48,798 nucleotides of DNA from Chlorobiota bacterium (GTDB taxonomy: Bacteria > Bacteroidota > Chlorobiia > Chlorobiales > Chlorobiaceae): assembly GCA_016866305.1 (NCBI GenBank), contig VGMX01000018.1, forward strand, positions 1 through 48,798, in the 5' to 3' direction. This document shows, one piece after another, positions 1-48,798 of this stretch. A program made the translations under genes and the position numbers. The notes under the pieces are model-generated. The model was not told the DNA's origin and did no database searches. It saw only the letters and a program-made list of their open reading frames with translations. Position 1 is the stretch's first letter. Every line of letters starts with the position of its first letter.

Positions 1-2420
1 GCACCGAGATTGAACACAACAAAGTCACCAGGGTAGTAGTAGCCATCAGAATTACTGTACAGGCTGACCGCTTTGTATTTGCTCACATAGCGCCCGTTCA
101 CGTTCAAAGTCAACTGTTTAGTGGGTTTCCAAGTGACACTCGCAGAACCCGTATGCTCTGGCCGATAGGCGAGCCATTCGGGATCTGGATTGTTTTTTTC
201 AGTTGTAGAGGCTGTAGCTGGGTTGTAAGACTTGTTTTTTGCGTTCATGTAGGTGTAGCCAACGCTCAGATTCCAGTTGGAAGTCGGCTTGTAATTCAGG
301 CTGGTCTCGATGCCCCAAATGCGGGCCTTGGTGATGTTCAGGTATTTGTAGGTCCCATCAGTTTGAAGGCGTGACTCAATGAGGTTATCATAGTCATTAA
401 TGAATCCAGCGATATCGAACGATACCTTATCGCCGAATTGCTTGTACATGCCGAGTTCCCAAGCGGTCATGGTTTCTTTGTCGAGGGAAGGATTTGGTGT
501 TATGTAGAATATCCCTCCTTCTCGTACGAATCGTTCATACAAGCTTGGAGCACGGAAGCTTTTACCCCACGAACCACGGAAAGCCATGTCGTCAGTTGCC
601 TTGTAGTTTAGGGCAAAACGTGGACTCAACGCATCGACACTTTCGTTTTCGAGTTCTTGCCATGTTCCGTTTCGAAGTTGGACCTCTTTTGCGTCAACGC
701 CACTCCAGTCGTACCGCAGGGAAGCAAGGGAAGTAAGCTTTTCGGTGATTTTCCACTCGTCCTGCACAAACGCGGCAAAATTTCTTTCCATGATATCGTT
801 GAATTTGCCAGACACAGGATACTCTGCAGCTACTTGGGTGGTCTTGGTATCAACGATGTTGCCGTCCACACCGAAAAGGAACCTGTGGGCAGGGGTTACA
901 CGCCAGTCGAGCTTGACTCCTGCACCATACCGATTGTCATCGGATTCATTGAACTGGCCAGGTTTTTTGATGCTTGGGTATAATGGTGATGAAAACCCTG
1001 AGAAAGCACCGCCGCCAGTGGGATATTCTTGATCGTAATCAGTCGTGTTGTACTCATAACGTGTCGAGTTATAGGTGTAGTATAACCTTGTGTCAAGTGA
1101 TAGGTTATCGCTAAGCATATTTACATAGTTTAACCCTATCAATGCATTTTTTCTTTCAATCAAGTCATCTGTATAGACATCATATACAGGGTTGTATATC
1201 GTTCCAAATCCAGTCCCCACATAGTGGCCGGAATAAGTCCTATAAATATCGTATGCTCTGTTAGTAATTGGGGTTGGAGTTGCTGTTATAGAAGGTGAAG
1301 GTGGGAATGATCCGTAATTTGCGTCGACGATGTTTGTATTCCATGCCCATTGATAGGCATAGCCGCCTACCATTGTATTATAGAAGGCGCTGACCTGCAG
1401 GTACTGTTTTGCATCGATGTCGTACCGAGCTTTAAACTTGACATCGTTCATGTAATTCCATGCGTTTTGCCGATAGCCATCGTCGTCGCTATGAGAATAC
1501 AGTAGATTATAGGTCCATTTTCCAGACTTGTTCCCGATACCCACGTAAGAACTCCAAAACATTGGGTATTTGTTCTCCTGTCTGTAGATACTCTGGTCAC
1601 TGGACGGTGGAGCATCATAAAAACCGACACTGCTTCCTGCTTTGACTTCCATTTTGTCAGGCAGGTGGCCTTGGACGTTTACCACGCCACCCATGGCGCC
1701 TGAGCCGTATAGCGTTGCAGCTGCACCCTTGAGCACTTCGACCTTGTCGGCTGCGTTCATGTTGACGGTCTGCCAAGTGATTTCACCGCTTTCAGGATTA
1801 TTGATCGGGAAGCCGTCATACAGGCCTTGTACTCGAGTGCCGATTCCTCCGCCTTGATAGGTGTTAGAACCGCGAATTTGCATGGAAGATGTGGATGCAC
1901 CTCCTGCACGGCTGACCACCACGCCAGGCACATCCTCGACAACCTGGTCAAGTGTTGGGTTGGGCTTTTGTTCAATCTTTTGTTTCGAAACAACATTGGC
2001 CGTTACCGGCACTTCAAGCCGGTCCTGCTTGTAGAGGGCCGCGCCGACAACCACCTCGGAAGCCATGATGGTGGTCTGGCCGAGCGAAAGGTTGACCACG
2101 GAGGTCTGGCCTGCGCCGACGCTGACTGTCTGACTCGCGGGTGAGTAGCCCACGATGGAGACCGCTATTTTCTGCTGTTTTGCCGGCACTCCCTGGAGGG
2201 TGTAGTTGCCGTTCATGTCGGTGGCGGTGCCGATGGTTGTTCCGGCAACGGTTACCGAAGCGCCATAAACGCCTTCGCCGTCAGCTTTGTCGGTAACCTT
2301 GCCTTTTACCGTGCCGGTGTCGGCTCCGTAGGACGGGAGCGGCAACAACAGCGCCAGCAGGCAGAATGCTGAAAGAACAAAACGGACAAGGGGGTACGCT
2401 TGCGCATGTTTTGTTTTCAT
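1..2420 (-). CDS. TonB-dependent outer-membrane receptor, 3' end outside window
   Basis: The frame is open from an ATG at 2420 to the left edge, about 806 codons, so the last barrel strands are missing. Residues 1-32 form a signal peptide (basic start, then a Leu-rich core ending PSYGA). Residues 34-115 are a carboxypeptidase-regulatory-like domain (GTVKGKVTDKADGEGVYGAS). A plug domain follows at about 125-245 (LDQVVEDVPGVVVSRAG, then LKGAAATLYGSGAMGGVVN), and the rest is aromatic-rich beta barrel. Such receptors import siderophores, cobalamin, glycans or metals using TonB energy. The substrate cannot be read from the sequence. The N-terminal regulatory-like domain is typical of Bacteroidota/Chlorobiota receptors. 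There is no clear Shine-Dalgarno before the start. The upstream 418 bases are gene-free. Confidence 0.9.
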   Translation of the reverse strand, partial: MKTKHAQAYPLVRFVLSAFCLLALLLPLPSYGADTGTVKGKVTDKADGEGVYGASVTVAGTTIGTATDMNGNYTLQGVPAKQQKIAVSIVGYSPASQTVSVGAGQTSVVNLSLGQTTIMASEVVVGAALYKQDRLEVPVTANVVSKQKIEQKPNPTLDQVVEDVPGVVVSRAGGASTSSMQIRGSNTYQGGGIGTRVQGLYDGFPINNPESGEITWQTVNMNAADKVEVLKGAAATLYGSGAMGGVVNVQGHLPDKMEVKAGSSVGFYDAPPSSDQSIYRQENKYPMFWSSYVGIGNKSGKWTYNLLYSHSDDDGYRQNAWNYMNDVKFKARYDIDAKQYLQVSAFYNTMVGGYAYQWAWNTNIVDANYGSFPPSPSITATPTPITNRAYDIYRTYSGHYVGTGFGTIYNPVYDVYTDDLIERKNALIGLNYVNMLSDNLSLDTRLYYTYNSTRYEYNTTDYDQEYPTGGGAFSGFSSPLYPSIKKPGQFNESDDNRYGAGVKLDWRVTPAHRFLFGVDGNIVDTKTTQVAAEYPVSGKFNDIMERNFAAFVQDEWKITEKLTSLASLRYDWSGVDAKEVQLRNGTWQELENESVDALSPRFALNYKATDDMAFRGSWGKSFRAPSLYERFVREGGIFYITPNPSLDKETMTAWELGMYKQFGDKVSFDIAGFINDYDNLIESRLQTDGTYKYLNITKARIWGIETSLNYKPTSNWNLSVGYTYMNAKNKSYNPATASTTEKNNPDPEWLAYRPEHTGSASVTWKPTKQLTLNVNGRYVSKYKAVSLYSNSDGYYYPGDFVVFNLG

Positions 2421-2838
2421 GGTTGTGTGTTGTGTGGTTGCAATGATACGAACTGCTAAAGAACAAGGTTAAAACCTCCGTTCATTCTGCTTGAACATCA
2501 ACACGGTACACTCTTGCAATCTGGTCCGGAACAAGAAACAATCGTCCACTCCTTTTTCACGTATGCTCTAAATCTATCAAAAAAAAAAGAAAAGCGCAAC
2601 TTATTACGGTTCAAGGCAGTCATGCCGTGGGGAACAAGTCTCTTCGGGGTGGAGGAACTGCCAAAGGCAGCATATCTTTTTTCAGCTCAGAGTGACCGGC
2701 ATATCGGTCACGTCCGGGTTTGATGCCGGGTAAGCACGAAGTTCCGTCTCGCCTGCCGGAGCAGTTTTGCAACGCAAATCCCCGGCGGCTGCCAGGGATC
2801 GCAAAGAGGGGATATGAACGGGACGTGCCGGGGAGCGT
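2421..2838. other. Gene-free leader region between spt-like gene and TonB receptor
   Basis: No credible gene lies here. On the minus strand, in the direction of the receptor gene, several self-complementary segments occur: GCCGGGG/CCCCGGC arms at roughly 2780-2835, TTTGC/GCAAA near 2770, a perfect GTGACCG/CGGTCAC hairpin at 2692-2711, and CTGCC/GGCAG at about 2659-2671. An A-rich stretch near 2580 reads as a long T run on the minus strand. The region may be a structured 5' leader, but I could not match it to a named riboswitch. Confidence 0.35.
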
Positions 2839-4047
2839 TCAGATAACACCGAGTTCCCTGCCGATCGTGCAGAATTCGGTGATGACCTTGTCGAGGTGCT
2901 GCTTTTTGTGGGTTGCCATGAAACTGGTCCGGAGCGCTTCATGGCCGGGCATGACGCCTGGACGGATGAAGGCGTTCACATAGACGCCGGCATCGAACAG
3001 CTTTTTCCAGAATACAAGTGTTTTCATCTGGTCGCTGATGAGCACGGTGACGATTGCTGTACGCGACGGCATGAGGGTGAATCCTGCCTTGAGCAGGCCC
3101 TGTCGGACGTAGTCGGTATTGGCGATGAGTCTTTCCATGAGGCCCGGTTCGGTGCGCAGGATATCGAGAGTGGCAAGCACCGCGGCGACGCTTGCCGGTG
3201 TGGGAGATGCGCTGAAGATCAGCGAGGATGCGTTGTGCTTGATGTAGTTGATGACTGCGCGGTCGCCGGCAACATAGCCGCCCAGCGAACCGAAGGTTTT
3301 CGAGAAGGTGCCCATGATGAGGTCAACCTCATCAACGAGGCCGAACTCCGAGGGCGTGCCCCTGCCGCCCTTGCCGATAACGCCCACGGCATGTGCGTCA
3401 TCGATGACGATGCGGGCGTTGTATTTCTTTGCCAGTTCCACCAGCCTCGGAAGGTCGACGATTTCGCCTGAAACCGAGAAAACACCGTCGGAAACAATAA
3501 GGCGTCCGGCGTTGTCGGGAATTTTCCGGAGCACGCGCTCCAGATCCTCCATGTTGTTATGATTATAGCGTACGAGATTTGCTCCACCTCCCTGCGCCAT
3601 GATCGAAGCGGCAACGAGACTCGCATGATTGTCGCGGTCGGATACGATATATTCACCTCTCTGCACAAGGGTAGGGATAATACCCTGGCCGGTCTGGTAT
3701 CCGGTGCTGAAGAGCAGGCACCGTTCCTTTTCAAAATAGTCGGCCAGTTTTTCCTCGAGCTCGATGTGCAGGTTCACGGTGCCGGTCATGTAGCGCGATC
3801 CGCTGCAGCTCGTGCCGTACTTGTTGATGGCATTGATCGAAGCGGTTTTCACCCTGGGGTCGGCGGTGAGGCCGAGGTAGTTGTTCGAGCCCGCCATGAC
3901 CAGCTTGCGTCCCGCAAAGGAGACTACCGGCCCTTCCGTTTCGTCGATCGGATGAAAAAAGGGATATATGCCCTGCGCCTTCACTTCGTCGGCAAGGGTG
4001 AAATCAAAACATTTCCTGAACAGGTCTTTGGGTTTCTCCACAGTCAT
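2839..4047 (-). CDS. Serine palmitoyltransferase-type alpha-oxoamine synthase (PLP)
   Basis: This 402-residue fold-type I PLP enzyme joins an acyl-CoA to an amino acid with decarboxylation. Visible landmarks are the PLP lysine in [12 protein letters not shown] (K250), the ring-stacking His in DRDNHASL (H141), and DDAHAVG (D217, H219). The family includes BioF, Kbl, HemA and serine palmitoyltransferase (SPT). The N-terminal QGIYPFF, the [10 protein letters not shown] stretch and the C-terminal [13 protein letters not shown] resemble Bacteroidetes SPTs as I remember them, more than BioF or Kbl. The likely product is therefore a 3-keto long-chain base rather than a biotin intermediate. It diverges from an NAD-dependent reductase-like gene at 4276. 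Substrate specificity is inference; BioF-like activity is the main alternative. Confidence 0.8.
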
Positions 4048-4193
4048 GCAAAATTTACTTCAGCCCTCGCTCGTCGAAGCTGGAATTTCTCGTTTTTACG
4101 GTCGTCTCTTTTTGTTATTCTTTCGGTGACCGGGTTTCAGTGCGGGGCCTTGCCCCAAAACCGAAATGTATTAAAATTTTTATTTTTTTCGGT

Positions 4194-4213
4194 AAAAACG
4201 GCTCCCCGTTTTT
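4194..4213. terminator. Hairpin with T-tract in the divergent spt/SDR spacer
   Basis: An 8-bp stem AAAAACGG/CCGTTTTT with a CTCC loop is followed by more T residues. A second small hairpin, GGGGC/GCCCC, lies just upstream at about 4144-4156. The stem sits between two diverging genes, so it cannot end either one. If transcribed with the rightward gene it could act as a leader attenuator. Function is unproven. Confidence 0.35.
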
Positions 4214-4275
4214 TTACATCCCCCAAAGCGGTTCCGGCTGCGCGGGGCTCACCGTGGAGGCGGAACGCAAACAGG

Positions 4276-5274
4276 ATGGATATGAGCGAAACGATACTGG
4301 TTACCGGTTCGACGGGTTTTATCGGGGCGAGGCTGCTGCACTGTCTCGAAGGCCGGGACTTTGCAGTGCGAGTGCTGCTCCGTCCCGAAAGCAACGCCCG
4401 ATCCCTGCCCGAAGGGGTTGATGCTGTGCGTGCGGATTTTTCCGATCCGGATGCTCTCGGTCGGGCTGTGCTTGGGGTGGCGCGTATCGTGCACCTTGCC
4501 GGCATCACCAGGGCCCGCAACGAGGAGGAGTTCGACCGTGGCAACGTGATGCCGGTGCGCAACCTGCTGGCCGCCGTGAGGGAGCACAATCCGGGGCTGA
4601 AGCGCTTCGTGCTGGTATCCTCACTCGCGGCTGCAGGCCCTGCCTCCGAAGGCGTTCACGGCGTGCGGGAATCGGACGAGCCTCGTCCGGTCAGTGCTTA
4701 CGGGCGCAGCAAGCTGCGAGCCGAGCGGATTTGCATGGATGCTTCGGGAACGGTGCCGGTCACCATTGTGCGTCCTCCCGCCGTGTATGGACCCGGCGAC
4801 CGCGACGTGCTGCAGGTGTTCCGGATGCTCTCGAAAGGAGTGCTGGTGTCGGCGGGAAATCCTTTTGTACAGCGCTTCAGCATGATCTACGTCGATGACC
4901 TGGTGCGGGGCATCATGGAGGCTGCGTATTCCGGAAACGCTGCCGGCCATCTGTATTATTTGACATCCCGGCAGACGTGGTCGTGGGATGATGTGATCGC
5001 CGCCGCGCGTCCCTCGCTCGGGTTCGGAAAATTGCGGCGCATCGTGTTGCCCAATCCGCTGGTATACCTGCTCGGGGCCTTCGGCGGGCTTGCTGGACGG
5101 CTTTCCGGAAAACCGCCGCTTATCAATCGAGACAAGGCAAACGAGCTTGTACAGGACTACTGGGTCTGTTCGTCCGAAAAAGCTGCGGAGGAGCTTGGTT
5201 TTATTGCGGCAACGCAGCTTGCCGAAGGCGTGGGAAAAACCATCGCATGGTACAGGAAGAAAGGGTGGATGTAA
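4276..5274 (+). CDS. NAD(P)-dependent epimerase/dehydratase (extended SDR)
   Basis: The product is 332 residues. It has a Rossmann dinucleotide motif at the N-terminus (LVTGSTGFIG), the catalytic YGRSK (Y142, K146) and upstream serines in VLVSSLAAAG (S115/S116). The C-terminal half holds a hydrophobic segment (LPNPLVYLLGAFGGLAG) that may associate with membrane. The second ATG at 4282 fits the AGG at 4273-4275 about as well and would remove two residues. The family reduces or epimerises sugars, sterols and ketones. Its position opposite an SPT-like gene makes reduction of a 3-keto lipid intermediate attractive, because bacterial ceramide pathways use an NAD-epimerase-type reductase. That role is inference. 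Confidence 0.8.
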   Translation: MDMSETILVTGSTGFIGARLLHCLEGRDFAVRVLLRPESNARSLPEGVDAVRADFSDPDALGRAVLGVARIVHLAGITRARNEEEFDRGNVMPVRNLLAAVREHNPGLKRFVLVSSLAAAGPASEGVHGVRESDEPRPVSAYGRSKLRAERICMDASGTVPVTIVRPPAVYGPGDRDVLQVFRMLSKGVLVSAGNPFVQRFSMIYVDDLVRGIMEAAYSGNAAGHLYYLTSRQTWSWDDVIAAARPSLGFGKLRRIVLPNPLVYLLGAFGGLAGRLSGKPPLINRDKANELVQDYWVCSSEKAAEELGFIAATQLAEGVGKTIAWYRKKGWM

Positions 5275-5380
5275 GATTATTTTTTTTCGTGCGTTATTCC
5301 TGGCGTAAGCGATGCGTGGTTGCGGTGTCTTGTCGAAAATATGCTCCTTGTTCCGCTTTTTTAAATGTGATAAAATCGGT

Positions 5381-5395
5381 ACCATTTTAAATGGT
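5381..5395. promoter_or_regulatory. Short perfect palindrome, possible operator
   Basis: ACCATTT-T-AAATGGT is a perfect 7-bp inverted repeat around one base, in a locally AT-rich patch of the 357-base gap before the autotransporter. Its spacing and symmetry fit a dimeric regulator site or a small hairpin. No factor can be assigned. The rest of 5275-5631 shows no gene, although the autotransporter frame stays open upstream to 5425. Confidence 0.3.
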
Positions 5396-5631
5396 CAACC
5401 AGACTCCCTGTTTTTTTTGCTGTATTGCCTAACCCGATGTCAGGGCTTTTTTTGTTGCGGGCGCCCTCATCGTGCCGGGCAGGCAGTTACAATTCCCCCG
5501 TAAAGGCAGGAATCAGGCCCTTGCCGTACGCCCCGATCACTTTTTTCTGCAATAGAGAGGGCCCGCTCGTCGGGTTCATGTTTCGTGGTGCGGTATCGGT
5601 TTGCTCCAGGTCAACTCAACACACGGGACAC

Positions 5632-8600
5632 ATGAAGAAAAAAACGCTGCAGCTTGTTCTGCTTTTTTCCCTGCTCCGCTCGATTCCTGCCGGGGCGGCG
5701 GATTTTACGGTCACCTCTCTTGCCGACACCGGAGCAGGCTCCCTGCGTACCGCTATCACGTCGCTGAACGCAAGCCCGGATGCTGCGAATTCCATCAGGT
5801 TCATGACAGGCGGAACCATCAATCCTGCAACGGCCCTGCCGGCAATAACGCGAAATGTGGATTTTTCGGCCCCCGGAGGTGCCGTCACGATCCAGAGAAG
5901 CGGCATGGGGAACGGAAACGGATTGCTGACAACCTCGGGCAGTCCCTCGGTTTCCTTTACCGGGCCGGTAACCCTCGTCGCTTCGGGTTCACTGAACGTT
6001 TCGGCAATCAGGGGTGGCGATAATCTGTGGATTTCCGGTTCCCTGCCGTACAACCTCAGCTCGTTGACCACCGGCAACGGAGCATATGGTACGTATTCAC
6101 GTCTTTCAACGACCATCGGTGGAGATGTGAGCGGAACCATTACCGCGAATGCCGGCACCTTTAACGCCTACGGTTTGCGTTCCGGAGGCGGCAACATGAA
6201 TATCACCGGTGATATTTCGGCCTTGATTCGGGTGTCGGCGGGTACTACCGCAGCTTACGGCGTGAGCGCGAGCGACAATATGACGATCAGCGGCGACGTT
6301 TCGGGCGACATAGGCTCCACGGCCGGCACCGGAACGGCATTCGGCATTCATGCCTATCGCAATCTCGGTATCGGCGGCGACGTGTCCGGCACGGTAAGCG
6401 GAACGGTGCTCAACGGGTCGGAAGCTTACGGCATCGGGGCAGGCATTGTTACTACCGGGACGAACAGGAACCTTACGATCGGCGGCGATATCTCCGGGAG
6501 GGTTACCGCATCGGCGAGCGGCAGCGGCGCGTACGGCATTTATGCCGGTCGCGACATCGCCATTGCCGGCGATCTGTCGGGAACGGTCGGAGCTACAGCG
6601 GGAACCTACGGCGCATATGCTCTGAGTGCGGGCAATGATCTGATGGTCGGCGGAGACCTGTCGGGCCGGATTGAAGCAACGGCCGGGACGCTCGATGCCT
6701 ACGGGCTCTCCTCATCTTACATATGACGCTGGGCGCCCTGTCGGGGACGATCGATGTCGATGTGCTGAACGGTTCGGGTGCATACGGCATTGGAGCGGGT
6801 ATGGCTGCGACGGGGACGAACAGGAATCTCGTGATCGGCGGCGACGTATCGGGAACAGTGACTGCTACGGCAGCAGGCGGTAACCGTGCGTACGGGCTTT
6901 ATGCCCGTCAGGACCTCTCGATCGGAGGCGGTGTTTCAGGAGTTGTGTCAGCAACGGCGGGCTTGAGCGATGCTGCAGGCATCTATTCCCTGGAAGGTTC
7001 TGTTAGGGGTGCATCTTCCTTTTCTCCACTTGTTGTTACCGGGTCGGTACTTGCAACTGCAACCGGAGCTTCAGCTGGAATTCTGTCATGGGATGCCATG
7101 AATTGTTGATGTTTTAGGTCTTGTTTCTGCTGCTGGAGCGAATGCGTATGCAATTCGTTCAGGACGCTTTGACGGCGCCGGTGGCTTTACCGATAACGGT
7201 TCTGCACCTTCGGACAGGGTTACTCTGGCCGCTGGTGGATCACTCCATGGCAGTGTTGACCTCGGGGGTGGTAGCGATTTTATGACGGTAATGGACAATT
7301 CGCTGATAAGCGGTGTGCCTGTGCTCTCAGGCGGGGCGGGCTATGACGAGTTGTATTTCGACTCCTGGAGCGGAGAACTCGGAGCCTCAGTCGTGAACTG
7401 GGAAATGACGACTGTAATGAGCGGGTCGGCGGTTGGACTGGGCGCACCGAAAGCCCTTGATGGAGATATGCACATCGAAAGAGGTTCGGCAGTGTCTGTT
7501 TCTGCAGCAGGAGGTCGCTACAGTCTCGGGGGTACCCTTGTCAACAATGGACTGCTCGATCTTCGCAATGGCAGTACCTCTGACCGTTTCAGGATTGAGG
7601 GGGATTACGCCGGTACTGGTGCGCTTGGTCTCGATATCGCACCCGGAAGTTCCGATCTGTTCTTGATCGCCGGCGACGCCGAAGGCTCCACCGCTCTTCT
7701 CCTGCGTGCCGAAGGCAGTGTCGCTTCGCTTCGTGACGGGGGCCCTCTTCTTCTGGCGCATGTCGACGGAACGTCGATGGAAAATGCTTTCGTTATGCAG
7801 TCTGCAGAGGGATATGGCCCGTATTCGATGGAACTGGTGATGGAGGCTGCGCCTTCAGGCGGCTACGACTGGTATCTCGGTATCGGGGGATACCTTCCTG
7901 AGGCGGTTGCCCTGCAGGCGCTGATGCCGTTTATCGGCCAGCCGCTTTCAGGAACGCTTCCCCGTTTCGGCGAACGTCTTGCCAGTTCGGGATATTGCCG
8001 TGCGTCGCATGAAAGCGGCGCGTTCTGGTCGAGAGCTTTCGGCAGCCGTTACCGTACGGAGTTTTCCGGCGACGTCGCGTCACATGTGAGCGGATACAGC
8101 GGTGGCGTGCAGGCGGGAGCCGATCTGTATGCCGGAAAAAACGGTGACGTTTCTTCTGCTGCCGGTCTTTACGCCGGAGCCGGATTTCAGCAGGGTGATG
8201 CGCCGGAGGCCGATGGCCGAAAGGCGGCCGGGCTCGAAGGCTCCTTCGTGCATGCCGGAGCTTACGCAACCCTTGCCGTGCCCGGATCGTATTACGTCGA
8301 ATGGATTCTGCAGGCCGGCTTTCATGATATTGCGCTGTCGTATGCATCGGGCGGACGGGATGACGCCGAAACCTGGAGCTGGCTTGCTTCGATGGAGGCC
8401 GGTCTCCGGATTCCTCTCGGCGGCGCCCTGTCGTTCGAACCGAAAGCACAGGTTATCTACCGTCACACAGGAGGGTTCTCTCTTTCGCCGGCGGCAACGG
8501 GCGAGGTCTGGGTTGATACGCTGCAGGGTATTCGCGCTCTTCTGGGTGCGGGTTTGACGTTCAGCGAGTGCGGCGGGTTCAACGGGTTTTTCGGGATGGA

Positions 8601-8826
8601 TCTGATAGGGGATTTCGATACGAAAAACCGGGTACGCTACCTCGATACCGATGTCGCGCTCAAGTCGGAAAGCGAGTGGTGTTTTCTCGGGCTGTCTGCA
8701 GGCATAGGCAGGAAGAGCCGGACGGGCGGGCCGGATTACTATCTGAGGGCGGGGGCGATGTACGGGCTCGAAACGGGGAGTTCTTTCGGATATACGATTG
8801 CCGGTGGGTTGAGGGTGCCGATCTGA
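5632..8826 (+). pseudogene. Autotransporter adhesin, interrupted by two frameshifts
   Basis: The start at 5632 gives a signal peptide (MKKKTLQLVLLFSLL, cut near PAGAA). The passenger then opens with DFTVTSLADTGAGSLRTAI, typical of right-handed beta-helix proteins, and continues with glycine-rich repeats. The C-terminal ~270 residues, from GAFWSRAFGSRYR, form an autotransporter-type beta barrel. The frame breaks twice. Near 6719-6726 the reading moves by one missing base: SSSY is followed by a stop while MTLGALSG continues in another frame. At 7099-7103 one extra base separates SWDAM from IVDVLGLVSAAG. All three segments remain open and similar in composition, so the breaks are recent or are sequencing errors. 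The protein ends in GLRVPI rather than the usual aromatic residue. If intact it would be about 1,060 residues and surface-exposed. Confidence 0.8.
6110..6980 (+). repeat. Degenerate tandem repeats in autotransporter passenger
   Basis: About ten protein repeats of roughly 30 residues follow the pattern AYGIxAGxDxxIGGDVSGxVxATAG. A longer unit occurs twice: AYGIGAGIVTTGTNRNLTIG near 6425-6485 and AYGIGAGMAATGTNRNLVIG near 6780-6840, each followed by GDxSG. This suggests a larger segment duplication. Both frameshifts lie in or just beyond this block. Confidence 0.75.
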
Positions 8827-8863
8827 GGTTGGGGGTGCTTTCCCGGGGGGCAGGGCAGCGGCC

Positions 8864-9904
8864 TCATCCGAGCAGCTTCTGCATCAGGCGCAGGAGCAGG
8901 AACCGTTCGTCGGAGTACGGCAGCACTCCCTTGAGCGCCGCGTCGGTTTCCCTGAGCGCGAGAATCGCCGATTCGGTCTGCATGCGGGTGAATTTTTTCG
9001 TGTAGCCCAGATAGTTTCTGACGAAGTACTCCTGTTTTCCGAACATGCCGAGTATCCTTGCGATTTCGGCAGCAGGGAGCTGCTGCACACCCGGCGACGA
9101 AAGCTTCCACAGCCGCATGAAAAAGGTTGTCAGGTAGCGCACGATGCTGCCGAGTCCTTCCTTCTGCCCCTCACGGTCCATGATCATGAGCGATATGCCG
9201 CTCGAAAGCCGCAGATTCCGGTCGGCAAGGGCTTTTTCAAGTTCGAACACATTGTAGGTTTTCGATATGCCCACGCATTCGCAAATGTCGGCGGCCGTGA
9301 TGATGGAGTCCTGCTGTTTCGACGATGCGTAAAGAATGAGCTTTTCGATTTCATGGGCTATTTCCCTTGCGGAGGGCTGCACGTAGGCGGTGAGCAGCTT
9401 CAGCGCCTCGGGTTCGAACTCCCAGCCCGCGGCTCTTGCCCGTTCGGTTGCGAAGAGGTCCGGGTTGCGGATTGCCGGAAAGTCGGTTCTGCACGGTTTC
9501 AGTTCCCTGAAGGGCGGTTTGTCGAGCTCTTTTTTATCGGCCAGATCGGTATCGAGCACGAGTACGGTGAATCCGGCAGGGTCGGCAAGATAAGCGGCGA
9601 ATTTCTCGTCGTGGTGCTTCTGCTGTTCTTTCGATCCAGTCCGTCTGATTTTTTCGAACTGCCGGACGACAAGGAGTCTCTTTTCGGTGAACATGGGGTA
9701 TTCGGAGGCTTTCGAAGCCAGTTCCCCGAGGTTCAGGTCGGGGCCGTAGATCACCGAGGTGTTGAATGCAGCTTCCTCTTCGGAAGGGAACAGGGCGGCC
9801 TTGATGAGTCCGACCAGCTCTTCCTTGATGTAGCTTTCAGGTCCCGCGAAAAAATAGACAGGTTCGATGTTTCCGGAGCGGATTTTTTTCTTCAGTGCTT
9901 CCAT
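8864..9904 (-). CDS. holA: DNA polymerase III delta subunit
   Basis: This is the clamp-loader subunit that opens the beta sliding clamp. From an ATG at 9904 the protein is 346 residues, the usual length. It opens MEALKKKIRSGNIEPVYFF and continues GPESYIKEEL, the AAA+-like domain I start of HolA. The middle has LVLDTDLADKKELDK. The C-terminal collar region ends in SDERFLLLRLMQKLLG. The frame is open 95 codons further upstream, but that part is shadow of the ssb region. The spacer to ssb holds a strong minus-strand terminator, so holA is probably transcribed separately. Confidence 0.88.
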   Translation of the reverse strand: MEALKKKIRSGNIEPVYFFAGPESYIKEELVGLIKAALFPSEEEAAFNTSVIYGPDLNLGELASKASEYPMFTEKRLLVVRQFEKIRRTGSKEQQKHHDEKFAAYLADPAGFTVLVLDTDLADKKELDKPPFRELKPCRTDFPAIRNPDLFATERARAAGWEFEPEALKLLTAYVQPSAREIAHEIEKLILYASSKQQDSIITAADICECVGISKTYNVFELEKALADRNLRLSSGISLMIMDREGQKEGLGSIVRYLTTFFMRLWKLSSPGVQQLPAAEIARILGMFGKQEYFVRNYLGYTKKFTRMQTESAILALRETDAALKGVLPYSDERFLLLRLMQKLLG

Positions 9905-9930
9905 GGTTTCGATCGGAGGTCCCAGAGGCG

Positions 9931-9973
9931 AAAAACCGAAGCCGCGAGCCGTTAAAACACGGTTTCGCGGCTT
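9931..9973 (-). terminator. Rho-independent terminator of ssb
   Basis: On the minus strand AAGCCGCGA and TCGCGGCTT pair, with an inner CCGT/ACGG extension. The stem is followed by CGG and five T residues. It lies 14 bases past the ssb stop. Confidence 0.65.
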
Positions 9974-9986
9974 TATCGGCGGCTGT

Positions 9987-10478
9987 TCAGAACGGCAGGT
10001 CGTCCTTCTCCTGCTCCATGGCAGGCCCTGCATGCGGGGAGGTGTAATCCGAGGGTGCCTGCCGGTTTTCGCGCTGCATCTGGTTGTACTGCGGACGCTC
10101 GAATGACTGTCCGGTATCGCCGTGCCCCCCGCCCTGCTCCTTTGCCGAGCCGAGCATCTGCATATCGGTGCAGACGATTTCGGTGGCAAAGCGTTTTTCG
10201 CCGCTCTTGCTGTCTTCCCAGCTTCTGGTCTGCAGGCGCCCCTCGATATAGACCTGCCGCCCTTTCTTCAGATACTGGTTGCAGATTTCCGCGAGTTTTC
10301 CCCAGGCAACGATCCTGTGCCATTCAGTGCGGTCCTGCCAGTTGCCGGATGCATCCTTGAAGTTCTCGCTGGTTGCAACCGTGAAGTTGGAGACAGACTG
10401 CCCCGATGCCGTCGTTCTGAGTTCGGGGTCGTTTCCGAGGTGCCCGATAAGCATTACTTTATTAAGTCCTTTGGCCAT
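9987..10478 (-). CDS. ssb: Single-stranded DNA-binding protein
   Basis: The protein has 163 residues from ATG 10478 ([20 protein letters not shown]). The OB fold covers about residues 3-110 ([11 protein letters not shown], then [20 protein letters not shown] and [14 protein letters not shown]). A Gln/Gly/Pro-rich linker leads to the conserved acidic tip DDLPF, which binds partner replication and repair proteins. An in-frame upstream start at 10517 would add 13 residues that look non-native. It is followed by its own terminator. Confidence 0.95.
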
Positions 10479-10572
10479 GGTACGGTTTGTTGAGGTTATG
10501 GTTCCGGCATGCCGCATGCACGGAATCGGGAGATGCGGCTGCCGCTCTTTTCAGATAATACATCGAACAATC

Positions 10573-11370
10573 TCACAAAACAAGGTGCCTGGCATCAATG
10601 ACCGGTCCTTCCCTGCACAGCAGAATGGTTTTTGTGCCGCCGTTCGCATCCCGGACTTCGACGGAACATCCGTAACAGATGCCGATGCCGCAGCCCATCA
10701 CCGATTCAAGCGATACTTCGCAGGCGATGGCGTGTTTGTGCGAGAATGCGGCCACGGCCCTGAGCATCGGGTTCGGTCCGCAGGCGAACATTTTGAGGCG
10801 TCCGTTTTTCCGGAGCGGCGCGATGTCGTGCTCCAGCAGGTCCACCACCGTGCCCCTGAATCCCGCCGATCCGTCTTCGGTTGCCGTGCGGCAGTCCGAA
10901 AGGTTTTCCGTGAGGAGGTCGGACGATCTCCTGCCGCCGACGAAATTGATGCAGGTTATTCCCTCAGCGGCAAGCGTTTTTTCAAGGAAGAGCATCGGCG
11001 CGGCTCCAATACCTCCCGATACGAGGAGTGCGGTGTCGAACGACGGATCGCCGAGGCTGAAGCTGTTGCCGAGTGGACCGAGCACCTGCATGGTGGTGCT
11101 GCACGGAGAGCCGGCAAGAATGGCGCTGCCGCAGCCGACGTTTTTTGCCATGATGTCGATGGCTGTGCCGCGAATGTCATGTATGGAAAATGGCCGCCTG
11201 AGCAACGGCTGCGTCGATGCGTTCACCTTGATGTTGACGAAATTGCCCGGTTTTGCCAGGGCGGCTATTTCAGGACACTCGAAGGTAATGACCGAAACAT
11301 CCCTGCTGATCTTGCGCGAGGCGGTGATGGCGGCGGTCGCATCGGTTATCGGAGCGGTTTCAGGAATCAT
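10573..11370 (-). CDS. pyrK: Dihydroorotate dehydrogenase electron-transfer subunit
   Basis: PyrK passes electrons from dihydroorotate dehydrogenase type 1B to NAD+ in pyrimidine synthesis. From ATG 11370 the protein is 265 residues. It shows the FAD-binding motif RRPFSI, the nucleotide-binding [22 protein letters not shown], and a C-terminal [2Fe-2S] site with four cysteines ([15 protein letters not shown], then LLCREG). The frame is open 27 codons upstream, but a hydrophobic extension is not expected for this soluble subunit. No pyrD lies next to it in the window. Confidence 0.88.
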
Positions 11371-11708
11371 GGCGGTAAGCGGAAGAATGGGCTGCAAGAG
11401 AAAAATGAAACAGTTCAGAGGTAATAACGGAACATGAGCGGGAATATGCAAGAAGTCAGGAGACAGCCTGTTGCCGGCAACCGGGGCAGGAAAGGGGATG
11501 GGCTATTACGGCGACTGCCCTTTGCAGCCGAAAGGCAAATGCAGACCCGGCAGGAGCGGCATGCCTTGCAGATCCCTGAGCGGAAAGCAAAAACTCCGGT
11601 GTGAATTTTTTAACATTCTCGGAAGTGTGTATGTTTCATCTTTTGTAGAGTCCAAGGAGAGTTATATCTTTTGTCTTTCGATTGTATTCACAAAACCAAT
11701 TCCGGTTC
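11371..11708. other. Divergent intergenic region before first ATPase
   Basis: This 338-base spacer separates pyrK (minus) from the first Get3-type ATPase (plus). The pyrK half is GC-rich. The half next to the ATPase becomes AT-rich (about 11600-11708), with TTGTAG and TATCTT spaced by 16 bases near 11644-11671, a weak promoter candidate. I see no supported gene. Confidence 0.3.
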
Positions 11709-12926
11709 ATGCGTATCTTAACATTTACAGGTAAAGGCGGAGTAGGCAAAACCAGCGTGTCAGCTGCAACTGCTGTACGTTTGTCAGAGATGGGTCATCG
11801 TACCCTTGTGCTTTCAACCGACCCGGCCCACAGCCTGTCGGATTCATTTAACCTGCCTCTCGGCGCCGAACCAACCAAGATCAAGGAGAACCTGCATGCC
11901 ATCGAGGTCAATCCTTACGTCGATCTGAAGCAGAACTGGCAGTCGGTACAGAAATACTATACGAGAATTTTTATGGCCCAGGGCGTTTCCGGCGTCATGG
12001 CCGACGAAATGACCATTCTTCCTGGTATGGAAGAACTGTTTTCCCTGCTGAGAATCAAACGGTACAAGACCGCAGGTCTCTACGACGCGCTTGTGCTCGA
12101 CACCGCGCCGACCGGCGAGACCCTCAGGCTGCTTTCCCTTCCCGATACACTTTCATGGGGTATGAAGGCCGTCAAAAACGTTAATAAGTATATCATGCGT
12201 CCGCTCAGCAAGCCGCTGTCCAGGATGTCCGATAAAATTGCATACTTTATTCCTCCGGAAGATGCTATCGAATCGGTCGATCAGGTGTTCGACGAGCTCG
12301 AAGACATTCGGGAAATTCTTACCGACAACGTTAAATCGACGGTGCGTCTTGTCATGAACGCCGAAAAGATGTCGATCAAGGAGACCATGAGGGCGCTGAC
12401 CTATCTGAACCTCTACGGTTTCAAGGTCGATATGGTTCTGGTGAACAGACTGCTCGATACCAACGAGAACAGCGGGTACCTCGAGAAATGGAAGGGCATC
12501 CAGCAGAAATATCTCGGCGAAATCGAGGAAGGGTTCTCTCCGCTGCCGGTCAAGAAGCTGAAAATGTACGATCAGGAGATCGTGGGACTCAAGTCGCTCG
12601 AGATGTTTGCCCGTGATATGTACGGTGATACCGATCCTTCGGCTCTCATGTACAACGAACCGCCCATCAAATTTGTGCGCAACGGAGATATTTACGAGGT
12701 GCAGCTGAAGCTCATGTTCGCAAATCCCGTCGATATCGATGTCTGGGTGACCGGCGACGAGCTTTATGTGCAGATCGGCAACCAGCGCAAGATCATCACC
12801 CTGCCCATAAGCCTTACCGGCCTGGAACCGGGCGATGCGGTTTTCAAGGACAAATGGCTCCACATCCCGTTCGATCTGAACCATCAGGGTCAGCATCAGC
12901 GGCAGAAAGAGTTCAACAAAGTCTGA
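11709..12926 (+). CDS. Get3/ArsA-family ATPase with C-terminal alpha-crystallin-like domain (copy 1)
   Basis: This 405-residue soluble ATPase has the deviant Walker [11 protein letters not shown] (G8-K14, including the signature lysine K9), switch I in [12 protein letters not shown], and [13 protein letters not shown]. Residues 1 to about 310 are the Get3/ArsA fold. Residues about 320-395 ([20 protein letters not shown], then IITLPISL and KWLHIPF) match the ArsA_HSP20-type alpha-crystallin-like domain. No CxxC zinc motif and no cysteine are visible, so it is unlike eukaryotic Get3 or an arsenite pump. The domain order matches the Get3d group reported from photosynthetic lineages. Start 11709 is chosen because the Walker A follows directly; upstream residues look unstructured. 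It lies just before csmC. Role: probable client-protein chaperone or targeting ATPase; the client is unknown. Confidence 0.87.
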
Positions 12927-13054
12927 TTTGGCAGCCAAAATGCTGTTTGTTTGGTGGAAGTTTTTTTATTACTTTTTGTCAAAGTAACTGGTTACCAAAA
13001 AACATGAAATGGGCATATGCAGTAATGCTATCCCGCTTAAACAGGAGAAAGAAT

Positions 13055-13474
13055 ATGTCAGAAACCTATCAGAAGCTTCGCAAGGATTTCAAAGATCTTG
13101 ATTTTACCGACCGTCTTACCTTTGTTGCAGAGAGTTTGGTGCTGACAGGTCAAGGCGCTGTTGTTGGGGGCTTGACTCTTGCCGGAACCGTTTTTGATAC
13201 ATTGATTAATAGTGCGGGTTCTTTTTTGGATGCTACAGGTGTTTTGAACATGCTGGGACGAACTGGCGGTGTTGTGGGTGAAACAATTGACAGGGTCGCA
13301 ATAACGGTAAAAGATGTATCTCGGGCGGCAGGTGACCTGTATGTCAACGCTGTTGATGCTGTGGAAAATGTAACAGACAATGCAGCCGCTGCTGTTGGCG
13401 ATGCAGGAATTTCTGCTTCGGAGGCCGTGAAGAATATTGCGGGTTCTTTCCAGAAAACCGGTGAAAAAAAGTAA
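13055..13474 (+). CDS. csmC: Chlorosome envelope protein C
   Basis: The 139-residue product begins [20 protein letters not shown] after a good ribosome site (AGGAG at 13043-13047). The central part is Gly/Ala/Val-rich and amphipathic to hydrophobic ([20 protein letters not shown], then [17 protein letters not shown]). The C-terminal third is Ala/Val/Asp-rich and ends in a lysine tail. Size, composition and position directly upstream of csmA match CsmC of other green sulfur bacteria, which sits in the galactolipid monolayer around chlorosomes. A short GTAAC/GTTAC palindrome lies about 60 bases before the start. Confidence 0.87.
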
Positions 13475-13524
13475 GTGGGTTTCAGCTGTCTTTGGCAGAG
13501 ATGTGATTTCTTTTTTTGTGTTTT

Positions 13525-13553
13525 TTGTTAAATAGTGTAGATTAGGTTATAAT
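13525..13553 (+). promoter_or_regulatory. Sigma70-type promoter for csmA
   Basis: TTGTTA at 13525-13530 and a perfect TATAAT at 13548-13553 are separated by exactly 17 bases. A start near 13560 would leave a leader of about 50 bases before csmA. The surrounding sequence is markedly AT-rich compared with the flanking genes. The site lies inside the csmC-csmA spacer, so csmA can be made as a separate abundant transcript as well as from the csmC promoter. Confidence 0.7.
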
Positions 13554-13608
13554 TTCTATTTTACTAAAAAGGTAAATTTTCAATAATTTAATTCCAAAAG
13601 GAGGAATT

Positions 13609-13854
13609 ATGAGTGGTGGTGGCGTTTTTACCGATATCCTTGCTGCTTCAGGCCGTATTTTTGAAGTCATGGTCGAAGGGCATTGGGCTACAGTAGGGAT
13701 GCTGTTTGATTCTCTGGGTAAAGGTGTAATGAGAATCAACCAGAATGCTTACGGCAATATGGGCGGTGGCGGTGGAAGCCTTCGCGGCTCATCACCTGAG
13801 GTATCAGGTTATGCTGTTCCCTCCAAGGCTGTTGATTCAAAGTTTGCAAAATAA
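13609..13854 (+). CDS. csmA: Chlorosome baseplate protein, bacteriochlorophyll a-binding
   Basis: The 81-residue precursor starts [20 protein letters not shown]. The conserved [17 protein letters not shown] follows, in which H25 is the proposed ligand of bacteriochlorophyll a. The glycine-rich MGGGGGSLR precedes the C-terminal extension that is removed in mature CsmA. Maturation after about 59 residues is known for this family, leaving about 22 residues cleaved here. CsmA forms the paracrystalline baseplate that passes excitation energy from the chlorosome to the FMO protein. A perfect ribosome site (AAGGAGG, 13598-13604) four bases before ATG, plus its own promoter and terminator, indicate very high expression. 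Confidence 0.97.
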
Positions 13855-13879
13855 GCAGACACTTGATGCTGTTTACCAG

Positions 13880-13918
13880 AAAGGCAGTGAAATGCTCAGG
13901 CATTCACTGCCTTTTTTT
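13880..13918 (+). terminator. Strong rho-independent terminator after csmA
   Basis: AAAGGCAGTGA (13880-13890) pairs with TCACTGCCTTT (13904-13914), with inner ATG/CAT pairing and an unbroken T run. It lies 26 bases after the csmA stop and separates csmA from the next gene. Confidence 0.9.
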
Positions 13919-14106
13919 GTTCTTTTCTTTTTCGGCATTCCATTTTTCTCTTTGCGGGAGTTCTCCGGGTGCCGGATAAAAAACCGGGGGATGATTTTTC
14001 TTCGGGGGGAGATTTTCTGACGGGCAATCTGTTTGCCCCGGAGTTTCACTTTCTTTGCATATTTTATTAAATTTAACATTCAATTGATAATACGGGCGCC
14101 TTGGCA

Positions 14107-14130
14107 AACCGGTTGCAACCGGTTGTTTTT
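14107..14130 (+). repeat. Twin AACCGGTT palindromes before the 591-residue protein
   Basis: Two perfect 8-bp palindromes AACCGGTT (14107-14114 and 14117-14124) are separated by GC and followed by GTTTTT. They can fold together as a 7-bp stem with a TGCA loop plus T tract, i.e. a terminator. Alternatively they may be paired binding sites for a regulator, 48 bases before the next start. The stretch 13919-14106 shows a further GGGCAA/TTGCCC hairpin (14022-14038) but no gene. Confidence 0.45.
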
Positions 14131-14171
14131 AAAGAGGTTTCCATAAGCGTAACGCGATCGGGACACGGGAG

Positions 14172-15947
14172 ATGGCCACTATTTCATTATATGTATCCGG
14201 ACAGACAGAGCTGAATGATGTCACCGAGTTTTTTCAGAAAAACCTCATGAATGCCCGTGAAAATCCCGTGGCTTTTTTTGACGGGGTTTTCTATGAATCT
14301 CACCAGGAGCGTGTAGGCAATATTGTTTTTCAGGATTACCTGGTCTACACCGATAAAGCGGTTTACCTCTGGGCAAGAGGTGCGAACAAGGATTATCTCG
14401 ACCGGTTCAACCTCGGTTCGGTTTCGGTGAACAGCCGCAACAAGGACAGCGACTTCGCCACCCTGAATCTCAAGATCCGGAGAGAGGAGAAGGAGCCGGT
14501 GTACGTGATTTTCGATATGGTTGAAATACAGGAGGCGGAGCTGATAACGAGGCTGCATACCGTTATCGAGTCTGCCATTGAAGACGTGCTCGGGGTGAAT
14601 TACCGCAAGGAGATTCCTGATCCCGTTGCGGCACGGGTTCTCCATGCAGCGCGCAACATCTGCCCTTTCCAGCCTTTTTCCATTTCCATTCCCGAAGGTC
14701 CGGCGGTGCACCAGGACAGTTCCATTGGCTACGGCCAGGATCTGCTCGAGCAGTACAAGGCATCCATCGGCTACGGCCAGGAAGAGCAGGCATCTCCCGC
14801 GCAGCATGTCCACAATCCTGCTGCAGAAGCCATGAGAGGGCTCGAGAATATTCTGCCTGCCGATCCCGCTGCACTCAAGCGAATAGCTTCTTCAATAAAG
14901 GATATTGTCGGTGATGCTCCTTTCAAACTGCGTGATCAGGTCATGAAAGATCTGCAGCATGTTCCGGGAGACGTCGCCACGGTTCTGACGGCACTGAATG
15001 AACTGCTGGCCAACATTGCAGGGAACCCGCAGGCAGAGCGATTCGTCATGACGGCCATTACCACGGCAGTCAGGAACGATGGTGTGCTCGGCTCTATCGG
15101 CAAGATGCTCAAGCTTACGACAGGGTTTGGTTCCGGCGGCGGCAGGAAGCAGGCTCCGAAACATGCCTCGGGAAGTGACCGTCACTCCCGTGATGATGAT
15201 GCATTACACGCAAAACGTCCTTCTTTTGACGATGACGATGCTTCGACAATCCGCAGAAAGAAAATCAGCATCAAGGACGATTCTCTTCAGGATGGTTCCG
15301 GCATGTTTGCCGGAGAAATGCCTGAGGATGAGAGGTTGCCCTTGCCTGGAGAGCGTCGCCGCAAGGACGATCTTGCCGACGATGATGCGGATAGGGGCAT
15401 AAAGCGCAAGAAAATAAGCATCAAGGCTGATGAAAGCGAGGCTTCGGCACTTGTCAGGGACATGATGGCCATGGATACGTCCCCTGCAGATGCGGCTTCA
15501 GCGCCGGTAAGGGAGGAGCCTCCGGCAGCAGCGGATAAACCGGTTGCCACAACGGAGGTGCGCCACAAGAAAATAAAAATTGTTGCCGACGCAGCCGATG
15601 CGTCTGACGAACCGGGCAGGACACAGGAGGAGCCGGAATCGGAACCTCTTCATCCTGCAGAAGAGGCGGGAGAAAGCCCGGTGCGCCGCAAGATAATTGC
15701 AATTGTAGCTGATGCTCCTGCCGAAGAGGAGATGGGCGTTTCGGAAGAGGATCTTGCCGGGGCTCTCGGTGAAGCGAGCGCCGGCGGCGGAAGTGCCGGA
15801 GTGTATACGACCATCGAGTCCGACAGTGAGCAATCCGTTGCGGGGGAAAAAACGGAAGAATCGGATAATTCCGGTACCGGCCAGAAAACCGGGGAATACG
15901 GAGAACAGTCCATGAAACGTACAATCAAGGTCAAGTCTACTCAATAG
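14172..15947 (+). CDS. Uncharacterised protein with PH-like N-terminus and repeated I-x-I/V tail motifs
   Basis: I do not recognise this 591-residue protein as a named family. Residues about 25-150 ([18 protein letters not shown], then [19 protein letters not shown]) resemble a bacterial PH-like beta domain. SIGYGQ occurs twice near 185-205. Residues about 215-335 look helical. From about 340 the chain is acidic and probably disordered, broken by five basic beta-strand-like motifs: [11 protein letters not shown] (360), [11 protein letters not shown] (410), [11 protein letters not shown] (463), [11 protein letters not shown] (504) and [11 protein letters not shown] (581, the C-terminus). Each holds an I-x-I or I-x-V core. 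It has no signal peptide or membrane segment. The stop is 13 bases before the second Get3-type ATPase, so the two are probably co-transcribed; csmA is just upstream. Suggested role: adaptor or scaffold in chlorosome protein handling (inference). Confidence 0.8.
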
Positions 15948-15960
15948 TTCTGTAAAAAAC

Positions 15961-17115
15961 ATGAGAATCATTCTTTATCTGGGTAAGGGCGGGGTTGGAA
16001 AAACCACCGTCTCGGCGTCGACGGCAACGGCAATCGCCCGTCGTGGAGAGCGCGTGCTTATTATGAGCACCGATGTGGCCCACAGTCTTGCCGATGCGTT
16101 CAGTGTCGAACTGAGCCAGACTCCGATCGAGGTGGAAAAGAACCTTTTTGCCATGGAAGTGAACGTTCTGACTGAAATCCGGGAAAACTGGAACGAACTC
16201 TATTCCTACTTCTCGTCGATTCTCATGCACGACGGCGCCAACGAGGTTGTGGCTGAAGAGCTCGCCATCGTGCCGGGCATGGAGGAGATGATCAGCCTCC
16301 GCCATATCTGGAAAGCGGCAAAATCGGGCAATTACGACGTGATCATCGTCGATGCCGCGCCGACCGGCGAAACCATGCGCCTGCTCGGCATGCCTGAATC
16401 CTACGGCTGGTACTCCGACAAGATCGGCGGCTGGCATTCCAAGGCTATCGGTTTCGCCGCACCGCTGCTTTCGAAGTTCATGCCGAAAAAGAACATCTTC
16501 AAGCTCATGCCCGAAGTGAACGAGCATATGAAGGAACTGCACGGCATGCTGCAGGACAAGAGCATCACCACCTTCCGCGTTGTGCTGAACCCCGAGAACA
16601 TGGTGATCAAGGAGGCGCTCCGCGTGCAGACCTACCTGAACCTGTTCGGCTACAAGCTCGATGCTGCCGTAGTCAACAAAATCCTGCCTGAAAGCTCTGC
16701 CGACCAGTATCTGCAGAGCCTGATCGACATCCAGCAGAAGTATCTGCGGGTCATCGACAACTGCTTCTATCCGCTGCCGATCTTCCGCGCACATCAGCAG
16801 ACCAGCGAGGTGATCAATACCGACCGGCTGCATGTGCTGAGCCAGGAGATTTTCGGCGCCAAGGACCCTGCAGCAGTGCTCTACAGCAACGACAAGACCC
16901 AGACCCTCGATAAGATCGACGGCAAGTATGTGCTGAGCCTTCACCTGCCGAACGTCGAAGTCAGGAAGCTGAACGTCAACATCAAGGGCGATGAGCTGCT
17001 TGTGGATATCAACAATATCCGAAAGAGCATCATCCTGCCGAACGTGCTGGTCGGCCGCAAGACCGAGGGCGCTGATTTCGCAGCGGGAAATCTCAACATC
17101 ACCTTCGCGAACTGA
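15961..17115 (+). CDS. Get3/ArsA-family ATPase with C-terminal alpha-crystallin-like domain (copy 2)
   Basis: The product is 384 residues. It has the Walker [11 protein letters not shown] (G8-K14), switch [13 protein letters not shown] and [16 protein letters not shown]. It has the same domain order as the copy at 11709. The Get3 fold covers about 1-305 and an alpha-crystallin-like domain about 313-384 ([19 protein letters not shown], then [11 protein letters not shown]). Only one cysteine is seen and no CxxC, so it is neither an arsenite pump nor a zinc-bridged Get3. The paralogues differ enough (for example [18 protein letters not shown] here) to suggest separate clients or a heterodimer. 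It lies 13 bases behind the 591-residue protein gene and is followed by a terminator. Confidence 0.87.
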
Positions 17116-17155
17116 GGGGTTTCAGCAAGAACCGTAAGGGTTCATCGTGCAGCAG

Positions 17156-17188
17156 GCAGCATCCGGTCGAGGGATGCTGCTTTTTTTT
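17156..17188. terminator. Terminator between ATPase copy 2 and folK
   Basis: GCAGCATCC (17156-17164) pairs with GGATGCTGC (17172-17180), followed by eight T residues. It serves the plus-strand ATPase. The minus strand lacks an equally strong T run. Confidence 0.85.
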
Positions 17189-17311
17189 GTGCCTCGTCCG
17201 GTTCTCTTTGGTTGCTGGCGGCATGTCGCCCTTCCGGGGTTTGAAGCGACGGCTTGATGCCGGTTGTACAGACCCCTTGCGGCATGGCCGGAGCAGAGCC
17301 CCGAAGGGTGT

Positions 17312-17863
17312 TCAGGATATCGCAATCCGCTCGCGCAGCCGCACAAGAACGGAGCGGTCGGGACAGCTTTCGAGCAGTGAAGAGACCGGTCGGTGCAGAA
17401 GGGGGTGCACCGGATCGGCAAGATCGAGCAGCGGGACAAGCACGAACATCCGGTGTTCGAGTTCAGGATGCGGTATGGTGAGCACGCTGTCGTGCAAGAC
17501 CAGATCACCGAAGAGCAGGATGTCGAGGTCGATAACCCGGGGACTCCACCGGATATACTGCTCCGGCCTGCCGAGATTGCGTTCGATAGCCTTGCAGTGC
17601 GAGCGCAGGTCACCGGGTGAAAGTGCGGTTTCAAGCCTCACGACTCCGTTGAAGAACCGTTCCTGTTCAGTGACGCCGACCGGCTCGGTCATGTAGAGTG
17701 CCGATATCCCGGTTACCACCGTTTCGGGCAACAGGTTCAGCAGTCCGACCGCTTCCTGCAGGTGCGCGAGTCGGTTGCCGATATTGGAGCCGATGCCGAG
17801 GTACACCACCGTCTGCCGTTGAACGGTTTCAGTTTCGTGTTGCAGAGAAGCACGCTTCCGCAT
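17312..17863 (-). CDS. folK: 2-amino-4-hydroxy-6-hydroxymethyldihydropteridine pyrophosphokinase
   Basis: HPPK moves pyrophosphate from ATP to the pterin in folate synthesis. The 183-residue protein contains YLGIGSNIGNR at the start of the fold, FFNGVVRLET, and the signature RWSPRVIDLDILLFGD with its metal-binding aspartates. It ends in the usual HPLLHRPV region. An internal start near VVYLGIG would also give a plausible protein. Its first 35 bases overlap the 3' end of folB, which suggests coupled translation of two consecutive folate enzymes. Confidence 0.92.
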   Translation of the reverse strand: MRKRASLQHETETVQRQTVVYLGIGSNIGNRLAHLQEAVGLLNLLPETVVTGISALYMTEPVGVTEQERFFNGVVRLETALSPGDLRSHCKAIERNLGRPEQYIRWSPRVIDLDILLFGDLVLHDSVLTIPHPELEHRMFVLVPLLDLADPVHPLLHRPVSSLLESCPDRSVLVRLRERIAIS

Positions 17864-18206
17864 AGTCGCAAATTCCGTTCAGGGGAGGATTCCGCTTTCT
17901 GACCTTGATGGATACCTCCCTGAGGACCGGGAAGTCCTCGAGGAGCTCCTGCACGATGTCGCCGGCTACTGCCTCGATCAGATAATAGCGCTTCTGGGTG
18001 AGGACGGTTTTTATCTTGCCGTACACGTCGCCGTAGTCAATGGTTTTCGAGATGTCGTCCAGCGCTGCTGCCCTGGTGAAATCGAAAACCATTTCGGCAT
18101 CGACCTCGTATTTCGCTCCGACTGCATGCTCTTCCTCAAGCACGCCGTGATGCGCATAAAACACGAGATTGACCAGCCGTACCGAGGTGCGGGAAGTGAT
18201 GTTCAT
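17829..18206 (-). CDS. folB: Dihydroneopterin aldolase
   Basis: FolB splits dihydroneopterin to the HPPK substrate, one step before folK. From ATG 18206 the protein has 125 residues, normal for the family. It shows LVFYAHHGVLEEEHAVG (the substrate-site start), KTIDYGDVYGKI, and a conserved lysine in VSIKVRKRNPPL. The ATG at 18248 adds 14 residues that do not resemble FolB. It overlaps folK and diverges from nadC, with a shared 122-base promoter region. Confidence 0.9.
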   Translation of the reverse strand: MNITSRTSVRLVNLVFYAHHGVLEEEHAVGAKYEVDAEMVFDFTRAAALDDISKTIDYGDVYGKIKTVLTQKRYYLIEAVAGDIVQELLEDFPVLREVSIKVRKRNPPLNGICDYAEACFSATRN

Positions 18207-18328
18207 GGCGGTTGTTCTGTTGATCAAGTCATGTAATGTCAGCAACAAACCGCGAAACTCAAAATGCGGGTTATGCCGGATGTCGTGCAGAGGACGGATT
18301 CAGGGAAAAATGTTACTTTTAGGAGAAT

Positions 18329-19252
18329 ATGGAAACAACCCGCTGGGATACCAATGAACCGCTATTTCCGACGCTCATGAGCCATTCATTACCCGATTTT
18401 TATGCCGGATGCCGCTCGAGGGCGGTCATTCTCGCGCTCGAGGAGGACCGGTATACCGGAGACATCACCACCCTGGCCACCATAGAGCCGGGCAAGCAGG
18501 GACATGCCGTCATCAAGGCCAAGGCTTCCGGGGTGCTTGCCGGAGCGGCTGTTGCCGAAGAGGTGTTCATGGCCTGTGACCCGCAGCTCTCACTGCGTTT
18601 TTTCATTCACGACGGTGAGTCCGTCGAGTCGGGAGACACCATTCTCGACGTATCGGGCAGTATCGCATCACTGCTGCTTGCGGAGCGTACCGTGCTGAAC
18701 TTCATGCAGCGCATGTCGGGCATTGCAACGCGAACGAACCTCTATGTCGGAAAGGTCGCCCATACCGGTGCGGCCATACTCGATACCCGGAAAACCGCTC
18801 CCGGACTCCGCTACTTCGACAAGGAGGCGGTGCGTATCGGTGGAGGCAAAAACCACCGGTTCGGCCTGTTCGACATGATCCTCATCAAGGATAACCATAT
18901 CGATGCGTCGGGGGGGGTGGGCAATGCCGTACGGAATGCCGTCGCATACAGAAGGCAGAAAGCGCTCAATGTGCTGGTCGAGACCGAAGTTCGTTCGATC
19001 CGGGAGCTTTCAGAGGCACTGCCCTGCGGTCCGGACATCGTGCTGCTCGACAATTTTTCCGAGGAACTGCTCAAACAGGCAGTCGTTCTTGCCCGCCGGC
19101 AGGCTCCTCTGGTTAAGCTGGAGGCATCGGGCAATGTGGGCCTGCACAATGTGGCGGTGATTGCCGAAACCGGCGTGGACTACATTTCGATAGGAGAGCT
19201 CACGCACAGCGTGAGGGCGCTCGATCTTTCCATGACAATAGCGTTTGTCTGA
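18329..19252 (+). CDS. nadC: Nicotinate-nucleotide pyrophosphorylase (quinolinate phosphoribosyltransferase)
   Basis: NadC makes nicotinate mononucleotide from quinolinate and PRPP in de novo NAD synthesis. The 307-residue protein contains EDRYTGDITT, LLAERTVLNFMQRMSGIAT, DTRKTAPGLRYFDKEAVRIG, GGKNHRFGLFDMILIKDNHI and LEASGNVGL, all conserved active-site blocks. The start follows AGGAG with correct spacing. It is six bases upstream of acpS, forming a two-gene unit. Confidence 0.95.
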   Translation: METTRWDTNEPLFPTLMSHSLPDFYAGCRSRAVILALEEDRYTGDITTLATIEPGKQGHAVIKAKASGVLAGAAVAEEVFMACDPQLSLRFFIHDGESVESGDTILDVSGSIASLLLAERTVLNFMQRMSGIATRTNLYVGKVAHTGAAILDTRKTAPGLRYFDKEAVRIGGGKNHRFGLFDMILIKDNHIDASGGVGNAVRNAVAYRRQKALNVLVETEVRSIRELSEALPCGPDIVLLDNFSEELLKQAVVLARRQAPLVKLEASGNVGLHNVAVIAETGVDYISIGELTHSVRALDLSMTIAFV

Positions 19253-19258
19253 GCGGGT

Positions 19259-19639
19259 ATGGAAATAGGTGTCGACATCGTTGCTCTCGAACGGATCAGA
19301 AATGCCTGGGAACGTTATGGAGATGCTTTTCTGCACCGATTTCTGACCGGTGCGGAGGCAGGCTACTGCCTCGGCAAAAAAGATCCCGTACCGTCCATCG
19401 CCGGGCGGTTTGCCGCAAAAGAGGCTCTGGTCAAGGCGCTCGGAACGGGAATTTCAGGCCGTGTGCACTGGAAAAGCTTCGAAATTCTCAACGATACCCG
19501 CGGAAAGCCGGTTGTCGGCATCTGCGGGGAGGATCTGGAGCATCTGAACGGCAGGCTCAAGGTATCGATCTCCCACGACCGGCATTCGGCGGTAGCCGTG
19601 GCGATAATGGAGTTAGGGATTGTGGGCGGTGGGCAGTGA
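19259..19639 (+). CDS. acpS: Holo-[acyl-carrier-protein] synthase
   Basis: AcpS moves the 4'-phosphopantetheine arm of CoA to acyl carrier protein. The 126-residue product has the two family motifs, MEIGVDIVALERI at the N-terminus (metal-binding Asp) and GRFAAKEALVKALGTGI in the middle, then VSISHDRHSAVAVAI. Six bases separate it from nadC, so it is expressed with it. Confidence 0.95.
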   Translation: MEIGVDIVALERIRNAWERYGDAFLHRFLTGAEAGYCLGKKDPVPSIAGRFAAKEALVKALGTGISGRVHWKSFEILNDTRGKPVVGICGEDLEHLNGRLKVSISHDRHSAVAVAIMELGIVGGGQ

Positions 19640-19758
19640 GCGGGTTCCCCAGTCCCGTTGGGACGGAAAATCGGGAGAATGGTGCATCCTTCAATATGGG
19701 GTTTTTTATTTTCCGGGCGGCTTTCATTTGATCCTTTTCATCCTTTTTCCGGAGACAA

Positions 19759-19786
19759 AAAAAGCGGAGGGGTTCCTCCGCTTTTT
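19759..19786. terminator. Bidirectional terminator between acpS and tig
   Basis: AAAGCGGAGG (19761-19770) and CCTCCGCTTT (19775-19784) flank a GGTT loop. An A run on the left and a T run on the right let it end both converging transcripts. Confidence 0.9.
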
Positions 19787-19809
19787 CTCATTGCCTGTCA
19801 TGTACTCTC

Positions 19810-21093
19810 TCAGCCCTTGTGCTCCGGGATCGGAGTGGGCTCTTCGGTGATGGTGACCTGGCTCTTGATGATGTCGTACACCTTGTCCTTGAGGATCGTG
19901 TCGGTAATGTAGTCCCTGAACTCGGTTGACATGTAGGTGCCGAGTACCTGCTCGCGGTCGGCCGAGGGGTTTCTATCGGCTTCCTTTTCGGCAAAGGCCT
20001 TGATGTCTTCGTCGGTTACGATGAGGTTGTTCGTTTCCGCGATTTTCTGGCTTATCAGAAGCCAGCGGGCATGCTTTTCGGCATTGGGCGCCATGGCCAG
20101 AGCGAACTGGCTGACGTCGAATCCTTTGGGGAAGTTACCGCCCATCTGCCGTTTCGCGTTCTCGACCAGCATGTTCGAGAAGGACGCGATCATGGCTTTC
20201 GGTGCAGGCACGGGATTTTCCTCGATAAGCCGTGCTGAAATAGATTCGAGCAGTTCGTCTTCCGATTTCATGGTGAAATGCTGCTCAAGCTGCAGGCGCA
20301 CGTCGCCGGTGAAGTCGGCGGCATTTTCGAACCGCTGGCCGGTGATCTCCTTCACCAGTTCGTCAGTGAGCTCGGGAAGCTCGAGGCGCTTGACCTCACT
20401 GATGGCGATGCGGTAGTGCTGCTCGGGGGTCTCCTCATCTTTCGGATCCGTTGCGACTGCGGCAATCTCTCCGGCTTTTTTCCCGACAAGGGCTTTGCGG
20501 AACGGGTTGTCTTCGGGCAGGTATTCAAGGTTGAAGTGGTGGTTCTCCATGGTGGAGCCCTCTTCGGCTTCACCATCGCTGTTCAGTCTGGTGACATCTC
20601 CGATGACCGTATCGGTTTCCGATGCGGCGCCCTCCACCGTAACGAGCGAGCCGTGGCCTTTGAGAATGAGATTGATCTCCCGCCGGACATCCTCATCGGT
20701 GATCGTGTAGCGCGGCTGGGTGAAGCTGTAGCCGTCAAAGCTTTTCAGCTCGAACTCAGGATGGATCTCGTAGGAGAGCTTTATTTTAAGCCGGCCGTCT
20801 TCGAAACTGAAATGATCGAGTGAAGCGCGGCTTGCCGGTTTGATGTTCTCTTCACCGGTAATGGCGGCAAAGTGCTTCGATGCCATTTTTTCGGCAATCG
20901 ATGCCTCGATTGCCGGACCGACAAGCTTTTTGAGCATGCCTGCCGGAACATGGCCTTTTCTGAATCCCTTGATCTGTACCGTTCTTTTTGCCTCTTCGAG
21001 TTCCTGATCGTATTCCGTTCCGAATTCTTCCGAGGAAAGGATTATTTCCAGTTCCTGTTCGGTATCACTGATTTTCGTAATGTTCTTTTGCAA
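19810..21093 (-). CDS. tig: Trigger factor, ribosome-associated chaperone and prolyl isomerase
   Basis: The TTG at 21093 gives 427 residues starting (M)[18 protein letters not shown], close to the usual ~430. A frame-open ATG at 21156 adds 21 residues that look non-native. The ribosome-binding signature is [12 protein letters not shown] (compare GFRxGKVP), near residue 47. A PPIase domain occupies the middle ([12 protein letters not shown], then [20 protein letters not shown]). The C-terminal chaperone arms follow. The protein binds nascent chains at the ribosome exit. It converges with acpS across a shared terminator. Confidence 0.93.
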
Positions 21094-21190
21094 GGCTGTC
21101 TCGGTTTGTTGATGAGTATGATGGTCAAAAATAAAAGTCCATAAGATACAAAACAATCGCCGTATTTAAAACAGCGCACTCCGGAGCCCT

Positions 21191-22468
21191 CTACCGGGTC
21201 GGCTGGTATACCAGTGTCGAGAGCGGAACGTCATGCAGCTGCATGCGGGCAGCACCGGCGATATCCTCCGCGCTCACGGCTTCGATAGCGGCGGTTTTCT
21301 CCGCCAGCGGCACATGCCTTCCGAAATAGGAGAGGTCCGTTGCCAGGTGCGACATGCGGCGGGTCATTTTTTCCGTGCCCATCAGGAGCGAACCGAGCAG
21401 TTTCGATTTTGCCGAACGGAGCACCGCTTCCGAGGGTTCGGCAAGCTCCGGGCTCCTGAGCACCGAGTTGAGCACATCGAGTGTCTGAGCGGTTTTGTTG
21501 CCGTCGGTTCCGGCGTAGATGTTCATGACCGTGAGATCGTCGAAAAACGCAACCGAAGAGTAGGTGCTGTAGACAAGCGCGAGTTTTTCGCGCAGTTCAA
21601 GGTTCAGTATGGAGCTCATGCCGTTGCCGAGCAGGCTGTTGAACACCATGAGCGCATAGAAAGACGGATCGTGGCGGGCGATGAGGGTGCCGAGCACGAT
21701 CTGGGCCTGGTGTATCCGTTTCCTCTTTGTCCGGTTGAATGGCTTGCAGCGGTCGTGAAGGAACGGGGTTCTTGCCGGAGCCGGTCTGTTGGGCGCCGGG
21801 AATGCCGGGAAGCAGCGTTCAGCCAGCGTTACGATGTCGTGGTGGCGGATGTTGCCGGTTGCGGTGAGAAACATGTTTTCCGGCCGGTAGAAATCAGCCA
21901 TGAAGTCGGTGAGGTCGGTTGCCGAAAAGCTCTCGACGCTCTTTTCGGAGCCGAGGATCGGGCGCCCGAGAGGGTGGCGGTTGAAAAGAAGGCGGTCGAA
22001 ATCCTCGGAAACCAATTCTTCGGGTGTATCGTTCACGCTGCTGATCTCTTCCAGTACAACCTCTTTTTCCTTTTCAAGCTCTTCTGCGGGAAAGACCGGG
22101 TTGGTGACAAGGTCGGCCAGGAGGTCGAGAGAGGGTTCCGTGAACCGGTCGAGGCAGCGCAGGTAAATGCAGGTCTGTTCCTTGGTGGTCCAGGCGTCGA
22201 GATAGCCGCCGTTTCGTTCTATTCCTCCGGCGATTTCAATATAGTCCCGGTGTTTTGTGCCCTTGAAGAGCGCGTGTTCGAGAAAATGGGCAAGTCCATC
22301 TTTTCTGTCGGGGTCATCGCGCGATCCCGCCTCGATATGGATTCCCAGCGTGACACTGCGGACCCAGGGCACATGATCGGTCACCACACGAAGACCGCTC
22401 TCGAGGGTGGTTTCTTCGATTCCTTCCGGATAACATTCCGGTTTCTGTGCCTGATACGCTTCGGCCAT
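21191..22468 (-). CDS. M16-family zinc metallopeptidase
   Basis: This 425-residue protein has the inverted zinc motif HFLEH (H61, E64, H65). A downstream glutamate in KEKEVVLEEISSVND is the likely third ligand. NLELREKLALVYSTYS is the conserved substrate-clamp region of the second half. This places it with the processing-peptidase-like (PqqL/YmxG/MPP-beta) members that clear peptides. No signal peptide is visible, so it is probably cytoplasmic. The substrate is unknown. It lies just upstream of tig on the same strand, separated by about 100 bases. Confidence 0.9.
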   Translation of the reverse strand: MAEAYQAQKPECYPEGIEETTLESGLRVVTDHVPWVRSVTLGIHIEAGSRDDPDRKDGLAHFLEHALFKGTKHRDYIEIAGGIERNGGYLDAWTTKEQTCIYLRCLDRFTEPSLDLLADLVTNPVFPAEELEKEKEVVLEEISSVNDTPEELVSEDFDRLLFNRHPLGRPILGSEKSVESFSATDLTDFMADFYRPENMFLTATGNIRHHDIVTLAERCFPAFPAPNRPAPARTPFLHDRCKPFNRTKRKRIHQAQIVLGTLIARHDPSFYALMVFNSLLGNGMSSILNLELREKLALVYSTYSSVAFFDDLTVMNIYAGTDGNKTAQTLDVLNSVLRSPELAEPSEAVLRSAKSKLLGSLLMGTEKMTRRMSHLATDLSYFGRHVPLAEKTAAIEAVSAEDIAGAARMQLHDVPLSTLVYQPTR

Positions 22469-22629
22469 AGGGTGAAAAATTTATGAAGGTGATGGTTGGA
22501 ATTAAGCGCAATGTAGTTTTAATTCGTATTTTTATGAACAGACAACTCTTTGATATCGTTGCATCATTGCAGATCAAAGAGCCTGCCGGATTGCTTTCCG
22601 GCGGGACTGAACGATACGGTTCATTGTGA

Positions 22630-23619
22630 ATGGTCACGTCATCCATACTTGTTACCGGAGCAACCGGATATATTGGTTCCCAGGTGGTTCTGGAACTGCT
22701 CGAACGCCATGGCGATACAATCAGCCTGAAAGTACTGGCCAGGCCCTCTTCGGACTGTTCGTTCCTGTCCGGTCTTCCGGTCGATATCGTCAGGGCTGAC
22801 CTGCTTGACGTGCCATCCATGATCGAGGCGTTTGCCGGTGTCGATACGGTGTTTCACTGTGCCGGGCTTGTTTCCTATACAAAGCAATTCAGGAACCGGT
22901 TGTACGATGTCAATGTGATCGGTACGCGCCATGTGGTCAACGCATGCCTTTTCCATGGAGTGCGCAGGCTGGTCATGACCAGCTCGATCGCCGCGGTGGG
23001 CAATTCCGATGACGGCACTCCGGCTACCGAATCGGCAGCATTCAGGGAGTGGCAGCGCCGGAACGGATATATGGAGGCGAAGCACCTGGCCGAGCTGGAA
23101 GCGCTGCGCGGTGCTGCTGAAGGTCTCGATACCGTCCTGCTGAATCCGGGCGTGGTGATCGGGGTCGACAGAAAAAACAGTGCATCGGTGAGCTCGTCGA
23201 ACGTGGTGCTCCGGATGATCTACCAGGGCAGGGTCCCCGTGTACCCTTCCGGCAGTACCGGTTTCGTGGATGTGCGCGACGTTGCCGCAGCGCATGTTGA
23301 GGCATGGCGGAAAGGTCATGCCGGGAGCAGGTATATCATCGTCGGGCACAATCGCTCCTTCGCCGAACTGTTCGATGCGGTGCGGCGTCTTCCGGGAAGT
23401 TCCGCAAGGCAGATTCGCCGTCTTCCTTCGTCGGCATTGCTGCTTGCCGGAATCGGAGGCGAGATCTGGTCGCTGCTGCTCAACCGCCCGACCTTCATCA
23501 GTCTTGAAAGCAGCGGGATGTCGGCTCAAAGGCTTGTGTACAGCAACAGTCGTTCGGTTCAGGAACTGGGCATGACCTACCGTTCCCTCGAACAGAGCAT
23601 CGAGAGCGCTGTGGCTTGA
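22630..23619 (+). CDS. NAD(P)-dependent epimerase/dehydratase (extended SDR, dihydroflavonol-reductase-like)
   Basis: The 329-residue product has ILVTGATGYIGSQVVLELL for cofactor binding, a catalytic YMEAK (Y147, K151) and serines in VMTSSIAAVG (S118/S119). NPGVVIGVDRKNS and FVDVRDVAAAHVEAW are typical of the DFR/cinnamoyl-CoA-reductase-like branch. A hydrophobic patch near residue 280 (LPSSALLLAGIGGEIWSLLL) may contact membrane. It resembles the SDR at 4276 in layout but not in detail. It is 39 bases upstream of recA. The substrate is unknown. Confidence 0.83.
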   Translation: MVTSSILVTGATGYIGSQVVLELLERHGDTISLKVLARPSSDCSFLSGLPVDIVRADLLDVPSMIEAFAGVDTVFHCAGLVSYTKQFRNRLYDVNVIGTRHVVNACLFHGVRRLVMTSSIAAVGNSDDGTPATESAAFREWQRRNGYMEAKHLAELEALRGAAEGLDTVLLNPGVVIGVDRKNSASVSSSNVVLRMIYQGRVPVYPSGSTGFVDVRDVAAAHVEAWRKGHAGSRYIIVGHNRSFAELFDAVRRLPGSSARQIRRLPSSALLLAGIGGEIWSLLLNRPTFISLESSGMSAQRLVYSNSRSVQELGMTYRSLEQSIESAVA

Positions 23620-23658
23620 TTTCAGCAGTTTCACTTAACTCTTATGACGGCATGACAT

Positions 23659-24705
23659 ATGGACAACATGAATAGAGAAAATGCATCCGAAGGGATCGAT
23701 CCGGCAAAACTCAAGCAGCTCAATCTTGCGGTCGATGCTCTTGAAAAACAGTTTGGAAAGGGGACCATCATGCGCATGGGCGACGGGTCGGCCGTCCTGC
23801 AGATCCAGGCCATTCCCACCGGTTCGATGACGCTCGATTTCGCGCTCGGCGTGGGCGGGTTGCCCAGAGGCAGGGTTACGGAAATCTACGGTCCTGAATC
23901 GTCCGGCAAGACCACCCTCGCGCTGCATGTGATCGCCGAGGCGCAGAAAGAGGGAGGAATCGCCGCCATTGTCGATGCTGAACATGCTTTCGATCCCGTC
24001 TATGCCCGCAAACTCGGAGTGGACATCAATGCGCTGCTTATCAGCCAGCCTGAGTCGGGAGAGCAGGCGCTGAGCATCGTTGAAACGCTTGTGCGCAGCG
24101 GTGCGGTGGATGTGGTGGTTGTGGATTCCGTGGCGGCTCTCGTCCCGCAGGCCGAGCTGGAAGGTGAAATGGGCGACAGCGTGGTGGGCCTGCAGGCCCG
24201 TCTCATGAGTCAGGCGCTCCGCAAGCTGACCGGTGCGATTTCCAAGTCGAGCACGGTCTGCATTTTCATCAACCAGCTTCGCGACAAGATCGGCGTGATG
24301 TACGGTTCGCCTGAAACCACTACCGGAGGCAAGGCCCTGAAGTTCTATTCGTCGGTGCGTCTGGATATCCGCAAGATAGCCCAGATCAAGGACGGCGACG
24401 AGATTGTCGGCAACCGCACCAAGGTCAAGGTTGTCAAGAACAAGGTTGCTCCGCCCTTCAAGAGCGCGGAGTTCGATATCCTGTACGGTGAGGGCATTTC
24501 GGTGCTTGGCGAGCTGATCGATCTGGCTGTGGAGTTCGGCGTGGTGAAAAAGTCGGGATCCTGGTTCAGTTTCGGCCAGGACAAGCTCGGGCAGGGTCGG
24601 GAATCGGTGAAGAAGGCGCTTCGGGAGGATCACTCGCTGTATCAGCAGATTTATGTGCAGGTGAAGGAGCTTATGACCGGAACGGCTGAAATCATCAACG
24701 GCTGA
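23659..24705 (+). CDS. recA: Recombinase A
   Basis: The 348-residue DNA-repair recombinase has Walker A GPESSGKT (78-85), Walker [11 protein letters not shown], the L1 region [20 protein letters not shown], and [20 protein letters not shown] (L2). I see no inverted SOS-box-like site in the short upstream spacer. It is followed after two bases by a tRNA-dihydrouridine synthase gene, so the two are surely co-transcribed. Confidence 0.98.
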
Positions 24706-24707
24706 CG

Positions 24708-25751
24708 ATGAAGATCGGTTTGACAGACATAGACCGCCCCGTCATTCTTGCCCCGATGGAGGATGTAACCGACCGGGCTTTCCGGCAGCTCTGCAAGCGC
24801 TGGGGTGCGGATATCGTCTATACGGAGTTCATCAGCGCCGAAGCGCTTCGCCGGGGGGTTGAAAAGACCGTGCGCAAGCTTCGGGTGGACGCCGTAGAGC
24901 GGCCTGTAGCCGTGCAGATTTTCGGCAGCACCGTCGATTCGATGATCGAGGCGGCTGCGGTGGCCGAAACCTACAGTCCGGATTTTCTCGACATCAATTT
25001 CGGTTGTCCTACCAGGAAGGTTGCCGGCAAGGGTGCCGGTGCGGCACTGCTTCGCGAGCCTGAGAAGATGCAGGCCATCGCCGAAGCGGTCGTCAGGCGT
25101 GTCGGCATTCCTGTTACGGCCAAGACCCGGATCGGGTGGGATCACGATTCCATCAATATTGTCGAGGTACTGCACCGTCTTGAGGACGCCGGCATCCAGG
25201 CGCTCGCCATCCACGGGCGCACCCGAAGTGACATGTACAAGGAACGTGCCGACTGGGGCCGGATTGCCGAGGCGAAGCGGCATGCCGCAATTCCGGTCAT
25301 CGCAAACGGCGATATCTGGTCGGCTGAGGACGCTCTGGCCATGTTCTCCCAGACCGGGGCCGACGGTATTATGATCGGCAGGGGAGCGATCGGAAACCCG
25401 TTTATCTTCAGCCAGGCGAAGCATCTCCTGAAAACCGGCGTTCCGGCGCCTGCCGTGGGTTTCCGGGAACGGATCCATGCCGCCATCGACCATCTGAGGC
25501 TTTCGGTCGAGTACAAGGGCGGAAAATACGGCAATCTTGAAATGCGCCGGCACTATGCCACCTATCTGAAAGGGTTGCCGAAAGTCTCGCATGTGCGCAA
25601 CAAGCTGGTGCGTGAAGAGAGCTGGGAGCAGGCTGTCGAGATTCTGCTTGCCTATGAAGCCGAGTGCGAAGGGTATGCAAGAGAGGGGCGCATCAGGGAG
25701 TATGCGGAGTACCTCAACGACCATTCGGAAAAACTTGTTTTGAATTATTAA
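24708..25751 (+). CDS. dusB: tRNA-dihydrouridine synthase
   Basis: This flavoenzyme reduces uridines in the tRNA D-loop. The 347-residue protein has ILAPMEDVTDRAFR (FMN-binding start), the catalytic cysteine in DINFGCPTRKVAGKGAGAAL (C100), AIHGRTRSDMYKERADW, and the FMN-phosphate loop PVIANGDIWS with IMIGRGAIGNP. These match the DusB type most closely, but the exact Dus class is a judgement from motifs. It starts two bases after the recA stop. Confidence 0.92.
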   Translation: MKIGLTDIDRPVILAPMEDVTDRAFRQLCKRWGADIVYTEFISAEALRRGVEKTVRKLRVDAVERPVAVQIFGSTVDSMIEAAAVAETYSPDFLDINFGCPTRKVAGKGAGAALLREPEKMQAIAEAVVRRVGIPVTAKTRIGWDHDSINIVEVLHRLEDAGIQALAIHGRTRSDMYKERADWGRIAEAKRHAAIPVIANGDIWSAEDALAMFSQTGADGIMIGRGAIGNPFIFSQAKHLLKTGVPAPAVGFRERIHAAIDHLRLSVEYKGGKYGNLEMRRHYATYLKGLPKVSHVRNKLVREESWEQAVEILLAYEAECEGYAREGRIREYAEYLNDHSEKLVLNY

Positions 25752-25770
25752 AGAACCTTTCTATCCACGT

Positions 25771-26793
25771 ATGAGCAGTTCAGATTCCCGTTACCGTGTG
25801 GCGGTGCTTGGCGCCACCGGACTTGTCGGCCGCACCATGATCCAGGTCCTCGAGGAGAGGGATTTTCCCGTCAGCGAACTGGTGCCGCTCGCCTCACCGA
25901 GAAGCGCGGGGCAGATTGTCCGGTTCAGGGGCCGCGAGTTCGTTACCGCGGTACCTTCGGAAGCCATTTTCCGTAATGTCGATATCGCGCTTTTTTCGGC
26001 AGGCGCGACGGCAAGCAAGGAGTGGGCGCCCATCGCCGCCGCTGCCGGAGCCATCGTGATCGACAACTCCTCGGCCTTCCGCATGGACCCTTCCGTTCCG
26101 CTGGTCGTGCCGGAAGTAAACCCCAGGGCCATTTTCAGGGCGGACGGAACGCCGGAAAGCATCATCGCCAATCCCAACTGCTCGACCATCCAGATGGTGG
26201 TGGTGCTCAAACCGCTGCATGACCGCTATCGGGTTCGCCGTGTGGTGGTTTCGACCTACCAGTCGGTGACCGGAAAGGGCAAGGCGGGCAGGGATGCGCT
26301 TGAAAGCGAGCTTGCCGGAGAGGTTCCGGAGCAGTTCACGCACTTCCACCAGATTGCCTTCAACGCCGTACCCCAGATCGACGTGTTCACCGATAACGGC
26401 TATACCAAGGAGGAGATGAAGATGGTGAACGAAACCCGCAAGATCATGGGGGATGACGCCATGTCGGTTTCACCTACTACGGTGCGCATTCCGGTGTATG
26501 GCGGTCACGGGGAATCACTGAACATCGAGTTCGAGGAGGAATTCGATATCGACGAGGTGCGATCCATCCTTGCTTCGGCTCCGGGTGTGATTCTGCAGGA
26601 CGACCCTTCCGCCAGAATCTACCCCATGCCGCTTACCTCGTACGAGCGTGACGAAGTGTTTGCCGGCAGGATCCGCCGGGATTACTGGAACCCGAAGACC
26701 CTGAACATGTGGATCGTTGCCGACAACCTGAGAAAAGGCGCCGCCACGAACGCTGTGCAGATCGCCGAGGTGATCGCCTCCGGGTGCCTCTGA
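25771..26793 (+). CDS. asd: Aspartate-semialdehyde dehydrogenase
   Basis: Asd reduces aspartyl phosphate to the semialdehyde, the branch point to lysine, threonine, methionine and diaminopimelate. The 340-residue protein has VAVLGATGLVGRTMIQVLEE, the active-site cysteine in NPNCSTIQM (C137), TYQSVTGKGKAG, and the histidine in RIPVYGGHGESL. It follows dusB by 19 bases and is probably in the recA transcript. Confidence 0.97.
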   Translation: MSSSDSRYRVAVLGATGLVGRTMIQVLEERDFPVSELVPLASPRSAGQIVRFRGREFVTAVPSEAIFRNVDIALFSAGATASKEWAPIAAAAGAIVIDNSSAFRMDPSVPLVVPEVNPRAIFRADGTPESIIANPNCSTIQMVVVLKPLHDRYRVRRVVVSTYQSVTGKGKAGRDALESELAGEVPEQFTHFHQIAFNAVPQIDVFTDNGYTKEEMKMVNETRKIMGDDAMSVSPTTVRIPVYGGHGESLNIEFEEEFDIDEVRSILASAPGVILQDDPSARIYPMPLTSYERDEVFAGRIRRDYWNPKTLNMWIVADNLRKGAATNAVQIAEVIASGCL

Positions 26794-26877
26794 CCGGGGT
26801 TTGACGGGAGGCTTGCCCGGGAGGTTTTCCCCGTTCAGCAGGGACGGCATGTCACCAGAATCGGGGCGCTGCCTCAT

Positions 26878-27738
26878 TCAGTTTTCGAGAGTCATCAGCG
26901 CGGTGCTGATGGCTTTGGCTGCCGTTGCCGACCGGCAGCCGCGACGTTCGCGCCCGGCTACCTCAACCCGTTCGGGAATGGAGGAAGTCGCGAGCCTGCA
27001 TGAGGTTTCTTTTTCAAGCAGGGCGGTCATCGCCTTGTCAGCCAGTTTTCCGGATACCGTGATGACGCTCCGGCGGGTTGCCTGGGAGCCCTGCAGTTCG
27101 TGAATGGCGAAATATTCAGCTTCCTTGCGTTCCGTGATCCGGCGGCAGTTGAAATATTCCAGCCGTCCGTTTTTTGCTGCAATAAGCACGACATGGCTTT
27201 TTTCAAGATCGAGAAAAACGGTTGTTTCCCCCGTGCTTACGGAGCGGTGAACCGTCGGAAGCAGCGGTGAGCCGAAAAAATGAAGAGGATGACGCTCGGC
27301 GAACTTTTCGGCGAGGGTTTTGAACGGTTCGGCCCGGTAGAAAAGCACGAGATGTTTTTCAAGGAGATCCCTGGTGCCGGAAACGGTATATGCTGCATGG
27401 TCGTGCAGATATTCCCCGGGACGGGTGAGAAAATGCGCTGCTTCGATGCGGCACTGTTCGGCACAGGTTTCCGCAGGGGCATCGCCGGGGAAATAGGCGT
27501 TCAGCGGCAGATAACTGTCGGGGCAGCAACAGATCGCCAGAGCGTCTCCGCGCCATTCGTCGGTAAGGGAGAGCATTTTTTTGAGAACCACGGACTGTTT
27601 TTTTCCTTCGAGACCCTTGCTGCCGAGAGCGAGTGTTCTGCATGCCGTGACAATGTATCCTCCGGAACCGGAAGTTTTTATCCGTACGAGGGAGCTTTCT
27701 TCATTGCCGATCGCACAGGCCAGGAGACTTTTACTCAT
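26878..27738 (-). CDS. Uncharacterised protein, possibly DUF3822-type actin-fold
   Basis: I recognise no firm family for this 286-residue protein. It has a two-part pattern: MSKSLLACAIGNEESSLVRI at the N-terminus, and TTVFLDLEKSHVVLIAAKNG near the middle with YFNCRRITERKEAEYFAIHE, then SVITVSGKLADKAMTALLEK. Strand-turn-strand segments in both halves resemble the actin-like fold of DUF3822/PilM-type proteins, but the nucleotide motifs are weak. The start codon directly abuts the stop of the upstream HhH gene (TAA then ATG), so the two genes are translationally linked. It has no signal peptide. Confidence 0.55.
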   Translation of the reverse strand: MSKSLLACAIGNEESSLVRIKTSGSGGYIVTACRTLALGSKGLEGKKQSVVLKKMLSLTDEWRGDALAICCCPDSYLPLNAYFPGDAPAETCAEQCRIEAAHFLTRPGEYLHDHAAYTVSGTRDLLEKHLVLFYRAEPFKTLAEKFAERHPLHFFGSPLLPTVHRSVSTGETTVFLDLEKSHVVLIAAKNGRLEYFNCRRITERKEAEYFAIHELQGSQATRRSVITVSGKLADKAMTALLEKETSCRLATSSIPERVEVAGRERRGCRSATAAKAISTALMTLEN

Positions 27739-28296
27739 TTACTCAAGCGTCAGATACTTTTTAAGGACTTCCAGTTTTTTCTCTCCGATTCCTTTTACTT
27801 CCAGAAGATCTTCGTGTCGTTCGATCCGTCCGCCTTTCGATGCCCTGAAAGCTACAAGCCGTTTTGCCATGACCGGTCCGACACCGGGAATCTGCTGCAA
27901 CTGTTTTTCCGTGGCTTTATTGAAGCCAAGAGTTCCGTTGAATGTTTTTTTCCCCGAGCGGCCTGCGGTTGTTCTTTTTTCGTGGACAGGTGCTTCTTCC
28001 GTGCCGAAATCTCCGGCACGGAAGGCTTCGTCGGTATCGTGATCACGCCCGGGTGTTCCGGCGGTTTCTTCCGAAGGTATCGCGGCAAAAGCCGACACTG
28101 AGGCAAGCAGGCTGTCGGCAATTTTTTCGGAGAACCGCTCACGCTCTCTTTCCTTTACGAGGGCATCGGCATCTCGTGCCGAATGAAAATTCCTGACAAT
28201 CCCGCCAAGCAGGAGGAATGCCACCAGCAGTGAGATAACCGATATTTCAGCTCTTGTCAGGCTCAGCCTGACAGCAAGCCTGTCAAGGGGGTTCAT
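27739..28296 (-). CDS. Membrane-anchored helix-hairpin-helix protein (ComEA-like)
   Basis: The 185-residue product has one transmembrane helix at about 18-36 (ISVISLLVAFLLLGGIV), an acidic/basic linker, and a C-terminal double helix-hairpin-helix from about 125 (FNKATEKQLQQIPGVGPVMA, then DLLEVKGIGEKKLEVLKKYL). The layout matches ComEA-type DNA receptors of natural transformation, which bind double-stranded DNA outside the inner membrane. No other competence gene lies in the window, so a role in DNA uptake is inference. The stop codon abuts the start of the next gene. Confidence 0.85.
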   Translation of the reverse strand: MNPLDRLAVRLSLTRAEISVISLLVAFLLLGGIVRNFHSARDADALVKERERERFSEKIADSLLASVSAFAAIPSEETAGTPGRDHDTDEAFRAGDFGTEEAPVHEKRTTAGRSGKKTFNGTLGFNKATEKQLQQIPGVGPVMAKRLVAFRASKGGRIERHEDLLEVKGIGEKKLEVLKKYLTLE

Positions 28297-28317
28297 GATT
28301 CCCGAAAGGGGTTTGCT

Positions 28318-29463
28318 TCAGATAAAGATGCGCTTCACCCTGCCCGATACCGAACAGAGCACCTCATAACTGATACTTCCGGTACTGTATGCAATGTCGT
28401 TGGCTGATGGGCCTTCCCACCCGAACAATATAGCGTTATCGCCGGTTTTTACATCACAATCATCTCCGAGATCGACCATGATCTGGTCCATGGTGACGGT
28501 CCCGACCTGAGAAAAGGCTTTTCCTTTGATGACAACCGTTCCCCGGTTGGAAAGTGTTCTCGGATATCCGTCGGCATATCCCGCTGCAACGGTGGCTATC
28601 CTGCGGGTGCCTGGTGCTGTCCAGGTGCGGTTGTAACTGACCGGGGTTCCTGCAGTAACGGTTTTGATGAAAATCACCCTTGCTTCGACCTGCATGACCG
28701 GGGTCACCTCGACGGGAGAGCGCATGGCCGGATCCGGCAGATAGCCGTACAGCAGGATGCCCGGGCGAACCATGTCGAACCAGGAGTCCCTGCGGCAGAG
28801 AATGGCCCCGCTGCTGGCGGCGTGTTTGCAGATTGTCCGTCCGCTTTCCGATTCGTAGGCACTGACCAGTTCCCGGAACCGGTCGAGCTGCAACGAGGTG
28901 TACCCGTCGGGTTTCGATCCTTCGGCGAAATGGGTGTAGATGCCTTTCATCTCGAGATGAGCTGACCTGTCGATGGCCCGGAGCAGCTCCATGGTTTCAG
29001 CGGGAAGGAGGCCGAGTCGCCCCATGCCGGTATCGACCTTTACCTGCACGGCGAGTTTCGTGCCGCAGGCCGCGGCGCGTTTTTCGGCGGCACGGAGCAT
29101 GTCGAAACTACAGATTGTCATTTCAATGCCGTACTGCAGGTAAGCGTCGATCTGCTGCACGAGGGGTGAGGAAAATGCAAGAATTGATGCGTTTTTTTTC
29201 AGGCCGCCTCCGGTTTTCAGTGCGACAGCCTCCTGGATGTTTGCCACGCCGAAATCGCTTGTTCCTGCGGCTTCGAGTGCACCGGCTATCCGGTCGGCGC
29301 CGTGTCCATAGGCATTGGCCTTGACGATGCCCATGATGCGGACGCCCTTTCCGGTCCATTGCCGTATGGCTCGGATATTCCTGTCGAGGTGTGATAATGC
29401 TATGCGTGCCTCCGCCATTGGAAGGGGTGCAACATCTGTCATGGATTGTCGGTTCTGCTTCAT
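28318..29463 (-). CDS. alr: Alanine racemase
   Basis: Alr makes D-alanine for peptidoglycan. From ATG 29463 the protein has 381 residues; ATG 29442 would give 374. Upstream in-frame ATGs add a non-homologous stretch. The PLP lysine sits in GIVKANAYGHG, the catalytic tyrosine in VAAGYADGYPR or the nearby SYNRTW, and the barrel carries QVKVDTGMGRLG, HAASSGAILC and VRPGILLYGY. The second catalytic region GTVTMDQIMVDLG is present. It lies 21 bases behind the start side of the HhH gene in the same direction. Confidence 0.94.
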   Translation of the reverse strand: MKQNRQSMTDVAPLPMAEARIALSHLDRNIRAIRQWTGKGVRIMGIVKANAYGHGADRIAGALEAAGTSDFGVANIQEAVALKTGGGLKKNASILAFSSPLVQQIDAYLQYGIEMTICSFDMLRAAEKRAAACGTKLAVQVKVDTGMGRLGLLPAETMELLRAIDRSAHLEMKGIYTHFAEGSKPDGYTSLQLDRFRELVSAYESESGRTICKHAASSGAILCRRDSWFDMVRPGILLYGYLPDPAMRSPVEVTPVMQVEARVIFIKTVTAGTPVSYNRTWTAPGTRRIATVAAGYADGYPRTLSNRGTVVIKGKAFSQVGTVTMDQIMVDLGDDCDVKTGDNAILFGWEGPSANDIAYSTGSISYEVLCSVSGRVKRIFI

Positions 29464-29674
29464 TGTTCCTGAATTCGCTACGGAAAGCGTCCAGTAATAA
29501 AACATTTTTTGTTGTTGTTTTTCAAACCTCCCTGTTTCTCCTTTTTTTGGGTGCACAGGATGTGCCGTTATATCCCCGCTCCTTGCATATCGGCGATTCA
29601 TGAATTAAAATGTATATCTTGTGCGCATACGAAGCTTTGCGATGAGCGGCAAATAACCTGTCAATACCCTTACC

Positions 29675-31048
29675 ATGTCGAACCACGATATTTTCGGAAT
29701 TACAGCCGAAACCCCTCTGGTGCTTATCGGGCAGATGGCCCGCCATCTCAGGCCTGCTGTCATGGCGAAACTGGAGTATATGAACCCTGCCTGCTCGCAT
29801 TACTACAGGGCGGCATCGGCGGTTGTTCGCGATGCGGAGGAGCGCAAGCTCATCCATCCCGGCATGACGCTTGTGGACTGGACCTACGGCAACAGCGGCA
29901 TCGCTCTTGCCATGGTCGGTGTGAGCAGGGGGTACAAGCTGCTGCTTGCCGCTCCTGATAAAATATCCCGTGAAAAGCAGGATGTGCTCAGGGCTCTGGG
30001 AGCCGAAATGGTGATTACCCCGTCGGATGCCCTGCCGGGAGAACCGCGCAGTTGCGTGATGGTGGCTGAAAGCCTTGTCAGGAATATTCCCAATGCGTTT
30101 TTCGCAAACATGTATGAAAATCCTGCGAGCAGGGATGTCCATATCCATTACACCGGTCAGGAGATCCTGCTCCAGACGGCCGGCCGGGTAACCCATGTGT
30201 TCGTCCCGATGATTTCCGGATCCATGATCGCCGGAGTCGGCCGTTTTCTCAAAGCCGAAAAGCCGGGAGTGAAAATTATCGGCGTGGAGCCTGAAGGGTC
30301 GATATACAGGAGCCTCTTCAAGGACGGCGTTCCCGGCAGCCCTGTGCCATACGAGCTCGAGGAGATAGGCGCACTTCAGGCATCGGGTTTCTGGGACCCA
30401 TCGGTTATCGACGATATCGTGCAGGTCGGCGACGACGAGGCGTTCAACTGCGGACGTGATCTGTTGCGGGCAGAGGCGGTCTTTGCCGGTGGCGCATCCG
30501 GTGCGGTTATGGCAGCCGCGCTCCGGTCGGCAGCCGCATACTCCGAGGACGATTGTGTTGTGGCCGTGCTGAACGATTTCGGCGGCTACTATCTCAGCAA
30601 GATGTTCCAGGACGTCTGGATGAAACAGAAGGGATACTATCGCAAGGCGAAAACAGCGCTCGAACAGATTACCGCCGAGGATATCATGCAACTCAAGGTG
30701 CGCAGGGATCTGATTTTTGCAAGTCCGGAAGCCACGCTTGCCGAGGTTTTCGAGATGATGAAACAGAACGATGTCTCGCAGCTTCCCATTGTTTCCTACG
30801 GAACGCCGATCGGGAGTATCAGTGAGAACAAGATTCTTTCGATTCTTATCGAGAATGACGAAGCCATGAATTCAAAGGTGGTGGGTTTCATGGAACAGCC
30901 TTTTCCGGTTTGCCAGCCTGACGCAACCATATCGGAATTGTCCGAAAAACTGCAGCAGAGCGCTTCCGGCGTCTTGATCAGTCTTTCCGACGGAAGGTTG
31001 CAGCTGCTTACGAAATCGGATCTTATCGATGCCCTGACGCACAAGTGA
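29675..31048 (+). CDS. Cystathionine beta-synthase-like protein lacking the PLP lysine, with CBS pair
   Basis: The fold is clear: fold-type II PLP domain at about 1-330, then a CBS-domain pair at about 335-457 (DLIFASPEATLAEVFEMMKQ, then PFPVCQPDATISELSEKLQQ). The order matches cystathionine beta-synthase. Every PLP contact I can align is altered. The lysine loop expected as NPGGSVKDR reads NPACSHYYR, with Tyr at position 43. TSGNTG reads TYGNSG. The phosphate loop GTGGT reads ISGSM near 178-184. The PDS that holds the pyridine nitrogen reads NDF near 300. Other parts of the domain are well kept (EKQDVLRALGAEMVITPSDA, IGVEPEGS). It is therefore probably a pseudoenzyme or a ligand sensor through its CBS pair, not a cystathionine synthase. 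Confidence 0.85.
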   Translation: MSNHDIFGITAETPLVLIGQMARHLRPAVMAKLEYMNPACSHYYRAASAVVRDAEERKLIHPGMTLVDWTYGNSGIALAMVGVSRGYKLLLAAPDKISREKQDVLRALGAEMVITPSDALPGEPRSCVMVAESLVRNIPNAFFANMYENPASRDVHIHYTGQEILLQTAGRVTHVFVPMISGSMIAGVGRFLKAEKPGVKIIGVEPEGSIYRSLFKDGVPGSPVPYELEEIGALQASGFWDPSVIDDIVQVGDDEAFNCGRDLLRAEAVFAGGASGAVMAAALRSAAAYSEDDCVVAVLNDFGGYYLSKMFQDVWMKQKGYYRKAKTALEQITAEDIMQLKVRRDLIFASPEATLAEVFEMMKQNDVSQLPIVSYGTPIGSISENKILSILIENDEAMNSKVVGFMEQPFPVCQPDATISELSEKLQQSASGVLISLSDGRLQLLTKSDLIDALTHK

Positions 31049-31306
31049 GGGGGGAAGGGTTCAGCACTCAGTGGTGAGCGGTTGGCCCTGGAGACAGGCG
31101 AACGACGGAGCTTCCGGGTCTGTGAAATTATACGGTTGTTTTTTTTTGGATATTTCTTTAATTAAGCAGTCCTGAAGTTTCCGGATTTTTTCCGCTGTAT
31201 GCAGGGTTTCGGGTGTTCAAGAGATCTGTTTCGCCAGACGCATGTGCTCAGGGCGCCGTTCAGGCAGATGCCTGCATGGAGGCGCAGTTTCAACCAGCAA
31301 AGTCAT

Positions 31307-31867
31307 ATGAAGGTAGAGTCCAGAAAAAGGCAGTTCATTTTGGAGGGTAAAATAAAGCCCTGCTTCTGCGAAGGGTGCGGGCAGGTTACCGACAAGGTTT
31401 TTGTTGGTGAATGGATGCCGAGTGACAAGCCGAAAATCGACGACCTTCTTGCCGAAACCTCCTCGAAGAAATCCAGGGAGTCGAAAAAACAGGTTGAAGA
31501 GGTCTCTCCTTCTGCGGAAAACCAGTACTGGATCCGTTGTTCGCAGTGCAACCAGGTGCATCTGCTCAAGGAGTGGCAGATACAGATTGACAGGGAACTG
31601 AGTCCGGATGAGCTGAATCCCGAAGATTGCCAGGTGTATACTCCGCACGGCATCTATGCCAAGGGTGATGCGCTTTTTCATCAGGCGCTCGGGGAAGTGG
31701 GTGTTGTGCGTGAAAAGCAGGCAACCGGAAGCGGTGCATATGTCATTATTGTCGAGTTTTGCAAAAGCGGCAGGAAACAGCTGCTTGAAAACGTTCAGGT
31801 GAATACCGGCAAGGGAAAGAACGCCGAAAGCCTGACCGATCTTATCAAACTGAAATTAAGGCGCTGA
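31307..31867 (+). CDS. Zinc-ribbon protein with Tudor-like C-terminus, upstream of rpsU
   Basis: From ATG 31307 the protein has 186 residues. I recognise no named family. The N-terminal part holds CFCEGCG (C19, C21, C24) and CSQC (C78, C81), enough for one treble-clef or ribbon zinc site split by a charged insert (about 45-70, rich in Lys, Ser and Glu). The C-terminal half (YAKGDALFHQALGEVGVVRE, then VEFCKSGRKQLLENV) resembles the small Tudor-like module at the end of UvrD/PcrA helicases and CarD-type proteins, which contact RNA polymerase. It lies 37 bases before rpsU. An in-frame start at 31199 would add 36 residues that look non-native. Confidence 0.6.
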   Translation: MKVESRKRQFILEGKIKPCFCEGCGQVTDKVFVGEWMPSDKPKIDDLLAETSSKKSRESKKQVEEVSPSAENQYWIRCSQCNQVHLLKEWQIQIDRELSPDELNPEDCQVYTPHGIYAKGDALFHQALGEVGVVREKQATGSGAYVIIVEFCKSGRKQLLENVQVNTGKGKNAESLTDLIKLKLRR

Positions 31868-31904
31868 TTGGGAGCGTCGATCTTTTTAAAGGGGGTGAAT
31901 ACTT

Positions 31905-32102
31905 TTGGTCAGTGTGCAGGTTAATGATAACGAGTCCATCGACAAGATGCTCAAGCGTTTCAAGAAGAAGTACGAAAGAGCCGGTGTGTTGAAGGAGTTC
32001 CGTAAGAAAGCATACTTTGTCAAACCTTCGGTGGACAGCCGTCTGAAACGTTCGAGAAGCAGGCGCAGGGCTCAGAGAGCCAATGAAGAGCGCAATTCCT
32101 GA
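31905..32102 (+). CDS. rpsU: 30S ribosomal protein S21
   Basis: The 65-residue protein starts with TTG preceded by a GGGGGTG ribosome site at about 31891. It reads [20 protein letters not shown] and ends in an Arg-rich tail ([17 protein letters not shown]). S21 helps the 30S subunit bind mRNA at initiation. It is followed by a terminator. Confidence 0.95.
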
Positions 32103-32127
32103 TCGACAGGTTTGATCTTTCATGTTG

Positions 32128-32166
32128 AAAAGCAGCTCCTTTTTTCCTGAAGGGGTTGCTTTTTTT
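32128..32166 (+). terminator. Terminator after rpsU
   Basis: AAAAGCAGCTCC pairs with GGGGTTGCTTTT, including two G-U pairs, around a T-rich loop and followed by a T run. Confidence 0.7.
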
Positions 32167-32197
32167 ACTTTTAGGAGAACAACAAGAATTCACAGAA

Positions 32198-33502
32198 ATG
32201 GGTGTTTTTCAAGGAGAGGTTACGGCACTGCCTCCCGACAAATCGATTTCCCACCGTGCCGCGCTTATCGGAGCCCTTTCGGAAGGCGTTACGGAGATCA
32301 CCAACTTTTCTGCGGGATACGATAACCAGTCAACGCTCGGTGTGCTGAGGGACGCGGGAATATCGGTGGTTCAGGAAGAGGTCGACGGTGCTTATGGGTG
32401 CCGTATCCGGAAGGTTGTCATACGCTCGACAGGGCTCTGGAGTTTTGCCGAGCCAGGCAAACCGCTGATGTGCAACAATTCGGGCAGCACCATGAGGATG
32501 GTTGCCGGTATTCTTGCCGCCCAGCCTTTCCGGAGCGAGCTTGTCGGTGACAGTTCGCTCATGAAGCGCCCCATGAAACGGGTCGCCGATCCCTTGCGCC
32601 TGATGGGCGCCGGTATTGAACTCTCTCCGTCCGGTACTGCGCCGGTGCGCATCAGCGGCACGCGCGATCTGAGACCGATCGAGTACCGCTTGCCGGTTCC
32701 GTCGGCACAGGTGAAGTCGCTTGTTGCCTTCGCTGCCCTCCATGCCGACGGGGAGTCGAGAATCATCGAATCGATCCGTTCCCGTGACCATACCGAACTG
32801 ATGCTCGGCCTTGATACAATTGATCAGCCCGACGGCGGGCGGGTTATCCTCATTCCAGGCAGGAAATCCGTTCCGGCAAGGCCCTTCCACATTCCGGCCG
32901 ATCCCTCGGCTGCCTGCTTTCTCGTTGCGCTCGGTCTGCTCGGCGGCGGTTCGGAAATCATGATTCGCGATGTCTGTCTCAATCCGACCAGAGTGGAGTT
33001 CATTGCCGTGCTTACCGGTGCAGGCGCTCACATTGTTCTTGAAAACCGCCGCGTGATCGGAGGTGAACCCATCGGCGACATTCTCGTGCGCAGCACTCCT
33101 GACCTGAAGCCTCTGGTCATCAGCGACAAGGCGGTTATTGCCGGTGTTATCGATGAACTGCCCATGCTTTCGGTGCTTTCGGCTTTTGCAACCGGAGCGT
33201 TCGAAGTGCACAACGCCGAGGAGCTTCGCACAAAGGAGAGTGACCGCATCAATGCCGTGGTGTTCAATCTCGAACGCCTCGGTTTCGATTGCGAGCAGTA
33301 TCCTGACGGTTTCCGGGTGATCAAAAGGCGGTGCAGGCCGACCGGACCGGTCAGCGTGGAGTGTTTCGACGACCATCGTATCGCCATGAGTTTCGCTGTT
33401 GCAGCATCGGCAACCGGCGAGGCCATTGAGCTTTCCCAGAGCGAGGTCGTCGGGGTCTCTTTCCCTGATTTCTTCGGGATTATCGATTTGCTCAAGTCCT
33501 GA
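32198..33502 (+). CDS. aroA: 3-phosphoshikimate 1-carboxyvinyltransferase (EPSP synthase)
   Basis: AroA joins PEP and shikimate 3-phosphate on the way to chorismate. From ATG 32198 the protein has 434 residues, normal for the family. It has [20 protein letters not shown] (PEP and substrate contacts), [52 protein letters not shown], and the catalytic RTKESDRI and [13 protein letters not shown]. The N-terminal 'SGSTMR' resembles the class II-like variants, but resistance cannot be read reliably. A TTG at 32156 would extend it by 14 residues. An AGGAG at about 32173 is 20 bases from the chosen start. Confidence 0.95.
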
Positions 33503-33538
33503 ACGGTCAACGGCGGCGGTCCCTGAAATGCGACTTTT

Positions 33539-34333
33539 TCAGGAGCCCCTTACTTTCCGCAGATGATCGAGCAGCGCCCGGTTGAACCGTTCAGGCTGCT
33601 CCATATTCGACAGATGTCCGGCCTCATCGATCAGTTCGAGTTTCGCGCCGGGGATGCTTTTTGCGATTGCCGTTGCGGTCTCCGGGTTGGTCAGCCGGTC
33701 TTTCCGGCCATTGAGCACCAGTACAGGGCAGGTGATGGCAGGAAGCAGCCGGGAAGAGTCCTCACGCTGCATGATGGCTTTCATTGCCGCGGTGATGGCG
33801 GTCACGGACTGCCCGGTGATCATGGCTTCTGTCTGCCTGGCCAGCGCAGGATTCGCGCTGAAGGTTTCGGGGGTGAAATAGTTCGGCATCATGCGTCCGG
33901 CAGCTTCTGCGGGCCCTCTGTTTTCGACGGCCTCGATGAATTCCTGACGCTGTTTTGCAGCTTCGGGGACATCCGCTTCCGCCCTCGTATCGCACAGAAC
34001 CAGCGATGCGGTGTGTTCCGGAAAGAGCCGGTAAAAAGCGAAAGCCTGGTATCCCCCCATGGAAAGACCGACAACGGAGGCTTTCCTGCATCCGATGCCG
34101 TCAAGCAGGAGGGCGAGTTCGCGCGCGTATCCTTCGAAGGTCCACGCCGTTTTTTCCTCCGATCCTTCGATGCCGTAGGCGTTGGGTGCTATTGCAGCAA
34201 TGCCGGCTTCTGCAAGCGCTCCGAGCTGCGGTTCCCACATGCCGGATGAAACCGGAAAGGCGTGGAGCAGCAGAACGGCATGACCTTCATTGTCTTCCGG
34301 CGCGATGCCGGTCGTGCGGCTCGTCAGCATCAT
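33539..34333 (-). CDS. Alpha/beta hydrolase
   Basis: The 264-residue serine hydrolase has LLLHAFPVSSGMW (oxyanion region), nucleophile elbow VVGLSMGGYQAF (Ser), the acid in LVLNGRKDRLT (Asp) and the His in IDEAGHLSNMEQP. This is a full catalytic triad of the esterase/3-oxoadipate-enol-lactonase-like type. No signal peptide is seen. The substrate is unknown. Its ATG overlaps the TGA of the YtxH-like gene by one base, so it is translationally coupled to it. Confidence 0.85.
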   Translation of the reverse strand: MMLTSRTTGIAPEDNEGHAVLLLHAFPVSSGMWEPQLGALAEAGIAAIAPNAYGIEGSEEKTAWTFEGYARELALLLDGIGCRKASVVGLSMGGYQAFAFYRLFPEHTASLVLCDTRAEADVPEAAKQRQEFIEAVENRGPAEAAGRMMPNYFTPETFSANPALARQTEAMITGQSVTAITAAMKAIMQREDSSRLLPAITCPVLVLNGRKDRLTNPETATAIAKSIPGAKLELIDEAGHLSNMEQPERFNRALLDHLRKVRGS

Positions 34334-34662
34334 CAGGCGTTTTCAGGCTTTGCGTGACCCTTGATTTCCCTGATGATGTTGTTGGCCTCGTTCAGGATTT
34401 TCTTCGCTTCGTCGCGTGCCGTGTCGATGATCTCCTGTGAGCGTTTTTTCGCTTCGTTGTTGTAGGCGCTGTCGTGCTCGGTGCTTTCATAGTAATCGGT
34501 AGCCTTGTCGAGTGCGTGTTTGACCTTTCCGGAAATGATCTGCTGGGTTTCCGTCCCCTTGTGCGGAGCGAAAAGCAGGCCCATGATGGTTCCCGCGGCA
34601 GCGCCGAGGGCGGCTCCGAAGAAAAGTCCCTTGTAGAATTTGTCCGGTTGTTGCTGTTCCAT
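34333..34662 (-). CDS. YtxH-like membrane protein
   Basis: The 109-residue product starts at 34662 (MEQQQPDKFYKG). A glycine/alanine-rich membrane segment at 13-32 (FFGAALGAAAGTIMGLLFAP) is followed by a highly charged coiled-coil tail (SQEIIDTARDEAKKILNEAN). This matches the YtxH domain common in stress-related small membrane proteins. An upstream ATG at 34788 adds 42 residues with no support. It overlaps the downstream hydrolase start by one base (TGATG). Confidence 0.8.
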   Translation of the reverse strand: MEQQQPDKFYKGLFFGAALGAAAGTIMGLLFAPHKGTETQQIISGKVKHALDKATDYYESTEHDSAYNNEAKKRSQEIIDTARDEAKKILNEANNIIREIKGHAKPENA

Positions 34663-34732
34663 GAGGTGTTCGGATTTATAGTGGTGCCCTGAGATACTGC
34701 TTACTCTAATACAATACATAAATTTTAAAAAT

Positions 34733-36136
34733 TCACGACTGCAGAATCTCCATGATCTGTTCCATCGATTCGTCGATGTGTCCGGCAAGCTCCTGACGGC
34801 AGAGCAGCCTGAATTTTTTCGTGTAACGTTCGAATGAAAGAATAAAATCCGACCGGAACACCGATTCTCCGAAATCGTCGAAACGGCAGTAGTCCGAGGT
34901 GAGCTGCATCGAAGAGTGCCGGTGCTCCGACCGGGTAGGGTAGACCCGAAGCTCGCGCAGATCCTTGTAGTCGAAAATATCCTTGCCGGAAGGCGGGTCG
35001 ATCAGCACTTCGAGCCCGCTGAGAGGAAGGTGATAGCGGTTCGAAAGAAAACGGCAGATCTCCATCTCTTTTCTCCTGCAAAGTACGGCGTCGGATGCAT
35101 ACAGAAACCAGTTTGTTTCGTTTCCGGTTACCGTGTAAGGCTGGATGGTGAGGGCCCGCTTGTATACCCGCCGCTGCAGAATGTCGTCGAGCAGAAGGCA
35201 TGCGGAAGCTGCCTGTCGGGGCAGCATGGCTTTCAGTTCGAAAAGCACCCGGTCATCTGCATTGTCGTAGAAGAGCAAACGCAGTTGCTCCTCCCCGAGC
35301 AGGTTTTCGTCGATGATGGTTTGCAGCAAACGCCGAAGCATGGCGGCAAGCGCCCTTCCCGTATGATGCCAGTAGACGTTGCGCATCATCATGTATTTGG
35401 CGAAGAGCAGACTTTCGAGTGGAGCGATTCCCTTTTCGGTGATGGCGAACCGCTCCCGTTCCGGGTCGGGTACGAACGATTCGATCAGTCGTTCGATGTC
35501 GATGCTTCCGTAGGGGATATTGCAGTGGTGTGCGTCGCGCATGAGGTAGTCCATCTTGTCGGGGTCGAGCGTACCGCTGATCAGTTTGCCGAACCCGCCT
35601 TGCGATGTGCCGTGAATGAGCGCGATCACCTCTTCCGCGTCAACATTCCACTCATTATGCAGAATTTCCGAAAGGCAGGGGAATCCGCTCTGTTCCTGAT
35701 ACAGAAACCGGGAGCATAGTTTTTCGTGATGCGCAAAAACTTCCCCCTGTCCGCCAGCCGGTATCTGTTCCTCGATGACGTGAGCATGCGGGTAATGGCC
35801 GATATCGTGCAGCAGGCTCGCAGCAAGCAGCAGGCGGCAGCTCCGGTCGTCGAAACGGAAGCGGTTGTCCTGCAGGCTGAGGGCGAGCGGATTGCTTCCC
35901 ATGCGCTGCAGAATCAGCTTCATGAGATGGTATACCCCGATCGAATGCTCGAACCGGGTATGTGTGGCTCCGGGGTAGACCTGCTGCGAAAAAGAAAGCT
36001 GCCGGATGCCTTTCAGCCGGAGAAACGTTGGATGGGCAAGAATGTGCTTCAGCGGGTTGCTGAGCGGTATGTGACCCCATACCGGAAGCCTGATGAATCC
36101 TCCTTCGGCATGGAACAGAAATTGTTCGGCGATCAT
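34733..36136 (-). CDS. HD-domain phosphohydrolase (dNTPase/YdhJ-like)
   Basis: From ATG 36136 the protein has 467 residues. It shows the metal-binding series of HD hydrolases: HTRFEHSIGVYHL near residue 58, the HD pair in LLHDIGHYPHAH near 110, and LDPDKMDYLMRDAHH. The TRFxHS pattern and overall layout match the deoxynucleotide triphosphohydrolase-like HD family (YdhJ/SpoT-related). Members hydrolyse nucleotides or nucleotide signals. The substrate is unknown here. The frame extends 37 codons upstream, but those residues look non-native. Confidence 0.87.
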   Translation of the reverse strand: MIAEQFLFHAEGGFIRLPVWGHIPLSNPLKHILAHPTFLRLKGIRQLSFSQQVYPGATHTRFEHSIGVYHLMKLILQRMGSNPLALSLQDNRFRFDDRSCRLLLAASLLHDIGHYPHAHVIEEQIPAGGQGEVFAHHEKLCSRFLYQEQSGFPCLSEILHNEWNVDAEEVIALIHGTSQGGFGKLISGTLDPDKMDYLMRDAHHCNIPYGSIDIERLIESFVPDPERERFAITEKGIAPLESLLFAKYMMMRNVYWHHTGRALAAMLRRLLQTIIDENLLGEEQLRLLFYDNADDRVLFELKAMLPRQAASACLLLDDILQRRVYKRALTIQPYTVTGNETNWFLYASDAVLCRRKEMEICRFLSNRYHLPLSGLEVLIDPPSGKDIFDYKDLRELRVYPTRSEHRHSSMQLTSDYCRFDDFGESVFRSDFILSFERYTKKFRLLCRQELAGHIDESMEQIMEILQS

Positions 36137-36305
36137 GGCGGTCAGGGAATAACAGCATTGACGGTAACGGCCTGCAACGCAAGATACGCAACAAACCACG
36201 GCAGGCAAACCGGGCTCTGTACATGCGTTTGTCGCGCAGGGAGGCACGGAAGGCTGTTGTTTTTTTGCGGGTGGTTCTGAAAAAGGGGCGTTAGCCGGTG
36301 CATAA

Positions 36306-36336
36306 AAAAAGCCGCTGCGTTTCGGCAGCGGCTTTT
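36306..36336 (-). terminator. Terminator after the RRM gene
   Basis: GCCGCTGC (36311-36318) pairs with GCAGCGGC (36325-36332). Seven A residues on its left make a T run on the minus strand. The right side has TTTT, so it could work both ways. It sits 26 bases past the RRM stop. Confidence 0.85.
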
Positions 36337-36361
36337 CTGTATCCTTTTGGCGGAAAATGGC

Positions 36362-36634
36362 TTAATATCTTGAGCGGTATGCCGGGCGTTCCTCGCGGGG
36401 CTTGGCTTCGTTGACCTTGATGGTTCTGCCGTTCAGCTCGGAGCCGTTCAGGGAAGAGATCGCTTCGGAAGCTGCGGCGTTGTCGGACATTTCAACAAAA
36501 CCAAAACCTTTTGATCGGCCGGTGAACTTGTCGGTGATGACGCTTGAGCTTGAAACTTCGCCGAACTGTCCGAATGTTTCACGAAGATCGGCTTCGGTTA
36601 CGCCGTAATCGAGGTTGCCAATGTAAATATTCAT
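36362..36634 (-). CDS. RNA-binding protein with one RRM domain
   Basis: The 90-residue product is a single RNA-recognition motif. RNP2 is MNIYIGNLDY and RNP1 is KGFGFVEM, with a short basic tail (REERPAYRSRY). Such glycine-poor, cold- or stress-responsive bacterial RRM proteins bind single-stranded RNA and modulate stability or translation. The 125 bases upstream on the minus strand are AT-rich and hold TTGACA, but no matching -10 at a proper distance. Confidence 0.9.
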   Translation of the reverse strand: MNIYIGNLDYGVTEADLRETFGQFGEVSSSSVITDKFTGRSKGFGFVEMSDNAAASEAISSLNGSELNGRTIKVNEAKPREERPAYRSRY

Positions 36635-37429
36635 AATCGTAGCGGTAATTCGTGCTTTGTATCAAAGAGAAAAAACTGTCAAATAACCAAAAGCACAAAT
36701 CACTTGAAAGCTTTCAGAGCCAACTATTGGCCTTATCCCTTATAATACGTGTTGTTTTTTCAAGAAACAAGCGATTTTCCTGCATCATGGCCCCTGTCCT
36801 TGAGGTGAAGGCGGCAGACCTTGCGGAAATGGTGCCCGTAGATGGCCAGCGTTATGGCCAGCGGCAGTGCCTGCTGCCGGTTGAAAAACGTCCATGCGAG
36901 CATTTTCCAGTAATGGACCCGTTCACGGCCGATAACGCCCAGAATGACCGTCGAGCGGGCGAACGCCATGAGCTGGCTGAGCCGGAAACGGTTTTTCATC
37001 TGCCGGGGAGCCCGGTATTCCCTGAGAAGCGTACGGATTCGCTGATAGTAGTGTTTCGGCGCGTAGAGCTGGTTCATCATCTCGCGGTACCCTTTTTTCA
37101 GGACTGCAGGGTCCATTTTCGGAATGATGTTGGTGTTGCTGTCGGCATTGTCCCCGCTCGAATGCGCCAAGAGCCGCCCCTCATTCTTCATGCGTTCGTA
37201 AAGCCGGGTTCCCGGCAGCGCCTGCAGGATGCCTACCATTGCCGTTACGATCCCGCTTTTCTGGATGAACTCGATCTGTTTCTGGAAAATCGACGGTGTG
37301 TCGCTGTCGAAGCCCACAATAAAGCCGCCCTGCACCTCGATGCCGGCGTTCTGGATAAGCCGGACGTTTTCAAGCATGTTCCTCGATGTGTTGTGCTTTT
37401 TGCCGCAAGCCTGCAGGGCGGTATCGTCG

Positions 37430-37445
37430 GGCGTTTCGGCGTTTC
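37430..37445. repeat. 8-bp tandem duplication causing frameshift
   Basis: GGCGTTTC occurs twice in tandem (37430-37437 and 37438-37445). Removing one copy restores the radical SAM frame to IGIETPDDTALQAC. The 8-bp length shifts the frame by two bases. Confidence 0.85.
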
Positions 37446-37664
37446 GATGCCGATGAAGACCTGGGAGAACCCGGCTTCGACCATCAGGTCCATGAGATCC
37501 CGGTCGTCGGCGAGATTTATCGAACACTCCGTGTAGAACTTTGTGGCAATGCCGTTCTTCTGCCTCCATGCGATGAGTGCGGGCAGCAGCTCTTTTTTCA
37601 GGTACGACTTGTGGGCGATGAAATTGTCGTCCACGAAAAAGATACTGTCCCGCCACCCCCTGCC

Positions 37665-37788
37665 GCGGAGTCCTTCGAGTTCGGCAATGATCTGGGTACT
37701 GGTTTTCGTGCGGATTTTATGGCCGAGCGGAGTCCTTCGAGTTCGGCAATGATCTGGGTACTGGTTTTCGTGCGGATTTTATGGCCGA
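37665..37788. repeat. Perfect 62-bp tandem duplication causing frameshift
   Basis: The segment beginning GCGGAGTCC and ending GGCCGA is present twice with no mismatch (37665-37726 and 37727-37788). The length is not a multiple of three, so the radical SAM gene is shifted. Collapsing the two copies restores LEGLRGRGWRDSIFFVDDNF. Confidence 0.95.
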
Positions 37789-38400
37789 AAAGCGCCGTGA
37801 CATTGCAGAAATCGCACTGGTATGGGCACCCTCTGGAGAACTGGATAGCCATGGATGCATAAGCAGGCATGTCGAGAAGATGCCATGCCGGCACAGGGGT
37901 GAGGGTGATGTCGGAGAATTCCCCCGAGGTGTAGGTTTTTGCAGGATTTCCGTTTTTCAGGTCGTCGAGGAACCGGGGCAGGGTCAGTTCGGCTTCGTTG
38001 AGCACGAAATGATCCACTTCCGGGAACCGGTCGTACCCCGTGGTGAACAGCGGCCCGCCTGCAACCACCCTGAGCCCTGCCGCCTTGCACTGTCCGATCA
38101 CCTTTCCTGCCGACTCCTGCTGTACGGCCATGGCGCTGATGAACACCATGTCGGCCCATTCGAGATCGTTCCGTCCGAGCGGACGTACGTTCAGATCGAC
38201 AAGCCTTTTTTCCCAGCTTTCGGGAAGCATGGCCGCCACGGTCACCAGGCCGAGCGGCGGTAGCGATGCCCGTTTTCTGACGAATTTCAGTGCGTGCCTG
38301 AAGCTCCAGAACGTATCGGGAAATTCAGGGTAGAGCAGAAGAAGTCTCATGGCCGGATCAGCCTCCTGCGCGGTCTGGGTCGGGTTGAAAAAGAACAGAG

Positions 38401-38433
38401 AAAACCCCCAGGCCTTGTTCTCAGGCCTGTTTT
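38401..38433. terminator. Hairpin with T-tract between lptB and radical SAM gene
   Basis: CAGGCCT (38409-38415) pairs with AGGCCTG (38423-38429). AAAA lies on the left and TTTT on the right, so it may act on either strand. It separates the lptB gene from the radical SAM gene on the minus strand. Confidence 0.6.
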
Positions 38434-38480
38434 CATCAATAACGGGTTTTCGTGCGTTTATCGTTCCTTTCCGGAGCCGT

Positions 38481-39215
38481 TCAGTACCGGTCGAGGCTGA
38501 ACTTTTCACCGAGGTAGTGCTTGCGGGCTTCGGGACTTTCGGCAATCTCCTGCGGCGTGCCCTGCATGAAGATGCTGCCGTCGAAAAGCAGGTAGGCGTG
38601 ATTGGTGATCGAGAGGGTTTCGTGCACGTTGTGGTCGGTAATGAGTACGCCGATATTGCGTTTGACCAGACCTTCGACAATCTGCTGAATATCCTCAACG
38701 GCAATGGGATCGACGCCGGCAAACGGTTCGTCGAGCAGAATGAATTTCGGATCGAGGGCAAGTGCCCTCGCTATTTCGGTGCGGCGGCGCTCACCGCCGG
38801 AAAGCGCGTAACCCATGCTTTTGCGGATATGGGCAATGCCGAGGTCTTCAAGCATCTTTTCGGTTTTTTCCTGCTGCTGGGCTTTCGGAAGGGAACTGAA
38901 TTCGAGGACGCTCATGATGTTTTCCTCCACGGTCATTTTCCGGAAAACGGAGGCTTCCTGCGGCAGGTAGCCGATGCCGAGCCGTGCGCGTTTGTGCATG
39001 GGCAGATCGGTGATTTCGGTTCCGTCAAACGTGACCCTGCCGCCATCAGGCTTTACCAGACCCACAATCATGTAAAAGGTGGTGGTTTTCCCGGCGCCGT
39101 TCGGCCCCAGCAGCCCTACGATTTCACCCTGTCTGACTTCGAGCGTCGAGCTTTTCACAACCTCGCGCCTGTTGTAGATTTTTTTCAGTCCGCTGCAGCC
39201 CAGTATTGATGCCAT
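38481..39215 (-). CDS. lptB: LPS export ABC transporter ATP-binding protein
   Basis: LptB powers the Lpt bridge that moves lipopolysaccharide to the outer membrane. The 244-residue ATPase has Walker A GPNGAGKTT, the Q-loop at YLPQEASVFRKMTVEENI, signature LSGGERRR, Walker B FILLDEPFAGVDPIA and the H-loop ITDHNVHETLSI. The PQEASVFRKMTVEEN stretch is characteristic of LptB. No other lpt gene is in the window. Confidence 0.93.
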   Translation of the reverse strand: MASILGCSGLKKIYNRREVVKSSTLEVRQGEIVGLLGPNGAGKTTTFYMIVGLVKPDGGRVTFDGTEITDLPMHKRARLGIGYLPQEASVFRKMTVEENIMSVLEFSSLPKAQQQEKTEKMLEDLGIAHIRKSMGYALSGGERRRTEIARALALDPKFILLDEPFAGVDPIAVEDIQQIVEGLVKRNIGVLITDHNVHETLSITNHAYLLFDGSIFMQGTPQEIAESPEARKHYLGEKFSLDRY

Positions 39216-39498
39216 GTCTTTGATGTTGCAATAACGTTTCGATGACCGGAACCGTCGATATACCCGGATATTGCTCCTGACACGAAATGTAAAACTTATC
39301 GGATCAATAGCATGGAGGAAAATTGACCTGTCCGGTACATTCCGCCGGTGCTTTTCATGCAGGAAAGAGGGTGTTTTTCAACCGTTATGCGTTTTGAGGG
39401 AAGCCGTGAGACTCATTACGCGTTATGAAGTTCGGGTCTGTTGAGCTATCATGCAAGGAGGGAAAAAGGAATCAGTTCAGCATAAACACAGTACCATT

Positions 39499-40026
39499 AT
39501 GGGAAAAGTGATGCCATACAAAGGCGTGTGGCCCGGAATTCATGAATCGGTGTTCATGACCGACGGGGCTTTCGTGATCGGTGACGTGCAGATCGGTGAG
39601 CAGTCGAGCGTCTGGTTCAATGCCGTGGTTCGGGGCGATGTCTGTCCGATCCGCATCGGACGGAAGTGCAGCATTCAGGACAACGCCACCCTGCATGTGA
39701 CACACGATACCGGACCGCTCAACATCGGCGACTGCGTCACTATCGGTCATGGCGCGGTGCTGCATGCCTGCACGGTGCAGGATTACGTGCTGATCGGCAT
39801 GGGAGCGGTGCTGCTCGATGACTGCGTGGTCGAGCCGTGGTCGGTTGTGGCGGCCGGCTCTCTCGTGAAGCAGGGCTTTAGGGTGCCTTCGGGAATGCTG
39901 GTTGCCGGCGTTCCTGCCAGGGTGATCCGCCCCATCACCGAGGCTGAGCGGCGCAACATCGGGGAGTCGCCTGAAAACTATGTTCGTTATGCAAAGAACT
40001 ACCGCAACGAGGTGGCCCTGCCATGA
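39499..40026 (+). CDS. Gamma-carbonic anhydrase-like hexapeptide-repeat protein
   Basis: From ATG 39499 the protein has 175 residues, normal for the YrdA/CaiE branch. The left-handed beta-helix reads VWFNAVVRGDVCPIRIG, CSIQDNATLHVTHDTG, then IGDCVTIGHGAVLHACTV, with three histidines placed like the zinc ligands of gamma-carbonic anhydrases. An in-frame upstream ATG at 39451 has a good AAGGAGG-like stretch after it, but the extra 16 residues lack homology. The 283-base gap before it shows no gene. Confidence 0.88.
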   Translation: MGKVMPYKGVWPGIHESVFMTDGAFVIGDVQIGEQSSVWFNAVVRGDVCPIRIGRKCSIQDNATLHVTHDTGPLNIGDCVTIGHGAVLHACTVQDYVLIGMGAVLLDDCVVEPWSVVAAGSLVKQGFRVPSGMLVAGVPARVIRPITEAERRNIGESPENYVRYAKNYRNEVALP

Positions 40027-40196
40027 ACCGCTCGGTCATCGGCCGTCCCTGAACTCCCGGACTTCGGATTTTTTCAGCGGTGTTTTTTCCTGTTTTAGCT
40101 AAATTGTTCCGGTAATTGTTGCCGGAATGCCGTTTTCTGGCCGTAAATCCGGTTGCCGGCTGTTTTTCAAACCCATCTCCATGATTTTTTTCTGCC

Positions 40197-41390
40197 ATGA
40201 AGGAACATGATGTTGTTGTTGTCGGCGGTGGTATCAGCGGATTGAGTCTTGCCTGGTACTGTGCCAAAGCCGGAATGAAAACCGTGCTGCTTGAAAAGAG
40301 CGGCGAGGTCGGCGGTTCGTTTGCCTCCCCGAAGTACGCATCGTCCGGAAAAAATTTCTGGCTCGAACTCGGAGCGCATACCTGCTACAGTTCCTATCAG
40401 AACCTTCTCGATATTGTTGCGGATTGCGGAGTGAGCGACACCATCATTCCACGGGCAAAAGTTCCGTTCTCTCTGATGATCGACGGCCAGATCAAGTCGC
40501 TTGTCTCGCAACTCAGCATTCCGGAACTGCTCATGTCGGCTCCGAACTTTTTCAAGCTGAAGAAGACCGGACAGAGCGTGAAGTCCTATTACTCGAAAAT
40601 CGTGGGGGAAAAGAATTACCGTGATGTTCTCAGTCACTTCTTCAATGCGGTGCCCTCTCAGCCGACCGATGATTTTCCGGCAGACATGATGTTCAAGAGT
40701 CGTGAAAAACGCAAAGACGTGCTGAAAAATTACACATTCAGGGATGGTCTGCAAAGCGTTGCTTTTGCCATTGCAGCCAAACAGGGTCTCAGCGTTTTTA
40801 CCGGCATGGAAGTGCGGCAAGTCCGGCTCGAGAACGGCAGATACCTGCTGAGAACCGCAGATGGAGATGAGTTCATTGCATCGAAGCTTGCCCTGGCCAT
40901 GCCCTCTGCGATATCCTCGGAACTTCTGAGGGATGTGAACCCCGATGTCGCCAACCATCTTGGTCAGTTGAAAGCTGCAACGGTCGATTCCGTGGGGGTG
41001 ATCGTGCGCAAGGAGCAGATGAACCTCAAGCCGGTGGCCGCACTGATCTCTCCGGGTGATGTGTTTTTCTCGGCCGTGTCCCGGGATACCGTTCCGGACG
41101 ATACCTTCCGCGGTTTCGCGTTCCATTTCAGGCCGGGTCTCGATGAGAAGACGAAGCGTGACCGCATTACCGCCGTCCTCGGGGTCGGCATGTCGAAAAT
41201 CGAGCATACCGTTACCAGAGTCAACACGGTGCCTTCGCTGCGCATGAACCATGCGCAGTGGCTGGAAAAAACCAATACCCTGCTGCAGGGAAAGAAGAAC
41301 CTGCTTCTCAGCGGCAACTATTTCGGAGGCATGGCTATTGAAGACTGTGTGATCCGTTCGAAAGGCGAGTTTGAACGCATTACGGAATAA
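40197..41390 (+). CDS. FAD-dependent oxidoreductase (amine oxidase/PPO-like)
   Basis: The 397-residue protein begins with the dinucleotide motif VVVVGGGISGLSLAWYCAKA and LLEKSGEVGGS. Its C-terminal end has LLLSGNYFGGMAIEDCVIRS, the second FAD block of the amine oxidase/protoporphyrinogen oxidase (HemY) superfamily. No signal peptide is visible. Protoporphyrinogen oxidase would fit a phototroph that makes bacteriochlorophyll, but the substrate cannot be told from sequence. It is followed after 27 bases by the MscS gene. Confidence 0.8.
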   Translation: MKEHDVVVVGGGISGLSLAWYCAKAGMKTVLLEKSGEVGGSFASPKYASSGKNFWLELGAHTCYSSYQNLLDIVADCGVSDTIIPRAKVPFSLMIDGQIKSLVSQLSIPELLMSAPNFFKLKKTGQSVKSYYSKIVGEKNYRDVLSHFFNAVPSQPTDDFPADMMFKSREKRKDVLKNYTFRDGLQSVAFAIAAKQGLSVFTGMEVRQVRLENGRYLLRTADGDEFIASKLALAMPSAISSELLRDVNPDVANHLGQLKAATVDSVGVIVRKEQMNLKPVAALISPGDVFFSAVSRDTVPDDTFRGFAFHFRPGLDEKTKRDRITAVLGVGMSKIEHTVTRVNTVPSLRMNHAQWLEKTNTLLQGKKNLLLSGNYFGGMAIEDCVIRSKGEFERITE

Positions 41391-41417
41391 GCCTGACCGG
41401 GCAAACAATCTGAGCTG

Positions 41418-42512
41418 ATGGATACTGCCGATATTTTTCGCGAAGTGATGCAGGGCACCTATCCGGTGCCCTTGCTGATTGTGCTGCTTGCCGCGCTTTT
41501 TTTCTTCGTTTCGAATTCGGTGTTCAAAAAGGTCATTGCGCGAATCCGGGCATCGGTCAAGGAGAGCGGCATTCCCTTTGATCTGCTGATCTGGCCGTTC
41601 CGGCTGTTCACCTCCCTGATCGGTTTGGGCGCATTGCTGCATTACCTTTCGCTCTCCGCAGATCTCAAGGAACCGCTCCGTCATGCGCTGTTTGTGGTTT
41701 CCATCATCGGTTTCGCATGGTTTCTCCTTCGTTTGCTGATGGTGGTGGAGCAGTTCCTCTTGCAGCACTCTTCAACCACGGCAAGCAAGAGCGAGGAGAG
41801 AAGGAAAATCGCGACGCATGTGAGCCTGGTCAGGAAGATCCTCAATGTGCTGATCGTGCTCATTGCCGTATCCGGCGTACTGATGACGTTCGATACCGTC
41901 AGGCAGGTCGGGCTCAGCATTCTTGCTTCGGCGGGCATTGCCGGCGTGATTCTCGGCTTTGCCGCGCAGAAAAGCCTCGGTACGCTGATTGCCGGCATCC
42001 AGATCGCCATCACGCAGCCGATCAGAATCGATGACGTGGTGGTTGTTGAAAAAGAGTGGGGTCGTATCGAGGAAATTTCGCTCACCTATGTTGTTGTTCA
42101 GCTCTGGGACCAGCGTCGTATGATTGTGCCGATATCCTGGTTTATCGACCGACCGTTCGAGAACTGGACAAGAACTTCAGCCGAACTGCTCGGTACGGTT
42201 TTTCTTTACACGGATTACGCAATACCGCTCGACGCATTGCGTGTCGAACTGGAGCGCATTGTGGCCTCTTCGTCCCTCTGGGACGGCCGGGTGGTGAAAA
42301 TGCACGTTACCAACACGACGGAAAAATCTGTCGAAGTCCGTGCGCTCATGAGCGCCGCAAACTCTTCGGATGCCTGGGAGCTGCGCTGTCTGGTAAGGGA
42401 ACAGCTTATCGAGTTCATCAGGAAGAACTTTCCCGGAGGACTTCCGAAAGTGCGGATGGATATGGGTGAGGGCGGCGCCGAGTCTGCTGCGGCGGCTTCC
42501 GGGGAGATGTGA
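41418..42512 (+). CDS. MscS-family mechanosensitive ion channel
   Basis: The 364-residue protein has about four transmembrane segments (e.g. YPVPLLIVLLAALFFFV, FVVSIIGFAWFLLRLLMVV, ILNVLIVLIAVSGVLM). The pore-lining helix is rich in Gly and Ala (GLSILASAGIAGVILGFAAQ), and the beta domain follows (PIRIDDVVVVEKEWGRIEEI, then RRMIVPISWFIDRP). This is the MscS-type release valve against osmotic down-shock. It follows the FAD oxidoreductase by 27 bases. Confidence 0.93.
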   Translation: MDTADIFREVMQGTYPVPLLIVLLAALFFFVSNSVFKKVIARIRASVKESGIPFDLLIWPFRLFTSLIGLGALLHYLSLSADLKEPLRHALFVVSIIGFAWFLLRLLMVVEQFLLQHSSTTASKSEERRKIATHVSLVRKILNVLIVLIAVSGVLMTFDTVRQVGLSILASAGIAGVILGFAAQKSLGTLIAGIQIAITQPIRIDDVVVVEKEWGRIEEISLTYVVVQLWDQRRMIVPISWFIDRPFENWTRTSAELLGTVFLYTDYAIPLDALRVELERIVASSSLWDGRVVKMHVTNTTEKSVEVRALMSAANSSDAWELRCLVREQLIEFIRKNFPGGLPKVRMDMGEGGAESAAAASGEM

Positions 42513-42648
42513 CCGTTTTCAGGGTGTGATCTTTGCGCTTTTTTCCATAGCTTTGTGGCTGTCGCGAGCATTGCTGTTACAAAAGCTACCGGTGATGGTT
42601 CGGTACCGTATGAAGCATTTCGATCATTGATTTAAAAGGAGAGTAGAT

Positions 42649-43077
42649 ATGGCTCAAGCCAAACAGGGAGATACCGTAAAAGTCCATTACACCGGCACGC
42701 TCGACGACGGCACCATGTTCGATACGTCGGCCAACCGCGATCCGCTCCAGTTCACCATCGGCGGCGGACAGGTTATCCCGGGATTCGATATTGCCGTGCT
42801 CGGCATGGAACCCGGACAGGTCAGGACGACGGTGATCGAGCCGGATGATGCATACGGCCGGCACAGCGAGGAACTGGTAACGCCGGTCGCACGCGAACGT
42901 TTTCCCGCCGAGATGGAACTCGAGGTCGGTCTGCAGCTTCAGGTGGGTCTTGCCGACGGGCAGCAGGCCATCGTGATGATTGTCGATCTTTCGGAAACGG
43001 AGGTTACGCTCGACGCCAACCATCCGCTTGCCGGCCAGCAGTTGACCTTCGAGATAGAACTGGTCGAGATTGTATAG
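42649..43077 (+). CDS. FKBP-type peptidyl-prolyl isomerase (SlyD-like)
   Basis: The 142-residue product starts after AAAAGGAGAG at the right distance. It has [18 protein letters not shown] and [20 protein letters not shown], the FKBP core, with the inserted flap ([20 protein letters not shown]) typical of SlyD-like proteins. No His-rich metal tail is present. It speeds proline isomerisation during folding. A 17-bp hairpin follows at once. Confidence 0.92.
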
Positions 43078-43079
43078 GT

Positions 43080-43120
43080 AAACCGGTCGTGAGTGGTTCA
43101 TTTCCACTCACGACCGGTTT
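43080..43120 (+). terminator. Long perfect hairpin after FKBP gene
   Basis: AAACCGGTCGTGAGTGG (43080-43096) pairs exactly with CCACTCACGACCGGTTT (43104-43120) over a 7-base loop. It starts two bases after the FKBP stop (43077). No long T run follows, so it may stabilise the FKBP mRNA 3' end or act as an intrinsic terminator with a weak tail. Confidence 0.6.
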
Positions 43121-43169
43121 ACGGTTACACCTTCAAAATCGGAACGTTAACCACTATCACTCTTCAATC

Positions 43170-44036
43170 ATGAAAACTCCAGCCCTTTGTTTCATTTTAA
43201 TGCTTCTTCTTCTTGCCATGACGGCCTGCGGCGGAGAGGGAATGCGGTATGAGGCGGCCCCGTCCGACCTGCCGGCGGCAGGGTCTGCTGTGGAGAGCAG
43301 GGTGGCTGCCGAACCCGCTGCGGCACCGCCTGCACCTGAATCCGCAATGAAGGCCGGAGGCGTCGAAGCAACGCAACCGGCCGAAATCCCGCCGGTTGCC
43401 CAGCAGATCATCCGGGAAGGACAGGCCGTTTTCGAGACCTCCGACCTGAAAAAGACGAAAACCTGGATCGAGAGTCTGGTGAGGCGTCACAAGGCATACA
43501 TTTCCAATGACGAGCAGAACAAGGGTTCTGACCGCATCGAGCAGCGCATGATCGTGAGGATTCCTGCCGACCGGTTCGATGCCTTCCTCGCCGATTTTGA
43601 AAAGGGGGTCGTCCGGTTCGACAGCAAGTCGGTAACCGCAACCGACGTGACCGAGGAGTTCATCGACGTTTCGCAGCGGCTCAAGGTCAAGAAAGCCACT
43701 GAGGAGCGCTATATCGCCCTTCTGGCAAAAGCCGCGTCGGTGCGCGATGTGCTTGAAACCGAGAAGTACATCGCCGAGGTGCGCGCTGAAATCGAATCGC
43801 TCGAAGGCCGCTTGAAATACCTCCAGAACCGTATCGGGCTCAGTACCCTCACAATCTTCTTCTACCAGATCAAGCCTGAGGTTCAGGGATTCGCTTCCCG
43901 CATTGGCCTGGCTTTCAGCGAAGGCTGGAACAGTTTCCTTTCATTCCTTCTCGGCGCAATCTCTCTCTGGCCATTCCTCCTCGCCGGTGCGGCAATCATC
44001 GCTGTTGTTCGTTTTCTCTGGAAACTGAGGAAGTGA
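43170..44036 (+). CDS. DUF4349 lipoprotein
   Basis: From ATG 43170 the protein has 288 residues with a lipobox (LLAMTAC, lipidated Cys near residue 20). A Pro/Ala-rich spacer and the DUF4349 core follow (VFETSDLKKTKTWIESLVRR, RMIVRIPADRFDAFLADFEK, VTEEFIDVSQRLKVKKATEE, LEGRLKYLQNRIGLSTLTIF). The C-terminus has one transmembrane helix (LWPFLLAGAAIIAVVRFLW). Such envelope proteins combine a lipid anchor with a membrane segment; their function is unknown. The frame is open 27 codons upstream inside the hairpin and is not used. Confidence 0.88.
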   Translation: MKTPALCFILMLLLLAMTACGGEGMRYEAAPSDLPAAGSAVESRVAAEPAAAPPAPESAMKAGGVEATQPAEIPPVAQQIIREGQAVFETSDLKKTKTWIESLVRRHKAYISNDEQNKGSDRIEQRMIVRIPADRFDAFLADFEKGVVRFDSKSVTATDVTEEFIDVSQRLKVKKATEERYIALLAKAASVRDVLETEKYIAEVRAEIESLEGRLKYLQNRIGLSTLTIFFYQIKPEVQGFASRIGLAFSEGWNSFLSFLLGAISLWPFLLAGAAIIAVVRFLWKLRK

Positions 44037-44578
44037 AGACTGATTGCAGGGCTTCTCTCCTTCTCGCCGGGAGAAGCCTGTTTGGAAAATCAGCGTATTC
44101 TTCGTAAATAGAAATGCAGGTCTTGCCGTCGGCTTATTCCTTCCTTCCGAGACGGCATCCATGAGTACCGTTGAGTGACAATCCGGGTTTATCCTGAAAG
44201 TCTGGATAATGTGAGCCGGAAAAGCAGAGCCGTTCATATCCGGTCTGCCTGCCTCCAGGATCTTCCGCTATTGTCTACGTATTGATGCCCAAAAACCATG
44301 TGTGCAGCGAATGAACCACAAACACAGCACAGAGACCCATCACGGTTGGGAGTGAATCGTTAATACCCATGTTTTAAACAAGGGTGGTCATGGAGTAAAA
44401 AGTCCTGTTGACCAGTTTTGTTGCCGGCTTAGGCTGATCTGTATAAACCGACAGACCTGAATAATTGTTATTACTATTAAGTTGTTTATAATTAATTAAT
44501 TGACTGATCTGTTGATGTGGTTTTGAAATTGTCTTATACAGAAAGAAGCTTTCTGCTTTTCCTGAATTAGGCAGATCA
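44037..44578. other. Gene-poor spacer with terminator and 20-bp direct repeats
   Basis: It begins with a GGCTTCTC/GAGAAGCC hairpin (44050-44078) that likely ends the DUF4349 transcript. The remainder becomes strongly AT-rich towards 44460-44520, unlike the GC-rich genes. A 20-bp sequence TTAGGC(T/A)GATC(T/A)GT(A/C)TAAAC recurs at 44429-44448 and 44567-44586 with three mismatches. The second copy runs into the first large repeat. I see no gene and no integrase. Confidence 0.5.
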
Positions 44579-44750
44579 GTCTAAACATTGATGGCGCGGA
44601 CGCTACGCGCCTCGCCATCGGCGCTGCGGATTCCCATCCGCTTTCTGTCCCGGCGCTGACGCGCCAGGCCATCAAGCGGCTGCAGCGGACAGCCGCCCCC
44701 GCGAGCAAGCTCGCGTGTTCGTCTGCCGCTGATCCGCAGCGCCGTTAGAC
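44579..44750. repeat. attC-like recombination site / 161-bp repeat, copy 1
   Basis: A structured GC-rich block (core 44590-44750, 161 bp) starts GATGGCGCGGACGC and ends GCGCCGTTAGAC. The outer GTCTAAAC (44579-44586) can pair with the closing GTTAGAC, the RYYYAAC/GTTRRRY logic of integron attC sites. Internal arms include GATGGCG/CGCCATC, GGCGCTGCGGAT/ATCCGCAGCGCC, and GCGAGC/GCTCGC. Copy 2, 1.33 kb downstream in the same orientation, is about 95% identical. Confidence 0.6.
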
Positions 44751-44769
44751 CTTCGGGGAGAGAAACTCC

Positions 44770-45873
44770 ATGACCACTCGGCGCACCATCATTAAATCAC
44801 TTGGTCTTCTTGCTGGAGCCACTCTGCTTGGCGGAGCGAAGGGAGTTTTCGCCATGGCGAATCGCGAAGATGGTTGGTTTATGCCAGACGAAGGTGACCC
44901 CCACCAGTGCACATGGATGGCCTTTGGTGCCAGCCGCAAAATATGGGGCAAGAAGCTCTTGCCGGAAGTTCAGCGCAACTTGGTGACAATTGCCCTGACC
45001 ATCGCGAAGTACGAGCCGGTCTCGATGCTGGTTCGGCAATCTGACTTGCCACTAGCCCAAAGACTGATGGGGGATAAGGTTGAATTGATTGTCTGTCCGC
45101 TCGACGATTTATGGATGCGTGACACCGGGCCGGTTTTTGTTGTGACGGAGAATGATGACAAAGCCGGGGTTGACTTCAATTTCAACGGCTGGGGAGAGAA
45201 GCAGGACTTTGACTACGATGCCAAAGTCGCCTCGTTCGTCGCTCAGCGTGCTGATGTGCGCCGCGTCCAAACCGAATTGATACTTGAGGGCGGCGGTATC
45301 GAGGTGGACGGACACGGTACGGCGATCATCACCGAGAGTTGTGTGCTCAATGAAAACCGCAATCCTGGTCTGAACAAGGCACAGTGCGAGCAGGAACTGA
45401 AGCGGTTACTTGGCCTGGAGAAAATCATCTGGTTGCCTGGCATCAAGGGCAAAGACATCACCGACGGACACACCGATTTTTATGCCCGCTTCGCTCGGCC
45501 TGGGGTGGTTGTCGCGGGCCATGATCCTGATCCCGAGTCCTTCGATCACGCCGTGACAAAACGACATTTGGAAATTCTACGCACGGCAACGGATGCCGAA
45601 GGGAGTCAACTAGAGGTTGTTGCCTTGGAGGCACCTTCAAGGGTTCGAGAGCAGTTTGCAAGCGACGACTTCGCCGCTGGCTACATTAATTTCTATGTCT
45701 GTAATGGCGCAGTGATTGCCCCTGAGTTTGGTGATCCGCGAACCGATGCAGCAGCTAAACGCCAACTGCAAAGAGTGTTTCCTGGGCGAGAAGTTGTCCA
45801 AATCAACATTGACGGCATTGCGGCAGGCGGTGGAGGCATTCATTGCACGACACAGCAAGAACCGAAGGTCTAA
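44770..45873 (+). CDS. Agmatine deiminase-family protein with Tat signal
   Basis: The 367-residue guanidino-group hydrolase has DDLWMRDTGPVFVV, GGGIEVDGHGTAI, DITDGHTDFYARF, and the catalytic cysteine in GGGGIHCTTQQ. These are the motifs of the agmatine deiminase (AguA)/bacterial PAD family, which make N-carbamoylputrescine. The N-terminus TTRRTIIKSLGLLAGAT looks like a twin-arginine export signal, unusual for a cytoplasmic polyamine enzyme. No aguB or speA is nearby. The stop codon overlaps GTCTAAC, the left arm of the next attC-like site. Start 44770 follows GGGGAGAG at a good distance. Confidence 0.87.
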   Translation: MTTRRTIIKSLGLLAGATLLGGAKGVFAMANREDGWFMPDEGDPHQCTWMAFGASRKIWGKKLLPEVQRNLVTIALTIAKYEPVSMLVRQSDLPLAQRLMGDKVELIVCPLDDLWMRDTGPVFVVTENDDKAGVDFNFNGWGEKQDFDYDAKVASFVAQRADVRRVQTELILEGGGIEVDGHGTAIITESCVLNENRNPGLNKAQCEQELKRLLGLEKIIWLPGIKGKDITDGHTDFYARFARPGVVVAGHDPDPESFDHAVTKRHLEILRTATDAEGSQLEVVALEAPSRVREQFASDDFAAGYINFYVCNGAVIAPEFGDPRTDAAAKRQLQRVFPGREVVQINIDGIAAGGGGIHCTTQQEPKV

Positions 45874-46079
45874 CAAGTCAATCCAGCGGGCGCCGTACCG
45901 GCGCCGCTGATTTCCAACGATGGCGCGGACGCTACGCGCCTCGCCATCGGCGCTGCGGATGACCATCCGCTTTCTGTCCCGGCGCTGACGCGCCTGGCCA
46001 TCAAGCGGCTGCAGCGGACAGTCGTCCCCGCGAGCTTGCTCGCGTGTTCGTCTGCCGCTGATCCGCAGCGCCGTTGGAC
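45868..46079. repeat. attC-like recombination site / 161-bp repeat, copy 2
   Basis: GTCTAAC (45868-45874) overlaps the agmatine deiminase stop. A compact hairpin follows, AGCGG/CCGCT plus CGCCG/CGGCG with one unpaired G (45885-45908). TCCAAC then opens the 161-bp repeat (45919-46079), which closes with GTTGGAC (46073-46079). The unpaired base and GTTRRRY end are attC hallmarks. Compared with copy 1 there are about eight substitutions. Near the tip the loop AA in copy 1 is TT here. Confidence 0.6.
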
Positions 46080-46125
46080 AACACGGAAGACTGCGGATCA
46101 AAGCAACCTTCGAGGGCGATAACGC

Positions 46126-47106
46126 ATGAAAGCAGTTGTGTATGAAAGATATGGGCCGCCCGAGGTTCTTCAATTGAAGGAGGTCGAAAAGCCCACGCCC
46201 AAGAACAATGAAGTCCTGATAAAAACACATGCGACAACGGTCACATCAGGCGACTGGAGGGTACGAAGTCTCAATGTACCTGTTGGCTTCAGGCTCATCA
46301 TGCGTTTGGTATTTGGAGTCTCGAGACCAAAGCAACCCATACTAGGGACAGAACTGGCAGGGGTAATTGAATCGGTCGGCAAAGGTGTAAGGAAATTCAA
46401 AGTCGGTGACCAAGTTTTTGCGTTCAGCGATGCCGCCATGGGGTGTCATGCGGAGTACAAATGCATGCCGGGGGACGGGGCGGTGGCACTAAAACCCGTC
46501 AATCTGACCTGCGACGAAGCTGCTGCACTATCTTTTGGCGGAACAACGGCGCTGGATTTCCTCCGAAGAGGAAAACTTCAGAGCGGGGAAAGAGTGCTCA
46601 TCAATGGCGCTTCCGGAGGGGTAGGCACAGCTGCGGTGCAGCTTGCCAAGCACTTCGGGGCAGACGTAACCGGGGTGTGCAGTACCGCGAACATGAAACT
46701 GGTGAGATCTCTGGGCGCCAGTCATGTCATCGACTACACCCAAGAAGACTTCACGCAGAATGGTGAAACCTATGATGTCATTGTCGATACCGTCGGCACG
46801 GCTCCATTCTCCCGCAGCAAAGCTTCGTTGAAAGAAGGAGGCCGCCTTCTTTTGGTATTGGCTGGGCTGCCACAAATGCTTCAAGCTCCATGGGTGTCGA
46901 TAACGAGCAGCAAGAAGGTCATCGTCGGTCCAGTCACCGTGTGCGCGGAAGATTTGCGTTTTCTCGCGGGGCTGGCTCAGGCGGGAGAATTCAAACCGGT
47001 TATTGATCGGCGCTATCCGTTCGAGCAGATCGCCGAGGCTCACCGCTACGTCGACACCGGACGCAAGAAGGGAAATGTCGTCATAACTCTGGAGCATGAC
47101 GATTGA
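46126..47106 (+). CDS. MDR-family NAD(P)H oxidoreductase (quinone oxidoreductase-like)
   Basis: The 326-residue protein starts MKAVVYERYGPPEVLQLKEV and holds the Rossmann motif INGASGGVGTAAVQLAKHFG. It has no catalytic or structural zinc cysteines, so it is a zeta-crystallin/quinone-reductase-type medium-chain dehydrogenase. The likely role is NADPH-dependent reduction of quinones or reactive enones. The gene lies just after the second attC-like site, in the right place and orientation for a cassette gene. Confidence 0.9.
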   Translation: MKAVVYERYGPPEVLQLKEVEKPTPKNNEVLIKTHATTVTSGDWRVRSLNVPVGFRLIMRLVFGVSRPKQPILGTELAGVIESVGKGVRKFKVGDQVFAFSDAAMGCHAEYKCMPGDGAVALKPVNLTCDEAAALSFGGTTALDFLRRGKLQSGERVLINGASGGVGTAAVQLAKHFGADVTGVCSTANMKLVRSLGASHVIDYTQEDFTQNGETYDVIVDTVGTAPFSRSKASLKEGGRLLLVLAGLPQMLQAPWVSITSSKKVIVGPVTVCAEDLRFLAGLAQAGEFKPVIDRRYPFEQIAEAHRYVDTGRKKGNVVITLEHDD

Positions 47107-47150
47107 ACCCAGGAGCACGGATCACGTATGCGACCAACTGAGAGGGCATT

Positions 47151-47218
47151 GTCCAACGTGGCGTTCGAGAGGGTCGCGCCAAAAGCGGCACGCCCCTCAA
47201 CTTTACGTTTCGGTCGGC
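47151..47218. repeat. Degenerate attC-like site after the oxidoreductase
   Basis: GTCCAAC (47151-47157) opens an inverted-repeat block with arms GAGGGTCGCGCC and GGCACGCCCCTC around an AAAAGC loop. The closing site reads GTTTCGG instead of GTTRRRY. It lies between two plus-strand genes in the same cassette-like row. The match is incomplete. Confidence 0.35.
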
Positions 47219-47225
47219 AGCAAAT

Positions 47226-47530
47226 ATGACACACGAATTTGACGGGAAAAAATACGAAAAAGCATCGGCCCATCAGAAAGAATGGGGCGAAAGGCTTATT
47301 GCTGAAGTCAGTTTGCGTGGAACAGAGTCAGTGCTTGATCTTGGCTGTGGCGATGGCATACTTACCGCACAGATTGCCGATCTGGTTCAACAAGGGGTAG
47401 TGCTGGGTATCGACGCCTCACAAGGTATGATTGATGCGGCACTATCGAAAGAACGTAAGAATCTCACTTTTTGCAAAATGGACATTAACGAGCTCAATTT
47501 TGTGGAGCGTTTTGACCTGCAAACAGAATG
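47226..47530 (+). pseudogene. Class I SAM methyltransferase, truncated by IS insertion
   Basis: About 102 codons remain (MTHEFDGKKYEKASAHQKEW, then the SAM-binding VLDLGCGDGILTAQIA and VLGIDASQGMIDAAL, KMDINELNF). These resemble trans-aconitate 2-methyltransferase-like enzymes. The frame runs into the left end of the IS3-family element at about 47531, before the catalytic half. The 3' part is not in the window. Confidence 0.85.
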
Positions 47531-47595
47531 TGAAATAGTCCCCAAAAATAGGACAGCAAGTTTAGTTGTAAGAAAACCAGTAAATTGCTGTCACT

Positions 47596-47886
47596 ATGAA
47601 AAAAAGCAGACGAAAATTCAGTGCGGAAGTCAAGACCAAAGTGGTACTTGAAGCCTTGAGCGAGCGGATGACCGCCACGGAACTTGCACAGAAATACGAA
47701 ATACATCCAAATCAGATTGCCCTATGGAAGCGAGAGTTCCTCGACCATGCTGCTGATGTGTTCAAGTCGGGCAAACAAGAGCAACAAGAGCAGCAACAGA
47801 GTCAGGAGGACATTGCCCGGCTGTATCGAAAAATCGGTCAGTTACAGGTCGAGAACGATTTTCTAAAAAAAAACTTGTTGAGCTGA
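47596..47886 (+). CDS. IS3-family transposase OrfA (helix-turn-helix)
   Basis: The 96-residue protein has an HTH (KYEIHPNQIALWKREFL) and a Gln-rich leucine-zipper-like tail. It binds the ends of the IS. Ribosomes slip at A9 near its end to make OrfAB. Confidence 0.92.
   Translation: MKKSRRKFSAEVKTKVVLEALSERMTATELAQKYEIHPNQIALWKREFLDHAADVFKSGKQEQQEQQQSQEDIARLYRKIGQLQVENDFLKKNLLS
47865..47873 (+). promoter_or_regulatory. Programmed -1 frameshift site (A9)
   Basis: CTA is followed by A9 and CTTG. A -1 slip here changes FLKKNLLS-stop to FLKKKLVELKTVQERRSM and joins the OrfB frame. Confidence 0.85.
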
Positions 47887-47909
47887 AAACCGTTCAGGAG
47901 CGCCGCAGC

Positions 47910-48749
47910 ATGATCATGAAAGCACATCCGAAGCTGAGCGTCCAGCAGCAGTGCGACCTGCTCTCGATCCATCGTTCAGGCTTGTACTATCAGCCAAAAA
48001 AGACGACCAAGCAGAACCGGGAACTGATGCTTCTGATTGACAAACAGTACCTGCAGAAGCCCTACTACGGCGTCTACCGTATGTGGGAATGGCTACAGAA
48101 AGACAAGGGCTGCAAGGTCAACATCAAAAGGATTCGTCGTCTGTACCGACTTATGGGTCTGGAAGCCATCGGCCCGAAACCGAACACTTCGAAACCAGCA
48201 CCTGGACACCGGGTTTATCCGTATCTGCTCAAGAACCTCTTGATCACCCGCAGCAATCAGGTCTGGGCAACCGATCTGACGTATGTGCCGATGCAGAACG
48301 GTTTTCTGTATCTGATGGCCATCATCGACCTGAAAAGCCGATATGTGCTGAACTGGTCAGTTTCGAACACCATGGACGCCAAGTGGTGCGCCGATGTCTT
48401 CCGGGAGACCGTTCGTATGTACTGCGCACCAGAGATTCTGAACACTGATCAGGGCAGTCAGTTCACCAGCGAGGTGTTCACCAAGGCAGTGATTGAGGAA
48501 GCCGGAGTCAAACTCTCCATGGACGGCAAAGGTCGAGCGATTGATAATGTGTTTATCGAACGGCTGTGGCGAAGTGTCAAGTATGAGTACCTGTACCTGA
48601 ATCCTCCGGCAGACGGCATCGAACTCTATACAGGCCTGAAGGGGTGGTTTACGGAATACAATACTGAACGACGCCATAAATCGCTGAATGGCGAGGTACC
48701 GAAGAGCGTCTACTATGCAATGAATCAGCAGGCTCCGGAGGCAGCCTGA
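47910..48749 (+). CDS. IS3-family transposase OrfB (DDE integrase domain)
   Basis: The 279-residue frame from ATG 47910 carries the rve/DDE triad: WATDLTYV (Asp), LNTDQGSQFTS (Asp), and the Glu in DNVFIERLWRSVKYEY, about 35 residues further. It is normally made as an OrfAB fusion by the frameshift at A9. It ends 24 bases before the right inverted repeat. Confidence 0.93.
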   Translation: MIMKAHPKLSVQQQCDLLSIHRSGLYYQPKKTTKQNRELMLLIDKQYLQKPYYGVYRMWEWLQKDKGCKVNIKRIRRLYRLMGLEAIGPKPNTSKPAPGHRVYPYLLKNLLITRSNQVWATDLTYVPMQNGFLYLMAIIDLKSRYVLNWSVSNTMDAKWCADVFRETVRMYCAPEILNTDQGSQFTSEVFTKAVIEEAGVKLSMDGKGRAIDNVFIERLWRSVKYEYLYLNPPADGIELYTGLKGWFTEYNTERRHKSLNGEVPKSVYYAMNQQAPEAA

Positions 48750-48798
48750 ACCATCTTAGTTGATCGAAAAATCTGTCCTACAAATGGGGAGTACTTGA

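Follow-up and report, generated by a model that had tools for sequence, protein, structure and literature searches.

In the window, which is the whole 48,798-nucleotide stretch of green sulfur bacterial DNA that was analyzed, two ATPases of the Get3d type enclose two chlorosome genes and a gene for a protein with a repetitive tail, which we refer to as the scaffold. All are on the plus strand, in the order get3d, csmC, csmA, scaffold, get3d (Table 1), and this order recurs, within the limits of the contigs, at all loci with a scaffold gene, in four families. Synteny of this kind is functional linkage, not contact. Whole-protein searches placed the scaffold in none of the Pfam (E ≤ 1) or NCBIfam families and returned no sequence relative in the PDB; it is a green sulfur bacterial protein that had not been named before. 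No mention of CT1941, which we take to be the Chlorobaculum tepidum gene number, was found in the literature searched.

Table 1. Features of the scaffold locus, in positions of the window.
Feature	Position	Strand	Remarks
Upstream Get3d-type ATPase	11712..12926	+	ArsA_ATPase + ArsA_HSP20
Alpha-crystallin domain of upstream Get3d	12687..12872	+	
csmC, chlorosome envelope protein C	13055..13474	+	PF11098, E=2.5e-61
csmA, chlorosome baseplate BChl a-binding protein	13609..13854	+	PF02043, E=5.8e-36
Terminator-like hairpin 3' of csmA	14107..14124	+	consensus match only
Scaffold gene, tail-bearing, 591 aa	14172..15947	+	ORF open, ATG start
N-terminal PH/PTB-like domain, residues 1-163 (predicted)	14172..14660	+	AF2, Foldseek
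Conserved helical middle, about residues 164-326	14661..15149	+	low model confidence
Motif 1, RRKKISIK, residues 361-368	15252..15275	+	
Invariant F379, first linker	15306..15308	+	entropy 0; GMFAG / DCFGS / DLFAG in relatives
Motif 2, KRKKISIK, residues 411-418	15402..15425	+	
Second conserved tail element, 10 residues	15447..15476	+	predicted helix 426-435
Motif 3, RHKKIKIV, residues 464-471	15561..15584	+	
Motif 4, RRKIIAIV, residues 505-512	15684..15707	+	
Third tail element, SEEDLAGAL region	15744..15767	+	predicted helix 525-532; then YTTIESD
Motif 5, MKRTIKVK, residues 581-588	15912..15935	+	three residues (STQ) before stop
Downstream Get3d-type ATPase	15961..17115	+	starts 13 nt past scaffold stop codon
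Alpha-crystallin domain of downstream Get3d (proposed receptor)	16918..17106	+	protein end directly past last strand
Terminator-like hairpin, cluster end	17154..17182	+	11 pairs, T-run; consensus match only

Both flanking ATPases combine PF02374 with a C-terminal PF17886 alpha-crystallin domain (ArsA_HSP20), which is the architecture of Get3d, and they share with Arabidopsis At1g26090 and Nostoc All4481 a P-loop Get3 fold joined to this domain. Each contains GKGGVGKT, with the Walker A lysine that Get3d keeps in green sulfur bacteria, and the downstream protein, which has a single Cys, is like Get3d in having no CxxC zinc motif. The scaffold itself is not a Get3d. When the downstream protein was modeled as part of the fusion described below, its best PDB match by Foldseek was NosGet3d (8egk). 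Its alpha-crystallin domain is strongly conserved across families, and strands like β4 (KLNVNIKG) and β8/β9 (GADFxxGNLNITF) align with those of small heat-shock proteins (sHSPs). In every species where its end is seen, the C-terminus lies immediately past the last strand, which leaves the protein without an IxI tail. Conservation of Get3d extends over green sulfur bacteria, cyanobacteria and plants; the paper on its structures (PMC10248533) describes no partner for it and leaves open what the alpha-crystallin domain does. According to the same paper, this domain is without the β6 loop and is packed against the Get3 dimer. Its groove may therefore be hidden.

An earlier note on this DNA had placed five basic I-x-I/V motifs in an acidic, disordered tail, and the analysis bears this out. 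The motifs (IRRKKISI, IKRKKISI, VRHKKIKI, VRRKIIAI and MKRTIKV) stand where they had been located, their number compares with 0.16 expected and a maximum of 2 in 300 composition-preserving shuffles, and the linkers between them are acidic (D+E 23%). Two small corrections concern motif 5: it is one basic residue short and does not fully match the shared pattern that had been proposed, [IVM][RK][RH]K-[KI]-I-x-[IV], and three residues (STQ) separate its end from the C-terminus with which it had been equated. Residues 330–591 have a pLDDT of about 35 and are predicted to be disordered. Indeed, the only confident part of the whole-protein AlphaFold2 model (20 homologues) is the N-terminal domain, composed of strands plus a C-terminal helix with pLDDT mostly 70–91. 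Its Foldseek matches are mostly PH/PTB-like folds (best E 5e-4), with no Pfam match, and the model gives the strand/helix order of the PH superfold, a seven-stranded barrel with a C-terminal helix cap. On this model, residues from about 1 to 163 would form a PH-like domain, predicted with fair confidence.

The scaffold gene is present in 43 of 61 related genomes, and of the 394 genomes of the phylum that were searched with a profile of its N-terminal part, 89 have it, all of them Chlorobiales, with one scaffold per genome except in one fragmented assembly. In scaffold-less G105 the contig stops just before the scaffold position, in G013 and G032 the downstream Get3d ortholog is found as fragments only, and in G001, G014, G022, G047 and G328 this ortholog is missing as well; for these reasons, the scaffold-less genomes give no evidence of independent loss. 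The motif is kept in all 57 distinct homologues measured, with 186 copies observed vs 8.8 expected, so that the loss among relatives that would have counted against the earlier proposal is absent. Chlorobiaceae scaffolds have two to eight copies. Those of the distant Chlorobiales families have one, or two in the case of L059, and the last copy starts 8–13 residues from the C-terminus, as in ...ERKKKIKIRIE and ...GQRKKIKIKIDSN. The tail of the L042 scaffold (locus 4530–6860) contains five nearly identical tandem units, LKKIRIMPEPEPEIEREPEVEAEPE, which show that motif plus linker were duplicated recently. The second conserved tail element, repeated in some relatives as IARKLMSYDE, comes after several of the IxI motifs. 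The scaffolds of L040, L041, L043, L044, L045, L047, L048 and L051 end in an Arg/Lys/Gly-rich stretch, either SGKASRGKRRGR or RKKFxxPGKHGR[RK], not in IxI.

Conservation above the linkers, which the earlier note had proposed as a check for purifying selection, is seen by both measures employed. Among 47 aligned Chlorobiaceae proteins, the mean column entropy is 1.33 bits in the motifs vs 2.42 in the linkers (Mann-Whitney p about 2e-9, indicative only, as the sequences are related by descent). In 66 overlapping pairs with pooled pS <0.55, dN is 0.065 in the N-terminal part, 0.133 in the motifs and 0.270 in the linkers, and the corresponding dN/dS values are 0.10, 0.20 and 0.33; a codon was scored as motif if either sequence has a motif there, a rule that biases the comparison against the motif. 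Positions -3 [RK], -2 K, 0 [IVL] and +2 [IV] are fixed and -1 and +1 vary, which gives the consensus [RK]-K-x-I-x-[IV]-[KRV], trailed by an acidic run with D/E at +5 to +7. In the alignment, all residues (100%) at the two hydrophobic positions of motifs 1, 2, 3 and 5 are hydrophobic, and motifs 1–3 show almost no variation in the basic residues at -3 and -2. Diverging copies lose the basic residues and keep I/V-x-I/V (L034 NIKISIRDE, L037 KHSVTVKITP, L031 NRTIKIKSTQ). The alternation of fixed -2, 0 and +2 with free -1 and +1 reads as the signature of a one-faced strand.

A motif of this kind is familiar from sHSPs, whose IxI binds the β4-β8 cleft of a neighboring alpha-crystallin domain (PMC4823740). 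The scaffold motifs are like the C-terminal IxI/V of AgsA, MjHsp16.5 and wheat Hsp16.9 in the I-x-[IV] core, the free x and the basic neighbors. As in sHSP tails, the distant families have I/V-x-I/V with a variable x at the C-terminal end or close to it. The genome from which the window comes encodes two Hsp20 proteins that end in ...KKGKDIKVK and ...VRKTKEISIR, i.e., K-x-I-x-[IV]-[KR], and the scaffold motifs match both, including the K two residues ahead of the first I, while being more basic than the sHSP tails. Unlike sHSPs, the scaffold is without an alpha-crystallin domain and has up to eight motifs per chain, mostly internal. By domain content it is not an Hsp20, as neither PF00011 nor PF17886 is found in it and its folded domain is predicted to be PH-like, and in this genome the hsp20 genes show no genomic linkage to it.

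Two known systems offer further comparisons. In BAG3, two IPV motifs mediate sHSP binding (PMC6297355), and the scaffold resembles BAG3 with HSPB8/HSPB1 as a putative multi-motif, in-trans docker of alpha-crystallin domains that has another binding domain in addition. In contrast to BAG3, it is bacterial, has no sequence relationship to that protein and contains no WW or BAG domain (no Pfam at E ≤ 1), and its receptor would be an alpha-crystallin domain fused to an ATPase. Any likeness is one of functional analogy only, and the scaffold is not a BAG3 family member. Get4/Get5, the partners of cytosolic Get3, are alike in that the scaffold, too, would link Get3 to its clients as a non-ATPase partner, though no similarity to them was found. 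In Get3d, the protein's own alpha-crystallin domain occupies the Get4 site (PMC10248533).

We consider the best explanation, at a probability of about 0.45, to be that the scaffold is a PH-like adaptor whose tail motifs dock alpha-crystallin domains, those of Get3d first, in the handling of chlorosome proteins. It would be a soluble protein in which the PH-like domain and a helical middle are followed by a long, disordered, acidic tail that strings together 1–8 docking motifs of the sHSP type. Each motif would add as a short β-strand to the β4-β8 groove of an alpha-crystallin domain in trans, and the first receptor would be that of the Get3d encoded 13 nt downstream, which synteny makes the likeliest one. 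Several Get3d dimers would then be gathered on a single tail and carried to where the hydrophobic envelope proteins CsmA and CsmC are made, chaperoned or delivered; it is only the gene neighborhood that points to such delivery or protection. Groove docking, the choice of Get3d rather than an sHSP as receptor and a part in the handling of chlorosome proteins are what we infer here. The conservation, the disorder and the evolution of copy number support the multivalent binding scaffold suggested in the earlier note, with the binding itself likewise a deduction. Taken together, the scaffold gene is a good candidate for a Get3d partner. The more specific proposal that it is the order-specific co-chaperone scaffold of Get3d in green sulfur bacteria, with IxI repeats that fill the grooves in the handling of chlorosome envelope proteins, is put forward tentatively.

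A docking model was built with the L037 tail and the downstream Get3d as one chain, the TAG stop being read through (table 16) as a modeling device. In this AlphaFold2 fusion (29 rows, single chain, no dimer) the motifs are undocked and unstructured, with pLDDT of about 25–30 and no strand, and Get3d itself is modeled at only about 30–82 pLDDT. The result is mild evidence against docking, and neither proof nor exclusion. Other points against the explanation are the groove that may be hidden, the greater basicity of the motifs compared with sHSP tails and the missing relation between motif number and Get3d paralogue number. The fusion, which put no motif on the alpha-crystallin domain, also fits a reading in which the motifs add as strands to some other receptor, such as a different site of Get3d, a PH-like domain supplied in trans or a chlorosome-assembly factor. 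PH/PTB-like domains can bind peptides, and the alternating fixed positions would suit any edge-strand docking. We regard this possibility as somewhat unlikely, however, since the motifs are unstructured in the scaffold-only model, so that docking to the scaffold's own PH-like domain is not predicted, and since the match to sHSP tails would be left unexplained. A further alternative has the canonical sHSPs as receptors in place of Get3d: with two Hsp20 genes in the genome, C-termini that the motifs resemble and the BAG3-HSPB precedent, the scaffold could be a BAG3-like bridge carrying sHSPs to the chlorosome/Get3d pathway. This is clearly unlikely, as the hsp20 genes are unlinked in this genome, while linkage to two Get3d genes is seen wherever the contigs are long enough to show it.

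The remaining alternatives dispense with strand docking. PH-like domains often bind lipids, and the nearly invariant basic residues at -3 and -2 of motifs 1–3 could touch anionic lipids in the chlorosome envelope, or else nucleic acid, with the hydrophobic residues aiding insertion. Contact through the basic residues had been the second possibility in the earlier note, but the pattern of conservation disfavors it: the I and I/V are fixed while the residues between them vary, diverged copies shed the basic residues and not the hydrophobic ones, and each motif is followed by its acidic run. We think it improbable. The five near-identical units of L042 might further suggest that the copies are tandem duplications of a low-complexity tail that have little function. 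The conservation tests (dN/dS 0.20 vs 0.33 in the linkers) disfavor this reading, as does the persistence of the C-terminal copy in distant families, and we give it very little credence.

Were docking to Get3d correct, the Get3d alpha-crystallin domain would acquire a function, in that the scaffold would cluster or unlock it, and the pair would represent an independently evolved bacterial counterpart of the BAG3-sHSP arrangement. A syntenic, motif-bearing candidate turns the questions of the Get3d partner and of the role of the alpha-crystallin domain (PMC10248533) into direct binding experiments. The scaffold is also a candidate route for the handling of chlorosome envelope proteins, and Get3d is common to green sulfur bacteria, cyanobacteria and plant chloroplasts.

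Finally, the other Get3d loci of the same genome have no second such tail near them, and motif number (1–8) bears no relation to the number of Get3d paralogues; PF17886 matches number 5–9 in the distant families, which have one or two motifs, and are similar in Chlorobiaceae. Another Get3d paralogue (G000 contig 16:23337-24641; L076:9338-10645, minus strand; orthologues L077-L106) extends at the C-terminus past its alpha-crystallin domain. All the orthologues seen from the same genus share the ending RR[LMV]K[IVL]-COOH, which the other families of the order do not have. This extension may be a tail that docks in cis or between Get3d molecules. On G000 contig 35:3838-8429 (L073), a second gene of the CsmA family (PF02043) lies within 4 kb of yet another Get3d paralogue, and a chlorosome protein may thus be associated with Get3d twice in the genome.
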